Part shown: piece after piece, positions 1 to 64,000 of the stretch
How the letters are laid out: each line of letters starts with the position of its first letter
Numbering within the stretch: the stretch's first letter is position 1
From: a virus
Reading direction: 5' to 3' (one strand)
Length of the DNA: 64,000 nt
Virus record (IMG/VR): IMGVR_UViG_3300032242_001941
Location: 1-64,000 of that record
Notes under the pieces: model-generated
The model's database searches: none
What the model was told of the DNA's origin: nothing
Seen by the model: only the letters and a program-made list of their open reading frames with translations
Position numbers and translations under genes: made by a program

Positions 1-1
1 A

Positions 2-658
2 ATCAATCAACAGTGTCCGCAGTTCACAGCCAACGGCACACCGCAATATGCGGCACAACCTGGCGATCAAGAGATTTGCCACATGAACTATGCAGTGATC
101 CATCGTTGTAGTGTCAAGGCTCCTGTGGCAGTATTTGAACACTTGACAGTGGCCGCAATGACAGGTCCTGCAAAACGTAAAGACAACTTCCACCCAGACG
201 CATCAGTTACACCTAACTGTAGTGCTAGTCTAGCTGACTATGCTGTAGTTGGTAAAACACACGATCGCGGACATATGGCTCCAGCCGGTAACAACACACA
301 AAATGATGCTATCATGACGGAGAGTTTTAACTTGTCAAACATGGTTCCACAAGTGGCCAACAACAATCGTGGTATCTGGAAGCAGTTGGAAACATTTGAA
401 CGTCAATGGGCCATGGCCCCAGGAACAGATTTCTACATCATCTCTGGTGGTATTTACGATCCGGGTCACCCTGTTGTTGGCAACGGTCTAGGTATTCCGA
501 CACGCTTGTACAAGATTGTTATTGAAAAGAACAGCCGTAAAGTAGAAGCCTGGTTAATGCCCAATGCTCCACTACCGGTAGCTGATTTGCCTAAATATCA
601 AGTGCCTGTGGCCGCTGTAGAGCAAGCTACCGGCATGCGATTTAATTTAGGCCAGTGA
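2..658 (+). CDS. DNA/RNA non-specific endonuclease (NUC1/NucA-type), N-terminus outside window
   Basis: The reading frame is open from the first bases of the window, so the gene begins upstream. An internal ATG at 83 is not the likely start, because residues before it (ending EICHMNYAV) match the family's conserved entry segment. The catalytic DRGH motif is present (DRGHMAPAGN, about 60 residues after that ATG). It is followed by the family pattern of SFNLSNMVPQ, a run of Asn, and GIW, which carries the metal-binding Asn. Family members are sugar-nonspecific, metal-dependent nucleases that cut DNA and RNA, often secreted or periplasmic. The signal peptide, if any, would lie outside the window. 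A role in host DNA degradation or nucleotide scavenging is inference. Confidence 0.85.
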   Translation: MNQQCPQFTANGTPQYAAQPGDQEICHMNYAVIHRCSVKAPVAVFEHLTVAAMTGPAKRKDNFHPDASVTPNCSASLADYAVVGKTHDRGHMAPAGNNTQNDAIMTESFNLSNMVPQVANNNRGIWKQLETFERQWAMAPGTDFYIISGGIYDPGHPVVGNGLGIPTRLYKIVIEKNSRKVEAWLMPNAPLPVADLPKYQVPVAAVEQATGMRFNLGQ

Positions 659-680
659 CCTGTCCGCTCATAATTACAGT

Positions 681-1814
681 ATGAGCAATTTCTATTGTGC
701 AGCTCCTTGGCGGGGGCTGCATATTAATCCACGTGGTGACATAAAAACTTGTTGTGCCGGCAATCCTAACATGCTGGGCAATCTCAATGACCAAAATATT
801 GAAGAAGTATTACAAGGTGAAAAACTACAGGAAATTCGTAGATCATTGCGCCAAGGCGTAGCCCATGAATATTGTAGTAATTGTGTGAACGCAGAAAAGT
901 TTGGCAATAGCGAGCGAGAATGGCATAACAATATTAATCATGATTTTGACTCTACACAGGCCAGCGATACTGAACACATTCCAACTTTGATTGATGTCAG
1001 ATGGAACACTACCTGTAACCTTAGTTGTAATTATTGCGACCCATCAGCAAGTTCAAAATGGGCAGTATTAAAGAACATTCCATTTAAGTCAGGAACTCGT
1101 CCCTACTACGAACAAGTTTGCGACTACATAAATCAATATCGTCCACACATTCGTGAAGTTGCACTAGTTGGCGGCGAACCACTGTTGTTGCCGGAAAACG
1201 AACGTTTGCTTGATGTTATACCCGAAGATTGCGTAGTAACAGTTATTACCAACATGAGTGTAAATTTTGAAACAAATAAAATATTTAAAAAACTAGCCCA
1301 ACGACGTCGAGTAGGGTGGTCAATGAGCTTTGACAACATTGGTCCACAGTTTGAATATGTTCGTTATGGTGCGGATTGGACGTTACTACAACATAATTTA
1401 ACAATTCTTAAAGAATTATTTGCTCGTGGACATTGGGGCGGCATACACGCTGTCTATAATATGTATAATGCAACTTGTTTATCCAACTTGTTTGACTGGA
1501 CAAAAAGTCAACAGTTGACTGTGCATTTTCAAACATTACATTCTGTACCCTGTTTAGATCCAACAAATCATAATCAGGCTGTGCAGGACCTAGCATTAGC
1601 TGAAGTCAGCAAGGTATTAGCAAGAACAGATCTTACTGACAGCGAACGCAACTTTTTGTTGCAAGTTAAAGAAAGTTATAATCAGCCTGCTACTCAAGAC
1701 AGCAGTAAAGAATTATTAGACTTTGTTGACCTAACAGAATCTACCTATCACCAAGATACACAAGGACAGTTTGCCCGATTATGGCCTGAGATAGATGCAA
1801 TACTATGCAAATAA
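681..1814 (+). CDS. Radical SAM protein with N-terminal auxiliary Cys cluster (copy 1)
   Basis: 377 residues. The radical SAM motif CX3CX2C is CNLSCNYC at residues 112-119, followed by the SAM-binding GGEP segment (VGGEPLLL). Extra Cys residues come before the core (C6, C24, C25, C65, C68), in the arrangement APW...CC...YCSNC. That is a SPASM/twitch-like auxiliary Fe-S region placed N-terminally. The family modifies peptides or other substrates by radical chemistry; the substrate here is unknown. The gene lies 7 bp upstream of the terminase gene. Two more genes of the same architecture occur in this window (19401-20510 and the reverse-strand 21929-22957). The family call is secure; the function is not. 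Confidence 0.85.
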   Translation: MSNFYCAAPWRGLHINPRGDIKTCCAGNPNMLGNLNDQNIEEVLQGEKLQEIRRSLRQGVAHEYCSNCVNAEKFGNSEREWHNNINHDFDSTQASDTEHIPTLIDVRWNTTCNLSCNYCDPSASSKWAVLKNIPFKSGTRPYYEQVCDYINQYRPHIREVALVGGEPLLLPENERLLDVIPEDCVVTVITNMSVNFETNKIFKKLAQRRRVGWSMSFDNIGPQFEYVRYGADWTLLQHNLTILKELFARGHWGGIHAVYNMYNATCLSNLFDWTKSQQLTVHFQTLHSVPCLDPTNHNQAVQDLALAEVSKVLARTDLTDSERNFLLQVKESYNQPATQDSSKELLDFVDLTESTYHQDTQGQFARLWPEIDAILCK

Positions 1815-1820
1815 CAGTAT

Positions 1821-3386
1821 ATGAGCAAAGATGAATCAACGTTAGTCAAGGCTCCATATCGTAAGCACTCCTGGACCGACCAACAACTAGAAGAATTTAT
1901 GAAATGTGCTGACCCTATAACAGGCCCACACTATTTTATGGATAATTTTTTCCACATACAGCATCCTACCAAGGGCAAAATGCTGTATCATCCGTTTGAC
2001 TATCAACAACGCCTGATTAATACTTACCACAACTATAGATACTCAATCTCAATGATGCCGCGACAAACTGGTAAGTCAACCAGTGCCGCAGGCTACCTGC
2101 TATGGGTAGCCATGTTCCACCCGGACTCAACCATTCTTATTGCCGCACACAAGTACACAGGCTCGCAAGAGATCATGCAACGTATTCGCTATGCCTATGA
2201 GTTATGCCCGGATCATATCCGTGCAGGTGTTACCAGTTACAACAAAGGTAACTTGGACTTTGAAAACGGATCACGTATAGTTTCAACCACAACAACAGAA
2301 AACACAGGACGCGGTATGAGTATATCACTCTTATACTGTGACGAGTTTGCGTTCGTTCGTCCTGGTATTGCCAAAGAGTTCTGGACCTCTATCAGCCCTA
2401 CATTAGCAACAGGTGGTAAGGCTATTATTACAAGTACACCAAACTCAGACGAAGATCAGTTTGCGTTACTCTGGAAAGGTGCCCTCAAATGTGAAGATGC
2501 TTATGGCAATCCAACAGAAGTTGGTATCAATGGATTTAAATCTTATCGTAGCTACTGGAACGAACACCCAGATCGTGATGAAAAATGGGCCAACGAACAA
2601 CGAGCACAACTAGGTGATGATCGTTTTCGTCGTGAGATGGGCTGCGAATTTATCATCAACGACGAAACACTTATTGCTCCGGCTAAACTGATCGATTTAC
2701 AAGGTCACGAACCCTTGTATAAAACTGGACAGGTACGTTGGTATCAACGTCCCAAGGCAGGCCGCACTTATGTAGTGGCCTTAGATCCTAGTCTAGGTAC
2801 CGGAGGCGACCCGGCCGCTATACAAATTTTTGAAGCCAATACCACAGAACAAATTGGCGAGTGGCGACATAATAAAACTACAATTCCTGAACAGATTAGA
2901 ATCTTAGCCGACATCTGCGCACACATTAACGAAACAGTTAACAGTCCTGAAAATATCTATTTTAGTATAGAAAACAATACCATTGGCGAAGCTGCCTTGA
3001 TCAGTATCGCCGAATGGGGCGAAGAACGCATACAGGGCTATTTTCTCAGTGATACAGCCGGTGGTGGCGGCCGCAGATATCGCAAGGGATTTAATACCAC
3101 ACCCAAGACCAAGCTAGCCGCTTGTAATAAACTAAAAACTTTGATTGAAACTGGACGAATGAAAATACGTAGTACTGGCTTGGTTTCTGAGCTCAAAACC
3201 TTTGTAGCGTCGGGTGTGAGTTATGCGGCTAAACCTGGCGAAACTGATGATTTAGTAATGAGTACAGTACTAGCAGTTAGAATGCTACAATTGCTACAAA
3301 CCTATGATAACGATATCAATAACCAGCTGAGAGATCACGGTGATGTTATTATACCGCCAATGCCCTTCATATCAGTAATGCGCTAA
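1821..3386 (+). CDS. Terminase large subunit, gp17-like
   Basis: 521 residues. The ATPase domain has a Walker A-like PRQTGKST at 80-87 (T4 gp17 has a similar adenine-proximal Q/R-rich P-loop) and a Walker B ending CDE at 173-175. A C-terminal RNase H-like nuclease domain begins at VVALDPSLGTGGD (Asp 322) and contains later acidic segments (SIENN, TDDLV). It packages DNA into proheads using ATP and cuts concatemers. The length is a little shorter than T4 gp17 (610). The stop codon lies inside a TAAATAC late-promoter motif for the next gene. No small terminase subunit was recognised in the window. Confidence 0.95.
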   Translation: MSKDESTLVKAPYRKHSWTDQQLEEFMKCADPITGPHYFMDNFFHIQHPTKGKMLYHPFDYQQRLINTYHNYRYSISMMPRQTGKSTSAAGYLLWVAMFHPDSTILIAAHKYTGSQEIMQRIRYAYELCPDHIRAGVTSYNKGNLDFENGSRIVSTTTTENTGRGMSISLLYCDEFAFVRPGIAKEFWTSISPTLATGGKAIITSTPNSDEDQFALLWKGALKCEDAYGNPTEVGINGFKSYRSYWNEHPDRDEKWANEQRAQLGDDRFRREMGCEFIINDETLIAPAKLIDLQGHEPLYKTGQVRWYQRPKAGRTYVVALDPSLGTGGDPAAIQIFEANTTEQIGEWRHNKTTIPEQIRILADICAHINETVNSPENIYFSIENNTIGEAALISIAEWGEERIQGYFLSDTAGGGGRRYRKGFNTTPKTKLAACNKLKTLIETGRMKIRSTGLVSELKTFVASGVSYAAKPGETDDLVMSTVLAVRMLQLLQTYDNDINNQLRDHGDVIIPPMPFISVMR

Positions 3387-3389
3387 ATA
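3382..3389 (+). promoter_or_regulatory. T4-type late promoter motif GCTAAATA
   Basis: GCTAAATAC overlaps the terminase stop codon and ends 7 bp before the ATG at 3397. With T4 late spacing, transcription would begin at about the start codon, giving a leaderless message. Confidence 0.5.
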
Positions 3390-3396
3390 CACTACT

Positions 3397-6300
3397 ATGT
3401 CACAACTTACGCCTGCCCGCAAACTATTTGATCTGCTAGTTAGTAGAGATTTTGATCCAGAAATGCTTGATGTTTCTGGCAAGCCTGCTCCAGATCCTGC
3501 CGAAGCTGAAATATTCAGTTTTGACTTTCGTGCTCAGAGTGGTAAAGATTATGGTACAGTAGTAATCATGCTCAGCAACGAAGGCGACTTAGAAGTGTAT
3601 TGTGCAGACAATGTAGGCAAAACCATGGAAGGTTCTGATAAAACAGAATGGTTTGCTTTTCTTGAGCAATTAAAGAATTTTGCTGTTAGAAATAATCGCA
3701 TGAACTTTGGTATTAAAAATCTCAACCACTTACGATACAGTATGCAAGGTCAGGCTGCAATCAAAGAAGGCCTGTTTGAATCATGGTCTGGCAAAAAAGA
3801 TGTAAGTTATAATGCTGGAGCAACTGAATCACGCCTAATGATCAAACACAAACGTAGTCTTGGTGAGGATGAAGCACGTTTCCGTTATGTAGAAAGTTTG
3901 TTTATTGAAACTGCCGAAGGTGAACGCTACAAGTTACCATTTAAAAATTTAACCGCTGGCAAGGCCATGCTGGAGCATGTACGCAATGGTGGCCGTCCCT
4001 ATGACCCACGTGGGCAACACATTGCAGAAATGGTCACGGAATTAACAGTACTATCAAGATTCCGTCGTGCCAATAACGGTAAGTTGTTAGAAGGCGACAC
4101 AGCACAATTGGTAGAGCAAACCAATGCCTACTATGAAACGTTACAGCACAATCTTAAAAGCCTAACCAGCCCGCGTGGATACGCAGCGTATTTTGAATCT
4201 TGGGCGCCAGCTGATATCACAGAAGAATCAGTTGTAATCGAAGGACTCAAACATTTATTTGTGACACAAAGCATTGATCAACGTATTGAAGATGCACTAC
4301 CGTTGATAGCAAGAATACAACAACAAGGAACAGCAATGAAAGAAGCCAACATATTTGAAACCTGGGCAGACCGCCTGGTAGAAGGAACATGGCAAACACC
4401 AGACACACCAGAAAAACAAGCAGAATTACTTGAGTTAATGAGTACCGACTTGCCTGTTGGTGCTGATGCTACCAATGCCACAGAACAATTATACAATTTG
4501 TTAGGAGATGATCATTTATTTGATCAATTGCAAGAATTAGCCGAGCGCGATGCTAATGCAGATGCACGGCAAGTTATACTTGATCGTATGCAAGAGTTAA
4601 GCAATGATCCAGATGTACGTCGAGTCATTGAACAATTAAACATTGATGCTACTGCTGAAATGAATCCTCCTGAGGCAACTAACCCTGCAGATTTGGAACC
4701 ACAAGACCCGGTTCAAGAAGGTGAACTGGACGATGGTGATTCAATAGGTGGTGACAAGGCAGATGCGTTAATTCGTGATGTTTCAGTGCCACAAAGAGAT
4801 TTAGCCGAAGATTCATTACAATCAATCCGACGTGCTGCCGGACTACTTACAGAAGAAGAAATAAAAGAAAATGTTTTAACTGATGACACAGGTTCAACTT
4901 TCCAACACATACTTGATACATTCAAGCGTGATGTTAAAGATTTTAAAGAAACAGGCGAAGTAAGTAAACATCTACACAATGCTTTATATGATTATTACCG
5001 CGATGATATGCCATACGGAACACATAAAGCTGATGATGGCGACCCACACGAATGGGTAGCAGATCGTTTTGGTAGTGATTTAGGATTGCCTGGCTACGGT
5101 AGTAACAGCCCAGGTGTTCCAGATGAAGACTACGGCATCGAACGTGAAAGCGTTATGCACGGCGACTATGCTGAAGAAAAGAGTAGAATGCGCGAACTAG
5201 CAGGCTTGCCACAAGAAACAGACGAAGGCATCCTCGGTACCGTGGGTGGTGCAATGGGCGGCGGTATGCTTGGAACATTAGCAGGTGGTGCGTTAGGTGG
5301 TGCATTAGGTGGCCCAGCTGGCGCCGCCCTAGGTGCTACTGCTGGCGGAGAAATTGGAAGAGCCGCAGGTGCAGTAGGCGGACAAGAATTAACCAAGGGC
5401 GGTTCTGGTATCATTGAAGATGATAAAAAGGATAAAGACAGCTCAGTGGGTCCAGCGTTAGCTGGTGCTGCACTAGGCGGCGCCGCAGGATATACAGCCG
5501 CAGGTGGCGATGTAATTGGTGATATTGGCAAATTATTCAAAGACACCAACGTGCCCAAACCTACTCCTGCTGAAATAGCCAGCGGAACAAATCCAATGGG
5601 CGATATTGCCGGTTCAGTATTTGAAAAAGATGAAACTGATGAAGGTATTGTAGATACACTCAAAGGCCTGGCTGGAATAAAAAGCACTCCTAAAGAGCCA
5701 GGCGGAATTTTTGCCAACAAAAATCCAACTGTTGGTAGCCAATCTATGCCTGCAATGAGCACAGCTGATCTCTCTAAAACTTTAGACACATCTGTTTCTA
5801 AAACAATGCCAGGCTTTTCTAATTCAATGATTGAAGACGAAATGGACGAAGATGAATTAGGCACAGCTATTGGCGCAGGTCTTGGTGGGGCTGTAGGAGG
5901 TATTCCTGGTGCCGCACTTGGTGGCATTGCTGGACACTACTTAACTAAAGACAAACCAAAAACACCGCCACTTAATGTTAAACCTTCGAGCGGACCATAT
6001 AAACCAAATAGCCAGGAAACTGACGAAGGCTGGAAAGGTCAACTTGCTGGTGGACTAGCTGGCACTGTTGGCGGCGGAATGGCCGGAGCCGCCCTGGGTG
6101 GCCCAATTGGCGCAATGATTGGATCAGCTGCTGGTGGCGGCGCCGGTGGCCTACTTGGTGATAAATTAGGCGGCCCAGAAGAAAATGAAAAAGAAGAAAC
6201 TGACGAAGGTGAACTAGGCACAGCTATTGGCGCAGGCCTTGGCGGAACAGTTGGTGGACTTCCTGGAGCTGCACTAGGTGGCATTGCCGGACACTATCTA

Positions 6301-6564
6301 AGTAAAGACGATGACAAAAAACAAACCAAAGAAGGTGTCCGTGGTGCACTAGCCGGTGGCGCATTGGGCGGAGTTGCTACTCGTTCTGTCAAAGGTGCTG
6401 TAGCTGGTGCTAAGTTAGGCAGTGCTATTCAAGATCGTTTTGCCAAGAAAGATGACTCTAGTCTATTGGCAGGTCAATATGGACACAGTGGCAAAATGCA
6501 AGAAGTTGGTAAAGACACTAGCTTCTTAGATCGTCTCAAAGAACTTTCTGGATTGAAGAAGTAA
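3397..6564 (+). CDS. Large modular protein with C-terminal glycine-zipper modules and TDEG linkers
   Basis: 1055 residues, function not recognised. About residues 1-480 look globular. An acidic segment follows, and from about 607 the protein consists of Gly/Ala-rich hydrophobic modules of glycine-zipper type (GGALGGALGGPAG and similar). Each module is introduced by an ETDEG-like linker at about residues 607, 745, 873 and 933; variants are MDEDELG at about 815 and KEGVRG at about 977. The tail ends LDRLKELSGLKK, and similar RELAGL and RRAAGL segments occur before the modules. Its place between terminase and late genes suggests a virion or prohead component. Glycine zippers usually associate with membranes. 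Proteolytic processing at the E/G linkers is inference. Confidence 0.75.
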   Translation: MSQLTPARKLFDLLVSRDFDPEMLDVSGKPAPDPAEAEIFSFDFRAQSGKDYGTVVIMLSNEGDLEVYCADNVGKTMEGSDKTEWFAFLEQLKNFAVRNNRMNFGIKNLNHLRYSMQGQAAIKEGLFESWSGKKDVSYNAGATESRLMIKHKRSLGEDEARFRYVESLFIETAEGERYKLPFKNLTAGKAMLEHVRNGGRPYDPRGQHIAEMVTELTVLSRFRRANNGKLLEGDTAQLVEQTNAYYETLQHNLKSLTSPRGYAAYFESWAPADITEESVVIEGLKHLFVTQSIDQRIEDALPLIARIQQQGTAMKEANIFETWADRLVEGTWQTPDTPEKQAELLELMSTDLPVGADATNATEQLYNLLGDDHLFDQLQELAERDANADARQVILDRMQELSNDPDVRRVIEQLNIDATAEMNPPEATNPADLEPQDPVQEGELDDGDSIGGDKADALIRDVSVPQRDLAEDSLQSIRRAAGLLTEEEIKENVLTDDTGSTFQHILDTFKRDVKDFKETGEVSKHLHNALYDYYRDDMPYGTHKADDGDPHEWVADRFGSDLGLPGYGSNSPGVPDEDYGIERESVMHGDYAEEKSRMRELAGLPQETDEGILGTVGGAMGGGMLGTLAGGALGGALGGPAGAALGATAGGEIGRAAGAVGGQELTKGGSGIIEDDKKDKDSSVGPALAGAALGGAAGYTAAGGDVIGDIGKLFKDTNVPKPTPAEIASGTNPMGDIAGSVFEKDETDEGIVDTLKGLAGIKSTPKEPGGIFANKNPTVGSQSMPAMSTADLSKTLDTSVSKTMPGFSNSMIEDEMDEDELGTAIGAGLGGAVGGIPGAALGGIAGHYLTKDKPKTPPLNVKPSSGPYKPNSQETDEGWKGQLAGGLAGTVGGGMAGAALGGPIGAMIGSAAGGGAGGLLGDKLGGPEENEKEETDEGELGTAIGAGLGGTVGGLPGAALGGIAGHYLSKDDDKKQTKEGVRGALAGGALGGVATRSVKGAVAGAKLGSAIQDRFAKKDDSSLLAGQYGHSGKMQEVGKDTSFLDRLKELSGLKK

Positions 6565-6565
6565 A

Positions 6566-6958
6566 ATGAAAACTCTGCGTGAATACATCGATTTGATTGA
6601 TGGCAAGGTCAGCAAAAGCTCACTAAGCGAAGTCGACATTGGCCCAAGCCCAAATTCAACATCGGGTATAGTAAACTCTATAATGAAACTGTTTGCGCCT
6701 GGGGCAACACAATCGCCATTTGGTGACAATCCTAAAAAGTTAGTTGCTGAGATTGATAACGAAGATAACCCTAAATCAAAATCTTTGGTAGATTTTACTG
6801 ATTCAGACAAGTATGATAATTTTGTAGCACCCGACGAGGACGAAGCAGAAGATTACAAAGCAGGCATCAAAGGACACAAAAAGATCAAAGACTCTGATGT
6901 GTATGGTCGTAATGGACCTAGTGATGCTGCTGTGGGTGGGTTAGTTGGACCAAATTGA
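6566..6958 (+). CDS. Small acidic protein with capsid-targeting-like N-terminus
   Basis: 130 residues, starting 1 bp after the preceding stop. The N-terminus MKTLREYIDLI resembles the capsid-targeting sequence of T4 internal proteins (MKTYQEFIAEA). The body is hydrophilic, low in complexity and acid-rich. No enzyme motif is visible. It is probably co-transcribed with the 1055-residue gene. An internal-head-protein role is inference from the N-terminus and position only. Confidence 0.65.
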   Translation: MKTLREYIDLIDGKVSKSSLSEVDIGPSPNSTSGIVNSIMKLFAPGATQSPFGDNPKKLVAEIDNEDNPKSKSLVDFTDSDKYDNFVAPDEDEAEDYKAGIKGHKKIKDSDVYGRNGPSDAAVGGLVGPN

Positions 6959-6989
6959 TAAAGTAATTCTACAATTAGAACAACCGCGT

Positions 6990-6997
6990 CATAAATA
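6990..6997 (+). promoter_or_regulatory. T4-type late promoter motif CATAAATA upstream of gp32
   Basis: It differs by one base from the T4 late consensus TATAAATA and lies in the intergenic region before the ssDNA-binding protein gene. It is only 5 bp upstream of the -35 of a sigma70-like promoter. Confidence 0.45.
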
Positions 6998-7001
6998 GTA
7001 C

Positions 7002-7030
7002 TTGACGCTAAGGAATTAAGCGTGTACACT
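7002..7030 (+). promoter_or_regulatory. Sigma70-like promoter for the ssDNA-binding protein gene
   Basis: TTGACG at 7002-7007, a 17-bp spacer, then TACACT at 7025-7030. Part of the downstream terminator-like hairpin lies inside the spacer, so this promoter would bypass part of that hairpin. Confidence 0.45.
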
Positions 7031-7052
7031 ACACAAGTGAATACGCTTTTTT
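7018..7052 (+). terminator. Terminator-like hairpin in the gp32 leader
   Basis: AAGCGT (7018-7023) pairs with ACGCTT (7043-7048). A 3x3 internal loop and an inner CACT/AGTG stem lie between them, and six T residues run through 7052. An upstream ACGCT (7005-7009) can pair with AGCGT (7019-7023) instead, so alternative structures are possible. Confidence 0.6.
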
Positions 7053-7065
7053 CTTTTGTATCACA

Positions 7066-7122
7066 GGCAACCAGAATCTAAAATTTAGATAGGCAACAAC
7101 CATAAACAATTCGAAAGGCAAC
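7066..7122 (+). repeat. Three GGCAAC repeats and a 15-bp palindrome in the gp32 leader
   Basis: GGCAAC occurs at 7066-7071, 7092-7097 and 7117-7122, spaced 26 and 25 bp apart; the last sits at the ribosome-binding position. Between the first two is a near-perfect palindrome (ATCTAAA, A, TTTAGAT) at 7076-7090. T4 gp32 represses its own translation through a leader structure, so an operator role is plausible but unproven. Confidence 0.45.
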
Positions 7123-7127
7123 TTATT

Positions 7128-8111
7128 ATGGCATCTTTAGCAGAAATCCGTGCGAGACTCGCACAATCAGAAGGCAACAACAAAGGCGGCAACTCCACAG
7201 GTGGCGATAATGCAATTTATCCACACTGGAATATGGAGGAAGGCGCTTCCGCAACACTTAGATTCCTCCCAGACGGTAACTCAAAGAACACATTCTTTTG
7301 GCAAGAACGTGCTATGATCCGTTTACCATTTAATGGTATCAAAGGCGAGATGGAATCAAAACAAGTATATGTACAGGTACCTTGTGTAGAAATGTGGGGC
7401 GAAACTTGTCCAGTTCTTACAGAAGTTCGTACTTGGTTCAAAGACAAGGCATTAGAAGAAATGGGTCGTAAGTATTGGAAAAAACGCAGTTACATTTTCC
7501 AAGGCTTTGTTCGCGAAAATCCACTCGGCGATGACAAGACTCCAGAAAATCCAATCCGTCGCTTTATCATTGGCCCTCAGATCTTTACCACCATCAAAGG
7601 TGCGTTAATGGATCCAGAGTTGGAAGAATTGCCAACCGACTACTTGCGTGGCTTGGACTTCCGTATCAGCAAAGGTTCCAAAGGTGGCTTTGCTGACTAC
7701 AATGGCTCTAAGTGGGCTCGTAAAGAAACAGCACTCACAGAAGCTGAACAAGCAGCTGTTGAACAGTATGGCTTGTTTGACTTGAGTACATTTATGCCTA
7801 AGAAACCAGGCGAAGTAGAACTCAAAGTTATCAAAGAAATGTTTGAAGCTAGTGTTGATGGTCAGAGTTATGACACAGAACGTTGGGGTCAGTATTTCCG
7901 CCCAGCAGGTGTTACGGCTCCTGCAGGTTCAAGTGCTCCTGCCGCAGACGAAAGTGCTCCGGCACCAGTAGCTAAAGCCGAGCCAGCGCCTGCTGTAAGT
8001 GACTTCGATGATGAAGAGCCAGCAGTAGCGGCAGCACCAGTTGAAGCCAAACCTTCTACACAAAAAGCAGAAGATATTTTGGCAATGATTCGTGCCCGTC
8101 AAAAGGCGTAA
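7128..8111 (+). CDS. Single-stranded DNA-binding protein, gp32-like
   Basis: 327 residues. The N-terminus is short and basic/hydrophobic, like the T4 gp32 cooperativity region. The central OB-fold core is rich in aromatic and basic residues (WQERAMIRLP, KYWKKRSYIFQGFV). The C-terminal tail (about 260-310) is Ala/Pro/Glu-rich and acidic, as expected for protein contacts. Only two Cys are near the T4 zinc site (C86, C94), so the gp32 zinc-binding set looks incomplete or rearranged. It coats ssDNA during replication and recombination. Immediately downstream are UvsX and UvsY, its recombination partners. The long leader carries dual promoters and a hairpin, suggesting regulated expression. Confidence 0.88.
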   Translation: MASLAEIRARLAQSEGNNKGGNSTGGDNAIYPHWNMEEGASATLRFLPDGNSKNTFFWQERAMIRLPFNGIKGEMESKQVYVQVPCVEMWGETCPVLTEVRTWFKDKALEEMGRKYWKKRSYIFQGFVRENPLGDDKTPENPIRRFIIGPQIFTTIKGALMDPELEELPTDYLRGLDFRISKGSKGGFADYNGSKWARKETALTEAEQAAVEQYGLFDLSTFMPKKPGEVELKVIKEMFEASVDGQSYDTERWGQYFRPAGVTAPAGSSAPAADESAPAPVAKAEPAPAVSDFDDEEPAVAAAPVEAKPSTQKAEDILAMIRARQKA

Positions 8112-8131
8112 GCATTTAATCTAAATGGTAG

Positions 8132-8151
8132 CACAAGGGGCAACCCTTGTG
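8132..8151 (+). terminator. Strong intergenic hairpin after gp32
   Basis: CACAAGGG (8132-8139) pairs perfectly with CCCTTGTG (8144-8151) around a GCAA tetraloop. The following tract (TTATTATCATCTT) is only partly T-rich. It could be a weak terminator or an mRNA 3'-end stabiliser between gp32 and uvsX. Confidence 0.55.
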
Positions 8152-8184
8152 TTATTATCATCTTATAAACTATAGAGGCAAAAC

Positions 8185-9252
8185 ATGGGTAAACCATTTG
8201 ACATTAGCAAGTTCCGCAAGGACATCACTAAGAGCATTGACGGTCTTAGTATCGGATTTAACGATCCAACAGATTGGATCAGCACAGGTAACTTTGCCTT
8301 GAACTATCTTATTTCGGGCGACTTTAACAAAGGCATTCCACTTGGCAAGGTAACTGTATTTGCAGGTGAATCTGGAGCAGGTAAGAGTTATATCTGTAGT
8401 GGTAACATTGTAAAACACGCACAAGAGCAAGGAATCTTTGTTATCCTGGTTGACAGTGAGAATGCACTCGATGAAAAGTGGTTACACGCACTAGGCGTAG
8501 ATACCAGTGATAGCAAGTTACTTAAACTTAACATGGCCATGATTGATGACGTTGCTAAAACAATCTCAACATTCATGACTGACTACAAGGCATTACCAGA
8601 TGGCGAGCGTATGAAAGTGTTATTTGTCATTGACTCATTGGGTATGTTGCTAACTCCTACTGATATGAATCAATTCGAAGCAGGCGATTTAAAAGGCGAC
8701 ATGGGTCGTAAACCCAAGGCACTTACAGCACTGGTTCGTAACTGTGTCAACATGTTTGGTAGTTACAACGTAGGCATGGTTTGTACTAATCATACGTATG
8801 CTAGTCAAGACATGTTTGATCCGGACGACAAGATCTCCGGCGGTCAAGGCTTTATCTATGCTTCGAGTATTGTTGTTGCTATGAAGAAAATGAAGCTCAA
8901 AGAAGATGAAGATGGCAACAAGGTAACCGAAGTAAACGGTATCCGTGCAGGTTGTAAGATCATGAAAACACGCTATGCCAAACCCTTTGAAGGCGTACAA
9001 GTTAAGATTCCGTATGCAACAGGTATGAGCCCGTATTCAGGTATGGTAGACTTGGCAGAGAAAAAAGGCCTGCTTAAGAAAGAAGGCAATAGTCTGGTTT
9101 ACACTACATTGGACGGCGAAATTATCAAACAATTCCGTAAAAAATGGGAAGCCAACGATGATGGTTGTCTAGACACAATTATTGCCGAGTTTGGTAAACA
9201 GCCAATTGAGTCAGCAGAACTAAGTACTGAAGACGAAGCCACGGAGGAATAA
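8185..9252 (+). CDS. uvsX: RecA-like recombinase UvsX
   Basis: 355 residues. Walker A is GESGAGKS at 61-68, followed by the RecA-fold Walker B-like LFVIDSLGML. Further conserved segments are TNHTY, then ISGGQGFIYASSIVV. The C-terminus is acidic. UvsX forms filaments on ssDNA and drives strand invasion for recombination-dependent replication, aided by gp32 and UvsY. Spacing to the next gene is only 2 bp, so the downstream small acidic gene and uvsY are probably co-transcribed. The length is close to T4 UvsX (391). Confidence 0.93.
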   Translation: MGKPFDISKFRKDITKSIDGLSIGFNDPTDWISTGNFALNYLISGDFNKGIPLGKVTVFAGESGAGKSYICSGNIVKHAQEQGIFVILVDSENALDEKWLHALGVDTSDSKLLKLNMAMIDDVAKTISTFMTDYKALPDGERMKVLFVIDSLGMLLTPTDMNQFEAGDLKGDMGRKPKALTALVRNCVNMFGSYNVGMVCTNHTYASQDMFDPDDKISGGQGFIYASSIVVAMKKMKLKEDEDGNKVTEVNGIRAGCKIMKTRYAKPFEGVQVKIPYATGMSPYSGMVDLAEKKGLLKKEGNSLVYTTLDGEIIKQFRKKWEANDDGCLDTIIAEFGKQPIESAELSTEDEATEE

Positions 9253-9254
9253 GA

Positions 9255-9503
9255 ATGTCAGTAGAATTAAGTAAAGAGATTTGGGACGAACTCAAGCGTT
9301 ATGTTAATCCACAAGACCGCGACGAAGCTGCAGAAACATTGGTATCAGTTCTTATTGATAACGATTGTGATGCCGCCGACATCAAGAGTGTATTTAAAAC
9401 CGACTCGGGCGTTAAATCAGCACTAGCAAGTTATCTTAAAGATCATGCAGATGAAGAAGAGGATGACGAAGAGTATGATGATGACGAGGATGACGACTAT
9501 TAA
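9255..9503 (+). CDS. Small protein with polyacidic tail between uvsX and uvsY
   Basis: 82 residues, not recognised. About 60 residues form a probable helical domain. The last 20 or so are almost entirely Asp and Glu (EEEDDEEYDDDEDDDY). It starts 2 bp after uvsX and shares one base with the uvsY start, so it belongs to the recombination operon. Acidic tails like this often mimic DNA or bind the DNA-binding surface of a partner. A modulator of UvsX, UvsY or gp32 is a guess from context. Confidence 0.7.
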   Translation: MSVELSKEIWDELKRYVNPQDRDEAAETLVSVLIDNDCDAADIKSVFKTDSGVKSALASYLKDHADEEEDDEEYDDDEDDDY

Positions 9504-9955
9504 TGTGGTATAGTAAAGTTGCGTCAGATCTAGGAGCAATACCTGACTTTATTGCTTATTACGAGCGTGAGCTCGAAGATGCTAAACGCGATGTCAAAGT
9601 TGGTGGTCTTATTGAGAAAAATATCAAAGAGCTTCCAGGGATCACCGAACACAGATTTAATCAACTGCAAGAAATTGAAGCAATTTTAAATCATCTTAAT
9701 ATACAGTTACGCAAAATACGTCGACGACACTTTCAGAAGTATTTAGAAGGGTATGCTCGTGCCCTAACTAGCCGTGATGCTGAAAAGTATGTTGATGGTG
9801 AGGACGAAGTCATTGACTTTGAAACAATTATTAATGAAGTAGCATTACTACGTAATCGCTGGTTGGGCATTATGAAAGGGCTGGATAGCAAAAGTTGGAT
9901 GTCGGGACATATTGTTCGCTTACGCACAGCCGGAATGGAAGATATACAAGTATGA
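9503..9955 (+). CDS. uvsY: Recombination mediator UvsY-like
   Basis: 150 residues, similar in size to T4 UvsY (137). The C-terminal half follows the T4 pattern: an acidic Tyr-containing loop, a helix with LLRNRWLGIMKGLDSKSW (T4: LQYWGILLDFCSGALDAI), then a terminal HIVRLRTAGMEDIQV (T4: AIKHIQDMRAFEAG). UvsY helps UvsX displace gp32 from ssDNA. Position directly after uvsX supports the call. The match was made by eye and is not certain. Confidence 0.72.
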   Translation: MWYSKVASDLGAIPDFIAYYERELEDAKRDVKVGGLIEKNIKELPGITEHRFNQLQEIEAILNHLNIQLRKIRRRHFQKYLEGYARALTSRDAEKYVDGEDEVIDFETIINEVALLRNRWLGIMKGLDSKSWMSGHIVRLRTAGMEDIQV

Positions 9956-10707
9956 AATTTGAAAAAACCGCAGATAGTCATCAGCACAGCCTTGAGACAT
10001 TAGATCAATTGCTTGCATACAGTGATTTTATGTATAGTATTGCTACCTTGGTAGATCTTGGATGTGGGCTTGGCGACGATCTTAAATGGTGGGCCACACG
10101 TACTACCGATGATGAACCTCCGGTTCCTTTAGACATAAAATGTACCGGCGTAGATCTAATTGATCATCTTCCAGTAACAAAAAGTCACAATAATATATCT
10201 TACCAAAAACGTGATTTTGAAAGTTTTATTGAAGCCCCTGAGAAAGGATTTGACATCTTATGGTGTCACGATAGTTTTCAATTTGCCTTAAACCCAGTGC
10301 AGACTCTTGGTCGTTGGTGGGATATTGCTAGCCCTGGAGGCATGTTATACATTTGTGTTCCCATCACGCAACGCATACATCGTCGTCAATTGGATTATTC
10401 GTTGCCTTCTGGCAGTTATTATCACTATAGCATGGTAAGTCTGATGTACATGTTGGCCACTGCTGGATGGGATTGTCGCAGTGGATTTTTTAAACAATCG
10501 CCTAATGATAATTGGCTACATGCTATAGTGTACAAAAGTGATCAAGAACCCCTAGATCCAAAAACTGCTTCTTGGTACAGGCTGTCCGAACTTAAACTAC
10601 TGCCCGAATCAGCCGACGCTAGTATAAACCTACACGGCTACTTAGAACAGCAAGACCTTATAGTTCCTTGGATTGATCACAGCCTAATGAGTATGGCCGT
10701 ACGATAA
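9952..10707 (+). CDS. Class I SAM-dependent methyltransferase
   Basis: 251 residues from the ATG at 9952, which overlaps the uvsY stop (ATGA). An in-frame codon further upstream (9895) would lie inside uvsY and is less likely. Motif I is VDLGCGLGDD, and a second acidic strand end (CTGVDLIDH) probably contacts the ribose. The FDILWCHDSFQF segment fits motif IV. The substrate is unknown; related phage enzymes modify DNA, small molecules or proteins. A strong terminator lies just after the gene, so it closes the gp32-uvsX-uvsY transcription unit. Confidence 0.82.
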   Translation: MKFEKTADSHQHSLETLDQLLAYSDFMYSIATLVDLGCGLGDDLKWWATRTTDDEPPVPLDIKCTGVDLIDHLPVTKSHNNISYQKRDFESFIEAPEKGFDILWCHDSFQFALNPVQTLGRWWDIASPGGMLYICVPITQRIHRRQLDYSLPSGSYYHYSMVSLMYMLATAGWDCRSGFFKQSPNDNWLHAIVYKSDQEPLDPKTASWYRLSELKLLPESADASINLHGYLEQQDLIVPWIDHSLMSMAVR

Positions 10708-10716
10708 TGCACTATA

Positions 10717-10742
10717 AACCCTTGTTTTTACAAGGGTTTTTT
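10717..10742 (+). terminator. Rho-independent terminator after methyltransferase gene
   Basis: A perfect 9-bp stem (AACCCTTGT with ACAAGGGTT) around a TTTT loop, followed by T residues. Confidence 0.88.
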
Positions 10743-10746
10743 ACGG

Positions 10747-10775
10747 TTGACCATTAACGACCTTTTTGTTATAAT
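10747..10775 (+). promoter_or_regulatory. Sigma70-like promoter
   Basis: TTGACC, a 17-bp spacer and TATAAT, in the GGTTGACC/TTGTTATAATA context shared with other early-type promoters here. It drives the small membrane protein at 10827. Confidence 0.82.
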
Positions 10776-10826
10776 ATTAGTATAGTAGTAAATTAATCAT
10801 TAAATGAACCTTCGGAAAGGAAGCAA

Positions 10827-11048
10827 ATGAAACCAGAAACACAAGCAAAATTATATGTAGCAAAATTAATAGGCTCAGCATTGATTGGGTCCGCGGTAAT
10901 GATGTTAGCACTCACTTACATCTCACTAAATTACATTGCGATCAGTCTAGTAGTTGTTGGACTTGGATTAATGGTGCTTACATTGTATAGTATGGAAGTA
11001 GATCGTCTTAAAATCCTTGAAAAAACCAGAGAAATCTTAAAGAAATAA
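10827..11048 (+). CDS. Small two-helix membrane protein
   Basis: 73 residues. Two predicted transmembrane segments lie at about residues 13-31 and 34-53, followed by a charged C-terminal helix. A good ribosome site (GGAAAGGA) precedes the ATG. It has its own sigma70-like promoter and sits just after a terminator, so it is likely an independently expressed early gene. No family recognised. Confidence 0.72.
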   Translation: MKPETQAKLYVAKLIGSALIGSAVMMLALTYISLNYIAISLVVVGLGLMVLTLYSMEVDRLKILEKTREILKK

Positions 11049-11052
11049 GCGG

Positions 11053-11081
11053 TTGACCAGAAATCGCCAATATAGTATAAT
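11053..11081 (+). promoter_or_regulatory. Sigma70-like promoter for AAA ATPase gene
   Basis: TTGACC, a 17-bp spacer and TATAAT, 30 bp before the TTG start at 11112. An AAGGAG ribosome site lies between. Confidence 0.82.
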
Positions 11082-11111
11082 AGTTGTATTGTTAATAAAA
11101 AGGAGCTAACC

Positions 11112-12161
11112 TTGAGTACAGTAATTATTAAAAACGGAACATACCGTAATCAACCCGTAAACAATGTGACCTTTAACCTAGTAAAGGGTTACCAAACAGG
11201 AGCCAAAGGAGGCTACGTGACTGTGAAATCAGATGGCTTTTTTGGCCCAGACTTACCAGAAGTAGTTCGTATCAATGTCAACGGCATTGAAGATATAGAA
11301 TTTACTGCTGAGTCAGTTCCTGCAGGTGAATTTGTAGCACCCGTCGCCCATCCGCAGGTTCATGTTCATGCTAAAGTACCAGTGGAAACAGACGAAGAAG
11401 TTATTGCCCGCATCGGTGAACGCTTTGACATCCTCGATCAAATGACCAAGGCCACAATTGCCGGTGACGTCCGTGCTATGATTGTAGTTGGCCCTCCTGG
11501 GGTGGGCAAGAGTTATGGTGTAGAAAAACAGCTAGAGCATAGTGGCTTGTTTGATCAGTTGTCAGGACGTCGTGTCAAGTACGAAGTGATCAAAGGTGCT
11601 ATGACTCCGATTGGTCTCTACTGTACCTTGTACAAGCACAGTGACAAGAACAATGTGATCGTATTTGACGACTGTGATTCGGTGTTCCAAGATGACTTGA
11701 GCTTGAACATTCTTAAGGCTGCATTAGATTCTGGTAAGAAACGTAGAATCTACTGGAATAGTGACTCAGCTATGTTGCGTCGTGAAGGCGTTCCAGATAT
11801 GTTTGACTTCAAAGGTTCGTGTATCTTTATCACCAACCTACAGTTCCAGAATCTTAAAAGCAAGAAGCTGCAAGACCACTTGGAAGCACTACAGAGTCGT
11901 TGTCACTTTATTGACCTGACACTGAACACCTTGCGTGATCGTTTCTTGCGTATCAAGCAGATCTACCTAAAGGGCGAGCTGTTTGCAGACTACGATTTTA
12001 GCCAAGAACAAGGCGATGAGGTTATTGCATTCATGGAAACTAACCAAAATCGACTACGTGAAATAAGCCTGCGTATGGCATTAAAGATTGCAGACTTGAC
12101 CAAAGTGTCTGGTGATAATTGGAAGGCTTTGGCTAGTACAACTTGTATGAAAAATTCTTAA
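11112..12161 (+). CDS. AAA+ ATPase of unknown role
   Basis: 349 residues starting at TTG after AAGGAG. About 100 N-terminal residues are unique. Walker A is GPPGVGKS (about 129-136), Walker B is VIVFDDCDSVF, and a sensor-1-like FITN segment follows, then an arginine-rich helical lid. It is not the clamp loader gp44, because the SRC arginine finger is not in the usual place, although LQSRCHFIDL is reminiscent of clamp-loader-type ATPases. The role is unknown; remodelling of a replication or transcription complex is possible. It is flanked by its own promoter and a double terminator, so it forms a monocistronic early-type unit. Confidence 0.78.
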   Translation: MSTVIIKNGTYRNQPVNNVTFNLVKGYQTGAKGGYVTVKSDGFFGPDLPEVVRINVNGIEDIEFTAESVPAGEFVAPVAHPQVHVHAKVPVETDEEVIARIGERFDILDQMTKATIAGDVRAMIVVGPPGVGKSYGVEKQLEHSGLFDQLSGRRVKYEVIKGAMTPIGLYCTLYKHSDKNNVIVFDDCDSVFQDDLSLNILKAALDSGKKRRIYWNSDSAMLRREGVPDMFDFKGSCIFITNLQFQNLKSKKLQDHLEALQSRCHFIDLTLNTLRDRFLRIKQIYLKGELFADYDFSQEQGDEVIAFMETNQNRLREISLRMALKIADLTKVSGDNWKALASTTCMKNS

Positions 12162-12197
12162 TCGGTTATAAAACAGATTAAGTAAACGGTAGCTCCT

Positions 12198-12221
12198 GGG
12201 CAGTGCAAACTGCCCATTTTT
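12198..12221 (+). terminator. Rho-independent terminator (first of tandem pair)
   Basis: GGGCAGT pairs with ACTGCCC around a GCAA tetraloop, followed by ATTTTTG. Confidence 0.85.
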
Positions 12222-12223
12222 GA

Positions 12224-12248
12224 CAGGCCTTTAGGGGCCTGTTTTTTT
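12224..12248 (+). terminator. Rho-independent terminator (second of tandem pair)
   Basis: CAGGCC pairs with GGCCTG, followed by seven T residues. It lies 3 bp after the first hairpin. Its T-tract runs into the -35 of the next promoter. Confidence 0.83.
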
Positions 12249-12275
12249 GATCTTTTGTTTTAAATATGTTATACT
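12247..12275 (+). promoter_or_regulatory. Sigma70-like promoter with leaderless spacing
   Basis: TTGATC, a 17-bp spacer and TATACT. The -10 ends only 5 bp before the ATG at 12281, so the transcript would start at or beside the start codon. Confidence 0.55.
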
Positions 12276-12280
12276 AGCAT

Positions 12281-13144
12281 ATGATCTTGACTATTAGTCT
12301 CTTGGATTTAAAATTACAATTTCAAGTATTGGAAAATCCAATAGCTCAACTATGGCTTGAGCGCATGAGCCAACGGGAGCAGTGGCCATTGGATGATCCT
12401 GAAAGATTTTATGGGTTTAATACGCAAGATAAAGATCAACATATTGCATTGGTAAAAATACAAGAATGTATACAAGGAATTAACTCTTGGAACCCGTTGA
12501 TTACTCGAGATCTAGTTACAGTCCACGATCAAGATACATTAAACTATCTACACAATATTTTTGAACAATGGCATGGATTAATAGATCAACATCCAATACA
12601 TCCAGAATATGGCCCTATACCAAAAGAGGTAAGACAACATTTGGCTAACTTAAATGTCAGCGTTCATAGATGTGAAAGTGCGGCACGTGGTAATCGTCCT
12701 AGATTTGTCTGCACCTGGTTTGGTATGCCAAAGATTAAAACATTATCCGATGATATGTTACAATATGGAACACTTAATCCTAAGTTTGGATCAGTGTGTC
12801 TTAACTATTGCGAAATAGGTAAGACCTTAGAGGACTTGACTCAAGATAGAGATAACTATATAGGACACGATGCATTTAAGCCGTTTAATTTTTATTCGGC
12901 TGATTTTAATGTTAGGCTACACAAAGAAACAGCGGCTTATGCGGCTGAAAAATTACTAAGAATGCAACAATACTATTTAGACCATCAAACATTTTTTTAC
13001 GATCGTGGGTATCCAATATTTCAAGATTCAAGATTGTTGCCTTTAAGATTTCCTGTAGCAGAACTCATTGAAACTATGCCTAGAGAACAACTGCTCGACG
13101 AAATTAAACAAAGACAACGTGTTACGAAAGTTACCATAGAATGA
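12281..13144 (+). CDS. Unknown protein upstream of uvsW
   Basis: 287 residues, not recognised. The body is rich in aromatic and His residues with several charged helices, and there is no P-loop, signal peptide or membrane segment. The stop overlaps the uvsW start (ATGA), so the two genes are translationally coupled. The start has almost no room for a Shine-Dalgarno site because the promoter -10 lies 5 bp upstream, suggesting leaderless translation. Association with recombination or branch migration is inferred only from coupling to uvsW. Confidence 0.7.
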   Translation: MILTISLLDLKLQFQVLENPIAQLWLERMSQREQWPLDDPERFYGFNTQDKDQHIALVKIQECIQGINSWNPLITRDLVTVHDQDTLNYLHNIFEQWHGLIDQHPIHPEYGPIPKEVRQHLANLNVSVHRCESAARGNRPRFVCTWFGMPKIKTLSDDMLQYGTLNPKFGSVCLNYCEIGKTLEDLTQDRDNYIGHDAFKPFNFYSADFNVRLHKETAAYAAEKLLRMQQYYLDHQTFFYDRGYPIFQDSRLLPLRFPVAELIETMPREQLLDEIKQRQRVTKVTIE

Positions 13145-14601
13145 GAACAGCTACAATTATAATTAAAGACGAAGTGAACATCAAGATCGAGGGATTAGAA
13201 CTCGATGCTCGTCGTGCTTTGGTTACGGCGTTTAAGTATGATGTGCCTGGAGCCCGTTACTTACCCGCAGTGCGCCTTGGTCGTTGGGATGGCAAGGTAA
13301 GCTATTTTCAACTTGGTGGTAGCACTTATGTAAACTTGCTACCAGAAATCATTCCCATACTGGAAAAGTTCAACTATGATATTGAACTGGATGACCAAAG
13401 AGATTACTCGGTTAATTTTGCGTTTGAGCAGGTAACAGAGTCAACATTCGGTCATGTGCTATGGCCTAAGGGTCACCCAATGGAAGGGCAACCAATGGCA
13501 CTACGTGATTATCAAGTTGAGATTATTAATAACTTCCTTGAGAATCCACAATGTATCCAGGAGATTGCCACAGGTGCAGGCAAGACCGTTATCACTGCTG
13601 CACTCAGTAATGCTGTAGCACCCTATGGCCGTACCATTGTTATTGTGCCCAACAAGAGTCTAGTGACACAGACAGAAAAAGATTACATCAATATGGAACA
13701 GGATGTAGGTGTTTACTTTGGTGATCGTAAAGAATGGGGACGTCAACATACCATTTGTACTTGGCAAAGCCTAAATGTCCTGTTAAAGAATACCAAAAAT
13801 AGTGTAGGCGATGTTACCATTGGTGAGTTCCTGGAAGATGTTGTCTGCGTTATTGTTGACGAAGTACACATGGCCAAAGCTGATGCACTTAAGAGCTTGC
13901 TTACAGGCGTGATGAGCCGTATTCCACTACGTTGGGGGCTAACAGGAACTATTCCCAAAGAACCATTTGAGTTTCAGGCTCTAAAGTGCAGTCTTGGACC
14001 TGTAATCGGTCGACTCAGTGCTAGCGAACTGCAAAGCCAGGGCGTACTGGCACAGTGCCACGTGAACATTGTGCAGTTGGTTGACCACGCAGAATTTGCC
14101 AACTACCAAAGTGAGTTGAAATTCCTATTGGAAGAACCCGATAGGTTAGACACTATTGCCAATTTAATTCGACAAGTTAACCTAACAGGTAATACCCTGG
14201 TGCTAGTTGATCGTATTGCCGCTGGGCAAGGTATTATAGAACGCCTAGGTGATAACGCAGTCATGGTATCGGGTGCAACCAAAGCAAAGGCAAGACAAGA
14301 TGAATATGACGAAGTTGCAGAGGCCACAGGAAAAATTATTGTGGCTACCTACGGTGTTGCTGCTGTTGGTATTAATATACCCCGTATCTTTAATCTTGTT
14401 CTTGTTGAACCTGGTAAATCTTTTGTCCGGGTCATCCAAAGCATTGGAAGAGGAATACGCAAAGCAGAGGACAAGGACCACGTACAAATCTGGGACGTAA
14501 CTAGTACCTGTAAGTTTGCCAAACGACATTTGACCAAACGTAAACAGTTCTATAAAGAAGCCAATTATCCTTTTACGCAGGAAAAACTAGAATGGAAATA
14601 A
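13141..14601 (+). CDS. uvsW: Recombination helicase UvsW-like (superfamily 2)
   Basis: 486 residues. The N-terminal domain matches the UvsW pattern (ARYLPAVRLGRWDGKVSYF). Helicase motif Ia/Q is ALRDYQVE, Walker A is ATGAGKT (about 143-149), motif II is VDEVH (about 239-243), motif III is GLTGT, and motif VI is QSIGRGIRK. T4 UvsW (587 residues) is an ATP-driven branch-migration and RNA-DNA unwinding enzyme that helps switch replication initiation from origins to recombination. This protein is shorter at the C-terminus. The start overlaps the preceding gene. Confidence 0.92.
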   Translation: MRTATIIIKDEVNIKIEGLELDARRALVTAFKYDVPGARYLPAVRLGRWDGKVSYFQLGGSTYVNLLPEIIPILEKFNYDIELDDQRDYSVNFAFEQVTESTFGHVLWPKGHPMEGQPMALRDYQVEIINNFLENPQCIQEIATGAGKTVITAALSNAVAPYGRTIVIVPNKSLVTQTEKDYINMEQDVGVYFGDRKEWGRQHTICTWQSLNVLLKNTKNSVGDVTIGEFLEDVVCVIVDEVHMAKADALKSLLTGVMSRIPLRWGLTGTIPKEPFEFQALKCSLGPVIGRLSASELQSQGVLAQCHVNIVQLVDHAEFANYQSELKFLLEEPDRLDTIANLIRQVNLTGNTLVLVDRIAAGQGIIERLGDNAVMVSGATKAKARQDEYDEVAEATGKIIVATYGVAAVGINIPRIFNLVLVEPGKSFVRVIQSIGRGIRKAEDKDHVQIWDVTSTCKFAKRHLTKRKQFYKEANYPFTQEKLEWK

Positions 14602-14604
14602 AGG

Positions 14605-14632
14605 TTGCATGTATTACAAAATATGTTATAAT
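14605..14632 (+). promoter_or_regulatory. Sigma70-like promoter with leaderless spacing
   Basis: TTGCAT, a 16-bp spacer and TATAAT. The -10 ends 6 bp before the ATG at 14639. Confidence 0.55.
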
Positions 14633-14638
14633 AAACAC

Positions 14639-15139
14639 ATGAGAATATTAACACTTGATAACAAGCCATTTGATTTAGATCATTTACCTGAAGAAGTAGA
14701 TGATATGCGGTTTTCCATATTTGATAATAGCGATCCTAAAGACCCAGATTATCATTATATTCCATTAATTTTTTTAGAAAGTTTTACGTCACCTGCCCTA
14801 GTTCTACGTATAGGTGATCACAGAATTAAAATGCCTGTGGATTGGCAAATTTTAATTGGCGAACCTGACTTAGGCGACCTGGAAGTATTACCGTTGACAA
14901 GTATCAACGATCGTGGGTTTAAGGCATTTCAATTTAATCCGTTAAGTAGTTTTAGGCCTAGTTTTTTAGATATAGAAATTATTGACGTGTATCAAGAAGT
15001 TACTTGGTATGCTCCTAAACTTAAAAATGGTCAGATGTTGTGCGTACCATTAGGCGAAGGCAAGCAACCTGACTGTGTATATTTTGTCAAGGACATTAGT
15101 CGTAACTGTGAAATAGTTGATTATAATCGGGCCTGGTAG
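14639..15139 (+). CDS. Unknown protein between uvsW and gp62-like gene
   Basis: 166 residues from the ATG at 14639. An earlier in-frame ATG at 14609 lies inside the promoter and is rejected. Probably a mixed alpha/beta fold with many Asp and Pro residues. No motif recognised. The final base of the stop is shared with the next gene's GTG start (TAGTG). The promoter lies directly against the start codon, so translation is probably leaderless. Confidence 0.7.
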   Translation: MRILTLDNKPFDLDHLPEEVDDMRFSIFDNSDPKDPDYHYIPLIFLESFTSPALVLRIGDHRIKMPVDWQILIGEPDLGDLEVLPLTSINDRGFKAFQFNPLSSFRPSFLDIEIIDVYQEVTWYAPKLKNGQMLCVPLGEGKQPDCVYFVKDISRNCEIVDYNRAW

Positions 15140-15600
15140 TGGATAAACTTAGTATCAACAACGAAATGACGCAGTTTGATCGTAAGAACAGAGACTTCTA
15201 CGATGAGTTAACTGCTGACGAAAAGAAAAAGTTCAGTAACTTCTTAATGATTCGTTATGGATCAAGTGTGCTGGCCAGCGGGTCTGACAGAGATAGACTA
15301 ATACAAGAATATTATCTTCAGAGTTGTAATGAAAATTTAAACAAACATTTTTTTGCTATCAATCGACATCCTAAATTACAGTGGTTATGTGCTACAACTG
15401 TTAGTCCAGGAGATGGCATCAAGCGACATCAGTGGATTGCTCCTAAGAAAAAAGAACCCGGTGCTGGAAGTATTAAAAAACAGTTAGCCGAGTTGTATCC
15501 GCATCTCAAGGATGACGAGTTAGAGTTAATGGCCAAAATTAATACCAAAAAAGACATAGACACATACCTTAAACAACTAGGACAAGAAACAAAAAAATGA
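15139..15600 (+). CDS. Clamp-loader small subunit candidate (gp62-like)
   Basis: 153 residues with a GTG start overlapping the previous stop. Pattern comparison with T4 gp62 by eye shows a KFSNFLMIRYGSSV-type helix, a segment with a GSGxSDxxxF-like counterpart, a mid-protein Trp-rich region (HQWIAPKKK) and a helical LYPHLKDDELELM section resembling KLLAKRYQVNTND. gp62 forms the clamp loader with gp44. No gp44 is in the window. The call is tentative and rests on length, position in the replication block and this weak pattern match. Confidence 0.45.
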   Translation: MDKLSINNEMTQFDRKNRDFYDELTADEKKKFSNFLMIRYGSSVLASGSDRDRLIQEYYLQSCNENLNKHFFAINRHPKLQWLCATTVSPGDGIKRHQWIAPKKKEPGAGSIKKQLAELYPHLKDDELELMAKINTKKDIDTYLKQLGQETKK

Positions 15601-16271
15601 AGTATACCTGTCAGTATTGTAAGAAAGACTTTATTAAAGAGTCTAGTCTTGCGGTGCATTCTTGCGAACCGCGTCGTCGTCGCCAAGAAAAAGATGAAGC
15701 AGGTGTGCGCCTGGGCTTCCAGGCATACATCAAGTTCTATGAGCTTACCCAAGGGTCGGCTAAGTTAAAAACATTTGATGATTTTGCTGACAGTCCTTAC
15801 TACAAGGCCTTTGTAAAGTTTGGTCGCTATTGTGTGGATATCCGTGCTATTAATCCAGCACGTTTTGTTGAGTGGGTATTGAAACAAAACAAAAAAATTG
15901 ACCATTGGGCTAAAGATACAGTCTATACAGAATACTTGACAGACTACTTGCGTGTAGAAAATGTCAATGATGCGCTAGCCCGTGCCATGGAATTTGGCAT
16001 TGACTGGGCAGAAACATCCGGGCACCCGGCAGAAGATTGCTTACGTTACGGTAATACCAATGCCATGGTCTATGCTGTGAGTGCTGGTCGTATTAGCCCT
16101 TGGATCATTTATAACAGTGAGTCGGGGCAGAAGTTCCTGTCAGAATTGGACACTACACAGATAGCTATGATATGGTCCTACATTGACGCAGACTTTTGGA
16201 TGCGTAAGTTCAAAGACTATCCTGCAGATCAAGAGTATGCCAAGGATATGTTACAGAAAGCAGGTTGGTAA
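15597..16271 (+). CDS. Unknown protein with N-terminal C2H2-like zinc finger
   Basis: 224 residues, ATG overlapping the previous stop (ATGA). The first 25 residues form CX2C followed by H and C (CQYCKKDF...HSC), an apparent C2HC zinc finger. A basic stretch (PRRRRQEK) follows. The rest is rich in Tyr, Trp and Phe and is unrecognised (FVKFGRYCVDIRAINP, then GHPAEDCLRYGNTNAM). Zinc finger plus basic linker suggest nucleic acid binding. The stop overlaps the next gene's start (TAATG). It lies in the replication cluster. Confidence 0.72.
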   Translation: MKYTCQYCKKDFIKESSLAVHSCEPRRRRQEKDEAGVRLGFQAYIKFYELTQGSAKLKTFDDFADSPYYKAFVKFGRYCVDIRAINPARFVEWVLKQNKKIDHWAKDTVYTEYLTDYLRVENVNDALARAMEFGIDWAETSGHPAEDCLRYGNTNAMVYAVSAGRISPWIIYNSESGQKFLSELDTTQIAMIWSYIDADFWMRKFKDYPADQEYAKDMLQKAGW

Positions 16272-16849
16272 TGAGTGCAGATATTGATATTGACTTTGCC
16301 GATAGAGATCAATTGTTACAGTTGATTCGTGCTACCCCAGCAAGGCAGATGCATCAAGGGCAGGTACGCAGGCATAACAGTGGTGTGTATGTTACTGACA
16401 TTCCCTATGATCCTGTAAATGAATGTGCTGCAATTGACTACGAAACTGCCGAACAACTAGGCTATTTTAAAATTGACTTATTGAATATGTCAGTTTATCA
16501 ACTAATTAAAACGCCAGAGCATTATAAAGAAATGATCGCTAAAGAACCGCCTTGGGAACGACTATGGACAGATTCAGACTGGGCTAAACAGTTAGTTCAC
16601 GTAGGAAACTATACTGAATTATTGAAGACTATGAAACCCAATTCAATACCCAGGATGGCTGCATTTATCAGTATTATTCGTCCCGGCAAAGCACACTTAC
16701 AAAATCGGCCTTGGGTAGAAGTGTTTGAATCAGTCTGGGATGGTGACGATTCACGAGGATTTGTGTTCAAACAAAGTCATGCTATAAGTTATGCAGCCCT
16801 AGTAGCATTACATATGAATCTACTTAATCAAGCCGACGCACAAGAGTAA
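16271..16849 (+). CDS. Miniature DNA polymerase III alpha-like protein (C-family core remnant)
   Basis: 192 residues from the ATG at 16271; a TTG two codons earlier is less likely. Three segments match the C-family polymerase catalytic core in order: DIDIDFADRD (E. coli DnaE PDFDVDF, which holds two catalytic Asp; here D6 and D8), YFKIDLLNMSVY (DnaE VKFDFLGL, third catalytic Asp; here D69), and IPRMAAFISIIRPG then FKQSHAISYA (DnaE ALYRPG and the SHAxxYA segment). The PHP domain, thumb insertions, beta-clamp-binding and tau-binding parts are missing. Polymerase activity is unlikely in such a small protein, but the active-site residues are retained. The last 26 bp overlap the convergent reverse-strand gene. 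Confidence 0.7.
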   Translation: MSADIDIDFADRDQLLQLIRATPARQMHQGQVRRHNSGVYVTDIPYDPVNECAAIDYETAEQLGYFKIDLLNMSVYQLIKTPEHYKEMIAKEPPWERLWTDSDWAKQLVHVGNYTELLKTMKPNSIPRMAAFISIIRPGKAHLQNRPWVEVFESVWDGDDSRGFVFKQSHAISYAALVALHMNLLNQADAQE

Positions 16850-17201
16850 TAGATTTTCTTTTTGATTTTTTACGGCTCATTTCGCTAAGACTGCAAACTG
16901 GCCCGTGCAGTATTTCAAGATCTTTATTGGTAAAAGTACGCAGATAGGGTTTAAATAAATCCCACTCTGTTTTAAGAAATATATTAATGGGTACAGTTCT
17001 ATTACTTTCCCACCACCAAATGTTTGCCAGTTCTAAAAACTTTTGTTTAATTTCTACGTTTTGTATAGCACCAAAGTCGTAGATAGTAGTAATGTAATCA
17101 TCTTGATTTTGTATGATTCCCACGTATTCTGTAGTGGCGCAGACACACAAGGTTATAAATGGGTACTTTTCTGCTAGTTTTTCAAAAAAATCATTAGTCA
17201 T
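16824..17201 (-). CDS. Reverse-strand unknown protein
   Basis: 125 residues if started at the ATG at 17201 (MTNDFFEKLAEKYPF). An in-frame ATG at 17237 adds 12 residues of unclear quality. It is convergent with the Pol III alpha-like gene and overlaps it by 26 bp. Tryptophan-rich centre (NIWWWESNR) and a basic C-terminus (SRKKSKRKSITLVRRLD), with no known motif. The amino-acid pattern looks like a real soluble protein rather than a shadow. It is one of three reverse-strand genes in the window. Confidence 0.68.
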   Translation of the reverse strand: MTNDFFEKLAEKYPFITLCVCATTEYVGIIQNQDDYITTIYDFGAIQNVEIKQKFLELANIWWWESNRTVPINIFLKTEWDLFKPYLRTFTNKDLEILHGPVCSLSEMSRKKSKRKSITLVRRLD

Positions 17202-17248
17202 ATCGTGTGAATATTTACCAAAACGTTTTCCAATCAAAATCTAAAGGC

Positions 17249-17256
17249 GCTAAATA
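17249..17256 (+). promoter_or_regulatory. T4-type late promoter motif GCTAAATA
   Basis: GCTAAATA ends 6 bp before the ATG at 17263, the same leaderless geometry as at 3397. Confidence 0.5.
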
Positions 17257-17262
17257 TACTGT

Positions 17263-18414
17263 ATGTATTCCACCCAAGTCTATCTCTATCAACAGCTAAC
17301 ACGAGTATTGTTAATGGATACTTTGGATGGCGAAACTTTTATCTATAGGTATGATCCTGTGTACGCAAAACAATTAACCATAAACAAGGGCGTTGATAAT
17401 GTGCTCTTATTCGAGTTTATAAATCAAGAAGAAAAGCCAGTTAACATTACCGGTAACACTTTCTTTTTTCGTGTGATCAGCACTGCGGGTGATGAATTAC
17501 TATTAGAAAAACCCATGGTTATTTTAAATGCTGCGACTGGTCGCGCCAAGGTGCAATTTAGTGGTAGCGAGTTGCTAGAAGTACTAGCACAGCCAGCCAA
17601 CTACAGTATTCAACGTACACAACCTGCAGGTGGCTACAGCGACGCTGTATTTGTTAACGCACAAGCAGGCGCTCGTGCTCCGGTAAACATTGTGGACAGC
17701 ATATTGCCACAACACGTACCCAGTGCGCCGTTGACCATACCAACTAACAAGTTATCAGCACAAGCTTCATATGATGGCGCTACCTGGGGACAAGCCCCAA
17801 CCAATGCATTTTGGTCTGGCAATCCCAACGGTGGCAACTATTGGAATAGTTTTTTAAACACAGAATTTTTCAGTAGTTTTATTGAACCAGCAAATGCGGT
17901 TACCACAGTGCAGATGACCTTGGATGGCTACACAGGAACAATCAAAGCCCAAGCAGCGGAAAACTATCAAAGTATTTGGTACAACGTAACTGAATCTACA
18001 ACATACTACAACGAAACTCGTACAATCTATATGAACATCATGGGATGGCATCCTATACTCAGAATATGTTTTAATAACAGTGTCTTTGCTGTACCGGATC
18101 AACCCGGAACACCGGCGATTGCCTATGCAATTACAGAAAATGGTGTAGTTACTGGTATTAATGTTATCAACGGTGGAAGTGGTTATTTGGCTCCTCCAAA
18201 GATCAATATTGTTGGCGATGGATCCGGCGCTACGGCTGTGGCCACAATATCCGGTGGAGTAGTTGACAACATCGAAGTGACCAACGGTGGTTCGGGTTAT
18301 TGGTACTTGCCCAATGCCGGAATGGGTGCTGGATTATATCCAAATGCTCCTAACCAGACTGGAGCCGCTGTTCTAATCAGTACCGGTTACGTAATCGATT
18401 TGCTCTACAGATAA
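17263..18414 (+). CDS. Probable virion structural protein (neck or fibre type)
   Basis: 383 residues. The N-terminal half is beta-rich and starts MYSTQVYLYQQLTRVLLMD. The C-terminal half has two copies of a GGSGY-type repeat (VINGGSGYLAPPKINIVGDG and EVTNGGSGYWYLPN), a pattern frequent in phage fibres and adhesion proteins. High Gly, Asn, Ser and Thr content and a late-type promoter motif fit a structural protein. The exact virion position cannot be read from sequence. It is flanked by replication genes, so it is an isolated late gene in an early block. Confidence 0.65.
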   Translation: MYSTQVYLYQQLTRVLLMDTLDGETFIYRYDPVYAKQLTINKGVDNVLLFEFINQEEKPVNITGNTFFFRVISTAGDELLLEKPMVILNAATGRAKVQFSGSELLEVLAQPANYSIQRTQPAGGYSDAVFVNAQAGARAPVNIVDSILPQHVPSAPLTIPTNKLSAQASYDGATWGQAPTNAFWSGNPNGGNYWNSFLNTEFFSSFIEPANAVTTVQMTLDGYTGTIKAQAAENYQSIWYNVTESTTYYNETRTIYMNIMGWHPILRICFNNSVFAVPDQPGTPAIAYAITENGVVTGINVINGGSGYLAPPKINIVGDGSGATAVATISGGVVDNIEVTNGGSGYWYLPNAGMGAGLYPNAPNQTGAAVLISTGYVIDLLYR

Positions 18415-18426
18415 CACCAAACATTC

Positions 18427-18455
18427 TTGATTTCACACAAACAATCTGCTATAAT
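18427..18455 (+). promoter_or_regulatory. Sigma70-like promoter with leaderless spacing for primase
   Basis: TTGATT, a 17-bp spacer and TATAAT. The -10 ends 5 bp before the ATG at 18461. Confidence 0.6.
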
Positions 18456-18460
18456 ATAGT

Positions 18461-19420
18461 ATGATTGATGTGGTCTCCTTTTTACCTGCTAAACGAAAAC
18501 AAACAGCCAGTGGCTGGATAAGTTTCAACGCACCTTGTTGCATTCATCGCGGCGACACGCAAGACAAGCGACAGCGTGGCGGTATTAAACCTGGCACTGA
18601 CGGATCTTGGAGTTATCACTGTTTCAACTGTGGATATACTGCTAGTTTTGTCCTAGGACGTAACTTAACTTACAAGGCTCGGCAACTTCTTAAATGGTTA
18701 GATGTACCTGCGGAAGAAATTGAACGCATAAATCTTGAAAGTTTAAAACAAAAAAGTATTGAAGGCCTCCTGGGCGAACGACAAGAAATAGTACAACGAT
18801 TATATGCAATTGAATTTGAAGATCGAGACTTACCTGCAGAAACAAAAGAGTTAAATGACCTGGCTGTGGAATATTTGCAAGGTAGGGCAATACCACTAGA
18901 CTATCCATTTTTATATAAAACAATGCCACGTCGTGGCATTGTAATTCCGTTTACGCACAACAATCAAGTGGTAGGGCACACTACAAGATTTTTAGACGAC
19001 CGCACACCTAGATATATTCAAGATATACAGCCAGGTTATGTATTTGGTACAGACTTGCAAGGCGCAGATTGGCAAACAGTCATTGTAGTCGAAGGTGTGT
19101 TTGATGCCTTAAGCATTAACGGCTTGGCAGTCTTACACGCAGAGATCAATGATGCACAGGTTAAATTAATACGTAGTCTAGGCCGCAACGTTATAGTAGT
19201 ACCAGATCAAGACGAAGCTGGTATGCGGTTAGTGGATCGTGCAGTAGAATTAGGCTGGGCTGTTAGTATGCCCGAGTGGCCTGAGGGCATTAAGGATGTA
19301 AATGATGCAGTAATTCGTTTGGGTAAGTTGGCTACATTGATAACTATAATGCAAGCCCGAGAAACTAGCAAGATCAAAATAGAACTAAGGAAAAAACAAC
19401 TTGTTAAAAGACTACGGTAA
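18461..19420 (+). CDS. DNA primase, gp61-like
   Basis: 319 residues. An N-terminal zinc-binding domain has C26, C27 and H29 with CFNC at 53-56, as in phage primases. A Toprim-like domain carries VVVEGVFDALS (acidic Glu) and VVPDQDEAGM (Asp pair). It synthesises RNA primers on the lagging strand together with the gp41 helicase. The stop falls inside a 17-bp sequence that recurs at the gp41 start. In the undisrupted arrangement primase and helicase would have overlapped directly. The ATG follows the -10 by 5 bp. Confidence 0.9.
   Translation: MIDVVSFLPAKRKQTASGWISFNAPCCIHRGDTQDKRQRGGIKPGTDGSWSYHCFNCGYTASFVLGRNLTYKARQLLKWLDVPAEEIERINLESLKQKSIEGLLGERQEIVQRLYAIEFEDRDLPAETKELNDLAVEYLQGRAIPLDYPFLYKTMPRRGIVIPFTHNNQVVGHTTRFLDDRTPRYIQDIQPGYVFGTDLQGADWQTVIVVEGVFDALSINGLAVLHAEINDAQVKLIRSLGRNVIVVPDQDEAGMRLVDRAVELGWAVSMPEWPEGIKDVNDAVIRLGKLATLITIMQARETSKIKIELRKKQLVKRLR
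19401..19417 (+). repeat. 17-bp direct repeat, left copy
   Basis: TTGTTAAAAGACTACGG, identical to 20523-20539. It is the 3' end of the primase gene and the 5' end of the radical SAM gene. The right copy is the 5' end of gp41. The copies bracket the radical SAM insertion. Confidence 0.9.
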
Positions 19421-20510
19421 TTGGTGCCCTGACATCTATCACAACTTGTTTGTTGACCGCTACAATGACGATTCAATACGTGTTGCTCCGTGTTGTCAAG
19501 CAACCGCGTCTGTCGAATCAATTGATACTTTTAACTTTGAATCTAATCCATATTTAAATAAATTAAGAGAGCAATTTAAAAATAATGAACGACCGACGGA
19601 ATGTCAAGCCTGTTGGGTTGCCGAAGATGTAGGCCATCAAAGTCGTCGTCAACTTCGAATTGAAGGAGATTCAGCAATTGATAAAATTGACCATGATGTA
19701 GTGCTTACAGGATTAGATCATTCAGCTACTTGGGCGTGTAATCTTGCTTGCATCATGTGCGGACCGATTAACAGCAGTACCTGGGCCAAGGAGCTGGCAT
19801 TTACCAAACAACAATTGATTGAATTAGGTAGATATTTACAAAAAACAAACAGATTTGTTGACGTACTTGATTTATCAAATATTACCAAAGTTTATTTCAA
19901 TGGCGGCGAACCATTATTGAACAACGAACATTTAACTCTATTACAAACATTAGATAAACAAGATCTTTTAAAAAATGTTGATTTAAGCTATACTAGTAAT
20001 GGTACCATTAGCCCTTCACAACAGGTCAAAGACCTGTGGAATAAGGCTCGGTCGGTAGGATTATGTTTTAGTATTGATGCTACCAACGATGCGTTTAACT
20101 ATGTAAGGCACCCAGGAGATTGGAACGTGGCCAGTAATAACATAACAAAGCTAATACACTCCTCTGACAAATTAAACATTTCAATCAATATAACTGTGGG
20201 TAATTATAATGTGTTAGAAGTCATTGATGTGTATAATTGGTTTCAAACAATCTTACCCAATACTCCAAAATCATTTTATCCGCAATTTGTCAATTGGCCA
20301 CATTTTAACCTAGAACATTTGCCATTGTCGGTTAAACACAGAGTAATTGAGGAATTAAAAGGTATTGAAATTCTCAGTGGAATTGTGAATTATATCAACT
20401 CTACCATGGATTCACCGGTGTCAGACCATTGGATAAACGTTCTTAATCAAATTGACTCTCGTCGAGGAACAAATTGGAAGGAATCTTTAAAAATTGGAAA
20501 ATATTATTAA
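19401..20510 (+). CDS. Radical SAM protein with N-terminal auxiliary Cys cluster (copy 2)
   Basis: 369 residues from the TTG at 19401, overlapping the primase end by 20 bp. The core motif CX3CX2C is CNLACIMC at 113-120, followed by NGGEPLL. N-terminal auxiliary Cys are WCPDIY, APCC and ECQACW, and a SRRQLRIE segment is shared with the reverse-strand copy at 21929-22957. It sits between primase and helicase, two genes that normally work as a pair. Its first 17 bp duplicate the helicase start, which suggests insertion. Function and substrate unknown. Base composition is more A/T-rich than the flanking replication genes by eye. Confidence 0.85.
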   Translation: MLKDYGNWCPDIYHNLFVDRYNDDSIRVAPCCQATASVESIDTFNFESNPYLNKLREQFKNNERPTECQACWVAEDVGHQSRRQLRIEGDSAIDKIDHDVVLTGLDHSATWACNLACIMCGPINSSTWAKELAFTKQQLIELGRYLQKTNRFVDVLDLSNITKVYFNGGEPLLNNEHLTLLQTLDKQDLLKNVDLSYTSNGTISPSQQVKDLWNKARSVGLCFSIDATNDAFNYVRHPGDWNVASNNITKLIHSSDKLNISINITVGNYNVLEVIDVYNWFQTILPNTPKSFYPQFVNWPHFNLEHLPLSVKHRVIEELKGIEILSGIVNYINSTMDSPVSDHWINVLNQIDSRRGTNWKESLKIGKYY

Positions 20511-20522
20511 AAGGAATTTATT

Positions 20523-20539
20523 TTGTTAAAAGACTACGG
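20523..20539 (+). repeat. 17-bp direct repeat, right copy
   Basis: Identical to 19401-19417. It encodes LLKDYG at the N-terminus of gp41, while the left copy encodes the same residues at the N-terminus of the radical SAM protein. Confidence 0.9.
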
Positions 20540-21932
20540 GCTTGATGTCCAACGACTATTCTTAGAAATGATGTTGCAAGACGCAGAGTCTTATGTGCGT
20601 GTGCAGAACATTTATAATCCAGAAAACTTTGATCGCAGCCTACGTCCGGTAGCTGAGTTCATTGCTACACACAGTAATGAATATAAAACATTACCGGGTA
20701 CAGAGCAGATTCGAGCCGCAACAGGTGTAGAGTTAAAACATATTCCTGATTTAAATGAGGGTCATTTTGAGTGGTTCATGACCGAGTTTGAAGGCTTTAC
20801 TCGTAGACAAGAACTAGAACGAGCAATTTTAAAATCAGCAGACTTGTTGGAGAAGGGCGAGTATGATCCTGTAGAAAAACTGATCAAAGATGCGGTGCAG
20901 ATCAGTTTGACCAAAGATATGGGTACAGATTATTTTGCAGATCCAAGACTTCGTATTGACAAATACTTCAACTCGGGTGGACAAGTAAGCACAGGATGGC
21001 CACAAATGGACAAGATCTTGTACGGCGGATTTAGTCGTGGGGAACTTAACATTTTTGCTGGCGGATCTGGGTCGGGTAAGAGTTTGGTTATGATGAACAT
21101 AGCACTAAGTTGGCTACAAGCAGGACTCAGTGGTGTGTATATTAGTTTAGAACTTTCAGAAGAACTATGTGCCCTGCGTACGGATGCCATGTTGGCAGGA
21201 ATGAGTACCAAAGAGATTCGCAAGGATATTGATCAAACTGAACTTAAGGTTAAACTGGTAAGCAAGAAAGCTGGACAGTATCGTATCAAAGCACTGCCAG
21301 CACAGAGCAATATCAATGACATTCGCAGTTACATCAAGGAAGTGCAAGTGCAAACAGGTATTAAGGTAGACTTTATCATGTGCGATTACTTGGACCTGTT
21401 GATGCCGGTCAGTGCCAAGGTCAGTCCCAATGACCTGTTTGTCAAAGACAAGTACGTTTCAGAAGAGTTGCGTAACTTGGCCAAAGAACTTAATGTGTTG
21501 TTTGTTACAGCATCGCAGTTGAATCGTAGTGCGGTAGAAGAAATTGAATTTGACCATAGTCATATTAGTGGTGGTATTTCAAAGATTAATACTGCGGATA
21601 ATGTGTTTGGTATCTTTACAAGTCGTGCTATGCGCGAACGTGGCAAGTATCAGATTCAGTGTATGAAGTCGCGCTCTAGTACAGGTGTTGGTATGAAGAT
21701 TGATTTAGATTACAACATCGAAACTATGCGTATCACAGACCCAGGCGAAGAAGCCGGTCCTGTTAATTCGTTTGCCAAAGGCAATTTGTTAGACAGTATC
21801 AAAGCCAAAAGCACAATGATTAATGGAACAGAATCAGTAAATCCAGCCGATAGAGAAGAAACTGTTAAGATTACCGCAGATGTGCAAAGTGCCAAACTAA
21901 AGCAGTTATTGGGACAAATTAAACAATCTTAA
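20523..21932 (+). CDS. Replicative DNA helicase, gp41-like (DnaB superfamily)
   Basis: 469 residues, TTG start after AAAGGAA. The N-terminal helical domain (about 1-150) is followed by a RecA-like motor with Walker A GGSGSGKS at about 180-187, Walker B FIMCDYLDLL, and the DnaB-type TASQLNRSA segment. The hexameric enzyme unwinds the fork 5' to 3' and recruits primase gp61. A spacer of 12 bp separates it from the upstream radical SAM gene. The convergent radical SAM gene downstream starts 4 bp before the gp41 stop on the other strand. Confidence 0.92.
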   Translation: MLKDYGLDVQRLFLEMMLQDAESYVRVQNIYNPENFDRSLRPVAEFIATHSNEYKTLPGTEQIRAATGVELKHIPDLNEGHFEWFMTEFEGFTRRQELERAILKSADLLEKGEYDPVEKLIKDAVQISLTKDMGTDYFADPRLRIDKYFNSGGQVSTGWPQMDKILYGGFSRGELNIFAGGSGSGKSLVMMNIALSWLQAGLSGVYISLELSEELCALRTDAMLAGMSTKEIRKDIDQTELKVKLVSKKAGQYRIKALPAQSNINDIRSYIKEVQVQTGIKVDFIMCDYLDLLMPVSAKVSPNDLFVKDKYVSEELRNLAKELNVLFVTASQLNRSAVEEIEFDHSHISGGISKINTADNVFGIFTSRAMRERGKYQIQCMKSRSSTGVGMKIDLDYNIETMRITDPGEEAGPVNSFAKGNLLDSIKAKSTMINGTESVNPADREETVKITADVQSAKLKQLLGQIKQS

Positions 21933-22957
21933 TCAGTTAAAATTCTTGCAATTTCTGGCAGGTAATTTTTAATGTCAATGCGTTTAGCAAGATCCTGTGC
22001 TTGTATTTTATTTTTATATTCAGCAAGATCAATTTCGTCTCCGGTTATACTTGCCCATGGAGCCGCAAAAGAATTTTCAGATAGTAGTTCCTTTAATTCT
22101 ACCGGCATTGCAGTCAAACTTAACCAGTTTGGATAATTTACAATATTATGATTGTATCTAAGACCTTGTTGAGTAAACCAATTAACAGTTTGATCATGAT
22201 AAAAGATGTTTAACGAGCTTATAGTGTATGATATACTAATATTTTTAGTAATCTTTTGATAGTCCGCAATATTTTTAATTACTTGATCCCACTTTGCCGG
22301 CCATCTTAGATATTCAAACACAGGACCAATTCCATCAACACTTATACAAATATTTAAATCTGTGAATTTTGATAACAGATCTAATTGTGTTTGTTTTAAA
22401 TTAATACTGCCGTTGGTTATAATTGATACAAAACAATCGGTATTTTTATGTTCTACAAGTTTTTCCAATATGGTAAATGTTTTTGGATCAAAAAATGGTT
22501 CGCCGCCTAGTAGGCTAATACGTCGAGCAGAAGAATAATTAATATCTGTTTCCTCTAAATTAATTTCGGTTAAATTTATTGGTGTTGCACCCATTTTTCT
22601 TTCAACCTCTGCCCACTTAGTTGAAGCCATACTTCCGCAGGACACACAGGCCTGATTACAAAGATTGCTTGTGGTTATTTGATAAATTACAGGGGTAATT
22701 TGAGTTGTAGCACAATTGTATCTTATTAAATGTAGATCACGATCAAGTTTATAGTCTAGGAATTCATTTTCCAGTTGTCTTCTACTTTTTTGACCAATTG
22801 ATTCTACGGTCCAACATCTTGAACAAGCTGGTGATTTAGTTCCGGCCAATAGATCAATTTTTAATTGATTTACATTGGTATCTTTGGGTAATAAGCAGCA
22901 GGGAGTGTTGGCAGGTAGTTCTGTACTATACCAAGGCAAAACGCAAAATGTATCCAT
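21929..22957 (-). CDS. Reverse-strand radical SAM protein (copy 3)
   Basis: 342 residues from the ATG at 22957 (MDTFCVLPWYSTEL). An in-frame ATG further upstream would add a hydrophobic stretch unlike the family and is rejected. Auxiliary Cys are at 5, 20, 21, 45 and 48. The core motif CNQACVSC is at 100-107, followed by LLGGEPFF. It is read toward gp41 and overlaps its last 4 bp. A TTAAATAC late-type motif lies 3 bp upstream of the start. It closely resembles copy 2 in its N-terminal cluster (CxxCW, SIGQKSRRQLE). Substrate unknown. Confidence 0.85.
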   Translation of the reverse strand: MDTFCVLPWYSTELPANTPCCLLPKDTNVNQLKIDLLAGTKSPACSRCWTVESIGQKSRRQLENEFLDYKLDRDLHLIRYNCATTQITPVIYQITTSNLCNQACVSCGSMASTKWAEVERKMGATPINLTEINLEETDINYSSARRISLLGGEPFFDPKTFTILEKLVEHKNTDCFVSIITNGSINLKQTQLDLLSKFTDLNICISVDGIGPVFEYLRWPAKWDQVIKNIADYQKITKNISISYTISSLNIFYHDQTVNWFTQQGLRYNHNIVNYPNWLSLTAMPVELKELLSENSFAAPWASITGDEIDLAEYKNKIQAQDLAKRIDIKNYLPEIARILTD

Positions 22958-22960
22958 CTC

Positions 22961-22968
22961 GTATTTAA
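22961..22968 (-). promoter_or_regulatory. Late promoter motif TTAAATAC on the reverse strand
   Basis: Reads toward the ATG at 22957 with 3 bp between. It is divergent from the forward TAAATA motif at 22990-22997. Confidence 0.4.
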
Positions 22969-22989
22969 GGATAGTATGTGCTATAATTA

Positions 22990-22997
22990 AATAAATA
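22990..22997 (+). promoter_or_regulatory. Late promoter motif AATAAATA
   Basis: An A/T-rich late-type motif 22 bp before the ATG at 23020. AAAAAGG serves as ribosome site. Confidence 0.4.
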
Positions 22998-23019
22998 ATA
23001 AAAAGGTTCTGGACCCAAA

Positions 23020-23268
23020 ATGCAAAAGAAAACTCGTAGTTTATTAGAAGAATTGGACTCAATGTACATTGAGCGAGATCAGCGCCATGTTATTGAAAAC
23101 CGCGCCGCTAATGTCATTGCCAGTGCTATACGCTTGTTAGAGCAGATTGATGAAAGTTATAATCTTGAAGACGCCCAGAATCTCCAACGCAAATTGCTCA
23201 ACGCTATTAATCAACGTGATCCCGGCAAGTTTACCCGCACAGTGAGACGTACCGATGCAAATTCATGA
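23020..23268 (+). CDS. Small charged helical protein
   Basis: 82 residues, almost entirely predicted helix with alternating charge (LLEELDSMYIERDQRHVIE, then LQRKLLNAINQRDPGKF). No known motif. It overlaps the next gene by 14 bp and is probably co-transcribed with it from a late promoter. Its place before two large late genes suggests a virion assembly or structural role, which is inference. Confidence 0.68.
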   Translation: MQKKTRSLLEELDSMYIERDQRHVIENRAANVIASAIRLLEQIDESYNLEDAQNLQRKLLNAINQRDPGKFTRTVRRTDANS

Positions 23269-24346
23269 AATAACAGAATCTCGAGTTAAAGAAGGATTCC
23301 TTGGAGATCTTGGCGGTGTTGCTAAGGGAGTTGGCAAGAATATTTTTACAGCCGCGGGCGGTGGTGACCTTGGTCCAGGTAATGCTGCCAAAAGTGCCGC
23401 CGGAAGTGCTGCTGGATTAGCCGCACAAGGGTATGGACCTAATTATCAAAAACCCAGTGAAAAATGGCAAGACAAGTATAAACAAATCTCAACGGATCCA
23501 ACAATTAAACAGTATGCGGCCAGCATAGCTCAAGGCTGGATTAAAAATTCTGGTAATTTAATTCCTGCAAGTGCCGGCGCCCAAGGATCTAATATTACTG
23601 CTCAACTATTGCCAATTTTAACAAGCGCCGGCAAAAGAAATAAAAATACACTGTCGACAACACAAATTGGTCAAATTTTAGCTAAAGGTGCTCCGACTAT
23701 CTGGAAAAATACTATAGATAAATCTAAAGCAATTTCAGAATTAGCCAAGCAATTGGCTGCACAAGGCATTACCGTCCAGGAACTTCCTGGTGCTGGAGCG
23801 ACCACTGCAACCACACCAGCAACAAAACCAATAACAAAATATTCCTATAATAAACCTGGACAAATGAGTTCAGAATTAGCCGGAAGTAAAACTGGACAGA
23901 ATATGCAGAAAATGTTTGGAGCACCCAAAGGTGGCATCCAAGACATGCAGTCTGATCTTAATGAAACAATATCTCCAGCTGCCGAACAGTATAAACAAGC
24001 CTTTATTCAATACACTGATCAACAATTTGCAACCAAAGTGCCTAACACTGGCGAAACTATAACTATGGATATGGTTCGCGCTCATCAACAAGGCCTGGGT
24101 GCGGAACTAACAAAGGCCCTGGATCAAATTGTTCAAACTCAAGGAACCTCTGCACAGGCTGCTGCCATTGAAAACTATGCCAAATTAGCAGTAGCCGGAG
24201 TTCAAGCCGAGGCACAGCGTTCAAAAAATCAATACGGTACTCAACAAACTAGCCTTGGGATTGGTTCTCGAGACCTTGCTAGTCTCAAAGCTCTAGCTCA
24301 AACACCGGCTGGTAAAGAGATGTTAATAAAACAATTGGGCCTTTAA
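23255..24346 (+). CDS. Gly/Ala-rich late protein with capsid-targeting-like N-terminus
   Basis: 363 residues, not recognised. The start MQIHEITESRVKEGFLGDLGG combines an MxIxEI N-terminus seen in other late genes here with an EG(F)LG segment like the module linkers of the 1055-residue protein. A Gly/Ala-rich hydrophobic stretch follows (residues 15-60), then Gln-rich helices to the C-terminus (QQLAAQGITVQELPGAG and later). Likely a virion component. The KEG/FLG boundary might be a maturation cleavage site, but this is inference. Confidence 0.7.
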   Translation: MQIHEITESRVKEGFLGDLGGVAKGVGKNIFTAAGGGDLGPGNAAKSAAGSAAGLAAQGYGPNYQKPSEKWQDKYKQISTDPTIKQYAASIAQGWIKNSGNLIPASAGAQGSNITAQLLPILTSAGKRNKNTLSTTQIGQILAKGAPTIWKNTIDKSKAISELAKQLAAQGITVQELPGAGATTATTPATKPITKYSYNKPGQMSSELAGSKTGQNMQKMFGAPKGGIQDMQSDLNETISPAAEQYKQAFIQYTDQQFATKVPNTGETITMDMVRAHQQGLGAELTKALDQIVQTQGTSAQAAAIENYAKLAVAGVQAEAQRSKNQYGTQQTSLGIGSRDLASLKALAQTPAGKEMLIKQLGL

Positions 24347-24347
24347 T

Positions 24348-26243
24348 ATGAAAATTTTTGAAGGCGGCAACGTATTCAAGGATGCCAACGGTCGCGCACT
24401 TACTCAACGTATCAATCAGACTGATGTAAAAACAACATTAGCCTGGTTAGAAGAATTAGTTCCTGGGATTGACCTGCAAAATAACACACTTGGATCTACA
24501 GGAATCAAAGACACATCCGGCGATTTGGATATTGCTGTAGATGCAAATGCAGTAACCAAGGATCAATTAGAGCACAGGCTCAAACAATGGGCTACCAGTC
24601 ATGGATTCAAACCCGAAGACTATGTAAAGAAATCCGGTACTGCGGTACACTTTCTTACACCAATCAACGGCCGTCCTGATCTGGGTTATGTGCAATCAGA
24701 CTTTATGTTTCTTAACAATGTACCTTGGTCAAAGTTTGTACTTGGTGCCATGCCAGCTGACAGCAAGTATAAAGGGCGCGAACGTAATGTCCTAATGAAC
24801 TCAATTGCCAAGTCAATGGGCTACAAATTAAACCAAATTGCTGGCATTGCTGACCGTACCACCAACAAACTTATTACTGATGATCCAGATCGGGTAGCAA
24901 AGTTATTATTAAACAAAACTGCTACACGTCAAGACCTGGCCAGCGTAGAAACAATACTACAAGCACTTAGCACAGATCCCAAACGAGAAGCTAAATTAGC
25001 AGACTTTAAACAGCACATGGAACGTGAGGGCTTGCCTTTCTTGGAAGATACAATGGAAAGCGCAGAGATTCCTTTGGTCACTGGATATACCGAAGTCAAC
25101 TTCTTAGCTAAACTACGTGATCGTATTGTTAACCAAGGCATGCGTCCCCTGATTGAAACTACCTTAATGGAAGCCGAAGCACGTATTCCGCACATTGAAG
25201 ACCTGGTGTTTGATCGAGGCACACGCGGTGTTGAAGAAGCCATGAGTATAATAAACCATGCCGCCGAGGACACACGCAAACACACTACAGTTAAATGGGA
25301 CGGCAAGCCAGCTATTATCTGGGGGCGTGACGAGAACGGTAATTTTGTTTTAACTGACAAGTCCGGGTTTGGTGCCAAAGGATATGCGGGACGTGCCACC
25401 AGCATGCAACAACTAGCTGGCATTATGCAAGCCCGTGGCGGTGAGCGAGGCGAACTGATCGGCATCTATGAGAAGTTGTGGCCCTTGTTAGAAGCCGCAA
25501 CTCCGCCAAACTTTAAAGGCTACATCCAAGGCGATTTGCTTTATACCGAAACTCCACCAGAAATATCTGGAGCATATAACTTTAAACCCAACTTTGTAGA
25601 ATATCGTATTCCGGCCGCTAGCCGTCTTGGCCAAGCAATTGGCTCGAGTGAAGTAGGCATTGCTGCACACACTCGTTATAAAACTGCCGATGCACAGCCA
25701 GAACCTATACATCATATTAACTTGAATAAAGTTCCAGGACTACTAATTGTTGAACCCACAGTCAAAGACATTAAGAACGTTACACCCAATAAAAAATTAG
25801 TTCAACAACTACGTCAACTAGTTACTCAACATGGTGCCGCAATCAACGGCTTGTTTAATCCTAGTGAACTCAGAACAGCACAGCTCAGCGATTTGCCTGC
25901 ACTATGCAAGCGTTATGTCAATTCAAGAATTACTACAGATTACGAAAACTTGTTGCCAGATTTTGGCGCTTGGCTACAAAAGTCAGTAACTCCACGCAAG
26001 TATAACAACATTGTAGAATACCTACAAAGTCCCAGAAGCAATATGGATGGCATCACAGCGGCATTCAGTGCTTTTATGCTACTACACGAAATTAAAACAG
26101 ATATGCTGGCCCAGCTAGATCGTCAAGAGCCTGGGCACGAAGGCTGGGTACTGGCTACCCCTGCAGGCCGTGCTAAACTAGTCAATAGATTTGGGTTTAG
26201 TGCTGGAAATCGCATTCTAAACAACCCTAATTTGGCTACCTAG
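24348..26243 (+). CDS. Predicted nucleotidyltransferase / polynucleotide-ligase fold fusion
   Basis: 631 residues. The N-terminal part has a Pol-beta-type nucleotidyltransferase signature, GS at 49-50 followed by DLD at 59-61 (GSTGIKDTSGDLD), then YVQSDFMF with a possible third Asp. The middle/C-terminal part has a covalent nucleotidyltransferase (ligase) pattern: motif I KWDG at 316-319, then YIQGDLLYT resembling motif III, a long helical insert, and EGWVLATPAGRAKLVNR resembling motifs IV/V. Together these suggest end-adding and end-joining of a nucleic acid, perhaps RNA repair. It lies among virion genes and begins MKIFEG, so it could be packaged. Domain calls are by eye. Confidence 0.6.
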   Translation: MKIFEGGNVFKDANGRALTQRINQTDVKTTLAWLEELVPGIDLQNNTLGSTGIKDTSGDLDIAVDANAVTKDQLEHRLKQWATSHGFKPEDYVKKSGTAVHFLTPINGRPDLGYVQSDFMFLNNVPWSKFVLGAMPADSKYKGRERNVLMNSIAKSMGYKLNQIAGIADRTTNKLITDDPDRVAKLLLNKTATRQDLASVETILQALSTDPKREAKLADFKQHMEREGLPFLEDTMESAEIPLVTGYTEVNFLAKLRDRIVNQGMRPLIETTLMEAEARIPHIEDLVFDRGTRGVEEAMSIINHAAEDTRKHTTVKWDGKPAIIWGRDENGNFVLTDKSGFGAKGYAGRATSMQQLAGIMQARGGERGELIGIYEKLWPLLEAATPPNFKGYIQGDLLYTETPPEISGAYNFKPNFVEYRIPAASRLGQAIGSSEVGIAAHTRYKTADAQPEPIHHINLNKVPGLLIVEPTVKDIKNVTPNKKLVQQLRQLVTQHGAAINGLFNPSELRTAQLSDLPALCKRYVNSRITTDYENLLPDFGAWLQKSVTPRKYNNIVEYLQSPRSNMDGITAAFSAFMLLHEIKTDMLAQLDRQEPGHEGWVLATPAGRAKLVNRFGFSAGNRILNNPNLAT

Positions 26244-26264
26244 CTCTCTTTTTTTACCCCAAAT

Positions 26265-26272
26265 GGTAAATA
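26265..26272 (+). promoter_or_regulatory. Late promoter motif GGTAAATA with 5' hairpin
   Basis: TAAATAC is followed by a small GACC/GGTC hairpin (26279-26292) and a strong AAGGAG ribosome site before the ATG at 26314. Confidence 0.55.
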
Positions 26273-26313
26273 CAAGCAGACCCATTGAGGTCACATATTA
26301 AGGAGATTTAAAA

Positions 26314-26715
26314 ATGGCTTATATTACTAAAGTTTCTGGTGGATCACAACCAGTATTCAACCTAGACGTATTAAACGGTAACGTTCCACAAACAGCTAAC
26401 ATTGCTGCTCAGGGTCCTTTCAACCCAGCAGGTCCTAAGTTAGACTTCTACACTTTCACAGCTAACGCAACAATGGCTAGCCAAGGTGGTGTAAATCAGT
26501 TTGTTTCTAACGTATTGCAAGCTCTGCAACAGACAACTACAGTTGCTATCGCTCAAGTTGGTCCTGGACCAACGACGTTGAGTGTTGCTACATACCCAGT
26601 TGGCGCATTTGCTAACGTTGCTTTGGCTTTGGCTGCTGCACAGTCAGCAAACGGCACAATCGGTATCAGCTCTGCTGTTGGTTCTGCAACATTCACAAAC
26701 TTAGCTGATCTATAA
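26314..26715 (+). CDS. Small abundant-type virion structural protein
   Basis: 133 residues, Ala/Thr/Gly/Val-rich with few charges and no Cys (MAYITKVSGGSQPVFNLDVL). The strong AAGGAGAT ribosome site, late promoter motif and dedicated terminator indicate a highly expressed monocistronic late gene. The composition resembles decoration or tail-tube-like proteins but no family is recognised. It follows the ligase-like gene after 70 bp. Confidence 0.65.
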   Translation: MAYITKVSGGSQPVFNLDVLNGNVPQTANIAAQGPFNPAGPKLDFYTFTANATMASQGGVNQFVSNVLQALQQTTTVAIAQVGPGPTTLSVATYPVGAFANVALALAAAQSANGTIGISSAVGSATFTNLADL

Positions 26716-26717
26716 TC

Positions 26718-26733
26718 GGTTACGTTTGTAACC
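26718..26733 (+). other. Small hairpin before terminator
   Basis: GGTTAC pairs with GTAACC around GTTT. It directly precedes the terminator at 26740. Confidence 0.6.
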
Positions 26734-26739
26734 ACACTA

Positions 26740-26761
26740 AACCTGCTTAGGCAGGTTTTTT
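26740..26761 (+). terminator. Rho-independent terminator after structural gene
   Basis: AACCTGC pairs with GCAGGTT around TTAG, followed by T residues. Confidence 0.88.
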
Positions 26762-26779
26762 GTTGACTTGTTTTTTGTA

Positions 26780-26787
26780 GTTAAATA
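26780..26787 (+). promoter_or_regulatory. Late promoter motif GTTAAATA
   Basis: TTAAATAC ends 4-5 bp before the ATG at 26793, a leaderless arrangement. It is nearly identical to the motif at 57394. Confidence 0.5.
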
Positions 26788-26792
26788 CTAGT

Positions 26793-27047
26793 ATGGCCGC
26801 AAACAAAATTACAGAAGTAACCATATACGAAAGTCCCGACGGTGGGCGCACTGTGTATGCTCGTCGACCAGGTAGTAGCAAAAGAGAATTATACAGTCAA
26901 GACCCTAAGTTACAATTAGAACTTGCAGAACTAGAACGTGAAAAACGTTGGGTTGATATATTTGGAGCACGTAAAACAAATCAAGAACTTGACCGTCTGT
27001 GTGAGCAGGTAGAAATACTTTACCAACTAAGTCAACGAGAACAATGA
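26793..27047 (+). CDS. Small charged protein
   Basis: 84 residues, highly charged. Begins with a beta-like segment (KITEVTIYESPDGGRTVYARR) and ends in a helical acidic/basic part. No motif recognised. It overlaps the next gene by 4 bp (ATGA). The start lies directly after a TAAATAC motif, without room for a ribosome-binding site. Confidence 0.65.
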   Translation: MAANKITEVTIYESPDGGRTVYARRPGSSKRELYSQDPKLQLELAELEREKRWVDIFGARKTNQELDRLCEQVEILYQLSQREQ

Positions 27048-27472
27048 AATACGTTTGCCAAACTCGATTTGATATTACAGCCACAGGTGTCACAGGACAC
27101 TACAAATCTGCACGTATTCCTTTTCTAGATCGAGCAGGGCAAACTATTAAAAACGAAGAATCCTGGAACCGTAGCCGTAATCAACAACGCAATTGGGAAA
27201 CACTTACACAAATTTTAAGCCTGCGTACACAGTTATTTTTGTTAACAGATCCTGTACAAGACCTAACCGGCACACGATGGATGTTTGAATTTGAAACTGA
27301 ATCTGATGGCATATACGGACCCGATTCTGATCCTGTGTTAATTTTAAGATCTGATGCCAACGGCGTTCCTATGTTACGTGAGCTCAACAACGACCCAGAT
27401 ATTGAAAATGTCTTGGTCACAGAGGGTGCTCAGCAGAATATTTGGTTTGCACCTATTTCCATAAATAATTGA
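27044..27472 (+). CDS. Conserved-looking late protein of unknown function
   Basis: 142 residues, coupled to the preceding gene. Features: TRFDITATGVTGHYKSARIPF, a basic SRNQQRNWETL segment and a beta-rich C-terminus (RWMFEFETESDGIYG). No catalytic motif. Expression with surrounding late genes suggests a virion component; its size and beta-rich pattern would fit a small head-tail or baseplate protein, but this is speculation. Confidence 0.65.
   Translation: MKYVCQTRFDITATGVTGHYKSARIPFLDRAGQTIKNEESWNRSRNQQRNWETLTQILSLRTQLFLLTDPVQDLTGTRWMFEFETESDGIYGPDSDPVLILRSDANGVPMLRELNNDPDIENVLVTEGAQQNIWFAPISINN
27460..27467 (+). promoter_or_regulatory. Late promoter motif CATAAATA
   Basis: Overlaps the end of the preceding gene and lies 18 bp before the ATG at 27486, with a TGGAGA ribosome site between. 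Confidence 0.4.
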
Positions 27473-27485
27473 TGGAGATTAAATT

Positions 27486-27752
27486 ATGACTGTTGAAGCC
27501 ACAGATATTGAAAAGAAAAGCCTAGAAGCTCACGTTGAATTATGTGCTGAACGTTATAATGCGTTAGAAGACAAAATGGAAACTATGAGTAAAAATATTT
27601 CTCATCTTTGCGTTATGGTTGCAGAAGTTAAATCAAGTGTTAGTAAATTAAATGAAAAGAATACTGATAGGCTAATCACTTGGGGTATTGGAATCATTGG
27701 ATTCCTTACTGCTTCTACCGTCTATCTTATTTCCCATTACGTAATTAAATGA
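27486..27752 (+). CDS. Small coiled-coil protein with C-terminal membrane anchor
   Basis: 88 residues. A long predicted coiled coil (about 5-58) precedes one transmembrane segment (about 66-85, ending VYLISHYVIK). The layout resembles XhlA-type proteins that accompany holins, though without clear sequence identity. It overlaps the next gene by 4 bp (ATGA). A lysis-accessory role is inference. Confidence 0.65.
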   Translation: MTVEATDIEKKSLEAHVELCAERYNALEDKMETMSKNISHLCVMVAEVKSSVSKLNEKNTDRLITWGIGIIGFLTASTVYLISHYVIK

Positions 27753-28246
27753 ATACAACCCAGGAATTCAAACAATTATTCCACCAAGAATTTCGCGACA
27801 TTATGCCCAACACTATTTGGCAAAATGACTCAGGCGAATACGAAGTATTTGGACACTATCGCATACACGCAGAACGCCCGGGATATAGAGTATTTTGTAG
27901 CGCCACCGACGTGGGTGTGTTTAGTAGCACCCGTACAGCACTTAGCTGGTGTATAGCTGATAAACATCGTGCCTACAACACTGCTAGAGAACTATTAACC
28001 ATAGATACTAAACTAGCCGCACTAACACAAGATATCAGTGCTAGAGCCGCAGTAGGCGATCGTAGTCAAAATCCACAGTTGCGTGAGACTATTTTAACCA
28101 AGTTAGAAACCAAGATTATACAGAAAAAACTACTGGAAAATCAATTGTCCAAATGTGTAAACTGGGCTAAATATATTCAACAACGAGGATTTGATAATGA
28201 AACTCAACGAACTGGCCGTAGTCAGCCCAACAAAACAAGCCGCTAA
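27749..28246 (+). CDS. Unknown late protein
   Basis: 165 residues, ATGA overlap with the preceding membrane protein gene. The N-terminal half is beta-like with several His and Tyr (YEVFGHYRIHAERPGYRVFC). The C-terminal half is helical and basic (KLETKIIQKKLLENQLSK). Its 3' end overlaps the next gene's start by 50 bp. No family recognised. Confidence 0.65.
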   Translation: MNTTQEFKQLFHQEFRDIMPNTIWQNDSGEYEVFGHYRIHAERPGYRVFCSATDVGVFSSTRTALSWCIADKHRAYNTARELLTIDTKLAALTQDISARAAVGDRSQNPQLRETILTKLETKIIQKKLLENQLSKCVNWAKYIQQRGFDNETQRTGRSQPNKTSR

Positions 28247-29057
28247 AGTATTCGAAAGTTACTTTGGTAACAGCATTCGATTTGATCAAGTTACACCAGC
28301 ACAAGCTCGTGGCATGCTCAAACGTGTCCGTAATTTAATTGCTGAACACCGCAGAACTCCAGGTTTTCACAGCAGTGAACACAATCCAAGTTATTTGAAA
28401 TTGGTCATGATGGAGCAGGCCTTGGCAACCCAAGCTGTAGCTCCTGTTGGCAGCGCACCAATGGATCCACAGAAACAAGCTGGTTTGATGGCTGCACAAG
28501 TCCAACAAAATCAAAAAGCAAAACAAGATCAACTTACAGCATTAAAAAAACAAAGAGCCGATCTTGACAAACAAATAGCTCAAGCTCAACAAACATTAAA
28601 TAATCCAACTATGGCCATGGCTGAAAGTCGCCTTGCTCGCCGTTTGCGCGAAGCTAGTGAAATTCAACAAGCTCAGGTTGTATTGGCTGCACAAGACATG
28701 GTCGACCAGGTTCAAAAAATGAGTGAACAAGTTAGTGCTATGCAGTTTAAAGACTTGCCGGCATTGGTTGATCAAATTAAAAATGAAGTTGGTGTTGACC
28801 AAGCTACTCAATTCAATGGTGATGCAAGTGCTGCATTGAGTGGTCTGTTGCAAAACCTAGGCGGTGCCAAACAACAACTAGAAGCTTCTCTTGGTGTAGT
28901 TACAGGACAAGCTCCACAAGTTCCGGGCGAGGATATGACCGCTACAGATATGGGTGCTGAATTGCCAGCTGAATTGCCTGCTCCGGGCGAAGAAGAAGTT
29001 ACTGACACCGAGACGGAAATTGAGCCCATTGCTGGTCTAGGACGTGAACGTAGATAA
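28197..29057 (+). CDS. Coiled-coil late protein with MKLNEL N-terminus
   Basis: 286 residues from the ATG at 28197; CGAGGA at 28183-28188 is a good ribosome site. An in-frame TTG two codons upstream is less likely. After MKLNELAVV comes a helical region with long Gln/Lys-rich coiled coils (about 95-145), then more helices and an acidic Pro/Glu tail (GEEEVTDTETEIEP). It overlaps the previous gene by 50 bp and shares one base with the next start. A scaffold or internal head protein is possible, given the coiled coils and the acidic tail. Confidence 0.68.
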   Translation: MKLNELAVVSPTKQAAKVFESYFGNSIRFDQVTPAQARGMLKRVRNLIAEHRRTPGFHSSEHNPSYLKLVMMEQALATQAVAPVGSAPMDPQKQAGLMAAQVQQNQKAKQDQLTALKKQRADLDKQIAQAQQTLNNPTMAMAESRLARRLREASEIQQAQVVLAAQDMVDQVQKMSEQVSAMQFKDLPALVDQIKNEVGVDQATQFNGDASAALSGLLQNLGGAKQQLEASLGVVTGQAPQVPGEDMTATDMGAELPAELPAPGEEEVTDTETEIEPIAGLGRERR

Positions 29058-29392
29058 TGTTAATCCGCGAAGTTGCAGATCATAATACACAAAGACTGGC
29101 TGCATTAAGCCAGTTTTTGCTTGGCCGAAGCAATGACGAGTCTGCCAAAAAACAAATTAGTCAGCAGGCCTTTATTGACCTGGCTAAAAGTTTGGGTGTA
29201 AATGTTACCCTAGAAAATCTAGGCGATCTGATTAGTCAAGAACCACTTAGCAATATCTTAGAACCACTTGACCCTAATAGTGGTGTAGTTCGATTCAAAG
29301 GCAACACCGAAGCCGAAACCGGAATGAGTGTAGACCAAGCTAGAGCCGTGGTGGATTCTAATGCCAAAGCGGCAATGAAACGCCGTCAATAA
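29057..29392 (+). CDS. Small late protein
   Basis: 111 residues, ATG sharing one base with the preceding stop (TAATG). N-terminus MLIREVADH again fits the M-x-I/L-x-E pattern of neighbouring late proteins. The middle is helical, and the end is basic (AKAAMKRRQ). No motif recognised. It ends the late run before the Fe-S genes. Confidence 0.65.
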   Translation: MLIREVADHNTQRLAALSQFLLGRSNDESAKKQISQQAFIDLAKSLGVNVTLENLGDLISQEPLSNILEPLDPNSGVVRFKGNTEAETGMSVDQARAVVDSNAKAAMKRRQ

Positions 29393-29401
29393 CCAAAACT
29401 G

Positions 29402-29430
29402 TTGTAAATAATTAGATAGCATGTTATAAT
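29402..29430 (+). promoter_or_regulatory. Sigma70-like promoter for iscU-iscA
   Basis: TTGTAA, a 17-bp spacer and TATAAT, then AAAGGAG 5-10 bp before the ATG at 29448. Confidence 0.72.
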
Positions 29431-29447
29431 ATACAAAGGAGTATACA

Positions 29448-29819
29448 ATGGCCTATTCAGAAAAAGTAATCGATCATTATGAAAATCCACGCAATGTGGG
29501 CAAAATGGAAATAGACGACACAGTGGGAACAGGTATGGTTGGAGCTCCTGCCTGCGGTGATGTAATGAAGTTGCAAATTCGAGTTGAAGATGGGATTATA
29601 ACAGATGCAAAATTCAAAACTTATGGTTGTGGGTCGGCGATCGCTTCATCGTCACTTGTCACAGAATGGGTCAAGGGCAAAACGCTGGACGAGGCTGGAT
29701 CAATTAAGAATTCTCAAATTGCAGAGGAACTCGCACTCCCGCCGGTTAAGATCCATTGTAGTATCCTTGCGGAAGACGCTATTAAGGCTGCAGTAGCAGA
29801 TTACAGAAGCAAGCATTAA
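29448..29819 (+). CDS. iscU: Fe-S cluster scaffold protein IscU-like
   Basis: 123 residues, full length for IscU. The three scaffold Cys are present at C36, C61 and C104, with conserved D38 and H103. The conserved start ([16 protein letters not shown]) and GAPACGDVM and [12 protein letters not shown] motifs are intact. The chaperone-binding LPPVK motif is present ([10 protein letters not shown]), so it could use host HscA/HscB. It assembles [2Fe-2S] clusters from IscS sulfur. It is coupled to the IscA-like gene by one shared base and has its own sigma70-like promoter. Confidence 0.93.
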
Positions 29820-30139
29820 TGATACAAGTAACTGAAACAGCCAATAAAAAAATAGTGGCTAATTTAACCAAGCGTGGCCGAGGCCTGGGCATTCGTCTTG
29901 GCGTTAGAACCACAGGTTGCTCAGGACTTGCTTATGTGTTGGAATACATTGACGCAGTAAATCCAGAAGATATTGCATTTGAACAAGATGGTTTTGTCAT
30001 TGTGGTTGATCCTAAAAGTAGTGTATATTTAGATGGGCTTGAGGTAGACTATGTGCGCCAAGGACTCAACGAAGGTTTTGAATTTAACAACCCTATGGAA
30101 AAGGACCGTTGCGGTTGTGGCGAGTCATTTAGGATTTAA
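29819..30139 (+). CDS. A-type Fe-S carrier protein (IscA/ErpA-like)
   Basis: 106 residues. The three conserved Cys are C34 (TTGCSGLAY) and C98/C100 in a C-terminal CGCGESF. The family receives or delivers Fe-S clusters to target enzymes. Paired with the upstream IscU-like gene it forms a small assembly module. Possible clients in this genome include three radical SAM proteins, but this link is inference. No IscS or ferredoxin is visible nearby, so host sulfur donation would be needed. Confidence 0.92.
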
Positions 30140-30150
30140 GAAAGAAAAAA

Positions 30151-30864
30151 TTGTATAACCCAAAATTTCAGTACCATGAATTAAGTCGTACCAGTGAAGA
30201 AGGCAAACGTTTATACTCTACTCCAGATGGTAGCAAGGTGCCCAGTGTAACAACTATCCTGGACAAAACTAAACCGGCTGAATCACGAGCCGCCCTGGAG
30301 CAATGGCGTAAAAATGTTGGCCATGCTAAGGCGCAACAAATCACCACAGAAGCCGCTAACCGCGGAACTAGAATGCATACCTACCTGGAACATTATGTAA
30401 AAAATAATGAACTAAAAGAGCCCGGGTCAAATCCATTTGGCTGGGCAAGTCATGCCATGGCACAAACAGTTATTGAAGACGGTCTGGTTAACGTAGATGA
30501 GTTTTGGGGTGTGGAGATTCCCTTATACTTTCCCAAGCTGTATGCAGGAACTACAGACTGTGTTGGCATACATAAAAAAGCTGAAAGTATCTTGGACTTT
30601 AAACAGACCAATAAACCCAAACGAGCAGAATGGATCACCGACTATTATCTACAACTTGTGGCTTATGCCTTGGCCCACAACGAAGTATATGGAACCAACA
30701 TACGCAAAGGTGTGGTGCTAATGTGTGTCAAGCCACCGGTAGACGAAATGGGGCGTCCGTTAGAGCGTCCAAAATACCAAGAATTTATTTTAAAACCCGA
30801 GGATTTTGACTACTGGGCAGATGCCTGGTGGCGTCGTTTAGAGCAGTACTACCTACTGGCCTAA
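30151..30864 (+). CDS. PD-(D/E)XK nuclease (exonuclease, MGME1-like)
   Basis: 237 residues with a TTG start; the ribosome site AAGAAAGAA is weak. Conserved features are VPSVTTILDKT near residue 27, a His-containing helix (RGTRMHTYLEHY), then the catalytic core GTTDCVGI followed by ILDFKQTNK (the Asp and D-x-K of the PD-(D/E)XK fold). A QLVAYALA helix follows, as in lambda-exonuclease/MGME1-type enzymes. It probably processes DNA ends during recombination or replication. It lies between Fe-S genes and a fibre-type gene. Confidence 0.82.
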   Translation: MYNPKFQYHELSRTSEEGKRLYSTPDGSKVPSVTTILDKTKPAESRAALEQWRKNVGHAKAQQITTEAANRGTRMHTYLEHYVKNNELKEPGSNPFGWASHAMAQTVIEDGLVNVDEFWGVEIPLYFPKLYAGTTDCVGIHKKAESILDFKQTNKPKRAEWITDYYLQLVAYALAHNEVYGTNIRKGVVLMCVKPPVDEMGRPLERPKYQEFILKPEDFDYWADAWWRRLEQYYLLA

Positions 30865-30867
30865 CCA

Positions 30868-30875
30868 GCTAAATA
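30868..30875 (+). promoter_or_regulatory. Late promoter motif GCTAAATA
   Basis: GCTAAATAC lies 26 bp before the TTG start at 30902, with an AAGGAAG ribosome site between. Confidence 0.5.
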
Positions 30876-30901
30876 CTGGATAGAATTCAAGGAAGACTAA
30901 A

Positions 30902-31396
30902 TTGGCTATTGTACAAATCTCTCAAATTACTAATCGTAAAGGATTAGCAGAAAATTTACCACAGTTAGCTGGTGCAGAATTGGGCTGGTCTACTGACACA
31001 CGTCAGTTATGGATTGGCAATGGCACACTAGCAGATGGTGCACCAGTCATTGGCAACACTGAGATTCTCACTGAATTTAGCGTAATCCCAAAACCAACAC
31101 CGACGGCAGTTACATTGGCAAACAATACAACTACACCAACTACTGCATTTACCCTTGACACCACAGCAGTAACATTTTCTTACACAATTGCTAGAAATAA
31201 TACTTATCGTACCGGTACAATTATGATAGCCGGGGTAGAAAACCCATTGCAATTTAATGATACTTCGATACAAAATGCCAGCACTGGCATTGTATTGAGT
31301 GCAACTTATTTAAATGGTCTAATTCAAGTACAGTATACCAGCACCAACACCGGCGTCAGCGCCCAATTAAAATACCTAGTTACAGTTTCAGCTTAA
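30902..31396 (+). CDS. Fibre or receptor-binding-type structural protein with Mtd-like N-terminus
   Basis: 164 residues, TTG start. The N-terminal segment (QISQITNRKGLAENLPQ, then LAGAELGWSTDTRQLWIGNG and APVIGNTEIL) matches the N-terminal attachment domain common in phage tail fibres and the major tropism determinant. The remainder is a Thr/Asn-rich beta domain. This protein is short and probably trimeric. It shares one base with the next gene. Likely part of the tail fibre or baseplate. Confidence 0.78.
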   Translation: MAIVQISQITNRKGLAENLPQLAGAELGWSTDTRQLWIGNGTLADGAPVIGNTEILTEFSVIPKPTPTAVTLANNTTTPTTAFTLDTTAVTFSYTIARNNTYRTGTIMIAGVENPLQFNDTSIQNASTGIVLSATYLNGLIQVQYTSTNTGVSAQLKYLVTVSA

Positions 31397-31809
31397 TGTG
31401 GCCCGTAACCTTTGATGTCAGGCTGGCCAGCTGGAACCAGTTACGGGATCATGTTCACTCTCTTCCTTTAGAAATAGCACTTGTTGAAATTAATCGTTGG
31501 TGGTTCGCAACGCCTTGGCGCCCGTACTACCTACACTGGGATGACCAGCCAAACTGGCCAGATCCCTGGCAACTTTTGAGCGACGACGTCTATTGTGATC
31601 TTGCAAGAGCTCTTGGAATCCTGTATACTATAAGTCTACTGGATCGTGCGGATATGGTGGATGCAGAGCTGGTTTTAACAGATGATGGCAGTAATTTAGT
31701 CCTAGTAGCAAAAGAAAAATATATACTTAATTGGAGCCCAGACACTGTCGTAAATACCTACCAAGAAGTAAAAATCCGCCGGCGGTTAAAGCAATATCAA
31801 ATTAAATAG
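31396..31809 (+). CDS. Unknown Trp-rich protein downstream of fibre gene
   Basis: 137 residues, ATG overlapping the preceding stop by one base. Strikingly Trp-rich in the first half (NRWWFATPWRPYYLHWDDQPNW is one segment; not more is quoted here). The C-terminal half is basic (VKIRRRLKQYQIK). No family recognised. Tight coupling to the fibre gene suggests a fibre-assembly partner, which is inference. Confidence 0.65.
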   Translation: MWPVTFDVRLASWNQLRDHVHSLPLEIALVEINRWWFATPWRPYYLHWDDQPNWPDPWQLLSDDVYCDLARALGILYTISLLDRADMVDAELVLTDDGSNLVLVAKEKYILNWSPDTVVNTYQEVKIRRRLKQYQIK

Positions 31810-31840
31810 CAGTAAAAAATTAAAACAGAACGAGAGTTAG

Positions 31841-34159
31841 ATGACGCAAATTACAGTAGTTAAAAGAAGCGGAGTAAAAGAGCCACTACAGATTGACAAG
31901 TGGCAGGCACAGGTCGCTAAGGTATGTCAAGGCATTGCTGATGTTAGTCAGTCAATGATAGAAATAAAAGCACAGTTACATTTTTACGATGGAATTACCA
32001 CACAAGAGATTGATGGCATTACACTCAGAGCCATTGTGGATCTTATTGATATAGAATCAAATCCAGACGTTGGGCACACTAATTACCAATATGTAGCAGG
32101 CAAGCAACGCTTATCGATGTTGCGTAAAGATGTCTACGGCAACTACGAAGTTCCACACTTGTATGAAATTGTAAAGAAAAACGTGGCCACGGGTCTTTAT
32201 ACAGCAGAACTTCTTGAGTGGTACACTGAAGAAGACTGGAACCGAATGAATGAGATGCTGGACCACGACAAGGACGAGTTGTATTCATATGCCGCGATTG
32301 AACAACTGATCGAAAAGTATTTGGTACGCAATCGTGCCACAAAGGAAATATATGAAACTCCCCAAATTCGTTATATCATTGCAGCCGCGACTGTGTTCCA
32401 TAAGGAAGAACCTAATGCAGCCCGCATGCGTTACATCAAAGAGTATTATAATTGTGCTAGTGATGGCCTGTTTACTCTTGCGACTCCTGTTCTGGCTGGA
32501 CTGGGAACACCAACAAAGCAATTTAGCAGTTGTGTGCTTATACGTAGTGATGACAATCTGGATAGTATTTTTGCCTCAGGGGAAATGATGGCCAAGTATG
32601 CGGCCAAACGTGCCGGCATTGGGTTAGAGATTGGGCGTTTACGCCCACTTGGTGCTCCCATTCGTGGTGGCGAAGTTATGCACACAGGAATGATTCCATT
32701 TTTAAAGAAATGGTTTGGAGATTTAAGAAGTTGTTCACAAGGAGGTATCCGCAATGCAAGTGCTACCGTATTTTATCCTATTTGGCACTATCAGTTTGAT
32801 GATCTTATTGTGCTTAAAAATAACCAGGGAACTGAAGAAACACGAGTAAGATTTATGGACTATGGCGTTGTTCTTAATGCCTTATTTTGGCGTCGTTTCA
32901 AGAATAAAGAAACGATTACTTTCTTTGATCCTAACGAAGTTCCAGACTTGTATGAAGCTTTTTACAAGAATACTGAATTATTTGAAGAGCTTTATGTAAA
33001 ATATGAAAAGCGTAAGGACTTACGCAAAAAAGTAATGAACGCCGAAGATGTATTCAAAGGCGGCATATTAAAAGAGCGCACTGACACAGGACGTATCTAC
33101 CTTGTGTTTATTGACAATGTTCAGAGTCAAGGTCCATTTGATCCTGAATTCCATACCATTTATCAGAGTAACTTGTGCTGTGAAATTCTATTACCTACTA
33201 AGTCTTTTAAGCGTCTCGATGATGATGCTGGTCGTATTGCGTTATGCACTCTGGGAAGTATTAACTGGGGAGCATTCCGCAATCCTGAAGATATGCGTCG
33301 TGCTTGCCGCATCCTACAGCGTAGTCTTTGTAATATACTTGACTACCAAGATTTTCTTTCTATTCAGTCACAGTTAAGCAATCAGGAAATACAGCCCTTG
33401 GGTATTGGCATTACTAATCTGGCTTATTGGCATGCCAAGCGCGGTCTACAGTACGGCGAGCGAGATGCCTTACAAGAAGTTAAGTCATGGATGGAGCATC
33501 AGGCCTACTACTTGACAGAAGCAACAGTAGAGCTTGCTAAAGAGCGTGGACCCTGTAGTCATAGTGGCCTAACACGTTATGGCCAAGGTAAATTTCCTTG
33601 GGAGCTTCGTGCCCGGGCCGTTGACGAGCTGGCAAACTTTAAACCCGAACTAGATTGGGAAACACTTCGTGAGAAAATGAAAACCTATGGTGTTCGCAAT
33701 GCTACCTTGATGGCTGTAGCGCCTGTTGAAAGTAGTAGTGTTGTAATTAACAGCACCAACGGTATTGAAATGCCCATGAGCCTGATTACCGTTAAAGAAT
33801 CAAAAGCTGGGTCGTTAATTCAAGTTGCACCAGAGTACAACAAGTTAAAGAATAAGTATCAGTTAATGTGGGAACAAAAAGATTGTGATGGTTACATTAA
33901 AACAGCGGCGGTTATCGCGGCTTATGTAGATCAAAGTATTAGTACTAACACGTTTTATAATCCAGCACACTTTAGTGACCGTAAAGTGCCTACTACCCTG
34001 ATTGCCAAGAACTTGATGCAGGCACATCGTTGGGGTCTTAAGACGTTTTATTATAGCCTCATAAACAAGCAAGGCAGTAAAGGTCAAGATGAACCAGAAA
34101 CAAAGCTAGAAGTAGTAGACTTTGATGATCAAGAAGATTGTGAAAGTTGCAAACTTTAA
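31841..34159 (+). CDS. nrdA: Ribonucleoside-diphosphate reductase class Ia, alpha subunit
   Basis: 772 residues, full length. An N-terminal ATP-cone (VKRSGVKEPLQIDKWQ) is followed by the catalytic barrel. Redox and radical residues are visible: FSSCVLI (reductive Cys), NLCCEILLP (thiyl-radical Cys and Glu) and ALCTLGSINW (second redox Cys). The C-terminal CESC pair (DCESCKL) accepts electrons from glutaredoxin. It reduces ribonucleotides to deoxyribonucleotides with NrdB. No intein or intron interrupts the gene. Downstream lie a small secreted-protein gene, nrdB and a glutaredoxin gene. Confidence 0.97.
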   Translation: MTQITVVKRSGVKEPLQIDKWQAQVAKVCQGIADVSQSMIEIKAQLHFYDGITTQEIDGITLRAIVDLIDIESNPDVGHTNYQYVAGKQRLSMLRKDVYGNYEVPHLYEIVKKNVATGLYTAELLEWYTEEDWNRMNEMLDHDKDELYSYAAIEQLIEKYLVRNRATKEIYETPQIRYIIAAATVFHKEEPNAARMRYIKEYYNCASDGLFTLATPVLAGLGTPTKQFSSCVLIRSDDNLDSIFASGEMMAKYAAKRAGIGLEIGRLRPLGAPIRGGEVMHTGMIPFLKKWFGDLRSCSQGGIRNASATVFYPIWHYQFDDLIVLKNNQGTEETRVRFMDYGVVLNALFWRRFKNKETITFFDPNEVPDLYEAFYKNTELFEELYVKYEKRKDLRKKVMNAEDVFKGGILKERTDTGRIYLVFIDNVQSQGPFDPEFHTIYQSNLCCEILLPTKSFKRLDDDAGRIALCTLGSINWGAFRNPEDMRRACRILQRSLCNILDYQDFLSIQSQLSNQEIQPLGIGITNLAYWHAKRGLQYGERDALQEVKSWMEHQAYYLTEATVELAKERGPCSHSGLTRYGQGKFPWELRARAVDELANFKPELDWETLREKMKTYGVRNATLMAVAPVESSSVVINSTNGIEMPMSLITVKESKAGSLIQVAPEYNKLKNKYQLMWEQKDCDGYIKTAAVIAAYVDQSISTNTFYNPAHFSDRKVPTTLIAKNLMQAHRWGLKTFYYSLINKQGSKGQDEPETKLEVVDFDDQEDCESCKL

Positions 34160-34171
34160 TAAAGGAAAAAT

Positions 34172-34510
34172 ATGAAATTCAAATTACTTATTGTGCTGGC
34201 TTTTCTAATCCCAGCATTTGGATTTGCACAGAGCACACAAAACAACGGTAAGGCCGCTGTAAAAGACAATGGCAACACCAGCCTCCGCGGCTCGTATGGC
34301 AATACCGATCTACAAGGCTCCTATGGCAACACTGATATCAAAGGATCCTATGGTAATACTGATCTACAAGGATCATATGGTAATACCGATATCAAGGGCT
34401 CCTATGGCAATACTACTAATACCGTCAGCGTCGGCGGTAATGGAAATAACGGCAATGCACCAACAAAGATAATAATCAATCTTACCATCGAGATGCCGGC
34501 TACCAAATAA
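34172..34510 (+). CDS. Secreted protein with tandem GSYGNTD repeats
   Basis: 112 residues. Signal peptide MKFKLLIVLAFLIPAFGFAQ ends near the A-Q junction. Five 9-residue units (GSYGNTDLQ / GSYGNTDIK alternating, last one degenerate) span about residues 40-84. The regularity, with Gly, Asn, Ser and alternating hydrophobics, suggests a beta-solenoid or amyloid-like structure related in style to curlin repeats. It is inserted between nrdA and nrdB with a good ribosome site (AAAGGAAAAAT). Function unknown; export through the phage CsgG-like channel is speculation. Confidence 0.8.
   Translation: MKFKLLIVLAFLIPAFGFAQSTQNNGKAAVKDNGNTSLRGSYGNTDLQGSYGNTDIKGSYGNTDLQGSYGNTDIKGSYGNTTNTVSVGGNGNNGNAPTKIIINLTIEMPATK
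34289..34423 (+). repeat. Five tandem 27-bp repeats
   Basis: Each unit codes for GSYGNTD plus two residues. Third-base changes between units show that the array is not a fresh duplication. Confidence 0.9.
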
Positions 34511-34623
34511 AATCGAAAGAAAACAAAATGATTAAAAATATATTACTGGAGAGTATTAAAAGAAACCGCTATACACAATAGAAATGTATGGAATGATGTA
34601 ACACTAACAAAAGAAGATCGATT

Positions 34624-35724
34624 ATGAGCCAAGCACAATACAACTTAAAAACAAAAACAGACTACCTGCATCGCAAGATGTTCTTGGACCCGGCAGGTCC
34701 TGTTACTATCCAACGCTTTGAAGAAGTCAAATACAACAAGATTGTCAAGTTTGAACAAGAAGCTCGTGGATTCTTCTGGGTACCAGAAGAGATCAGTTTA
34801 ACCAAAGATGCCAACGACTTCAAAGAAGCCACAGATACAGTGCGTCATATCTTTACCAGTAACCTGCTACGCCAAACTGCATTGGACAGTTTACAAGGTC
34901 GTGGTCCCACACAAGTGTTTACACCAGTGTGCTCAATTCCCGAACTTGAATCACTCATGTTCAACTGGGGTTTTTTTGAAACCAATATCCACAGTCGCAG
35001 TTACAGTCATATCATCCGCAATATTTACAACGTGCCCAAGGATGCGTTCAACACAATCCACGACACTAAAGAAATAGTCGAAATGGCATCAACTGTGGGC
35101 AACTACTACGACGAACTACACCGAGTTAACTGCCGTAAAGAATTAGGCGAAACAGTGACCGAGGAAGAACACATCCGTGCTATCTGGATGGCCTTGCATG
35201 CTAGTTATGCACTAGAAGCATTCCGCTTTATGGTTAGCTTTGCTACAAGTCTTGCAATGGTAGAGAATCGTATCTTTATTGGTAACGGCAACATTATCAG
35301 TCTAATCCTGCAGGATGAAATCTTACACAAGGACTGGACCGCCTGGATAATTAACCAAGTGGTCAAGGAAGATTCACGTTTTGCCCAAACTCGTGTTGAT
35401 TGCGAAGCAGAAGTATACGCATTGTATATGGATGTTATTCGTGAAGAAAAACAATGGGCCGATTACCTATTCAACAAAGGACCTGTGATTGGTCTCAATG
35501 CCAACATTCTTAAAGACTTTGTTGACTACACAGCAGTAGGCGCACTCAAAGAAGTGGGTATCAAGTATCAAACTCCTGCTCCTAAGACAACACCTATTCC
35601 ATGGTTCAACAAGCACGTTAACACATCAAACAAACAAACTGCACTGCAAGAGTCTGAATCGACTAATTATGTTATAGGCGCAATGAGTGATTTGTTAGAC
35701 TACGACGCATTACCCGACTTATAA
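34624..35724 (+). CDS. nrdB: Ribonucleoside-diphosphate reductase class Ia, beta subunit
   Basis: 366 residues, the usual size for NrdB. It holds the di-iron/tyrosyl radical cofactor: helices with EIS, ETNIHSRSYSHI (Glu-x2-His ligand pair), EAFRFMVSFA and DEILHKDW (Glu-x2-His). The ferritin-like helices are intact. It follows nrdA after the small secreted-protein gene and a 113-bp stretch with no convincing gene. Together with NrdA and the downstream glutaredoxin it supplies dNTPs for phage replication. Confidence 0.95.
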   Translation: MSQAQYNLKTKTDYLHRKMFLDPAGPVTIQRFEEVKYNKIVKFEQEARGFFWVPEEISLTKDANDFKEATDTVRHIFTSNLLRQTALDSLQGRGPTQVFTPVCSIPELESLMFNWGFFETNIHSRSYSHIIRNIYNVPKDAFNTIHDTKEIVEMASTVGNYYDELHRVNCRKELGETVTEEEHIRAIWMALHASYALEAFRFMVSFATSLAMVENRIFIGNGNIISLILQDEILHKDWTAWIINQVVKEDSRFAQTRVDCEAEVYALYMDVIREEKQWADYLFNKGPVIGLNANILKDFVDYTAVGALKEVGIKYQTPAPKTTPIPWFNKHVNTSNKQTALQESESTNYVIGAMSDLLDYDALPDL

Positions 35725-35741
35725 TAATAAAGGAAACTAGA

Positions 35742-35969
35742 ATGACTAAAGCTGTAGTATGGAGCAAAGACTCCTGCCCATTTTGCGTTCAAGCAAAGGC
35801 GTTATTAAAACAAAAGGGTATTGAATTTGAAGAACGCAATATTAATACCGACTGGACCCGAGAGCAGTTATTAGAAGCAGTACCCAACGCAAGAACATTG
35901 CCGCAGATATTTTTAGACGATAAATTAGTAGGCGGATTTACAGAACTCCGTAAACATTTACAAGGATAA
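35742..35969 (+). CDS. Glutaredoxin (NrdC/NrdH-like)
   Basis: 75 residues. The redox motif CPFC is at 12-15, with the conserved TLPQIF cis-Pro loop and GGFTEL glutathione-binding segment. It reduces the NrdA C-terminal disulfide. It lies 17 bp downstream of nrdB after AAAGGAAAC, clearly the electron donor of this reductase cassette. Confidence 0.95.
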   Translation: MTKAVVWSKDSCPFCVQAKALLKQKGIEFEERNINTDWTREQLLEAVPNARTLPQIFLDDKLVGGFTELRKHLQG

Positions 35970-35970
35970 T

Positions 35971-36273
35971 ATGAATATTGAATTAGATGAAGTTTACACA
36001 CTTAAAATTTCCAATGGTGACGAAATTGTAGCCAGAATTACCGCAGAAGATGACACAACCTACACAGTAACCAAGCCATTAACAGTTGTTCCAGGACCAC
36101 AAGGAATTAATATGATGAACAGTTTGTTTACCGCAAATCCTGACAAAAATGTGACTATAAATAAACAACAAGTGTCAATTATTGCACCTAGTCGCGATGA
36201 AGTGTGTGATAGTTATATTGAAGCTACCACTGGTATAAAGCCAGTGCGTAACAGTAAAATTTTAATGGGCTAA
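35971..36273 (+). CDS. Small beta-barrel protein, Sm-like candidate
   Basis: 100 residues. The start (YTLKISNGDEIVARITAEDD) resembles the Sm1 pattern of LSm/Hfq folds, with a second strand pair (TYTVTKPLTVV). No RNA-binding motif can be verified by eye. It lies 1 bp after the glutaredoxin stop, then directly upstream of the PAAR protein gene. It might be a tail or baseplate adaptor instead. Confidence 0.55.
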   Translation: MNIELDEVYTLKISNGDEIVARITAEDDTTYTVTKPLTVVPGPQGINMMNSLFTANPDKNVTINKQQVSIIAPSRDEVCDSYIEATTGIKPVRNSKILMG

Positions 36274-36274
36274 A

Positions 36275-36565
36275 ATGGGTAAAGCAGTACAGCGTGTAGG
36301 TGATCCAAATACAGCAGGCGGTGTCATTCAAAACGGTGACCCCTCGGTATTGGTCAACGGACGTGCTGTAGCAATTCGAGGTGTATCAGTGAGTCCTCAT
36401 CCGTGTTGCGGAAGAAGGGGTTGTCCGCCAATACATTGTAATGCTAGAACACAAACTAATGAATCTACTGTATTTGTTAACGGTATTCCCTTGATTTTTA
36501 CCGATGACATCGACACCTGCGGGCATCCAAGAGCTGGCGGCAGTCCAGATGTGGTTATAGGATAA
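36275..36565 (+). CDS. PAAR-domain tail-spike tip protein
   Basis: 96 residues. PAAR features: GDPNTAGGVIQNGDPSVLVNG, His/Cys metal-site segments (SPHPCCGRRGCPPIHC) and a second TVFVNG repeat, ending DTCGHPRAGGSPDVV. The domain caps the tail spike (T4 gp5.4 equivalent) and is stabilised by a metal ion. It begins the tail-tip cluster with the next two large structural genes. Confidence 0.92.
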   Translation: MGKAVQRVGDPNTAGGVIQNGDPSVLVNGRAVAIRGVSVSPHPCCGRRGCPPIHCNARTQTNESTVFVNGIPLIFTDDIDTCGHPRAGGSPDVVIG

Positions 36566-36567
36566 CC

Positions 36568-37662
36568 ATGGCACATACTTCAACTTGCGGCGCACCGCCG
36601 CCATCATCAAGTAGCTTTTTAACACCGCTACAACTTAACGCAGCCGCCGGATTGTTACAGAATCGCGGTCTTAATGTCAACGCAGAATTTGTTGCGGCAT
36701 TGGATGCTTACAATAATCTTCCTTTGATAACGTATTGGACCGAGGTAATTCTCAGCGACGGCGGCGCAAATGTTTCCCCTGCTAGCATTACCACAGTGTT
36801 TACCTTGGGCGCCGATGTGTGTGCGCCACTAAGTGACTCGGTACCGTCAGCGCCTACTGCATATCCTACATTAAGTAGTTCGTATGCACCATGGCTTGGA
36901 ATCTATTCTTCACAGAGTGGCGCACCGTGGCCAAACTCGCAAAATTCAGATCCGCGCCCACATCCGGGCTTTTCAGGGTTGTTATCTAAGGTAGCGTGGT
37001 TATACCTAGGCATGGGAGATCTAACAAAATTTGCACAAGTGTTGGCAATATGTAATAGCTTTGAAACACAGACAAATATATTTGTAAACACCGCTGTAAA
37101 TTCACAAAATTATCTTGGAAACACATTCACCAATACAAACAGTATGATCACTGGTGAAAATACTACAATAAATCTGGCAACAGAAGCGTTCGGTACAGAT
37201 TTGGCAAATACTGGATCAGTCATTGATTTAAATGATTTAGGTAATTTAGGAAGTCCGCTAGCATTAATGCGACAAATTTATAAACATACCAATGGCATCT
37301 TTATAAGTCCAGCAGTATCTTTAGCATTTATCAATGTCGGGATTTCTCAAGAAGTAGTCATAAATTTACAAGATCCTAACTATACTATAACCGACTCAAT
37401 ACAAAAATTGATGTATCGGGCCATGACACAAATTACTGGAGATGACCTTGCACAAGTTTTACGTGCAATGAGTGTAACCACTGTAGGAATTGAAACCATG
37501 GCTGATTTATTGAATCCTGTAAAATTATTTCCAAATAGTTTTCAAAGTTTAACCGTTCCCACTGCCAATGGCCCCATGGCAATATATACCAATGCCAGCG
37601 GATCAGTAAACACCGGTTTGAAAACTGAGTTACCACCCTATGCTATAAGTAGTCTTGTATGA
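36568..37662 (+). CDS. Large structural protein next to PAAR (baseplate/tail)
   Basis: 364 residues, Ser/Asn/Ala-rich, starting 2 bp after the PAAR stop. The N-terminus is Cys/Pro-rich (STCGAPPPSSSSF), then mixed helices. Few charges and many Thr/Asn fit a virion protein. Its stop overlaps the next gene's start (ATGA), so the pair is co-translated. Location beside PAAR supports a baseplate role. No family recognised. Confidence 0.65.
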   Translation: MAHTSTCGAPPPSSSSFLTPLQLNAAAGLLQNRGLNVNAEFVAALDAYNNLPLITYWTEVILSDGGANVSPASITTVFTLGADVCAPLSDSVPSAPTAYPTLSSSYAPWLGIYSSQSGAPWPNSQNSDPRPHPGFSGLLSKVAWLYLGMGDLTKFAQVLAICNSFETQTNIFVNTAVNSQNYLGNTFTNTNSMITGENTTINLATEAFGTDLANTGSVIDLNDLGNLGSPLALMRQIYKHTNGIFISPAVSLAFINVGISQEVVINLQDPNYTITDSIQKLMYRAMTQITGDDLAQVLRAMSVTTVGIETMADLLNPVKLFPNSFQSLTVPTANGPMAIYTNASGSVNTGLKTELPPYAISSLV

Positions 37663-40088
37663 TTGCACTAGATAGACTACAACAAATAATCCCAGCTGAT
37701 CAGGCCCTGGCCAACAAGGCATTGTCGGTCAGTTTACAAGGACTTTCGGGACACAGTACCACGACTTCACCAAGTTTGGCCACAGCAATACCCAATCAGG
37801 AAACCACCAAAAATCTTCCACTCATGTCGGCACTGACAGTAGCAGTTCCATCCAGCGTGGCCGACTACTTGGTCAATACCTATCCAGAAGGAACAGGTCA
37901 ATACAATACATTATTAATAATTGATCTATTAGGAACTCCTAGCGGACAACGAACACCGATACCCAAATTACTTGATACTGTAGCAACAATAAATGCAATG
38001 GGCGTTGAGACATTAACCGAAATATACAGTCGAATGATCAACGACATCAATGGTGTGTATAATGTAGAAATTCCAGCAGTTCCAGCGGATCCGACCACAG
38101 GCGATCCCGGAAGCCCTGCAATATTTTATGTAGATGTTCCAGGTGGCCCGGCTGCAGGAATTTACCCAACCCAACAAGCGGCGTTCAACGAGTTGATTGC
38201 AGTTGGCCGAGCTGAAATATTGAGATTATCAGCCACAAGCGCAGGACAACAAGCGCATCAAGATTTTATCGACATATCCAATCAATTAATAAAAGAACAG
38301 TATCAACAGTCCAGAGCTTTTGTAGATTTTAGATATCTTCAGGCCAATGATAAAATGTCAATATACGGATTTGTTTATAGTTTGCCTCAGTATGGATTAG
38401 ACACTATACAATATGATGTAGCATGGTATTTAGAACAGTTATCTGTTCTTTCTATAGCACCCGATCAATTTACCGCACAGGCAGTTCTTGCCTGTATGCG
38501 CGAAGGTCGAAACAATGCTACACTCAGTAAGGCCGGAATTGGTACCAACAGTAGTATTCCAAGTGTACCCACACCCACACCGCCTCAGGCAACCTTACTG
38601 CCCTCAAAATACACAGCTGGTGAAGCTGCAAGTTTATTAAATGTATCTGGATCTTCAAACACATCGGCGACCACATGGGTAAGTCCACCTGATGATTCAA
38701 GTATTGGAACATTTGCTATTAGTGTACCAATTGCTCCAGTTCAGCTAACAGCCACAGCGCCCGATGGCAATGTGCGTTATACCGTATCAAGTGGCTCGTT
38801 GCCGACCGGATTAACACTTGGATTGACCACAGGTCTAATCACAGGCACCCCAACTTCTTTAGGCACAGCGGTTCCTTTTGTGGTTGTTGCAAGCTCACTT
38901 TCTAGTCAAGATTCATCTCGTCGGTTCACTTGGACAGTCAATCCTTACACAATTACATGGACAAGTCCATCGCCCAATTCGAGTATTGGAACATTCAATC
39001 AAGATTCCCCAATTACTCCAGTTCAGTTAACAGCCACATCACCTGATGGAAATATTTTGTACAGTATAACCAGTGGGTATCTGCCCACCGGATTAGTACT
39101 TGGGACCACCACAGGACAGATCACAGGCACACCAACTTATCTTGGAACTAATATTAACTTTACGGTTAGTGCAAAATCATATTCTGGAGTAGGTACTCCA
39201 GTGACACGTACATTTAATTGGTCAGTAGTTCCTGTGACCACATGGGCAAGCCCGCCTGATGGTTCAAGTATCGGAACATTCAATCAAAATTCTGCAATTA
39301 CTCCAGTTCAGCTAACAGCCACAGCAACAAGTGGAACAGTACAGTACACCATAACCAGTGGATCCTTACCAACCGGATTAACACTTGGGTTGACCACAGG
39401 ACAGATCACAGGCACACCAACTCAACTTGGAACCAACACCAGCTTTACAGTTCGTGCCGTTTCAAGTTTTGGCGGAGTACCGGTGACTCGGACATACAAT
39501 TGGACAGTAGTTCCAGTGACCACATGGGCAAGTCCGCCCAACGGTTCAAGTATTGGAACATTTACTACCAATACAACAATTACTCCAGTCCAGTTAACAG
39601 CCACAACCACTGGTGGAACAGTACAGTACACCATAACCGGTGGATCTTTACCAACAGGATTGACACTTGGAACCACCACTGGACAAATTACAGGCACCCC
39701 GACGGAGGTCGGCACCGCCGTCGACTTTACTGTTAGTGCAGTATCAGATTTAGGTGGAGCACCGGTGACTCGGTCATTTAAATGGACTGTGTTGCCTGTT
39801 ACAACATGGGCAAGTCCAACAGCTGGCTCAAGCATTGGAACATTCAAACGAAACGTAGCAATCACTCCAGTTCAATTAACAGCCACAACCACAGGTGGAA
39901 CCGTACAATATACTCTAACAAATTTCAGTGGATCGTTACCTGCCGGACTAACACTTGGATTGACTACAGGTCAAATCACAGGCACACCGACTCAACTTGG
40001 CTTTAATGTTAGTTTCACTGTCAGCGCGGTATCAAGTGCAGGCGGCACAGCAGAAACTCGTTCATTTACCTGGACTGTTACTGTTTAA
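37659..40088 (+). CDS. Structural protein with five C-terminal Ig-like (He_PIG-type) repeats
   Basis: 809 residues. The N-terminal 330 residues form a helical/mixed domain with low charge. The C-terminal 470 consist of five repeats of about 94 residues, each beginning TTWASPPDGSSIGTF-like, then ITPVQLTAT and SGSLPTGLTLG, and TGQITGTPT in the strand/turn pattern of putative Ig-like repeats. Such repeats are common in adhesion modules and tail proteins. Coupled to the preceding structural gene and the PAAR gene. A tail fibre or baseplate-attached adhesin is the best inference. Confidence 0.78.
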   Translation: MIALDRLQQIIPADQALANKALSVSLQGLSGHSTTTSPSLATAIPNQETTKNLPLMSALTVAVPSSVADYLVNTYPEGTGQYNTLLIIDLLGTPSGQRTPIPKLLDTVATINAMGVETLTEIYSRMINDINGVYNVEIPAVPADPTTGDPGSPAIFYVDVPGGPAAGIYPTQQAAFNELIAVGRAEILRLSATSAGQQAHQDFIDISNQLIKEQYQQSRAFVDFRYLQANDKMSIYGFVYSLPQYGLDTIQYDVAWYLEQLSVLSIAPDQFTAQAVLACMREGRNNATLSKAGIGTNSSIPSVPTPTPPQATLLPSKYTAGEAASLLNVSGSSNTSATTWVSPPDDSSIGTFAISVPIAPVQLTATAPDGNVRYTVSSGSLPTGLTLGLTTGLITGTPTSLGTAVPFVVVASSLSSQDSSRRFTWTVNPYTITWTSPSPNSSIGTFNQDSPITPVQLTATSPDGNILYSITSGYLPTGLVLGTTTGQITGTPTYLGTNINFTVSAKSYSGVGTPVTRTFNWSVVPVTTWASPPDGSSIGTFNQNSAITPVQLTATATSGTVQYTITSGSLPTGLTLGLTTGQITGTPTQLGTNTSFTVRAVSSFGGVPVTRTYNWTVVPVTTWASPPNGSSIGTFTTNTTITPVQLTATTTGGTVQYTITGGSLPTGLTLGTTTGQITGTPTEVGTAVDFTVSAVSDLGGAPVTRSFKWTVLPVTTWASPTAGSSIGTFKRNVAITPVQLTATTTGGTVQYTLTNFSGSLPAGLTLGLTTGQITGTPTQLGFNVSFTVSAVSSAGGTAETRSFTWTVTV
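38660..40085 (+). repeat. Five tandem repeats of about 280 bp
   Basis: Copies begin near 38669, 38952, 39237, 39517 and 39799. Copies 3 and 4 are the most alike. Unequal recombination among them could change repeat number. Confidence 0.85.
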
Positions 40089-40128
40089 TTAAAGTTTAGT
40101 TTGTTGTAAAAACGCCACATCCAAAAGG

Positions 40129-40157
40129 TTGACCCAAAATGGCTCTTTTGTTATACT
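40129..40157 (+). promoter_or_regulatory. Sigma70-like promoter
   Basis: TTGACC, a 17-bp spacer and TATACT. Surrounding bases (GGTTGAC...CAAAATG...TTTGTTATA) are shared with the promoter at 40458. Confidence 0.78.
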
Positions 40158-40186
40158 AGCATTATAGTGATAATAACGGAGCGGAT

Positions 40187-40456
40187 ATGTTTGAAACAGT
40201 TGTAGACCAATTAGTTAAAGTTACTCTTACTAATGAACCAGTTAAAACTGAGTTCTATAACGGCACCTTGTTTGTCCGTAAAATCACCGAAAGTCAAGCT
40301 CGTAGCGTGTTCCACAGACTGTCAGCTACCTTGGGTGCAGGCACAGTCCAAGTAAGCCCAATCGGTGATACTGGTGAATATGCCTTTGATTTTGTTGCAA
40401 AAACCCCACAGTCAGAACCTGAAGATTTTAGCCCGTTTGCCACTGTAAACAGCTAG
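40187..40456 (+). CDS. Small early-type protein
   Basis: 89 residues, preceded by a clear sigma70-like promoter and an ACGGAGC ribosome site. Mixed beta/alpha pattern (LVKVTLTNEPVKTEFYNGTLFVRKI). No motif recognised. Likely an early host-takeover protein, by promoter type only. Confidence 0.68.
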   Translation: MFETVVDQLVKVTLTNEPVKTEFYNGTLFVRKITESQARSVFHRLSATLGAGTVQVSPIGDTGEYAFDFVAKTPQSEPEDFSPFATVNS

Positions 40457-40457
40457 G

Positions 40458-40486
40458 TTGACTCAAAATGCCCGATTTGTTATAAT
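40458..40486 (+). promoter_or_regulatory. Sigma70-like promoter
   Basis: TTGACT, a 17-bp spacer and TATAAT; near-duplicate of the promoter at 40129. It drives the gene at 40516. Confidence 0.82.
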
Positions 40487-40515
40487 AGTTGTATAGTTAA
40501 TAATAAGGAGCAGAC

Positions 40516-40908
40516 ATGAAACTAGTAATCCAAACTCAAAATCAAGAGAACTACGGTGCCCATGATTGGGACGGTACAGGTGCCTGTCCTCAGCATTGGA
40601 AGTTTAAAGGCGGCTCCGAATTTATGATCGAAGGTGTTCCTGCCGGTGTGGACCTTGACCAAGTTGTTGACTTGGTTCGCGGCGAAATTGTCGAAGACGG
40701 TGAATACTATCGTGTTGACATTGTGGGCTACGGTCTAGAAGCAGATGACTACCTAAGCTGGTTTGAGAAGAGTCAACTGGAATATGATGGTAGTATTGCT
40801 CACCCAGAGCCAAGATTTCAGTACAGCGATCTTAAGGCAGTATATGATCGTGAATATTCCGAGTGGGCCGCTGATGCCGATGCACAGGCCTATGGGGAGA
40901 TGGCGTAA
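40516..40908 (+). CDS. Early-type protein of unknown function
   Basis: 130 residues, acidic and Trp/Tyr-rich (ENYGAHDWDGTG, QHWKFKGGSEF). A good AAGGAG ribosome site precedes it. It is the first of a chain of overlapping small genes (40516-42183). No family recognised; possible effector of host takeover. Confidence 0.68.
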   Translation: MKLVIQTQNQENYGAHDWDGTGACPQHWKFKGGSEFMIEGVPAGVDLDQVVDLVRGEIVEDGEYYRVDIVGYGLEADDYLSWFEKSQLEYDGSIAHPEPRFQYSDLKAVYDREYSEWAADADAQAYGEMA

Positions 40909-41048
40909 TGGGTTTTTATAAAAATATTGAAGTAGAAATCCAAGAATGGCAAGCTCGTGGCCGTAGCATTGAAGAGACCTACATCTACTTCAAAGACTAT
41001 GCAACCTATGATGATGTAGTGCGTATTTTTGCTAAGGAAACTGTATAA
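40908..41048 (+). CDS. Small protein, 46 residues
   Basis: ATG overlaps the preceding stop (TAATG) and its own stop overlaps the next start. Begins MGFYKNIEVEIQEW; charged and Tyr-rich, with helices predicted. No known family. The strict overlap chain supports translation. Confidence 0.6.
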   Translation: MGFYKNIEVEIQEWQARGRSIEETYIYFKDYATYDDVVRIFAKETV

Positions 41049-41227
41049 TGGAAAAGAAATCTTTGTTCAACATTCGTTATACTATCAAGCCCGAAGATAT
41101 AATGCCCTTTGTGTCGGGCCTACACCAAGTACAGGCCGACATGATTGAGACTGTGGTTGTTCGTAAAGAACGTGAAGGTTTTCCAGAAGCTTCTGCAGTG
41201 ATTCAGTATATCATGGAGCTAAAGTGA
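41048..41227 (+). CDS. Small protein, 59 residues
   Basis: Begins MEKKSLFNIRYTIKPED. ATG overlaps the preceding stop; its stop overlaps the GTG of the next gene. Mixed beta/alpha; no known family. Confidence 0.6.
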   Translation: MEKKSLFNIRYTIKPEDIMPFVSGLHQVQADMIETVVVRKEREGFPEASAVIQYIMELK

Positions 41228-41385
41228 AACAACCATCTTTTCGTCGGTGGTGTCAAGAAAAATGGTTTGAGCACAAGGATGAGCTTGAGTCCTATGGTCA
41301 GCCATTGGATCATACTGCCCAACAATATTTTGAACGATATAAATTTTGGTTAAAACGTGAATATCGCCATCAGCAAACTAACTAA
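41224..41385 (+). CDS. Small basic protein, 53 residues
   Basis: GTG start overlapping the preceding stop (GTGA). Aromatic and basic (MKQPSFRRWCQEKWFEHKDE). Its end overlaps the next gene by 29 bp in another frame. No known family. Confidence 0.55.
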   Translation: MKQPSFRRWCQEKWFEHKDELESYGQPLDHTAQQYFERYKFWLKREYRHQQTN

Positions 41386-41641
41386 GGCCATTGCCGTTGG
41401 TCTTATATTAACCGGGTGCGCTACCAAGCCGCCCGCAACCGTTGACCGTGCGGATATGGTCAGTTGGAAAAACGATTGCGGGCGAGCTCAACAACAGGTT
41501 GAATACTTGCAGTCCAAAATTGATGCTTATCGCGAATACTACAAGGATCATCCTATTACCATAGACGATCGTCGCTACATGGGTCAACTTAAAAATAACA
41601 TTTGGTCCTTAAGGTCATCATGCTCCGGTCTACAGCAATAA
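41357..41641 (+). CDS. Small lipoprotein
   Basis: 94 residues, GTG start. Signal peptide with lipobox LTGC (Cys 21), so a lipid-anchored envelope protein. The mature part is helical (YLQSKIDAYREYYKDHPI) with two more Cys. Overlaps both neighbours. Possible lysis or superinfection-exclusion role; inference from envelope location. Confidence 0.72.
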   Translation: MNIAISKLTKAIAVGLILTGCATKPPATVDRADMVSWKNDCGRAQQQVEYLQSKIDAYREYYKDHPITIDDRRYMGQLKNNIWSLRSSCSGLQQ

Positions 41642-42183
41642 TTCTAGCCTTGGTTGCTCCGGGTCTAGCACAGGCTGATTGCTATGTGCGTTCAGCCATG
41701 ACCAGCCAAACTCGTGCCAGCATAACCAATATCACCGACGTGCAACCCTTGGTAGTGCCCATAAATTACACACAAAATAAATGTTTTGTTACCTACAGAG
41801 CTCAGGTCAATAATGAGTGGGTCACTGTAGAAGGCACCAGCGTAGGACCAAAAACTCAGAGTGAGGAAGAGCTGTGTCGCGGTGCCATGGATCAAGGTCG
41901 TACTCAAATACTCAGCAGGGCCAATGGCGCAAACATGTCAGTAGAGACCAACATGGTCTGTGATGACCGCCCTGAAATCCGTGTTCGAAATGTTAGTATA
42001 GGGGAATTAGTACGCGAAAGCGAAGTGCGTCCGCACCCAAACTTCCCCAAACCATTTCGGTATAGAACCGCCCAGTGTCGTTGGTTTATTGAACCAGAAC
42101 CGCGTAATGCAGATCTGCTACAACGGCAAGGTATTATTTGTCTTTCGCATGGATCAACTTGGCGGGTGATTGACAAATGGTAG
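41620..42183 (+). CDS. Secreted periplasmic protein
   Basis: 187 residues from the ATG at 41620, which places a clean signal peptide at the start (MLRSTAIILALVAPGLAQA). An in-frame TTG six codons upstream is less likely. The mature part has several Cys (C21, C47, C83, C106, C142, C157 approx.), suggesting disulfides in the periplasm. No family recognised. Overlaps the lipoprotein gene by 22 bp. Confidence 0.7.
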   Translation: MLRSTAIILALVAPGLAQADCYVRSAMTSQTRASITNITDVQPLVVPINYTQNKCFVTYRAQVNNEWVTVEGTSVGPKTQSEEELCRGAMDQGRTQILSRANGANMSVETNMVCDDRPEIRVRNVSIGELVRESEVRPHPNFPKPFRYRTAQCRWFIEPEPRNADLLQRQGIICLSHGSTWRVIDKW

Positions 42184-42198
42184 GAATTATGTTATACT
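42170..42198 (+). promoter_or_regulatory. Sigma70-like promoter
   Basis: TTGACA, a 17-bp spacer and TATACT, overlapping the end of the preceding gene; drives the lipoprotein gene at 42230. Confidence 0.75.
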
Positions 42199-42229
42199 TT
42201 AAAAATCGTAACCTAAAGAGGTGTATTAA

Positions 42230-42973
42230 ATGAAAAAGTTATTAATCGTATCAGCAGTAGCCAGTATCTTGAGTGCCTGTGGCACTAGCGGAACTAATTA
42301 TAGTGCTATGTATTCGGCTCAAAATCAGGTGCAAGTAGCACAGATGTCATCGGCCATTGAGCAGGCGCCGCAGTGGATGAGCAAGTTGCCCAAGGCACCC
42401 GGATTTATCTTTGAAAACGGCACAGCTACCAGCAGTGACTTTGCCTTTGCTGACATCAAGGCCAAGACCATTGCCTACAGTAAAATTTGCACAGGTGCTG
42501 GTGGCAAGATCCGTAGCCAAGTCAAAATGTATAAAGCCGACAATGGTGATACTGGCACTGAGATGAGTGAAATGGCCTTGCGAAGTATGTGTGCAGATAT
42601 TGACATTACCGGTGTAGAAACTGTGGAAATGAAACATGTAAGCGAAGGTAACCGTATTAGAACTTATGTGCTGGTAGCATTGCCAACCACAGGTCGCATC
42701 AACAAAGATGTCAAGCAGTCCGCTAAAGAAGCCTTCAAAGAGTTGGACGAAATTACCGGTAACAAACCAGTAGGTGAAACATCTGGCAAAGCACCAACTG
42801 AAATTATCCCGGTTGCTCCACAGAAGGGTGCCGAGGTTAAGGTAACTCAACCAGATGGCACTACGTCAACTCTTAACTTGATGCCGGTGGATAATGCTGA
42901 ATACAAGGCACGTCGCGAAGAAGCATTGAAGAAACCCGGTGCAGTTATCGGACAAGTTTCAATAGCTAACTGA
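42230..42973 (+). CDS. Lipoprotein, LPP20-like
   Basis: 247 residues. Lipobox LSAC at Cys 17. The mature region with PQWMSKLPKAPGFIFENGTA followed by a KAKTIAYSKIC helix resembles LPP20-type outer-membrane lipoproteins. An acidic/Pro-rich linker lies before the C-terminus. Third exported protein in a row. It has its own sigma70-like promoter and AGAGG ribosome site. Role at the host surface is inferred. Confidence 0.72.
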   Translation: MKKLLIVSAVASILSACGTSGTNYSAMYSAQNQVQVAQMSSAIEQAPQWMSKLPKAPGFIFENGTATSSDFAFADIKAKTIAYSKICTGAGGKIRSQVKMYKADNGDTGTEMSEMALRSMCADIDITGVETVEMKHVSEGNRIRTYVLVALPTTGRINKDVKQSAKEAFKELDEITGNKPVGETSGKAPTEIIPVAPQKGAEVKVTQPDGTTSTLNLMPVDNAEYKARREEALKKPGAVIGQVSIAN

Positions 42974-42985
42974 TCGAGTAAATAA

Positions 42986-44365
42986 ATGGACACCATAGAC
43001 TTCACCGGTGAACAATTTGAAGAGATTAAAGTGGCCGCAGACTGGATACGAGACTTAGAAAGTAGCGATAGCCGGTTACACAAGGAATCAGTAATTGAGA
43101 AGGCCCTAATGGCGGCCAAGCTAGGGTCCTCAAATGCTCAATGTTTCTTGTTCAACTGCTATCAGGCCTACAACCCCTATTATGTGTTTGGGGTTAAAAA
43201 AGTTCCAGAGACCAAAGGATTAGAACACAAGCCCAATCCTTGGCCAAAGTTTTGGGCCATGCTAGAAGGTCTGCGTACTCGTAGTCTAACCGGTCACAAT
43301 GCCAAGACTGCTATTGAGTTTATGTCGGAGCAGTTTGATAGTGTAGAGTGGAATAATCTTGCTCGTAGAGTTATTATCAAAGACCTACGTTGTGGTATCA
43401 GCGAAAAGACTCTAAACAAGGTACTGGGCAATACTGAATGGAAGATTCCGGTGTTTACTTGCCAGTTAGCCACAGACAGTGAAAAGCACACAGCTAAGAT
43501 GACTGGTATCAAACGCCTTGAACAAAAGTTGGATGGTGTGCGTGTGCTGGCCGTAATTACCAAGACTACAGTTAATCTATATTCACGCAACGGCAAGCCA
43601 TTTGATAACTTTCCACATATTGTTGAGTCCTTGGAAGATATTAAAAATAAGTTTGCTAAACTATTTCAGTCCTGCCCAAATGGATTTGTACTAGATGGTG
43701 AGATTATTGGGGAAAGTTTCCAAGCCTTAATGAAACAGGCACAACGCAAGACCGATATTAAAACAGATGGTATGACTTATAGTGTGTTTGATTGGCTTCC
43801 GCTAGTAGACTTTGAGCGTGGATTTTGGAATGCCCAACAACATAAACGTTTTCACATCTTGGAAGAATATCGTGCGGTATTTGAATCAACTGACTGTGTT
43901 CGTGCAATGGTTGGAATTGATGTTGACTTGGCCACAGCCGAAGGACATGACGTCATGCGTCGCTATGCCGAGGACGCAGTTGAAGCAGGTTTTGAAGGCA
44001 TTATGATCAAAGACTTGGGTGCTCCATATGAGTGTAGACGTAGTACGTTCTGGATGAAGTGGAAGCCCACTATTACTGTAGACTTAAATATTGTTGGTTT
44101 TGAAGAAGGCACTGGTCGCAATGCAGGTCGGTTGGGTGCTATAATATGTGAAGGAGTTGATAATGATCGTCGTATTCGTGTTAATGTGGGCAGTGGCCTT
44201 TCCGATGCTAATCGTGATGAATATTGGAGTGCCAGAGATCAATTACTTGGCGATGTTATTGAGGTTGAAGCAGACGCAGTAACACAAAACCAAGACGGGA
44301 CTTACAGTTTAAGGTTTCCTCGTTTTGTTCGTTTTCGTGGATTTGAACCTGGAGAAAAGTTATGA
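42986..44365 (+). CDS. ATP-dependent DNA ligase (gp30-like)
   Basis: 459 residues. Motif I KLDGVR (K181 as the adenylated Lys), motif III-like FVLDGEIIG, motif IV EGIMIKD, and motif V/VI WMKWKPT. A C-terminal OB-fold follows (NVGSGLSD). N-terminal helices precede. It seals nicks using ATP during replication and recombination. The stop overlaps the next small gene (ATGA). Size matches T4 gp30 (487). Confidence 0.93.
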   Translation: MDTIDFTGEQFEEIKVAADWIRDLESSDSRLHKESVIEKALMAAKLGSSNAQCFLFNCYQAYNPYYVFGVKKVPETKGLEHKPNPWPKFWAMLEGLRTRSLTGHNAKTAIEFMSEQFDSVEWNNLARRVIIKDLRCGISEKTLNKVLGNTEWKIPVFTCQLATDSEKHTAKMTGIKRLEQKLDGVRVLAVITKTTVNLYSRNGKPFDNFPHIVESLEDIKNKFAKLFQSCPNGFVLDGEIIGESFQALMKQAQRKTDIKTDGMTYSVFDWLPLVDFERGFWNAQQHKRFHILEEYRAVFESTDCVRAMVGIDVDLATAEGHDVMRRYAEDAVEAGFEGIMIKDLGAPYECRRSTFWMKWKPTITVDLNIVGFEEGTGRNAGRLGAIICEGVDNDRRIRVNVGSGLSDANRDEYWSARDQLLGDVIEVEADAVTQNQDGTYSLRFPRFVRFRGFEPGEKL

Positions 44366-44478
44366 CGGATTGGTTTATGGAACAGACTTGGTTAATCGAA
44401 GGCCTAGTTACAATGAGTGCAGCCGCAATGGTGGCCACTGTGGTTTATTTTTGGATAGAACATTTTAGAGGCGACTAA
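44362..44478 (+). CDS. Small one-helix membrane protein, 38 residues
   Basis: ATG overlaps the ligase stop (ATGA). One transmembrane segment (about 11-33, IEGLVTMSAAAMVATVVYFW). Its stop overlaps the next ATG. Unrecognised. Confidence 0.58.
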   Translation: MTDWFMEQTWLIEGLVTMSAAAMVATVVYFWIEHFRGD

Positions 44479-44678
44479 TGTCTAATTATACTGTTAGCGA
44501 TATTAAATTAGCTCAACCCAATACCACTACATTTTTTTGTAACGGGGATGAAATATTGCGATTCAGCAACAAGGGCTTTTGGGTTCGCGGAAAGAAGATC
44601 GACCAGGATGACCGCGAAGCGGAAATAGTGTATAATAGTTTCAAAGAATGGTTAGCTTGGCAACAACTCAACAAATAA
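44478..44678 (+). CDS. Small protein, 66 residues
   Basis: ATG overlaps the preceding stop. Mixed beta/alpha (TTFFCNGDEILRFSNKGFWV), ending in a Trp-rich helix. No known family. Confidence 0.65.
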   Translation: MSNYTVSDIKLAQPNTTTFFCNGDEILRFSNKGFWVRGKKIDQDDREAEIVYNSFKEWLAWQQLNK

Positions 44679-44690
44679 AGGAACATAGTA

Positions 44691-44897
44691 ATGCAGGTTA
44701 GAAAAACAGAAGATGGCAAAGTATATGCCTTATGCGGCTGTGGTCGTAGCCCAACGGGTGACTGCTGTGGTTGGCACTCGCTTACAGAAGAAGCATACAA
44801 GGCAAAAAAAGATGAATACGATCTAGCAAAGTATCGTGAATCGGCTGAAGAACTTTGGTTTAGTGGTGGGTCTTGTACTGGCGGTAAGCCCGAATAG
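44691..44897 (+). CDS. Small Cys-rich protein, CDGSH-like candidate
   Basis: 68 residues. Residues 15-29 give CGCGRSPTGDCCGWH, close to the CDGSH iron-sulfur pattern (CxC, Ser, then C-x-G-x-H) but one residue shorter and with Asp replaced by Cys and Ser by Trp. A Cys also lies near the end (GGSCTGG). It may bind a [2Fe-2S] cluster or zinc. Ribosome site AAAGGAAC. The pairing with iscU-iscA elsewhere in the window is suggestive only. Confidence 0.6.
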   Translation: MQVRKTEDGKVYALCGCGRSPTGDCCGWHSLTEEAYKAKKDEYDLAKYRESAEELWFSGGSCTGGKPE

Positions 44898-44899
44898 TA

Positions 44900-45088
44900 A
44901 TGGAATATATTCTTTGGATTATTGCTATAGCATTTGGCTACTTAATGGGTCGATTCAGTGCTCCTCAAGATCTGTCTAACACCAACGAGCATTTAGAAGC
45001 AGTAAACAAAAAACTACAAGAAGATGTTGCGTATTATAAAAAATTAACACGCAAGCTCGTAGAAGAAAACAAAGAACTCAGACGTTAA
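44900..45088 (+). CDS. Small membrane-anchored coiled-coil protein
   Basis: 62 residues: N-terminal transmembrane segment (about 3-19) followed by a charged coiled coil (NEHLEAVNKKLQEDVAYY). Stop shares a base with the next ATG. Unrecognised; spanin-like or membrane adaptor roles are possible. Confidence 0.65.
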   Translation: MEYILWIIAIAFGYLMGRFSAPQDLSNTNEHLEAVNKKLQEDVAYYKKLTRKLVEENKELRR

Positions 45089-45198
45089 TGACTGAATTAG
45101 AAATTGACATTACTATTGTATTGGCAATCTATCTTGCTATAAACTTAGGAATACTCTGGCTGGTCCATATACTTACACGGAAATATAACGACAAATGA
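45088..45198 (+). CDS. Small one-helix membrane protein, 36 residues
   Basis: ATG overlaps the preceding stop (TAATG). Short acidic N-terminus then a transmembrane segment (IVLAIYLAINLGILWLVHIL) and a basic end. Its stop overlaps the next start (ATGA). Confidence 0.55.
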   Translation: MTELEIDITIVLAIYLAINLGILWLVHILTRKYNDK

Positions 45199-45419
45199 AC
45201 CCTATTACATTACTTACTAACGGCCTTAATGACTTATGGTTTTGGACCTACAGTATCATTGCCGGTTGGGGACTAACCTTTACTATAATTGTAGTAGCAT
45301 TGGTATTGGTAGTGATTCGCACAATCAATTTACAACGTCGAGTCGACCGTCTAGAACAACGCCTTGTACATGCCGAAAGAGACTATAACTTGTCAGTCAA
45401 TGCCTGGAAATCCAAATAA
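45195..45419 (+). CDS. Small membrane protein with coiled-coil tail
   Basis: 74 residues. One long transmembrane segment (about 17-42) then a charged coiled coil (LQRRVDRLEQRLVHAERDYN). Translationally coupled to the preceding gene. The stop overlaps an AATAAATA late motif for the next gene. No family recognised. Confidence 0.65.
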   Translation: MNPITLLTNGLNDLWFWTYSIIAGWGLTFTIIVVALVLVVIRTINLQRRVDRLEQRLVHAERDYNLSVNAWKSK

Positions 45420-45422
45420 ATA
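45415..45422 (+). promoter_or_regulatory. Late promoter motif AATAAATA
   Basis: Ends 7 bp before the ATG at 45430; leaderless geometry. Confidence 0.45.
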
Positions 45423-45429
45423 TTAAACT

Positions 45430-46899
45430 ATGCTGTTTGGATATTTAACTTTATTTACTGCACTGATATTATCATTATCGGCGGCAGTCTACTCTATACT
45501 TGGGTTAACGGCCATCTTTGCCGCGGCCTTTTGGCCTATTGTGGTGCTTGGCGGCAGTCTTGAAATTGGCAAGATTGTAACAACCTTGTGGTTACACAAG
45601 TATTGGACACGAGCTGAACTACAATATAAACTTTATCTATGTAGTGCTGTGGTTATTCTCATGGTCCTGACCAGCATGGGGGTATTTGGTTTCTTAAGTA
45701 AAGCACACTTGGACCAAGCAGTGCCGTCGGGGGATATACAAGCGCAAGTACAAATATTTGACGACAAAATCCAAACACAAAAAGACAATATTAAAACAGC
45801 CAGGGCGGCCTTGACGCAGATGGATACGGCTGTAGATCAAACCATGGGCCGTAGCCTGGATGAAAAAGGTGCCGACAAAGCAGTTGCTATTCGTCGTAGT
45901 CAAGCTCGTGAGCGCACCGCCCTGCAAAACGATATTGCAAAAGCGCAAACAGAAATTACCCGGTTACAAGAACAACGGGCTCCTATTGCCAGTCAAGCTC
46001 GCCAGGTAGAAGCCGAAGTTGGACCTATCAAATATATTGCCGCATTGATCTACGGCGATAATCCTGAAGCCAATGTGCTAGAAAAGGCAGTTCGTTGGGT
46101 TATTATTCTTATTGTTATTGTATTTGATCCCTTGGCGCTTACGCTATTGTTAGCCGCTACCAAAACCTTTGAATGGGAACGTGGTATTAATATCTTTGTT
46201 CCTAAAAACAAAGATGAAGAAGAACTTATTGTTCCTGTCAAAGAGGAATCTGAACCCGAGGATGATATTCCAATATTTGATCGTGAAGAAATTCCTTTAG
46301 AAGAAGAACTTGAGCCGGAGCAGGGACTACACCCACTTGCACATATTGAAATACCCGAAATCCATCCAGATGATCGACTGCATCTTTTGTCTAAAAGATT
46401 TTTTATGTCAGGACATCCGGGCGTAGATGAAAGAACGTTTCATGCATTGCATCAAGAAGGCGAAATAGATTGTTTACCTTGGCACAAAGCAGAGCACATC
46501 AATTCTTTGCCAATCAGTGCCGACGAACGTCAACAATTACTTGACCGTTTTGTAAACATTCCTGCACATGTTACCACGGATCAATTTGGTCTAGAAGCAG
46601 ATAATGTAGACAATAAAATAACCGGGGAAGTTCGTGGATTTGGAACACAGTTCCCGGCTAGTGCCAATAAAGGTGATATGTTTTTGCGTGTTGATCGATT
46701 GCCCAGTGCCTTGTATAAATTCAATGGCAATATCTGGATTGAAGTAGATAAAACCTTAAGCGATCAACATGCCTATGATGATGCCTATATTGATCACCTT
46801 ATTGAAAAAATTGACACCGGAGAATACGATCCAGAGTTGTTGAGTAATGCCGAGCGTGACAGTATTGAAAGACGATTACAGAATACACGACACGTATAA
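45430..46899 (+). CDS. Large membrane protein with periplasmic coiled coil and acidic cytosolic tail
   Basis: 489 residues. Transmembrane segments lie at about 3-23, 25-45, 70-92 and 218-240. Between TM3 and TM4 is a coiled coil (about 105-190). The C-terminal half is soluble and acidic (EEELIVPVKEESEPEDD) and ends in a compact domain (KGDMFLRVDRLPSALYKFNG). No family recognised. Its stop overlaps the clpX start (TAATG), so the two are coupled. It could tether a complex to the inner membrane. Confidence 0.7.
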   Translation: MLFGYLTLFTALILSLSAAVYSILGLTAIFAAAFWPIVVLGGSLEIGKIVTTLWLHKYWTRAELQYKLYLCSAVVILMVLTSMGVFGFLSKAHLDQAVPSGDIQAQVQIFDDKIQTQKDNIKTARAALTQMDTAVDQTMGRSLDEKGADKAVAIRRSQARERTALQNDIAKAQTEITRLQEQRAPIASQARQVEAEVGPIKYIAALIYGDNPEANVLEKAVRWVIILIVIVFDPLALTLLLAATKTFEWERGINIFVPKNKDEEELIVPVKEESEPEDDIPIFDREEIPLEEELEPEQGLHPLAHIEIPEIHPDDRLHLLSKRFFMSGHPGVDERTFHALHQEGEIDCLPWHKAEHINSLPISADERQQLLDRFVNIPAHVTTDQFGLEADNVDNKITGEVRGFGTQFPASANKGDMFLRVDRLPSALYKFNGNIWIEVDKTLSDQHAYDDAYIDHLIEKIDTGEYDPELLSNAERDSIERRLQNTRHV

Positions 46900-48095
46900 T
46901 GGAACCAACTATTGAACATTGTAGTTTTTGTGATAAACACAAGGATCGTGTTGGCAAATTAATTGTAAGTCATAAAGTAGCTATTTGTAATGAATGCGTG
47001 GATCTTTGTGGCAGTTTGCTCAAAGACAAAACGGTAATTCAAAAAAAATCAGAACCACCTACCGTCTTAGATCCTAGAGACATAAGAGATTATCTGGATC
47101 TGCACGTGGTTGGACAAGACGAGGCTAAAGTTGTTCTCAGCGTGGCCATTGCCAATCATTATAAACGTATCAGTCGTAATGATACAACTATTACCAAAGC
47201 CAACATACTCATGATTGGACCCACGGGCACAGGAAAAACACTTATGGCTCGTAGTGTAGCCCAGTATCTTGACGTACCTTTTGTAATTGCTGATGCCACT
47301 TGTTTAACTGAAGCTGGCTATGTAGGCGATGATGTAGAAAGTATGATTACAAGACTATACACCGCTGCCGACGGCAATGTTGAACGTTGCCAACGTGGTA
47401 TTGTGTTCCTAGACGAAATTGACAAGATTGCTAGAAAAAGTGAAAGTGCCACAGTGTCACGTGATGTATCGGGCGAAGGTGTTCAACAGGCCTTGTTAAA
47501 ATTAGTTGAAGGCACAAGGTGTCGTATTCCTGCACAAGGAACTAAAAAAAATAACAATACAGAAACAGTAGAGATTGACACTACCAACATATTGTTTATT
47601 GTAGGTGGTGCCTTTGTGGGTATGGATCGTATCGTAAAAAATCGTGTACAAGGTACAGCTATGGGATTTGGCGCAGAAATTACATCACCTGACACTGAAG
47701 CAACTGATCCAGTGACTCCAGAAGATTTGGTCCGGTACGGAATGATTCCTGAGTTTGTGGGTAGATTTAGCAGTTATGTAAATTTACACGCTTTAAATAA
47801 AACTCAATTGATTAGTATACTGACTGAAATACAGGGAAATTTTGTGGGTCAATATCAATGGTTATTTGATCAGGATAGCGTGGCCTTAGAATTTGACTCT
47901 GAAAGTTTAGATTTAATAGCAGAACGAACACTAAAGACACGAACAGGAGCCCGCGGCCTACACAGCGAACTAGAGCGTGTGCTGTTACCACACATGTTTG
48001 ATCTTCCTAGGTATCGTAAACAAGATATAGTCCAGGTCACAATCAATAAAACCCAGGTAAATACTCCTATGACACTAATACAAGAAAATTTATGA
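46899..48095 (+). CDS. clpX: ClpX-like AAA+ unfoldase
   Basis: 398 residues, close to E. coli ClpX (424). N-terminal zinc-binding domain with four Cys (8, 11, 30, 33). Walker A GPTGTGKT at 107-114, Walker B LDEID at 171-175, pore loop GYVG at 140-143, and the sensor region TGARGLHSE. The ClpP-docking IGF loop is MGF at 255-257. The RKH loop that helps recognise ssrA-type tags is replaced by TKKNNN at 215-220. It probably docks on host ClpP but with altered substrate choice (inference). Its stop overlaps the bS21 start. Confidence 0.95.
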
Positions 48096-48313
48096 GAGAG
48101 TACAAAAGATCAGTTTACATTACCGATGGCAATGTAGAAAAGGCTCTGCGTAAATTTAAGAAAAAAATACAGGAATCTGGCTTATTGGAAGAACTCCGTG
48201 AGCGGGAAACCTACGAAAAACCAACTACCGAACGTAAGCGTAAGAAAGGTGCAGCCCGAGCACGTCTACGCAAACAAATCCGCAGTCAACAACTTCCAAA
48301 AAAACTCTACTAG
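48092..48313 (+). CDS. rpsU: Ribosomal protein bS21
   Basis: 73 residues, normal bS21 size. Diagnostic segments are [17 protein letters not shown], the conserved [12 protein letters not shown] and a C-terminal basic helix ending LPKKLY. bS21 sits on the 30S platform near the anti-Shine-Dalgarno region and influences mRNA selection. ATG overlaps the clpX stop (ATGA). A phage-encoded copy could replace the host protein and bias initiation, which is inference but fits this genome's unusual leaders. Confidence 0.93.
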
Positions 48314-48314
48314 T

Positions 48315-48557
48315 GTGTTTATAGAATTTAAAGTAACAACAGAAAATCCGTTGTTTCTTACTTCACACATCCTACATATGGCCGAAGCAGAAATTAAGAA
48401 TTGGGCCCAGGTAAACGAGATACCTTACACTTACAAATATTATAAAAATACTTTCAGGGTAGCATTTAACGAAGAAAAACATTATACTGTTTTTCGTTTA
48501 ACCTGGGCAATAGATTTGCCCCATATTGAATATAAACTTATTGACAGGAAGTGGTAA
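48315..48557 (+). CDS. Small protein downstream of bS21
   Basis: 80 residues from the GTG at 48315, 1 bp after the bS21 stop. An in-frame upstream ATG at 48198 lies deep inside bS21 and is rejected. Beta/alpha pattern (FIEFKVTTENPLFLTSHIL, then YKYYKNTFRVAF). No motif recognised. Confidence 0.62.
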   Translation: MFIEFKVTTENPLFLTSHILHMAEAEIKNWAQVNEIPYTYKYYKNTFRVAFNEEKHYTVFRLTWAIDLPHIEYKLIDRKW

Positions 48558-48563
48558 ATCTGT

Positions 48564-48571
48564 TATAAATA
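48564..48571 (+). promoter_or_regulatory. Perfect T4 late promoter TATAAATA
   Basis: Exact match to the T4 late consensus. It is followed 6 bp later by a bulged hairpin, a hsp20-like leader and a 9-codon ORF. Confidence 0.7.
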
Positions 48572-48577
48572 AACATG

Positions 48578-48598
48578 TAGATGCCCAGCTGGGGTCTA
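48578..48598 (+). promoter_or_regulatory. 5'-UTR bulged hairpin (copy A)
   Basis: Stem TAGA/TCTA and CCC/GGG, with TG opposite G as an asymmetric internal loop and an AGCT loop. Copy B lies at 50721-50752. Two pairs change with compensation between the copies. Confidence 0.6.
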
Positions 48599-48605
48599 TA
48601 TTAAA

Positions 48606-48659
48606 ACTTGCTTATTTTTAAGGAGAATTTATATGTCAAAGCACACCTTTCTGACCTAG
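48606..48659 (+). other. hsp20-like leader and 8-residue mini-ORF (vestigial or leader peptide)
   Basis: ACTTGCTTA...AAGGAGAA at 48606-48626 repeats the hsp20 leader (50759-50780) with few changes. It is followed by ATG at 48633 and MSKHTFLT before a stop. The peptide resembles the Hsp20 start (MTRLTTLD) in position. Either a leader peptide or the remnant of a duplicated hsp20-type gene. Confidence 0.5.
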
Positions 48660-48703
48660 CGTCAACTCCCCTTACAATTTAAACATTCAACCACTCTTAG
48701 TTG

Positions 48704-48732
48704 TTGACACAATCACCTATGTGTGTTATAAT
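48704..48732 (+). promoter_or_regulatory. Sigma70-like promoter for groES-groEL
   Basis: TTGACA, a 17-bp spacer and TATAAT: all six bases of both boxes match. Followed by AAAGGAG before the ATG at 48775. Confidence 0.88.
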
Positions 48733-48774
48733 CTATTGTTGTGGTATTATCATTTACATTTAAAAGGAGTATTA

Positions 48775-49062
48775 ATGAATCTAAAACCTACTAGAGATCG
48801 TATTGTTATACGTTTACTCGAAGCAGAAACTCAAACTAAATCTGGAATCTTTATCCCAGATGCCGCAGTTGAAAAACCAAACCAGGGCGAAGTATTGGCC
48901 ACAGGTGGCGGCCGCATCACAGAAGACGGCACCGTGATCCCAATGGAAGTTAAAACTGGTGATCGTGTACTGTTTGGCAAACACGCTGGCACACCGATCA
49001 AAGTTGACGGCGAAGAATATCACATCCTCAAAGAAGATGATGTAATGGCAATTGTAGAATAA
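48775..49062 (+). CDS. groES: Co-chaperonin GroES
   Basis: 95 residues from the ATG at 48775, the usual GroES length. An in-frame ATG at 48721 lies in the promoter and is rejected. Begins MNLKPTRDRIVIRLLEAE, followed by the mobile loop region (KSGIFIPDAAVEKPNQGEV) and the C-terminal beta segment (YHILKEDDVMAIVE). It caps the phage GroEL ring. T4 instead brings its own gp31 and uses host GroEL. groEL follows after 9 bp. Confidence 0.95.
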   Translation: MNLKPTRDRIVIRLLEAETQTKSGIFIPDAAVEKPNQGEVLATGGGRITEDGTVIPMEVKTGDRVLFGKHAGTPIKVDGEEYHILKEDDVMAIVE

Positions 49063-50703
<1,641 letters not shown>

Positions 50704-50711
50704 TTTAGCGT

Positions 50712-50719
50712 TATAAATA
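50712..50719 (+). promoter_or_regulatory. Perfect T4 late promoter TATAAATA
   Basis: Exact T4 late consensus 9 bp after the groEL stop; drives hsp20. Confidence 0.72.
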
Positions 50720-50720
50720 A

Positions 50721-50752
50721 TAGTGTGGATGCCGATGGTCGGGTCCACACTA
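50721..50752 (+). promoter_or_regulatory. 5'-UTR bulged hairpin (copy B)
   Basis: Outer stem GTGTGGA/TCCACAC, inner CC/GG, the same TG-versus-G internal loop as copy A at 48578. Loop GATGGTC. Its outer pairs may lie upstream of the exact transcription start. Confidence 0.65.
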
Positions 50753-50784
50753 TATGTCACTTGCTTAATTTAAAGGAGAAAACA

Positions 50785-51231
50785 ATGACAAGACTCACAA
50801 CTCTGGACCTTAGTCCATTCTATCGTAACTCAATCGGTGTAGACAAATTATTTGATCGTATGATGCATCAAATTGATACAGCGGCCGCATCAACTACAAA
50901 CTATCCACCTTACAACATTGTAAAAACTGGCGAGAACACCTACGAAATTCAAGTAGCCGTTGCTGGATTTACCGAAGGTGAAGTTACTGTAAACGTCAAT
51001 GAAGGTCAATTAATCATCTCAGGTGAAAAGCTGTCTACAGATTTGCCCGAAGGACACATATATGAACACCAAGGCATCAGTGCTCGTCGTTTTATACGCA
51101 CATTTACCTTGGCCGACTATGTAGAAGTAACCGATGCTCAAAGTCAGGATGGTATTCTGACTGTTAGCTTAGAGCGTCAAGTTCCTGAGGCACTTCTGCC
51201 GAAGACTATTGCGATCACTTACACAAAATAG
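50785..51231 (+). CDS. Small heat-shock protein Hsp20 (IbpA-like)
   Basis: 148 residues from the ATG at 50785; upstream in-frame ATG at 50725 lies in the leader. The alpha-crystallin domain (about 37-135) runs from YNIVKTGENTYEIQVAVAGF to SQDGILTVSLERQVPE, with the conserved GxLxV (GILTV). N-terminus LDLSPFYRNSIGVDKLFDRM is typical of IbpA-type proteins. It holds unfolding proteins for refolding by chaperonins. Strong AAAGGAGA ribosome site and a structured late leader. Confidence 0.95.
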   Translation: MTRLTTLDLSPFYRNSIGVDKLFDRMMHQIDTAAASTTNYPPYNIVKTGENTYEIQVAVAGFTEGEVTVNVNEGQLIISGEKLSTDLPEGHIYEHQGISARRFIRTFTLADYVEVTDAQSQDGILTVSLERQVPEALLPKTIAITYTK

Positions 51232-51239
51232 TATAATAT

Positions 51240-51273
51240 AGTAAATACAGTGGAGGGCACAGTGCTCTCCACT
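51240..51273 (+). promoter_or_regulatory. Late promoter motif AGTAAATA plus 5' hairpin for clpS
   Basis: AGTAAATAC (51240-51248) is directly followed by a 10-bp hairpin at 51249-51273: AGTGGAG pairs with CTCCACT, with inner GC pairs and an ACAGT loop. AAAGGA and the ATG at 51291 follow. Confidence 0.6.
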
Positions 51274-51290
51274 ACAATAAAGGATTGGAT

Positions 51291-51599
51291 ATGTCACAAG
51301 CAGGAACTGTAACAAAAACACAAATTAATCAAGGTCTTGCCGAACCTCCTATGTTTAAAATTATCTATCTTAATGATAATGCCACACCAATGGAATTTGT
51401 AATTGATACGTTAATGGATTCATTTAATTATAGTTCAGAAACAGCTGAAAAAATTACCATGGACATTCACGAAGCCGGAAGTGCTGTGGTTGCTGTATTG
51501 CCTTATGAAATTGCCGAACAAAAAGGTATTGAAGTTACAGTGCAAGCCCGAAACAACAACTATCCTTTACAAGTCAAGCTAGAACCCGAAACAATTTAA
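51291..51599 (+). CDS. clpS: ClpS-like N-degron adaptor
   Basis: 102 residues from the ATG at 51291; an in-frame TTG two codons earlier is less likely. The ClpS core is clear: YLNDNATPMEFVIDTL, MDIHEAGSAVV and the EQKGIEVTVQARNNNYPLQV end. The N-degron pocket residues are conserved (Asp 29 in LND, His 60 in IHEAG). ClpS delivers N-end-rule substrates to ClpAP. No ClpA is seen in the window, so it would act with host ClpA or compete with host ClpS. Overlaps the end of the reverse-strand phosphoesterase by 4 bp. Confidence 0.93.
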   Translation: MSQAGTVTKTQINQGLAEPPMFKIIYLNDNATPMEFVIDTLMDSFNYSSETAEKITMDIHEAGSAVVAVLPYEIAEQKGIEVTVQARNNNYPLQVKLEPETI

Positions 51600-52387
51600 A
51601 AGTCAATTTCAATTCGACGAGGATAAAACACTCGCTGACACCAGTCGGTGTTGCCACGTCCCCTAGGATTGGAAATATATCTTATTCCTCCTAGGTTTTG
51701 ATCTACAGGCCTGTGATAGTGTCCAAAGCACCAGGTATGAATTTTTTGTTCAGTATCCTCGTCAATGGTGCGAGAAATATGACTGTTCCCCATGCCGTTA
51801 AATCTCCAGGTGTTGGCCAGATCAGGATCGTGTGCAATAACCCATGGTGCAGGAACGGTGTGACTAACCACAACAATGGCACCCACTTCCATATGGGTTT
51901 GTAATTTACGAACACTGTTCATCATATAAGATGCATCGTTGTAGGCCACGCCCATGATGTTTGTGGCGGTTGAATTATCAATACCAAAATGATCTTGTGT
52001 ATGTTGTATGCTAGCATCTACGCTTATGCTAGAATCAAAATCGTAGGTCCACCAAGCGTTGGTACCTAACAGAGCTACTCCGTTGACTATGATCACATTA
52101 TCCTGCATATAAACCACATTTTTTATAGATTTGATATCTTTAGCAAGGGCTCGATAACTAGCACCCAAATCGTCAAGATAATCTTTATGTTCTTCGTTAC
52201 CGTCGATATAAAAAACACCTCCAGGATAACATTGACCAAGGTGAGCCAGGGTGTCTAATAAACGTTGCCGGTCACGGGCTACATCACCGGCTACTACACA
52301 GTAAGGAGCCGTGGCTTGACTAGACCAATCAAAGTCGTTCCAAGTTTCAACGTGGAGGTCAGAAATTAAATCAAAAGCAAAAGTCAT
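51596..52387 (-). CDS. Reverse-strand calcineurin-like metallophosphoesterase
   Basis: 263 residues. Metal-site motifs are DLISDLH (D10, H12), VVAGDVARD, IDGNEEH, VVVSHT and CFGHYH. These define the metallophosphoesterase fold; the substrate may be nucleotides, nucleic acids or phosphoproteins and cannot be read from sequence. A TAAATA late-type motif on this strand ends 6 bp before the ATG at 52387. The gene is convergent with clpS. Confidence 0.92.
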   Translation of the reverse strand: MTFAFDLISDLHVETWNDFDWSSQATAPYCVVAGDVARDRQRLLDTLAHLGQCYPGGVFYIDGNEEHKDYLDDLGASYRALAKDIKSIKNVVYMQDNVIIVNGVALLGTNAWWTYDFDSSISVDASIQHTQDHFGIDNSTATNIMGVAYNDASYMMNSVRKLQTHMEVGAIVVVSHTVPAPWVIAHDPDLANTWRFNGMGNSHISRTIDEDTEQKIHTWCFGHYHRPVDQNLGGIRYISNPRGRGNTDWCQRVFYPRRIEIDF

Positions 52388-52393
52388 GATAAC

Positions 52394-52401
52394 TATTTAC
52401 A
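52394..52401 (-). promoter_or_regulatory. Late promoter motif TGTAAATA on the reverse strand
   Basis: Ends 6 bp before the phosphoesterase ATG, leaderless geometry. Confidence 0.42.
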
Positions 52402-52411
52402 AGGATCGCAT

Positions 52412-52762
52412 ATGAACATAATATTTAAAACCAATGCAACAAATATAGATGAAAAATATACAGTTTTAGACTTAGATACCTTTAGTTTACCTGACGGATC
52501 TTTACATACTGCCTGTTGTGTAGTTGAAAACATACCCGTTGCTGAATTTCCAATAATCACCCGGTTAAAAGAATTACACGTTAATCTTATAAGTAATTAT
52601 GGTAAACGCAATTGGAACTATTGCGAACAGGCCATTGAGCAACTTATGGGCAAATGGGGAGGCGAAGTAGACTCATTTTATCAAGAGTTAAACGCCCGTA
52701 TACAAAAACTTAAAACCCAAAATTTAGACGATTCCTGGAGCCCTGTTATACCAAAAGCCTAA
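52412..52762 (+). CDS. Unknown small protein
   Basis: 116 residues. N-terminal beta segment (MNIIFKTNATNIDEKYTVLD) and a helical C-terminus with Trp (KWGGEVDSFYQELNARIQ). Divergent from the phosphoesterase; the region between starts is 24 bp. No family recognised. Confidence 0.62.
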   Translation: MNIIFKTNATNIDEKYTVLDLDTFSLPDGSLHTACCVVENIPVAEFPIITRLKELHVNLISNYGKRNWNYCEQAIEQLMGKWGGEVDSFYQELNARIQKLKTQNLDDSWSPVIPKA

Positions 52763-52775
52763 ACAACAATCTTAA

Positions 52776-52783
52776 GATAAATA
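52776..52783 (+). promoter_or_regulatory. Late promoter motif GATAAATA
   Basis: GATAAATAC lies 37 bp before the ATG at 52821, with an AAAGGAG ribosome site. Confidence 0.5.
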
Positions 52784-52820
52784 CCCACATAATAATAAGA
52801 CTCTAAAAAAGGAGCTGGGT

Positions 52821-53102
52821 ATGAATGAAGTTTTTAAGATCATTGGAGATCTAGGATTTCCAGTAGCAGCCGCACTTGCAGGCGGTTATTTTGTATATCT
52901 CACAATCAAACTGTTATTAGCTGGCGTACTGTCAGCTGTTAAACAGATGGCTGGAATTATCACAGCCTTAGACAATCGTGTTAAAACTATGAATCACGAC
53001 GTTATCCGCATTGATACCGTTGTGAGTAATGCTTTGGGCTTACGCCCAGACGTAGAGCGCATAAGCCGCGCAGACGGTAAAAACGATGCAAGGAGAGACT
53101 GA
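52821..53102 (+). CDS. Small membrane protein, paralogue A (holin-like candidate)
   Basis: 93 residues. One transmembrane segment (about 12-32, FPVAAALAGGYFVYLTIKLL), then a helix (LDNRVKTMNHDVIRIDTVVSNALGLRP). It is paralogous to the gene at 53665 in both parts. Size and topology resemble phage holins or holin-like proteins, but no lysis gene is nearby. Its stop overlaps the next ATG. Confidence 0.7.
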   Translation: MNEVFKIIGDLGFPVAAALAGGYFVYLTIKLLLAGVLSAVKQMAGIITALDNRVKTMNHDVIRIDTVVSNALGLRPDVERISRADGKNDARRD

Positions 53103-53368
53103 TGTGGACTCGTGAAGAACGTCGTTGGGCAATAATGAATCGCAAAGAGTATATTGAACGTAATATGGCTATTTGTGATGAAGAAATTAAAACAAGAAAA
53201 CTTCAAAAGTTTCTAGGAGCTAAAACAATGGATTTTGATATTGAATATTTGGTCATACGCTTGCATGACATAGCCAGAGAAGTAGAACAACGTATTGGAT
53301 TTGGTGAATTAAGCAAAGACATTCGCAAGTGCGCTGATCGTTTAAGTAATATCAATAAGCCCGTATAA
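53102..53368 (+). CDS. Small charged helical protein
   Basis: 88 residues, ATG overlapping the preceding stop. Almost all helix (RREERRWAIMNRKEYIERN-like basic start, then VIRLHDIAREVEQRIGFG). No known motif. Part of the overlapping small-gene chain. Confidence 0.65.
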   Translation: MWTREERRWAIMNRKEYIERNMAICDEEIKTRKLQKFLGAKTMDFDIEYLVIRLHDIAREVEQRIGFGELSKDIRKCADRLSNINKPV

Positions 53369-53562
53369 TGAAATACTACGACTACGAATGGGATTTAGAA
53401 CCTAATAGAATTTTATTAGATTCAGAACTTAACGTAAATGCACTAGGTTGGCAAACCGGCGACTATTTCAAAGTTTCTACTGTCAATGGTCGTGCTATGT
53501 TAGTCAAAGTAGATCCGTTAGAAAAATTCTTAAGAGATGGAGTTAGCAATGAAAAAACATAA
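53368..53562 (+). CDS. Small beta protein, AbrB-like candidate
   Basis: 64 residues. Pattern LNVNALGWQTGDYFKVSTVNGRAMLVKVDP is reminiscent of AbrB/SpoVT-type small beta barrels or similar regulators, without certainty. ATG shares one base with the preceding stop. Ends 14 bp inside the next small ORF. Confidence 0.55.
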   Translation: MKYYDYEWDLEPNRILLDSELNVNALGWQTGDYFKVSTVNGRAMLVKVDPLEKFLRDGVSNEKT

Positions 53563-53665
53563 TCCATATAAATTACCACCGCATCAAATTTGGACTGATT
53601 GGGATCTAGCCAAGTTTGCTCTGATAGCATTTGTGGTCGGCATTGCGGTAGGAGCAATATTATAA
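53549..53665 (+). CDS. Small one-helix membrane protein, 38 residues
   Basis: Begins MKKHNPYKLPPHQIWTDWDL, then one transmembrane segment (about 21-38, AKFALIAFVVGIAVGAIL). Ribosome site GATGGAG. Its stop overlaps the next ATG (TAATG). Confidence 0.6.
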   Translation: MKKHNPYKLPPHQIWTDWDLAKFALIAFVVGIAVGAIL

Positions 53666-53949
53666 TGGGCGGCCTAGCAGAAATTATCAGCAAGTACGGA
53701 TTCCCAATGGTCATGGCAGTTGGCATGGGCTTTATCATACGCATGGTCTGGGAATGGTGTACCAAGGAAATCAAACCAGTTATCAATGATGCCAACGCAG
53801 TTCTTATTGGTCTTATTGATCGCATCCGTATGTTGGACAATGATTTGATTCGGTTGAATCAAAAAGTTAATACTGTGTTGCATCTACGTGGCAAAAGTAT
53901 TGATCACGAGCGTGTAGAAGCTGAACAACAGATCAACGAAAAATCGTAA
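53665..53949 (+). CDS. Small membrane protein, paralogue B (holin-like candidate)
   Basis: 94 residues from the ATG at 53665; an in-frame ATG at 53599 lies inside the preceding gene. One transmembrane segment (about 11-29) and a helix LIDRIRMLDNDLIRLNQKVNTVLHLRG that aligns with paralogue A at 52821. The two genes bracket three small genes. Confidence 0.7.
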   Translation: MGGLAEIISKYGFPMVMAVGMGFIIRMVWEWCTKEIKPVINDANAVLIGLIDRIRMLDNDLIRLNQKVNTVLHLRGKSIDHERVEAEQQINEKS

Positions 53950-53977
53950 TACCGCCACTTAATATCTGTAAAAAACT

Positions 53978-53985
53978 ATTAAATA
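53978..53985 (+). promoter_or_regulatory. Late promoter motif ATTAAATA for the curli-like operon
   Basis: Followed by AGGAG and the csgF ATG at 54003. No other promoter is evident before csgG, so the operon is probably expressed from here. Confidence 0.5.
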
Positions 53986-54002
53986 ATAGTAGGAGCTAGA
54001 GT

Positions 54003-54494
54003 ATGAAAAAAATAATAATAATAACTCTCTTAGCTTCTGCGCCTGCGTTTGTCACGGCTGCAGAACTACAACACTATTTTAGTAGCCCGGCCTTTAGCGG
54101 CGTTGGATACAGTAGCCATGTCTTGACTTTACAACAGCTAGAAACTCAACAAAAAGAAAAAAATAAATTGGCCGCAGATGCTATTGCAGCCAAAGCAGCC
54201 GCAGATGCTGCAAATACTCCACAGGCTAGATTTTTAGCCAACATTGAAAGTAGAGTCTATGCTCAACTAGCCAAACAAATTACCGATAGTTTGTTTGGTA
54301 CAGACGGTGTGCCTAGTTGTAAAGCAGTAAATCCTTACAGTCAGTGCGGATCTGTAAACATAGCGGGCAATGATATCACTTGGCGCCTGGGCGACCCAGC
54401 AAACGCCAGCGAAAAAGGCATGTTAGTAATCAACATTGCTGGTGCCACCGGCAACGTTCAAATGATGGTGCCATCTGGAACCTTTGCTTTTTAA
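54003..54494 (+). CDS. csgF: Curli assembly protein CsgF-like
   Basis: 163 residues. Signal peptide (about 1-19), then the CsgF-type start ELQHYFSSPAFSGVGYSSHVL, a Gln/Lys-rich helix, a QARFLANIESRVYAQLAKQI helix and a C-terminal beta domain. CsgF binds the outer mouth of the CsgG channel and guides curlin release. It lies 9 bp upstream of csgG. Confidence 0.88.
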   Translation: MKKIIIITLLASAPAFVTAAELQHYFSSPAFSGVGYSSHVLTLQQLETQQKEKNKLAADAIAAKAAADAANTPQARFLANIESRVYAQLAKQITDSLFGTDGVPSCKAVNPYSQCGSVNIAGNDITWRLGDPANASEKGMLVINIAGATGNVQMMVPSGTFAF

Positions 54495-54503
54495 GAAAAA
54501 TAT

Positions 54504-55319
54504 ATGAAACATACCGTAATTTCCTTGCTTGCAATTGCTTTATTAGGTGGATGTGCCATTGGCAGTGGTATCCGCGAACAGCTGACAAACAAGCAGTTTG
54601 ACGAACCAGTGATAGAAAAAAGTATTGTATTAGCACAGCCAAAAAATCAACTAGCACCACCGGCAGATGGACCTATTGCTGTGGCTGTGTACGGATTCCA
54701 AGATAAAACAGGGCAACGCAAAAGTCAACTTGCTGTGGCCAGTTTAAGCAGTGCTGTAACACAAGGCGGCGAAAGTTACTTGATTAAAGCCTTACAAGAT
54801 GTAGGCGATGGCCGCTGGTTCACTGTGGTAGAAAGAGTTGGGCTAGACAACCTAATCAAAGAACGACAAATGATTCGCCAGGGTCGCGAACAGTATCAAG
54901 GACGTGATGCTAAACCGTTACCGCCAATGGTATTTGCCGGAATGATTGTGGAAGGTGCTATTGTGGGCTATGATTCAAATACTCTTACAGGTGGCGCCGG
55001 TATGCGTATCTTTGGTATTGGCGGCCAAACACAGTATCAAAGTGATACAGTCACGATTAGTTTGAGAACAGTCAGTGTTCTTACTGGAGAAGTATTGACC
55101 ACAGTTACAGTTACAAAAACTGTGTTGAGTTACATGGATAAATTTACAGTATTGAGATTTATCAATGACGGAACTAACTCCTTAGAATCAGAAATAGGAG
55201 GTAGTATAAACGAAAGTATTAACCGAGCAACAAGCGCAGCCATACAAGCCGCAGTGGTTGATACGATTCGTGAAGGTGCTCGTAAAGGACACTGGAATTT
55301 TAAAGAAGTAAAAAAATAA
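54504..55319 (+). CDS. csgG: Curli secretion channel CsgG-like lipoprotein
   Basis: 271 residues. Lipobox LGGC at Cys 17. Core CsgG features: IAVAVYGFQDKTGQRK, RWFTVVERVGLDNLIKERQ, AGMIVEGAIVGYDSN and the TVSVLTGEVLTTVTVTKTV channel strands. CsgG forms a nonameric outer-membrane pore that exports unfolded curlins. Full length and apparently intact. It is co-transcribed with csgF and the curlin-like gene. Confidence 0.95.
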   Translation: MKHTVISLLAIALLGGCAIGSGIREQLTNKQFDEPVIEKSIVLAQPKNQLAPPADGPIAVAVYGFQDKTGQRKSQLAVASLSSAVTQGGESYLIKALQDVGDGRWFTVVERVGLDNLIKERQMIRQGREQYQGRDAKPLPPMVFAGMIVEGAIVGYDSNTLTGGAGMRIFGIGGQTQYQSDTVTISLRTVSVLTGEVLTTVTVTKTVLSYMDKFTVLRFINDGTNSLESEIGGSINESINRATSAAIQAAVVDTIREGARKGHWNFKEVKK

Positions 55320-55341
55320 CAATAAAAAATAGGAGCTTAGA

Positions 55342-55356
55342 TTGGGGATAACCCAA
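55342..55356 (+). other. Small hairpin before curlin-like gene
   Basis: TTGGG pairs with CCCAA around GATAA, shortly before the ATG at 55370. No T-tract, so not a terminator; the curlin start has only a weak ribosome site. Confidence 0.4.
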
Positions 55357-55369
55357 CTTTGAACAAACA

Positions 55370-56167
55370 ATGAAAACAAACAAATTAAATACAGCCTATA
55401 CAATATTTGCTGTGTTGGCATTTGTTTCATTAAATGCAGCCGCACAAAATGCGGCCACTGGACCTAACAAGGTTTACCTGGAACAGATTGGTAGCACTAA
55501 TACCATCACAGTTCAACAGGTTGGCGGCACTAACAATGTTGGCGGCACCGGCGGCAATGTAACAGTAGATACCAATGGCGTAACTACTTTTACACCCGAT
55601 GCCCCTGGCAGTACTAACTATGCTACAATCACGGGTGCTAACAATGTGGTTGGACTTAGTCAGACTGGTAGTAACAACACGGCTCAGTACAATATCACTG
55701 GCAGTAACAATACCTATAACAGTACTGTGGCTGGCAATAACAATCAAACTCGTTTGATCATGGGTGGTGCCAATGCCACAGCCAATTACAATACTGTAAC
55801 AGAAACAGTTACTGGCAGTAATAACTTGATATTACAAAACGTTCAAGGCAGTAATGTGGTCAGTGGTATTGGAATTGTTGGCAGTACCAACCAAGTGACT
55901 ACTGATTTATTAAGTAACCGCGGAAGTTCTAATATACAAATCACTGGCAGTACCAACGTGATCAATGCTGAACAGACGGGCGGTGCTGGTGCCAATGGGC
56001 ACATATTGATTAATAATGTGATAGGCGACTATAACAGTATTACCACCCAGCAACAGGGTTCTATTGATACAACAATCGATCTTAAGACCACAGGTAGTTT
56101 CAATACCGTCACGGTACGGTCCAGCGACTCGGCCATTGTCAATTCAAGAACTGCTGTAGCAAGGTAA
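55370..56167 (+). CDS. Curlin-like repeat protein (CsgA/CsgB type)
   Basis: 265 residues. Signal peptide ending AAAQN. The rest is composed of imperfect curlin-type repeats with Gly-Ser/Thr-Asn-Asn and Gln spacing (IGSTNTITVQQVGGTNN, TGSNNTAQYNITGSNNTY, TGSNNLILQNVQGSNV). About ten units are visible. Its location after csgF-csgG makes it the probable exported substrate. Amyloid formation is inference from repeat type. Confidence 0.88.
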   Translation: MKTNKLNTAYTIFAVLAFVSLNAAAQNAATGPNKVYLEQIGSTNTITVQQVGGTNNVGGTGGNVTVDTNGVTTFTPDAPGSTNYATITGANNVVGLSQTGSNNTAQYNITGSNNTYNSTVAGNNNQTRLIMGGANATANYNTVTETVTGSNNLILQNVQGSNVVSGIGIVGSTNQVTTDLLSNRGSSNIQITGSTNVINAEQTGGAGANGHILINNVIGDYNSITTQQQGSIDTTIDLKTTGSFNTVTVRSSDSAIVNSRTAVAR

Positions 56168-56168
56168 T

Positions 56169-57269
56169 ATGCAGAAACTAATCACAGCCCTTTGCGTTAT
56201 GGTTGTATGTAACGCCTGGGCTGGCATTGGCACGGTTTCAGAACACAAAGGTACAGCCTGCGAGATCACACGAGACAAAAATAAATTATCTGGGCACAAA
56301 GATGCCATAGTTGAAAGTATGGACACATATACCACCGGTGCATGTGTCAGCAACATTACATTTAAAGATGACACAAAGGTTCGCATAACTGAGAACAGTC
56401 GCTTGCTTATTGATGATTTTGTATTTGATCCCAAGGCCAGCGATGCCGGCAAACTGGCTCTTAAAGTGAGCGCAGGCACTGTGCGCTATGCGTCGGGCCA
56501 GATTGCTAAAAATAGTCCACAAAAAGTAAATATTCAAACGCCAACAGCCACAGTGGCAGTTCGTGGTACTGATTTTACCATGACCGTTGACGAAGCTGGA
56601 CAAAGTCTGATAATGTTAATACCTAGTTGTAAAGATATCAACGAAGTTAAACAATATGAATTAGAAGAGAATAGATGCAAAGTTGGACGTATCGAAGTAA
56701 GCACTCTTGCTGGGTCAGTGGTCTTAGACCAAGCATTTGAAGCAACCTATGTTATGAGTGCTCTAATGGCACCAACTCCACCTATTGTTGTCAACACTGT
56801 TGAAAGTAAAATTAATAATAATCTTATTATTGTTAAACCTGTTGAAGTTCAACGAGCTATTAAAGAAGCAACAAAAACCAAACAAGAACAAGAACTTGAC
56901 GACATCGAAGCCGACGCGGCTCGACGACTAGCACAGGCTGTGGCCAAATCCGCCGAAGCCATTGAGGAAGCTCGTGTTTCCAAGTTTGTTGACCTTGCCA
57001 AACGGTCTGGGTGTAATTCTGCTACCAGTGTCTGTGTGATATGGGATAGACCGTCTGAAACAGAAATGATCAGTCGTGGACGTGGTATTGCATTCCGCCT
57101 AACAGAAAATGAGCATTATGCCGAAGTCAAGACACTTGGGTATGTATCCAACACCACAATTAACATTACACATAATGATATGCCATCATCGATCACTATC
57201 GGCGATGGCTCTCCTGGTGGAACTATTGTAACTATTAAACAAAACAATGGAGTATTAAAGTCTAAGTAG
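56169..57269 (+). CDS. Secreted FecR-domain protein
   Basis: 366 residues. Signal peptide ending NAWA. The FecR domain is shown by TDVKI-like DDTKVRITENSRLLIDDFVFDP and VRYASGQIAKNSPQ followed by TPTATVAVRGTDFTM, the hallmark FecR segment. Middle coiled-coil (EATKTKQEQELDDIEADAARR) and a C-terminal domain with two Cys. It starts 1 bp after the curlin-like gene. It may sense or shape the exported fibre or envelope; no sigma partner is present. Confidence 0.85.
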   Translation: MQKLITALCVMVVCNAWAGIGTVSEHKGTACEITRDKNKLSGHKDAIVESMDTYTTGACVSNITFKDDTKVRITENSRLLIDDFVFDPKASDAGKLALKVSAGTVRYASGQIAKNSPQKVNIQTPTATVAVRGTDFTMTVDEAGQSLIMLIPSCKDINEVKQYELEENRCKVGRIEVSTLAGSVVLDQAFEATYVMSALMAPTPPIVVNTVESKINNNLIIVKPVEVQRAIKEATKTKQEQELDDIEADAARRLAQAVAKSAEAIEEARVSKFVDLAKRSGCNSATSVCVIWDRPSETEMISRGRGIAFRLTENEHYAEVKTLGYVSNTTINITHNDMPSSITIGDGSPGGTIVTIKQNNGVLKSK

Positions 57270-57309
57270 CCCAAGAGTGTATACGTAGTTTATTTTTTAA
57301 TGGGCAGTA

Positions 57310-57317
57310 CTTAAATA
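57310..57317 (+). promoter_or_regulatory. Late promoter motif CTTAAATA (putative small RNA promoter)
   Basis: CTTAAATAC, 48 bp before a strong terminator. No convincing gene lies between. Confidence 0.4.
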
Positions 57318-57322
57318 CTATG

Positions 57323-57393
57323 CAGGCATATTATAACTATAACAAGCCGGCTACGCAGGATTTTATACCCACTTTACAGTGGGTATTTTTTTT
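57323..57393 (+). ncRNA. Candidate small RNA between csg operon and cyclase genes
   Basis: About 70 nt from the predicted start of the late motif at 57310 to the terminator at 57365-57393. It contains an AGCCGGCT palindrome and a GCAGG repeat (near 57322 and 57355). A 36-codon ORF from the ATG at 57320 crosses the terminator and is not convincing. Confidence 0.3.
57365..57393 (+). terminator. Rho-independent terminator
   Basis: ATACCCACT pairs with AGTGGGTAT around TTAC, followed by eight T residues. Confidence 0.9.
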
Positions 57394-57401
57394 GTTAAAT
57401 A
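57394..57401 (+). promoter_or_regulatory. Late promoter motif GTTAAATA
   Basis: GTTAAATACTAGT, nearly identical to 26780; precedes the gene at 57423 with a CCGGAG ribosome site. Confidence 0.5.
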
Positions 57402-57422
57402 CTAGTCATACCGGAGATACAA

Positions 57423-57647
57423 ATGACTGACTTTTTTAAACCCGATCCAAGAATTACTGACCCTGCACTAAGAGATTTAGAAAAAAAAGTGCATTGGCTT
57501 ATGTCACAAATTTATGCCGGAAGCTGGGCGCAGATGTGTAGTGATGCAGGGCTCGATTGTAATACCGTGTATAATACATTTCCAGATAATTTTGATATAA
57601 ACAATATTAGACCAGACGCAGAAGAAGTTCAAAATAACGATGCTTAA
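57423..57647 (+). CDS. Small protein upstream of cyclase
   Basis: 74 residues, acidic, with one pair of Cys (MCSDAGLDC). Starts MTDFFKPDPRITDPALRDLEK. It overlaps the cyclase start by 8 bp, so it is co-translated and may be a cyclase partner or regulator. No family recognised. Confidence 0.65.
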   Translation: MTDFFKPDPRITDPALRDLEKKVHWLMSQIYAGSWAQMCSDAGLDCNTVYNTFPDNFDINNIRPDAEEVQNNDA

Positions 57648-59691
57648 AAAAATCTTAACAAGTCCGTGGACTGCTCTATTGACGCTGGCCTTAGTAGTGG
57701 GGTTACGGGTAGCAGACCCTACATTTGTTGAAAGCGTTCGTCTACGCTATTTTGATACGCTTATAACTAGTAAGCCTGCAGAAGTTATAGGTGTTAGTGT
57801 TGTAAACATTGATGAAAAGGCATTAGAAAAATATGGACAATTTCCTTTCTCCCGCGATCAGTACGCTGCCATCGTCCGGGATTTATATCGCCGCAATGCT
57901 GGTCTTGTTGTTTTTAACATCCTTACTCCTGATCGCGATCGCATGGGGCATGATGCAGAATACATCCAAGCCCTTCGCCAGTATCCAACAATTCTCCCTA
58001 ACATTGGGTCGCAAACTTCTCGTAATACTCCAAAAGCTCCTGGCTCAGTAGTCATAGGCCCATTTGGTCTAGATGCCTTTGTTACCTATCCTGGTATTAT
58101 TGCTAACCAACCTGCTATTGAAAATGCCGCAGTCGGTGTTGGTATTGTAAATACCTTGCCAGAAGTAGACGGTGTCGTTCGTCGCATGCCAATGGTAGTA
58201 GCATATGATGGCAAGTTGTACCCGAGCCTTGCTATGGAAACACTTCGAGTAGCTGGCGCCGACACCACTTTCCAAGTGAAGATCAACGAAACAGGCGTTG
58301 AGAAAATGCGCATTCCAAAGTTTGGAGCTATTACAACAGATTCATTGAGCCGTATTTGGGTTGACTGGTCACTGGTACCAAGTAAATATGGTTTAACGGA
58401 CTTGCCAAAAGATTTTGAAGGTGAAATTGTTATTGTTGGTGTATCAGCACAAGGACTTGCAAACCCTGTAGCTACAAGCCTTGGCGAAATGCTACCACAA
58501 GATTTACAAGCAAGTGTATTGGGTACTGTAATTGCCAATAGAGATCGTCCGGCAATTACTCGCCCAGATTGGGCCGATGGTGCAGAAATTGTATTTGTCG
58601 TTACGGCAGGTATTGTATTGTTATTTTTATCAAGGTGGGTTTATGTTGGACTTTGTTCATCTGTTTTTATACTCGGCGGGAGTATATTGCTGTCTCGTTG
58701 GGCTTATGGAAATTACGCTTGGCTTGTGGACGCGACTATTCCAGTCGTTGGCCTTGGCCTTGTGCTTCTTCATGCTTATGGTGTTAAGTTCGTAAGTGAG
58801 TTTTTACAAAAGCAAGCAATCAAGAAACAGTTTGCTGGCTACTGCTCCAAAGAAGTAGTGGAGCTATTGCAAAAAGATCCAGACCTAATCAAACGCGGTG
58901 TGCGCAAAGATGTCAGTGTCATGTTCTCAGACCTACGTGGCTTTACTCCTATCGGTGAACACTATGGTGATGATGTTGCTGGACTTGGAAAATATATGAA
59001 CGGTTATATGGATAGCATTAGTTGTCCTATTCTAGATAACAAAGGTATGATTATTAAGTATGTAGGTGATGCATCGATGCACATACACGGCGCTCCTATT
59101 GAAGATCCTAATCACGCACATACTATTGTTAAGGTAGGACTTGAGATGTTAGATGCTGTGGATGAATACACTAAACTAATGGAAGCACAAGGATTACCTC
59201 CTGCCGCAATGGGTTGGGGTTGTAACTCAGGTATTGGCTTTATTGGTGAAATGGGAAGCACAGATAGACACAGCTATGACATCTTAGGTGACATGGTTTC
59301 AACAGCTGCACGACTAGAAGCACGTTGTAAGGCCTATGGTGTGTTATGTATTATTGGTGCTGAAACATACAATAGAACTCGAGACGATTTCTTTTACTTG
59401 TTACTAGACAACTTGCAACCAAAAGGCAAAACAGTAGCAGACTTAATCTATACAGTATTACGTACTAAAGGTGTAGACTACAGTAAAGATAAGGCACAAC
59501 ACGAAAAAATGCATGACTTGTACCGAGCTAAAAAGTTTGATGAAGCCGCCGCTATGTGTACTAAAATGAAAGGCACCTTTGGCGGGCAGATGGACAAGTA
59601 CTACAAGATATGGATTGAACGTTGCGAGTTTATGAAAGAACAAAATTTACCAGATAACTGGAATGGCGAATTTGTGGCACACGAAAAATAG
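57640..59691 (+). CDS. CHASE2-domain membrane adenylate/guanylate cyclase (class III)
   Basis: 683 residues. N-terminal transmembrane helix, then a CHASE2-type extracytoplasmic sensor (VSVVNIDEKALEKYGQFPFS, then PDRDRMGHDAEY and VDGVVRRMPMV), three transmembrane helices (about 313-385) and a class III cyclase domain. Metal Asp are D431 (MFSDLRGF) and D477 (KYVGDASM). Adenine-selecting Lys 473 and Asp 547 (YDILGD) favour ATP, but the transition-state Asn is Ser 554 while Arg 558 is kept. Probably makes cAMP in response to an envelope signal; the substituted Asn may alter rate. Confidence 0.92.
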   Translation: MLKKILTSPWTALLTLALVVGLRVADPTFVESVRLRYFDTLITSKPAEVIGVSVVNIDEKALEKYGQFPFSRDQYAAIVRDLYRRNAGLVVFNILTPDRDRMGHDAEYIQALRQYPTILPNIGSQTSRNTPKAPGSVVIGPFGLDAFVTYPGIIANQPAIENAAVGVGIVNTLPEVDGVVRRMPMVVAYDGKLYPSLAMETLRVAGADTTFQVKINETGVEKMRIPKFGAITTDSLSRIWVDWSLVPSKYGLTDLPKDFEGEIVIVGVSAQGLANPVATSLGEMLPQDLQASVLGTVIANRDRPAITRPDWADGAEIVFVVTAGIVLLFLSRWVYVGLCSSVFILGGSILLSRWAYGNYAWLVDATIPVVGLGLVLLHAYGVKFVSEFLQKQAIKKQFAGYCSKEVVELLQKDPDLIKRGVRKDVSVMFSDLRGFTPIGEHYGDDVAGLGKYMNGYMDSISCPILDNKGMIIKYVGDASMHIHGAPIEDPNHAHTIVKVGLEMLDAVDEYTKLMEAQGLPPAAMGWGCNSGIGFIGEMGSTDRHSYDILGDMVSTAARLEARCKAYGVLCIIGAETYNRTRDDFFYLLLDNLQPKGKTVADLIYTVLRTKGVDYSKDKAQHEKMHDLYRAKKFDEAAAMCTKMKGTFGGQMDKYYKIWIERCEFMKEQNLPDNWNGEFVAHEK

Positions 59692-59743
59692 CCCTATAGT
59701 TAAACTTTAGAGGGGTTGTAAAAAGGTCATAATTAATGTTTAT

Positions 59744-60268
59744 ATGACCCGCACTATTCACAAATATCAATTACATCCATTTTGGGATGATGAATACAAA
59801 CATTTATCCTATGTTCATGAATCATTTAATGATCCTGAATTAACTAACACTTGGTTGGCCCAGGGTTATCCTGATCAATTTACCGGCGACATGTGTGATA
59901 TGCGCAGTCCACAACCCACGTGGAATCAACGATTTGTGGACATCTTTCGAGGGCAAGGGTGGCGAGACGTTGGTACCAGTTATTATCGAATGAATACTGG
60001 TACAGTATTACCTACTCACAGTGACTTATACCTAAAATACATCGAACTTTTTAACTTACGAGGTCGCGAACATACCATACGCCGTGCTATAATATTTTTA
60101 GAAGATTGGCAACCGGGCCACTATGCTGAATATCGAAATATTGCCTATGTGAATTGGCGAGCCGGTGCCACAATTGAATGGACATATGATACTCCACACA
60201 TGGCAGCTAATTTAGGATTAACTCCAAGATACACTTTACAAATAACAGGACACATAGATGGTCAATAG
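59744..60268 (+). CDS. 2OG-Fe(II) oxygenase-like protein
   Basis: 174 residues. Iron-binding HxD is H92/D94 (LPTHSDLYL), distal His is H152 (TPHMAANLG), and a 2-oxoglutarate-binding Arg follows (R162 in TPRYTLQITG). The double-stranded beta-helix pattern is plausible. Such enzymes hydroxylate amino acids, proteins or small molecules. Overlaps the amidinotransferase gene by 11 bp, so they are likely functionally linked. Confidence 0.82.
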   Translation: MTRTIHKYQLHPFWDDEYKHLSYVHESFNDPELTNTWLAQGYPDQFTGDMCDMRSPQPTWNQRFVDIFRGQGWRDVGTSYYRMNTGTVLPTHSDLYLKYIELFNLRGREHTIRRAIIFLEDWQPGHYAEYRNIAYVNWRAGATIEWTYDTPHMAANLGLTPRYTLQITGHIDGQ

Positions 60269-61181
60269 TCGCAATGAATGGGATCCGTTAGAAGCTATTA
60301 TTGTAGGTAGTGCTACCAATGCTAATTGGCCAATGACTGATCCAGTGTTTGCTGAAGAAGCTAGGAATAGCCTGTGGACCAAAACACCGGCACCCGGTGG
60401 CCCAGTGCCGCAGTTTATCGTTGATGAAGCTAATCGCGAATTAGACATCTTGTCAGAAACCCTAGTTCGATATGGCGCTACAGTTTATCGTCCTCGACCA
60501 ATGGATTTTGTTAAACGCCAAGGCATGTACAACTATTGTCCAAGAGATCGACTACTAGTGGCCGGCGATACTGTAGTTGACTGCAACATGATGTATCCGT
60601 GTCGCAATCAGGAAATTGAAAATTATTATAGATTACTTGCAGATGCTTGTAACACATATACTATGCCTAGAGACCAAGATATGACCCTGGATGCCGCAAA
60701 CATTTGTCGACTTGGAGATACTTGGTTATTTTTACAATCAGCATCGGGTAGTATTTCTGCGTACTATTGGTTAAAGTCAAAATTCCCTAAAATTACAATT
60801 GAGCTGTGTAACTTTTACGCAGGTGTCCATATTGATTCTACTATTACTCCTTTGCGTGAAGGACTAGTCATGTTAAATGCCGGACGTGTTACTGAAGATA
60901 ACTGTCCACAAGCATTTCAAGATTGGGAAAAAATTTGGGTCACAGAAAACATGATTGTAGCACAAGACTTTTATCAATATCCTTATGCGTCAAAATGGAT
61001 AGCTATGAATATGTTGGTCTTGGATCCAGAAACTGTAATCATAGATGCCGCACAAACAGAGCTAATTACTATACTGAAGTCCCGAGGAATTGATTCAATT
61101 CCCTTGACACTAAGCCATAGTAGAACACTAGGCGGCGGATTTCATTGTGTAACCTTGGATACTCGTAGACGTCATGCATAA
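60258..61181 (+). CDS. Amidinotransferase (glycine amidinotransferase family)
   Basis: 307 residues. Catalytic triad positions are visible: Asp 145 (LDAANICR), His 191 with Asp 193 (GVHIDST) and Cys 297 (LGGGFHCVTLD), matching human AGAT landmarks. The family transfers an amidino group, usually from arginine to an amine such as glycine. The true acceptor here is unknown. Shorter than animal AGAT (423). Downstream gene starts 8 bp before its stop. Confidence 0.92.
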   Translation: MVNSRNEWDPLEAIIVGSATNANWPMTDPVFAEEARNSLWTKTPAPGGPVPQFIVDEANRELDILSETLVRYGATVYRPRPMDFVKRQGMYNYCPRDRLLVAGDTVVDCNMMYPCRNQEIENYYRLLADACNTYTMPRDQDMTLDAANICRLGDTWLFLQSASGSISAYYWLKSKFPKITIELCNFYAGVHIDSTITPLREGLVMLNAGRVTEDNCPQAFQDWEKIWVTENMIVAQDFYQYPYASKWIAMNMLVLDPETVIIDAAQTELITILKSRGIDSIPLTLSHSRTLGGGFHCVTLDTRRRHA

Positions 61182-61737
61182 AATAAAAGAAAAAATTAGT
61201 TGGGTATTATCAGATTCTGTAGTATTAGATCCTACACAGGATATCGAAGAACTTAAACGAGTTGGTGCATTTTGGGGAAGTTGGCGCACCTGGAGAGCCT
61301 GTCAAACAGACAACGTAATCTGTCACGATCAGATCAAGGCCGACGAGTTGATACAACGAGAATTTCAAAAGTCCTGTAATTTTTACATACCAGAATCGGT
61401 TAATGCTAGTATTAATCGACCCGAGGGTGTAAAAGTGTATGCTGGAGAATTTGTACATAATGTAATAAAGCAAGAAGAAATTGTGGCCATGCATTTGGCT
61501 GCAACCACCAGTGATATTGTTATAATGCTAGGATGGGATCTTACTACACTTGAGGCCAATGCAGATCGTTTGCAGGCCAATCAAGCACAGCATCATCGTA
61601 ATTTGGTGCAACAGGCCTTTATAACTTACAACCAGATTCAATGGGTCATAGTAGATCATGCAGGTCCAATTGATCCAAATTTAACTGATTTGGACAATGT
61701 AGTCACCGATACTTTGGCTACAGTTTTACACTTATAA
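61174..61737 (+). CDS. Unknown protein coupled to the amidinotransferase
   Basis: 187 residues overlapping the amidinotransferase by 8 bp. Alpha/beta pattern with conserved-looking VYAGEFVHNVIKQEEIVAMHL and SDIVIMLGWDL segments. No known motif. Part of the oxygenase-amidinotransferase operon; function unknown, perhaps a third step in the same pathway. Confidence 0.68.
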   Translation: MHKIKEKISWVLSDSVVLDPTQDIEELKRVGAFWGSWRTWRACQTDNVICHDQIKADELIQREFQKSCNFYIPESVNASINRPEGVKVYAGEFVHNVIKQEEIVAMHLAATTSDIVIMLGWDLTTLEANADRLQANQAQHHRNLVQQAFITYNQIQWVIVDHAGPIDPNLTDLDNVVTDTLATVLHL

Positions 61738-61739
61738 CC

Positions 61740-61768
61740 TTGACAATTAATACATATTGCCGTATAAT
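61740..61768 (+). promoter_or_regulatory. Sigma70-like promoter with leaderless spacing
   Basis: TTGACA, a 17-bp spacer and TATAAT, both perfect. The -10 ends 6 bp before the ATG at 61775. Confidence 0.85.
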
Positions 61769-61774
61769 AGCAGT

Positions 61775-62080
61775 ATGACTAAGAAAACTGGCAATTATAC
61801 TGCTCCTGACAAATCAGACTTGCATAGATGGTATGTTTATACACATACCGATCCGGCAACTGGAGAAATTGTTTATGTAGGCGAAGGTACTGGTCAGCGA
61901 TTTTCAGCCGTTAACACTCGAGCAAGCGACCATTCTTGGTTTCTTAAAGAAGTAATACATGACAAACGGCTAGACTGTTTTCAGATTGTTGAATCACGGT
62001 TAACTAAAGAAGAAGCAAGAGCACTAGAGTATCAACTAATTACCAAATATAAACCAAAATTTAATAAAGCGATGAAATGA
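61775..62080 (+). CDS. GIY-YIG-type nuclease domain protein
   Basis: 101 residues from the ATG at 61775; an in-frame ATG at 61757 lies inside the promoter spacer and is rejected. The GIY-YIG pattern is degenerate but visible: WYVYTHTDPATGEIVYVGEG, a conserved Arg (GQRFSAV) and a downstream Glu (LEYQLITKYKP). Standalone GIY-YIG proteins often cut or nick DNA in repair or homing. Overlaps uvdE by 4 bp. Confidence 0.75.
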   Translation: MTKKTGNYTAPDKSDLHRWYVYTHTDPATGEIVYVGEGTGQRFSAVNTRASDHSWFLKEVIHDKRLDCFQIVESRLTKEEARALEYQLITKYKPKFNKAMK

Positions 62081-63102
62081 TTAAACGTATTGGTTTTTGT
62101 TGCAAATGGCTCAATGATCCGTCTGAATGTGGCGGCATGAAGGTCAATGCAGTGGATCGGGACCTTAACGGGCGTTCAACTACCATGCGTTGGTTGCGTG
62201 AGCACCCTGCAGAAGCCGAACAGCGCCAGTGGGACATCATGAATCACAACACCGCTGCCGCTGTCAAGTTGATCGAGCGTGTGGCCACATTACCGCCTGA
62301 ACGTCGCATGGTGAGGTTAGGCAGTGAAATGCTACAGGGCTATACTGAACCGTCATGGATTGACTGGTGGCAACAGACTGATGTGCAGAATCATTTGGAA
62401 AAGATTTTTGCTCCTATAGGCGAAACTGCTCGTAGATTGGATGTGCGACTGAGTTTTCATCCTGGACAGTTTTGTGTGTTGGCCAGTGAGAATCCTGGCA
62501 TTGTGGGAAGATCTATACAGGAGTTTGAATATCATGCAGATATGGCCAGGTGGATGGGTTATGGCAAATCATTTCAGGACTTTAAGATCAACGTCCACAT
62601 ATCGGGTAAACGCGGTCCCGAAGGTTTACGAGACGCCTACAGCAAACTCTCACCCGAAGCCCGTAACTGTATTACTATTGAAAACGAAGAAAATTCTTGG
62701 GGGTTAAATGATTGTCTTACCATTTCTGATATTGTGCCTGTTGTGCTCGATATTCATCATTACTGGATCCGTGAGGGAGCCTACATCCTACCTGGAGACG
62801 ACCGTGTTAAAAGAGTTGTTGACAGTTGGCGCGGTGTTCGTCCTGCTATGCATTACAGTGTCAGCAGGGAAGATATACTTGTCGGACACAATGCCAACCA
62901 AGCACCTGACTATCCGGCACTTCTGGTAGCGGGTTATAAGAAACAGAAACTAAGAGCACACTCAGACTTTTACTGGAATCAATCTGTAACTGACTGGGCC
63001 TTGAGTTTCTGGGAACAGTTTGATATACAGTGCGAGTCAAAGGGCAAGAACTTGGCCAGTGCTCAGGTCTATGCTCGTGCGGTAGAGTTGAATTTGGTTT
63101 AA
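62077..63102 (+). CDS. UV-damage endonuclease UvdE/UVDE-like
   Basis: 341 residues. TIM-barrel UVDE features: FHPGQFCVLAS, IENEENSWGLNDCL, VVLDIHHYWI and AHSDFYWN (metal His/Asp/Glu). Cuts 5' of UV photoproducts and other lesions in alternative excision repair. Coupled to the GIY-YIG gene by ATGA overlap, forming a small repair operon. The last base is shared with the next start. Confidence 0.95.
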   Translation: MIKRIGFCCKWLNDPSECGGMKVNAVDRDLNGRSTTMRWLREHPAEAEQRQWDIMNHNTAAAVKLIERVATLPPERRMVRLGSEMLQGYTEPSWIDWWQQTDVQNHLEKIFAPIGETARRLDVRLSFHPGQFCVLASENPGIVGRSIQEFEYHADMARWMGYGKSFQDFKINVHISGKRGPEGLRDAYSKLSPEARNCITIENEENSWGLNDCLTISDIVPVVLDIHHYWIREGAYILPGDDRVKRVVDSWRGVRPAMHYSVSREDILVGHNANQAPDYPALLVAGYKKQKLRAHSDFYWNQSVTDWALSFWEQFDIQCESKGKNLASAQVYARAVELNLV

Positions 63103-63335
63103 TGGAGCAGTTAAAACTTTGGCCACCGCCTGAGTGGACAGAATGCGTAGTTACATGGGATTCGATATTAGAATCAAAAGAAGTTCATCCTCAAGAGTTA
63201 TATGATTGGTGCGATGGTCACCCTAGCCCAAGTAGATATCACGTACACGGTTGGCGATCAACTTACGGATTTGCGTTTAGATTTGAGAATCCGCATGATG
63301 CAATCTTGTTTAAATTAATTTGGAAATGTGAGTGA
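63102..63335 (+). CDS. Small protein downstream of uvdE
   Basis: 77 residues from the ATG at 63102 (TAATG overlap); an upstream in-frame ATG at 63030 lies inside uvdE. Trp-rich (LWPPPEWTECVVTWDS and DWCDGHPSPSRYHVHGW). No known family. Confidence 0.62.
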   Translation: MEQLKLWPPPEWTECVVTWDSILESKEVHPQELYDWCDGHPSPSRYHVHGWRSTYGFAFRFENPHDAILFKLIWKCE

Positions 63336-64000
63336 ATGCCAAAAATTTTATACATAATCGAGCCAACAGTTGATTTTAACCTGACTGAACCAACATCTGT
63401 ACTGTTAACTCATTGCAACGACAAGTTAATACACGACAAGTATCATACATCTCTCGGCGATTTAACACGTCAAGAAATATGTTCTATTGTTGATCAATTT
63501 GATTCGATATCATTTGTTGAAAATGGATTTGATAAAAGTTCAACTATCTATAAAGAAACATTAATTTTGTTAAATTTTTTACAGCATCGTCATACTGTAG
63601 TAAATTTTACTAAAGATAATGTAATTAACTTTATCAATGACCAAGATCTTGTTCAGCGTCCTGACACGCCAGTATTATGGGTCTTTGGGTGCAGTCATAG
63701 TCATGGAGTTGGTCTAGACAGTTTTGAGCAATGCTACAGCAGTATAGTGAGTAAACAATTAAACTTACCATTAAAATCAATCACTCAACCTGGTAGTTCA
63801 TTGGGTTGGAGTTTCAGGCACATGATGCAGGCCAATATACGATCCGACGATTTAGTAATTTGGCAGTTGACTACGCCTGAAAGATTTACAAAAGCAGTAG
63901 ACTTTACCGGGAAATGCAAAGAGATATTGCTAAAAAATGCCAGTGTAGAAGAAGTTTTATTTTGGTCTGACTTGCAACTATTTTATAATCATGTAAATTA
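63336..64000 (+). CDS. SGNH-type hydrolase-like protein, cut by window end
   Basis: The ATG at 63336 directly follows the previous stop and the frame stays open to the window end (at least 221 residues). Around residue 113 is WVFGCSHSHGVGL, matching the SGNH block I Gly-x-Ser context, followed by SITQPGSSLGWSFRHM and LVIWQLTTPER, a pattern seen in phage SGNH-like proteins. The catalytic Asp/His would lie beyond the window. The call is partial. Confidence 0.6.
   Translation, partial: MPKILYIIEPTVDFNLTEPTSVLLTHCNDKLIHDKYHTSLGDLTRQEICSIVDQFDSISFVENGFDKSSTIYKETLILLNFLQHRHTVVNFTKDNVINFINDQDLVQRPDTPVLWVFGCSHSHGVGLDSFEQCYSSIVSKQLNLPLKSITQPGSSLGWSFRHMMQANIRSDDLVIWQLTTPERFTKAVDFTGKCKEILLKNASVEEVLFWSDLQLFYNHVN

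Follow-up and report, generated by a model that had tools for sequence, protein, structure and literature searches.

A gene slot between the overlapping primase and helicase genes of large freshwater phages

The window analyzed here is a 64,000-nucleotide stretch of viral DNA (positions 1 to 64,000 of IMG/VR record IMGVR_UViG_3300032242_001941). On its plus strand, a Toprim-type DNA primase gene (18461-19420; Pfam Toprim_2, PHROG DNA primase) is followed by a gene for a twitch-domain radical SAM protein of the N_Twi_rSAM type (19401-20510; NCBIfam NF033640 and alignment), hereafter the slot 1 insert, and by a gene for a DnaB-like replicative helicase (20523-21932; Pfam DnaB_C, 5e-21; PHROG_19). 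A preliminary description of this region had reported that an exact 17-bp repeat ends the primase gene and opens both downstream genes, and the window sequence confirms it: the 17-mer TTGTTAAAAGACTACGG occurs in two exact copies, at 19401-19417 and 20523-20539. The left copy (plus strand) encodes LVKRLR of the primase in one frame and MLKDYG of the radical SAM protein in the other; the right copy (plus strand) is the helicase start, also MLKDYG, and the common start of the two genes reads TTG TTA AAA GAC TAC GG. The primase C-terminus is KKQLVKRLR*, with its final codons extending into the insert. An AAGGA-type ribosome-binding site lies within the primase tail (19387-19400, plus strand) and is kept in most empty sites, and the spacer between the insert and the helicase gene (20511-20522, plus strand) contains a new AAGGA site for the helicase. 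Judging from the sequence, the first of these probably serves the helicase in empty sites and the radical SAM gene in the window, and the second probably came with the insert. When the window flanks are joined without the insert, they read CTT GTT AAA AGA CTA CGG GCT TGA, or LVKRLRA*, in agreement with the earlier claim that removal of one copy and the insert restores a primase frame that ends in GCT TGA and overlaps the helicase start.

The 17-mer had no further matches in the window at up to 3 mismatches, and in a shuffle control two matches, even at 3 mismatches, were obtained in 1/100 shuffles. Among the first 40 of 47 exact 17-mer direct repeats, the others fall within internally repetitive genes at ~5.9-6.2 kb and 38.7-39.6 kb. 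The second of these regions (38700-39900) contains a gene for a large repetitive protein with near-exact internal repeats of ~285 bases. Elsewhere, the window carries adjacent GroES-like and GroEL-like genes, recognized by eye (48721-50703), a curli-secretion-like set at 54003-59691 that comprises CsgF (3e-7), CsgG (9e-49) and FecR (9e-11), the last two separated by a repeat protein, together with a CHASE2-adenylate/guanylate cyclase (7e-36, 1e-13) in the same stretch, and a UV damage endonuclease gene, UvdE (62077-63102; 1e-30).

The comparison proposed earlier was with the primase-helicase junction of related phages that lack the radical SAM gene. Scans of IMG/VR with the helicase and primase as queries yielded 111 distinct junctions, 70 without an insert and 41 with one; repeats and start codons were compared between 65 overlapping empty junctions and 87 filled ones. 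Empty sites therefore occur in many relatives, and their overlap has the predicted form. In nearly all empty junctions the primase and helicase genes overlap by 17 nt (by 14 in two), and the primase ends in LVKRLRT in 47/66 and in LVKRLRA in 10/66 empty sites. The two phages closest to the window by helicase, L001 and L046, are both empty, and L001 carries a string identical to the joined flanks of the window, with the same GCTTGA. Thus the possibility raised in the preliminary description that all relatives might be filled does not hold, and its other caveat, that the repeat might be a conserved coding constraint, holds in half, in that the conserved primase tail is encoded by the left copy and the helicase start by the right. 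We set aside the idea that empty sites are assembly collapses of the repeat, as the 17-nt repeat is short, below usual assembly word lengths, and most relatives are empty. In a phage collection searched for close sequenced phages, no record spanned the region and helicase fragments alone were matched.

The slot accommodates diverse genes: twitch radical SAM genes of two subfamilies, two SGNH-like families, B12-binding radical SAM genes, and sulfotransferase-like, methyltransferase and homing endonuclease genes. The first insert opens at a TTG within the primase tail in 61/87 filled junctions, and this start is shared by unrelated genes, SGNH-like and B12-radical SAM as well as radical SAM. The SGNH-like inserts of L170 and L178 are flanked by repeats of 16 and 15 nt, respectively, and L163, with a radical SAM protein 46% identical to that of the window, has the full 17-nt repeat; the repeat is therefore a property of the site and not of the radical SAM gene. 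No Pfam family was assigned to the SGNH-like inserts, which we label by a GDS motif seen by eye; the type found in L008 occupied this slot in 15/15 cases. Duplications of other sizes were also found. L390 (3985-5548) has an SGNH-like gene followed by an orphan helicase start of 31 codons, closed by a stop, and further on by a NUMOD3/GIY-YIG-like endonuclease gene and a full, divergent helicase gene starting MATEYGI, and in L250 (2012-2719) a sulfotransferase-like insert has the C-terminus SKKIKIEQRKKKLVKRR, a copy of ~16 primase tail residues.

As most inserts (the 61/87 above) start at the TTG inside the primase tail, we interpret the exact 17-nt repeat as the dual-coding overlap of primase end and helicase start, duplicated when the slot was filled and a mark of that filling. 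The duplicates have largely decayed. Across filled sites the two copies differ by 0 to 9 mismatches; the repeat is exact in 3/87 and within 2 mismatches in 10/87. The junction matched the helicase start within 3 mismatches in 15/87 filled sites and control windows inside the primase never did. Left copies resemble their own right copies (5.6 mismatches) slightly better than the right copies of other loci (6.1). In L003, for example, the left copy retains LVKRLR with synonymous changes, and MSNAYD is now the start of the insert; drift in right copies follows the helicase coding. Start codons carry a second trace of the duplication. The helicase started with TTG in 65/65 empty overlaps versus 40/91 decoupled junctions (Fisher 3e-16), the 51 non-TTG starts being an approximate count because a few were placed only by alignment. 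This release from TTG was also found in phylogenetically independent pairs (median p 0.008), with none in the opposite direction. An ATG in the overlap would change a primase Leu codon from CTT to CAT, so the overlap would explain the restriction to TTG.

Turnover of the slot was mapped on a 135-row helicase tree, where the empty/filled state changed at least 31 times, versus 36-51 times for shuffled labels. As the tree counts changes and not their direction, many empty sites may be deletions; the sample consists of metagenomic contigs chosen by similarity. Radical SAM alleles have been exchanged between phages: L212 and L242 have helicases that are 98.5% identical and radical SAM proteins that are 54.6% identical, and the window compared with L227 and L214 gives 96% for the helicase and 48-49% for the radical SAM protein. 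Distances for the two proteins are nonetheless correlated (rho 0.50), so part of the history is vertical. A further set of largely marine-type contigs, whose helicases are 77-100% identical to that of L261 (itself 67% identical to the window), contained 33 empty, 7 radical SAM and 19 other sites, and the 14-17 nt overlap was mostly absent. As this clade gains and loses inserts mostly without the overlap, the repeat does not act as the mobility signal.

The slot 1 protein scored 229 bits against NF033640 (cut-off 170). It has the radical SAM motif CX3CX2C at C113/C117/C120, and the N-terminal twitch cysteines, CC at 31-32 and CxxC at 68-71, all invariant in 10 aligned sequences. Viperin (NF038283) was rejected as an identity (36 bits, cut-off 180). 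A fold model of moderate quality (pLDDT 79; below 50 in the SAM-motif region) gave BlsE as the best PDB match (E 7e-4, TM about 0.35), with anSMEcpe and MoaA among the others; these matches support a radical SAM fold alone. We thus predict with high confidence that the protein is a radical SAM enzyme; confidence in any particular substrate is low. For twitch/SPASM-like enzymes, modification of a peptide or small molecule is the default expectation.

In a location-blind search, the best 80 relatives of the slot 1 protein (radical SAM-A; 38-73% identity) were all encoded in this junction (80/80), directly before the helicase or one insert away; four lacked a primase gene only because the contig ends within ~0.5 kb. 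A scan of bacterial genomes found no radical SAM-A relatives. Rather than roaming as a cassette, the slot 1 radical SAM gene belongs to a subfamily that is locked to the site. A second N_Twi_rSAM gene (21929-22957, minus strand; NF033640, 209 bits) occupies slot 2, where it abuts the helicase stop in antisense orientation; this minus-strand type forms a different subfamily that, on a tree labeled by location, occurs only there in the loci fetched. Slot 2, behind the helicase, also houses other radical SAM subfamilies, some antisense, each of which stays on one strand and within one clade. Location followed the clades in a 129-protein radical SAM tree, biased in that the set was fetched around this region, with 3 changes for slot 1, 3 for slot 2 plus strand and 1 for slot 2 minus strand. 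A third N_Twi_rSAM gene (681-1814, plus strand; 214 bits) lies directly before the terminase (1821), and its relatives are likewise upstream of a terminase, which was nearby in 24/26. The full virus record (111,611 bases) has five radical SAM genes of the N_Twi_rSAM type, and it also encodes an IscU-type scaffold protein (29448-29819; NifU_N, 3e-52). The available text of PMC5332604 describes marine T4-like phages that carry IscU and numerous radical SAM genes, 12 of the latter in one T4-like genome.

Homing endonuclease genes are present in the slot of several relatives: HNH_3 genes (Pfam) in L174, L184 and L189, and NUMOD3/GIY-YIG-like genes in L390 (Pfam NUMOD3) and L050 (same sequence cluster), with a sixth candidate, GIY-YIG-like by eye, in L179. 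The endonucleases of L050 and L390 are 93-100% identical over most of their length, and their helicase genes are 92-100% identical over the first ~80 bp and about 60-75% identical thereafter, a pattern that reads as an apparent co-conversion tract. In T4-type phages, according to the available part of PMC2988022, free-standing endonucleases spread through repair of a break, during which the flanks are co-converted. A role in moving neighboring genes has been proposed for endonucleases located at exchange boundaries (Barth et al. 2023, PMC10448857). The presence of these genes suggests break-induced recombination between the conserved flanks of the junction, of which the last step is our inference. 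A motif scan of the window found no endonuclease in its own slot, and in filled-empty pairs divergence near the junction was slightly raised, which does not amount to a clear recombination or co-conversion tract. Nevertheless, the radical SAM gene of the window may have arrived by such a homing-type event.

From these data, we consider it probable that the primase-helicase slot has been repeatedly emptied and refilled, that the repeat is a duplicated overlap, and that exchange proceeds by recombination between phages in the flanks. The empty slot of the window's clade would be the 17-nt dual-coding overlap with a ribosome-binding site just upstream, carrying the six primase codons that precede the final one or two, plus the TTG start of the helicase. 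An insertion that spares both neighbors would have to retain the overlap twice, on the left for the primase and on the right for the helicase. The inserted gene would then be translated from the former helicase start, and the helicase would gain a new ribosome-binding site and start. Afterwards, the copies would diverge, with primase coding shaping the left one and helicase coding the right one; the window would be a case in which this drift has yet to occur. When phages co-infect, exchange would take place by recombination between their conserved flanks in primase and helicase, and at least sometimes a break made by a homing endonuclease might start it. Direct observations are the overlap, both states of the site (empty and filled), the reuse of the start, the release from TTG, the exchange of alleles, the site-locking and the endonucleases in the slot.

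The preliminary description had instead suggested that a cassette was inserted by short homology or target duplication. Empty sites with the predicted overlap are in its favor, and an exact flanking repeat is what a mobile radical SAM cassette might leave as a footprint, but the roles assigned to the repeat, as moving homology or as target duplication, largely fail. It is seldom well preserved in filled sites, marine clade inserts turn over mostly without it, the gene family is locked to one site, and unrelated genes share its start point. Nor did we find a recombinase in the insert: it is a single radical SAM gene with no transposase, and with its two ends set side by side no terminal inverted repeats were seen by eye. 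A transposon or IS would be expected to make target duplications of fixed length at many sites, whereas here there is one site with 0-9 mismatches. We regard this origin as improbable. It is somewhat less unlikely that the filled state is ancestral and that empty sites arose by deletion between the copies, with the repeat an excision device or liability. Precise deletion is possible at an exact repeat, and the radical SAM subfamily is old here (38% identity across phages with 62-68% identical helicases), but the repeats are degraded in most filled sites, and lineages differ in alleles and in unrelated genes, which pure loss cannot yield.

That the primase tail and helicase start merely share sequence through coincident coding constraint, with no duplication, seems very doubtful. 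Each is conserved, and left copies such as that of L003 drift synonymously as primase codons; however, although the reading frame differs between the two copies, their sequence is the single overlap of empty sites, so that either one stretch was doubled or two were reduced to one. We give equally little credence to the view that slot genes mainly serve primase/helicase expression or replication control, with selection on that driving turnover: position and strand are fixed and every insert provides a new helicase start, but the enzymes inserted are unrelated to one another, and many phages lack an insert. Returning to the duplicated overlap, one possible, more tentative extension is that overlapping junctions are standing docks, where any gene whose 5' end is fused to the common start would be expressed immediately from the overlap, and that each radical SAM paralogue in a large phage represents the allele of one dock, exchanged by homing-type repair of that dock.

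This slot resembles known systems in part. Like the T4 seg/mob free-standing homing endonucleases described in the available part of PMC2988022, it lies at a junction between conserved genes near replication genes, and HNH and GIY-YIG types occur in it too. Unlike them, its occupants are mostly enzymes other than endonucleases, with none of the latter in the window's insert, and overlap duplication with start-codon decoupling is not described for T4 free-standing endonucleases in that text. In HEG islands, endonucleases likewise sit near essential genes and are proposed drivers of neighbor exchange (Barth et al. 2023, PMC10448857), whereas in this case accessory genes are swapped at a single short slot flanked by two core genes, and flanking endonucleases are rare and no constant component. 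Cyanophage mobile gene cassettes and hypervariable regions (PMC3037559) also turn over auxiliary genes between core genes, some near endonucleases, but at varied genome positions, whereas the slot genes here are locked to one junction. Radical SAM-rich phages carry the same N_Twi_rSAM family (NF033640) in several copies per genome (PMC5332604); the location-specific subfamilies seen here are not reported in the available text of that study.

We conclude that, where two replication genes overlap, large freshwater phages maintain a small slot whose gene can be swapped. This accounts for the gain and swap of accessory genes in a tightly packed, even overlapping, replication operon with the neighbors intact, and it provides a testable genetic mark of decoupling, a TTG that is fixed in the overlap and freed after filling. 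The radical SAM genes of these phages are site-locked lineages at the positions tested, which narrows their possible function.
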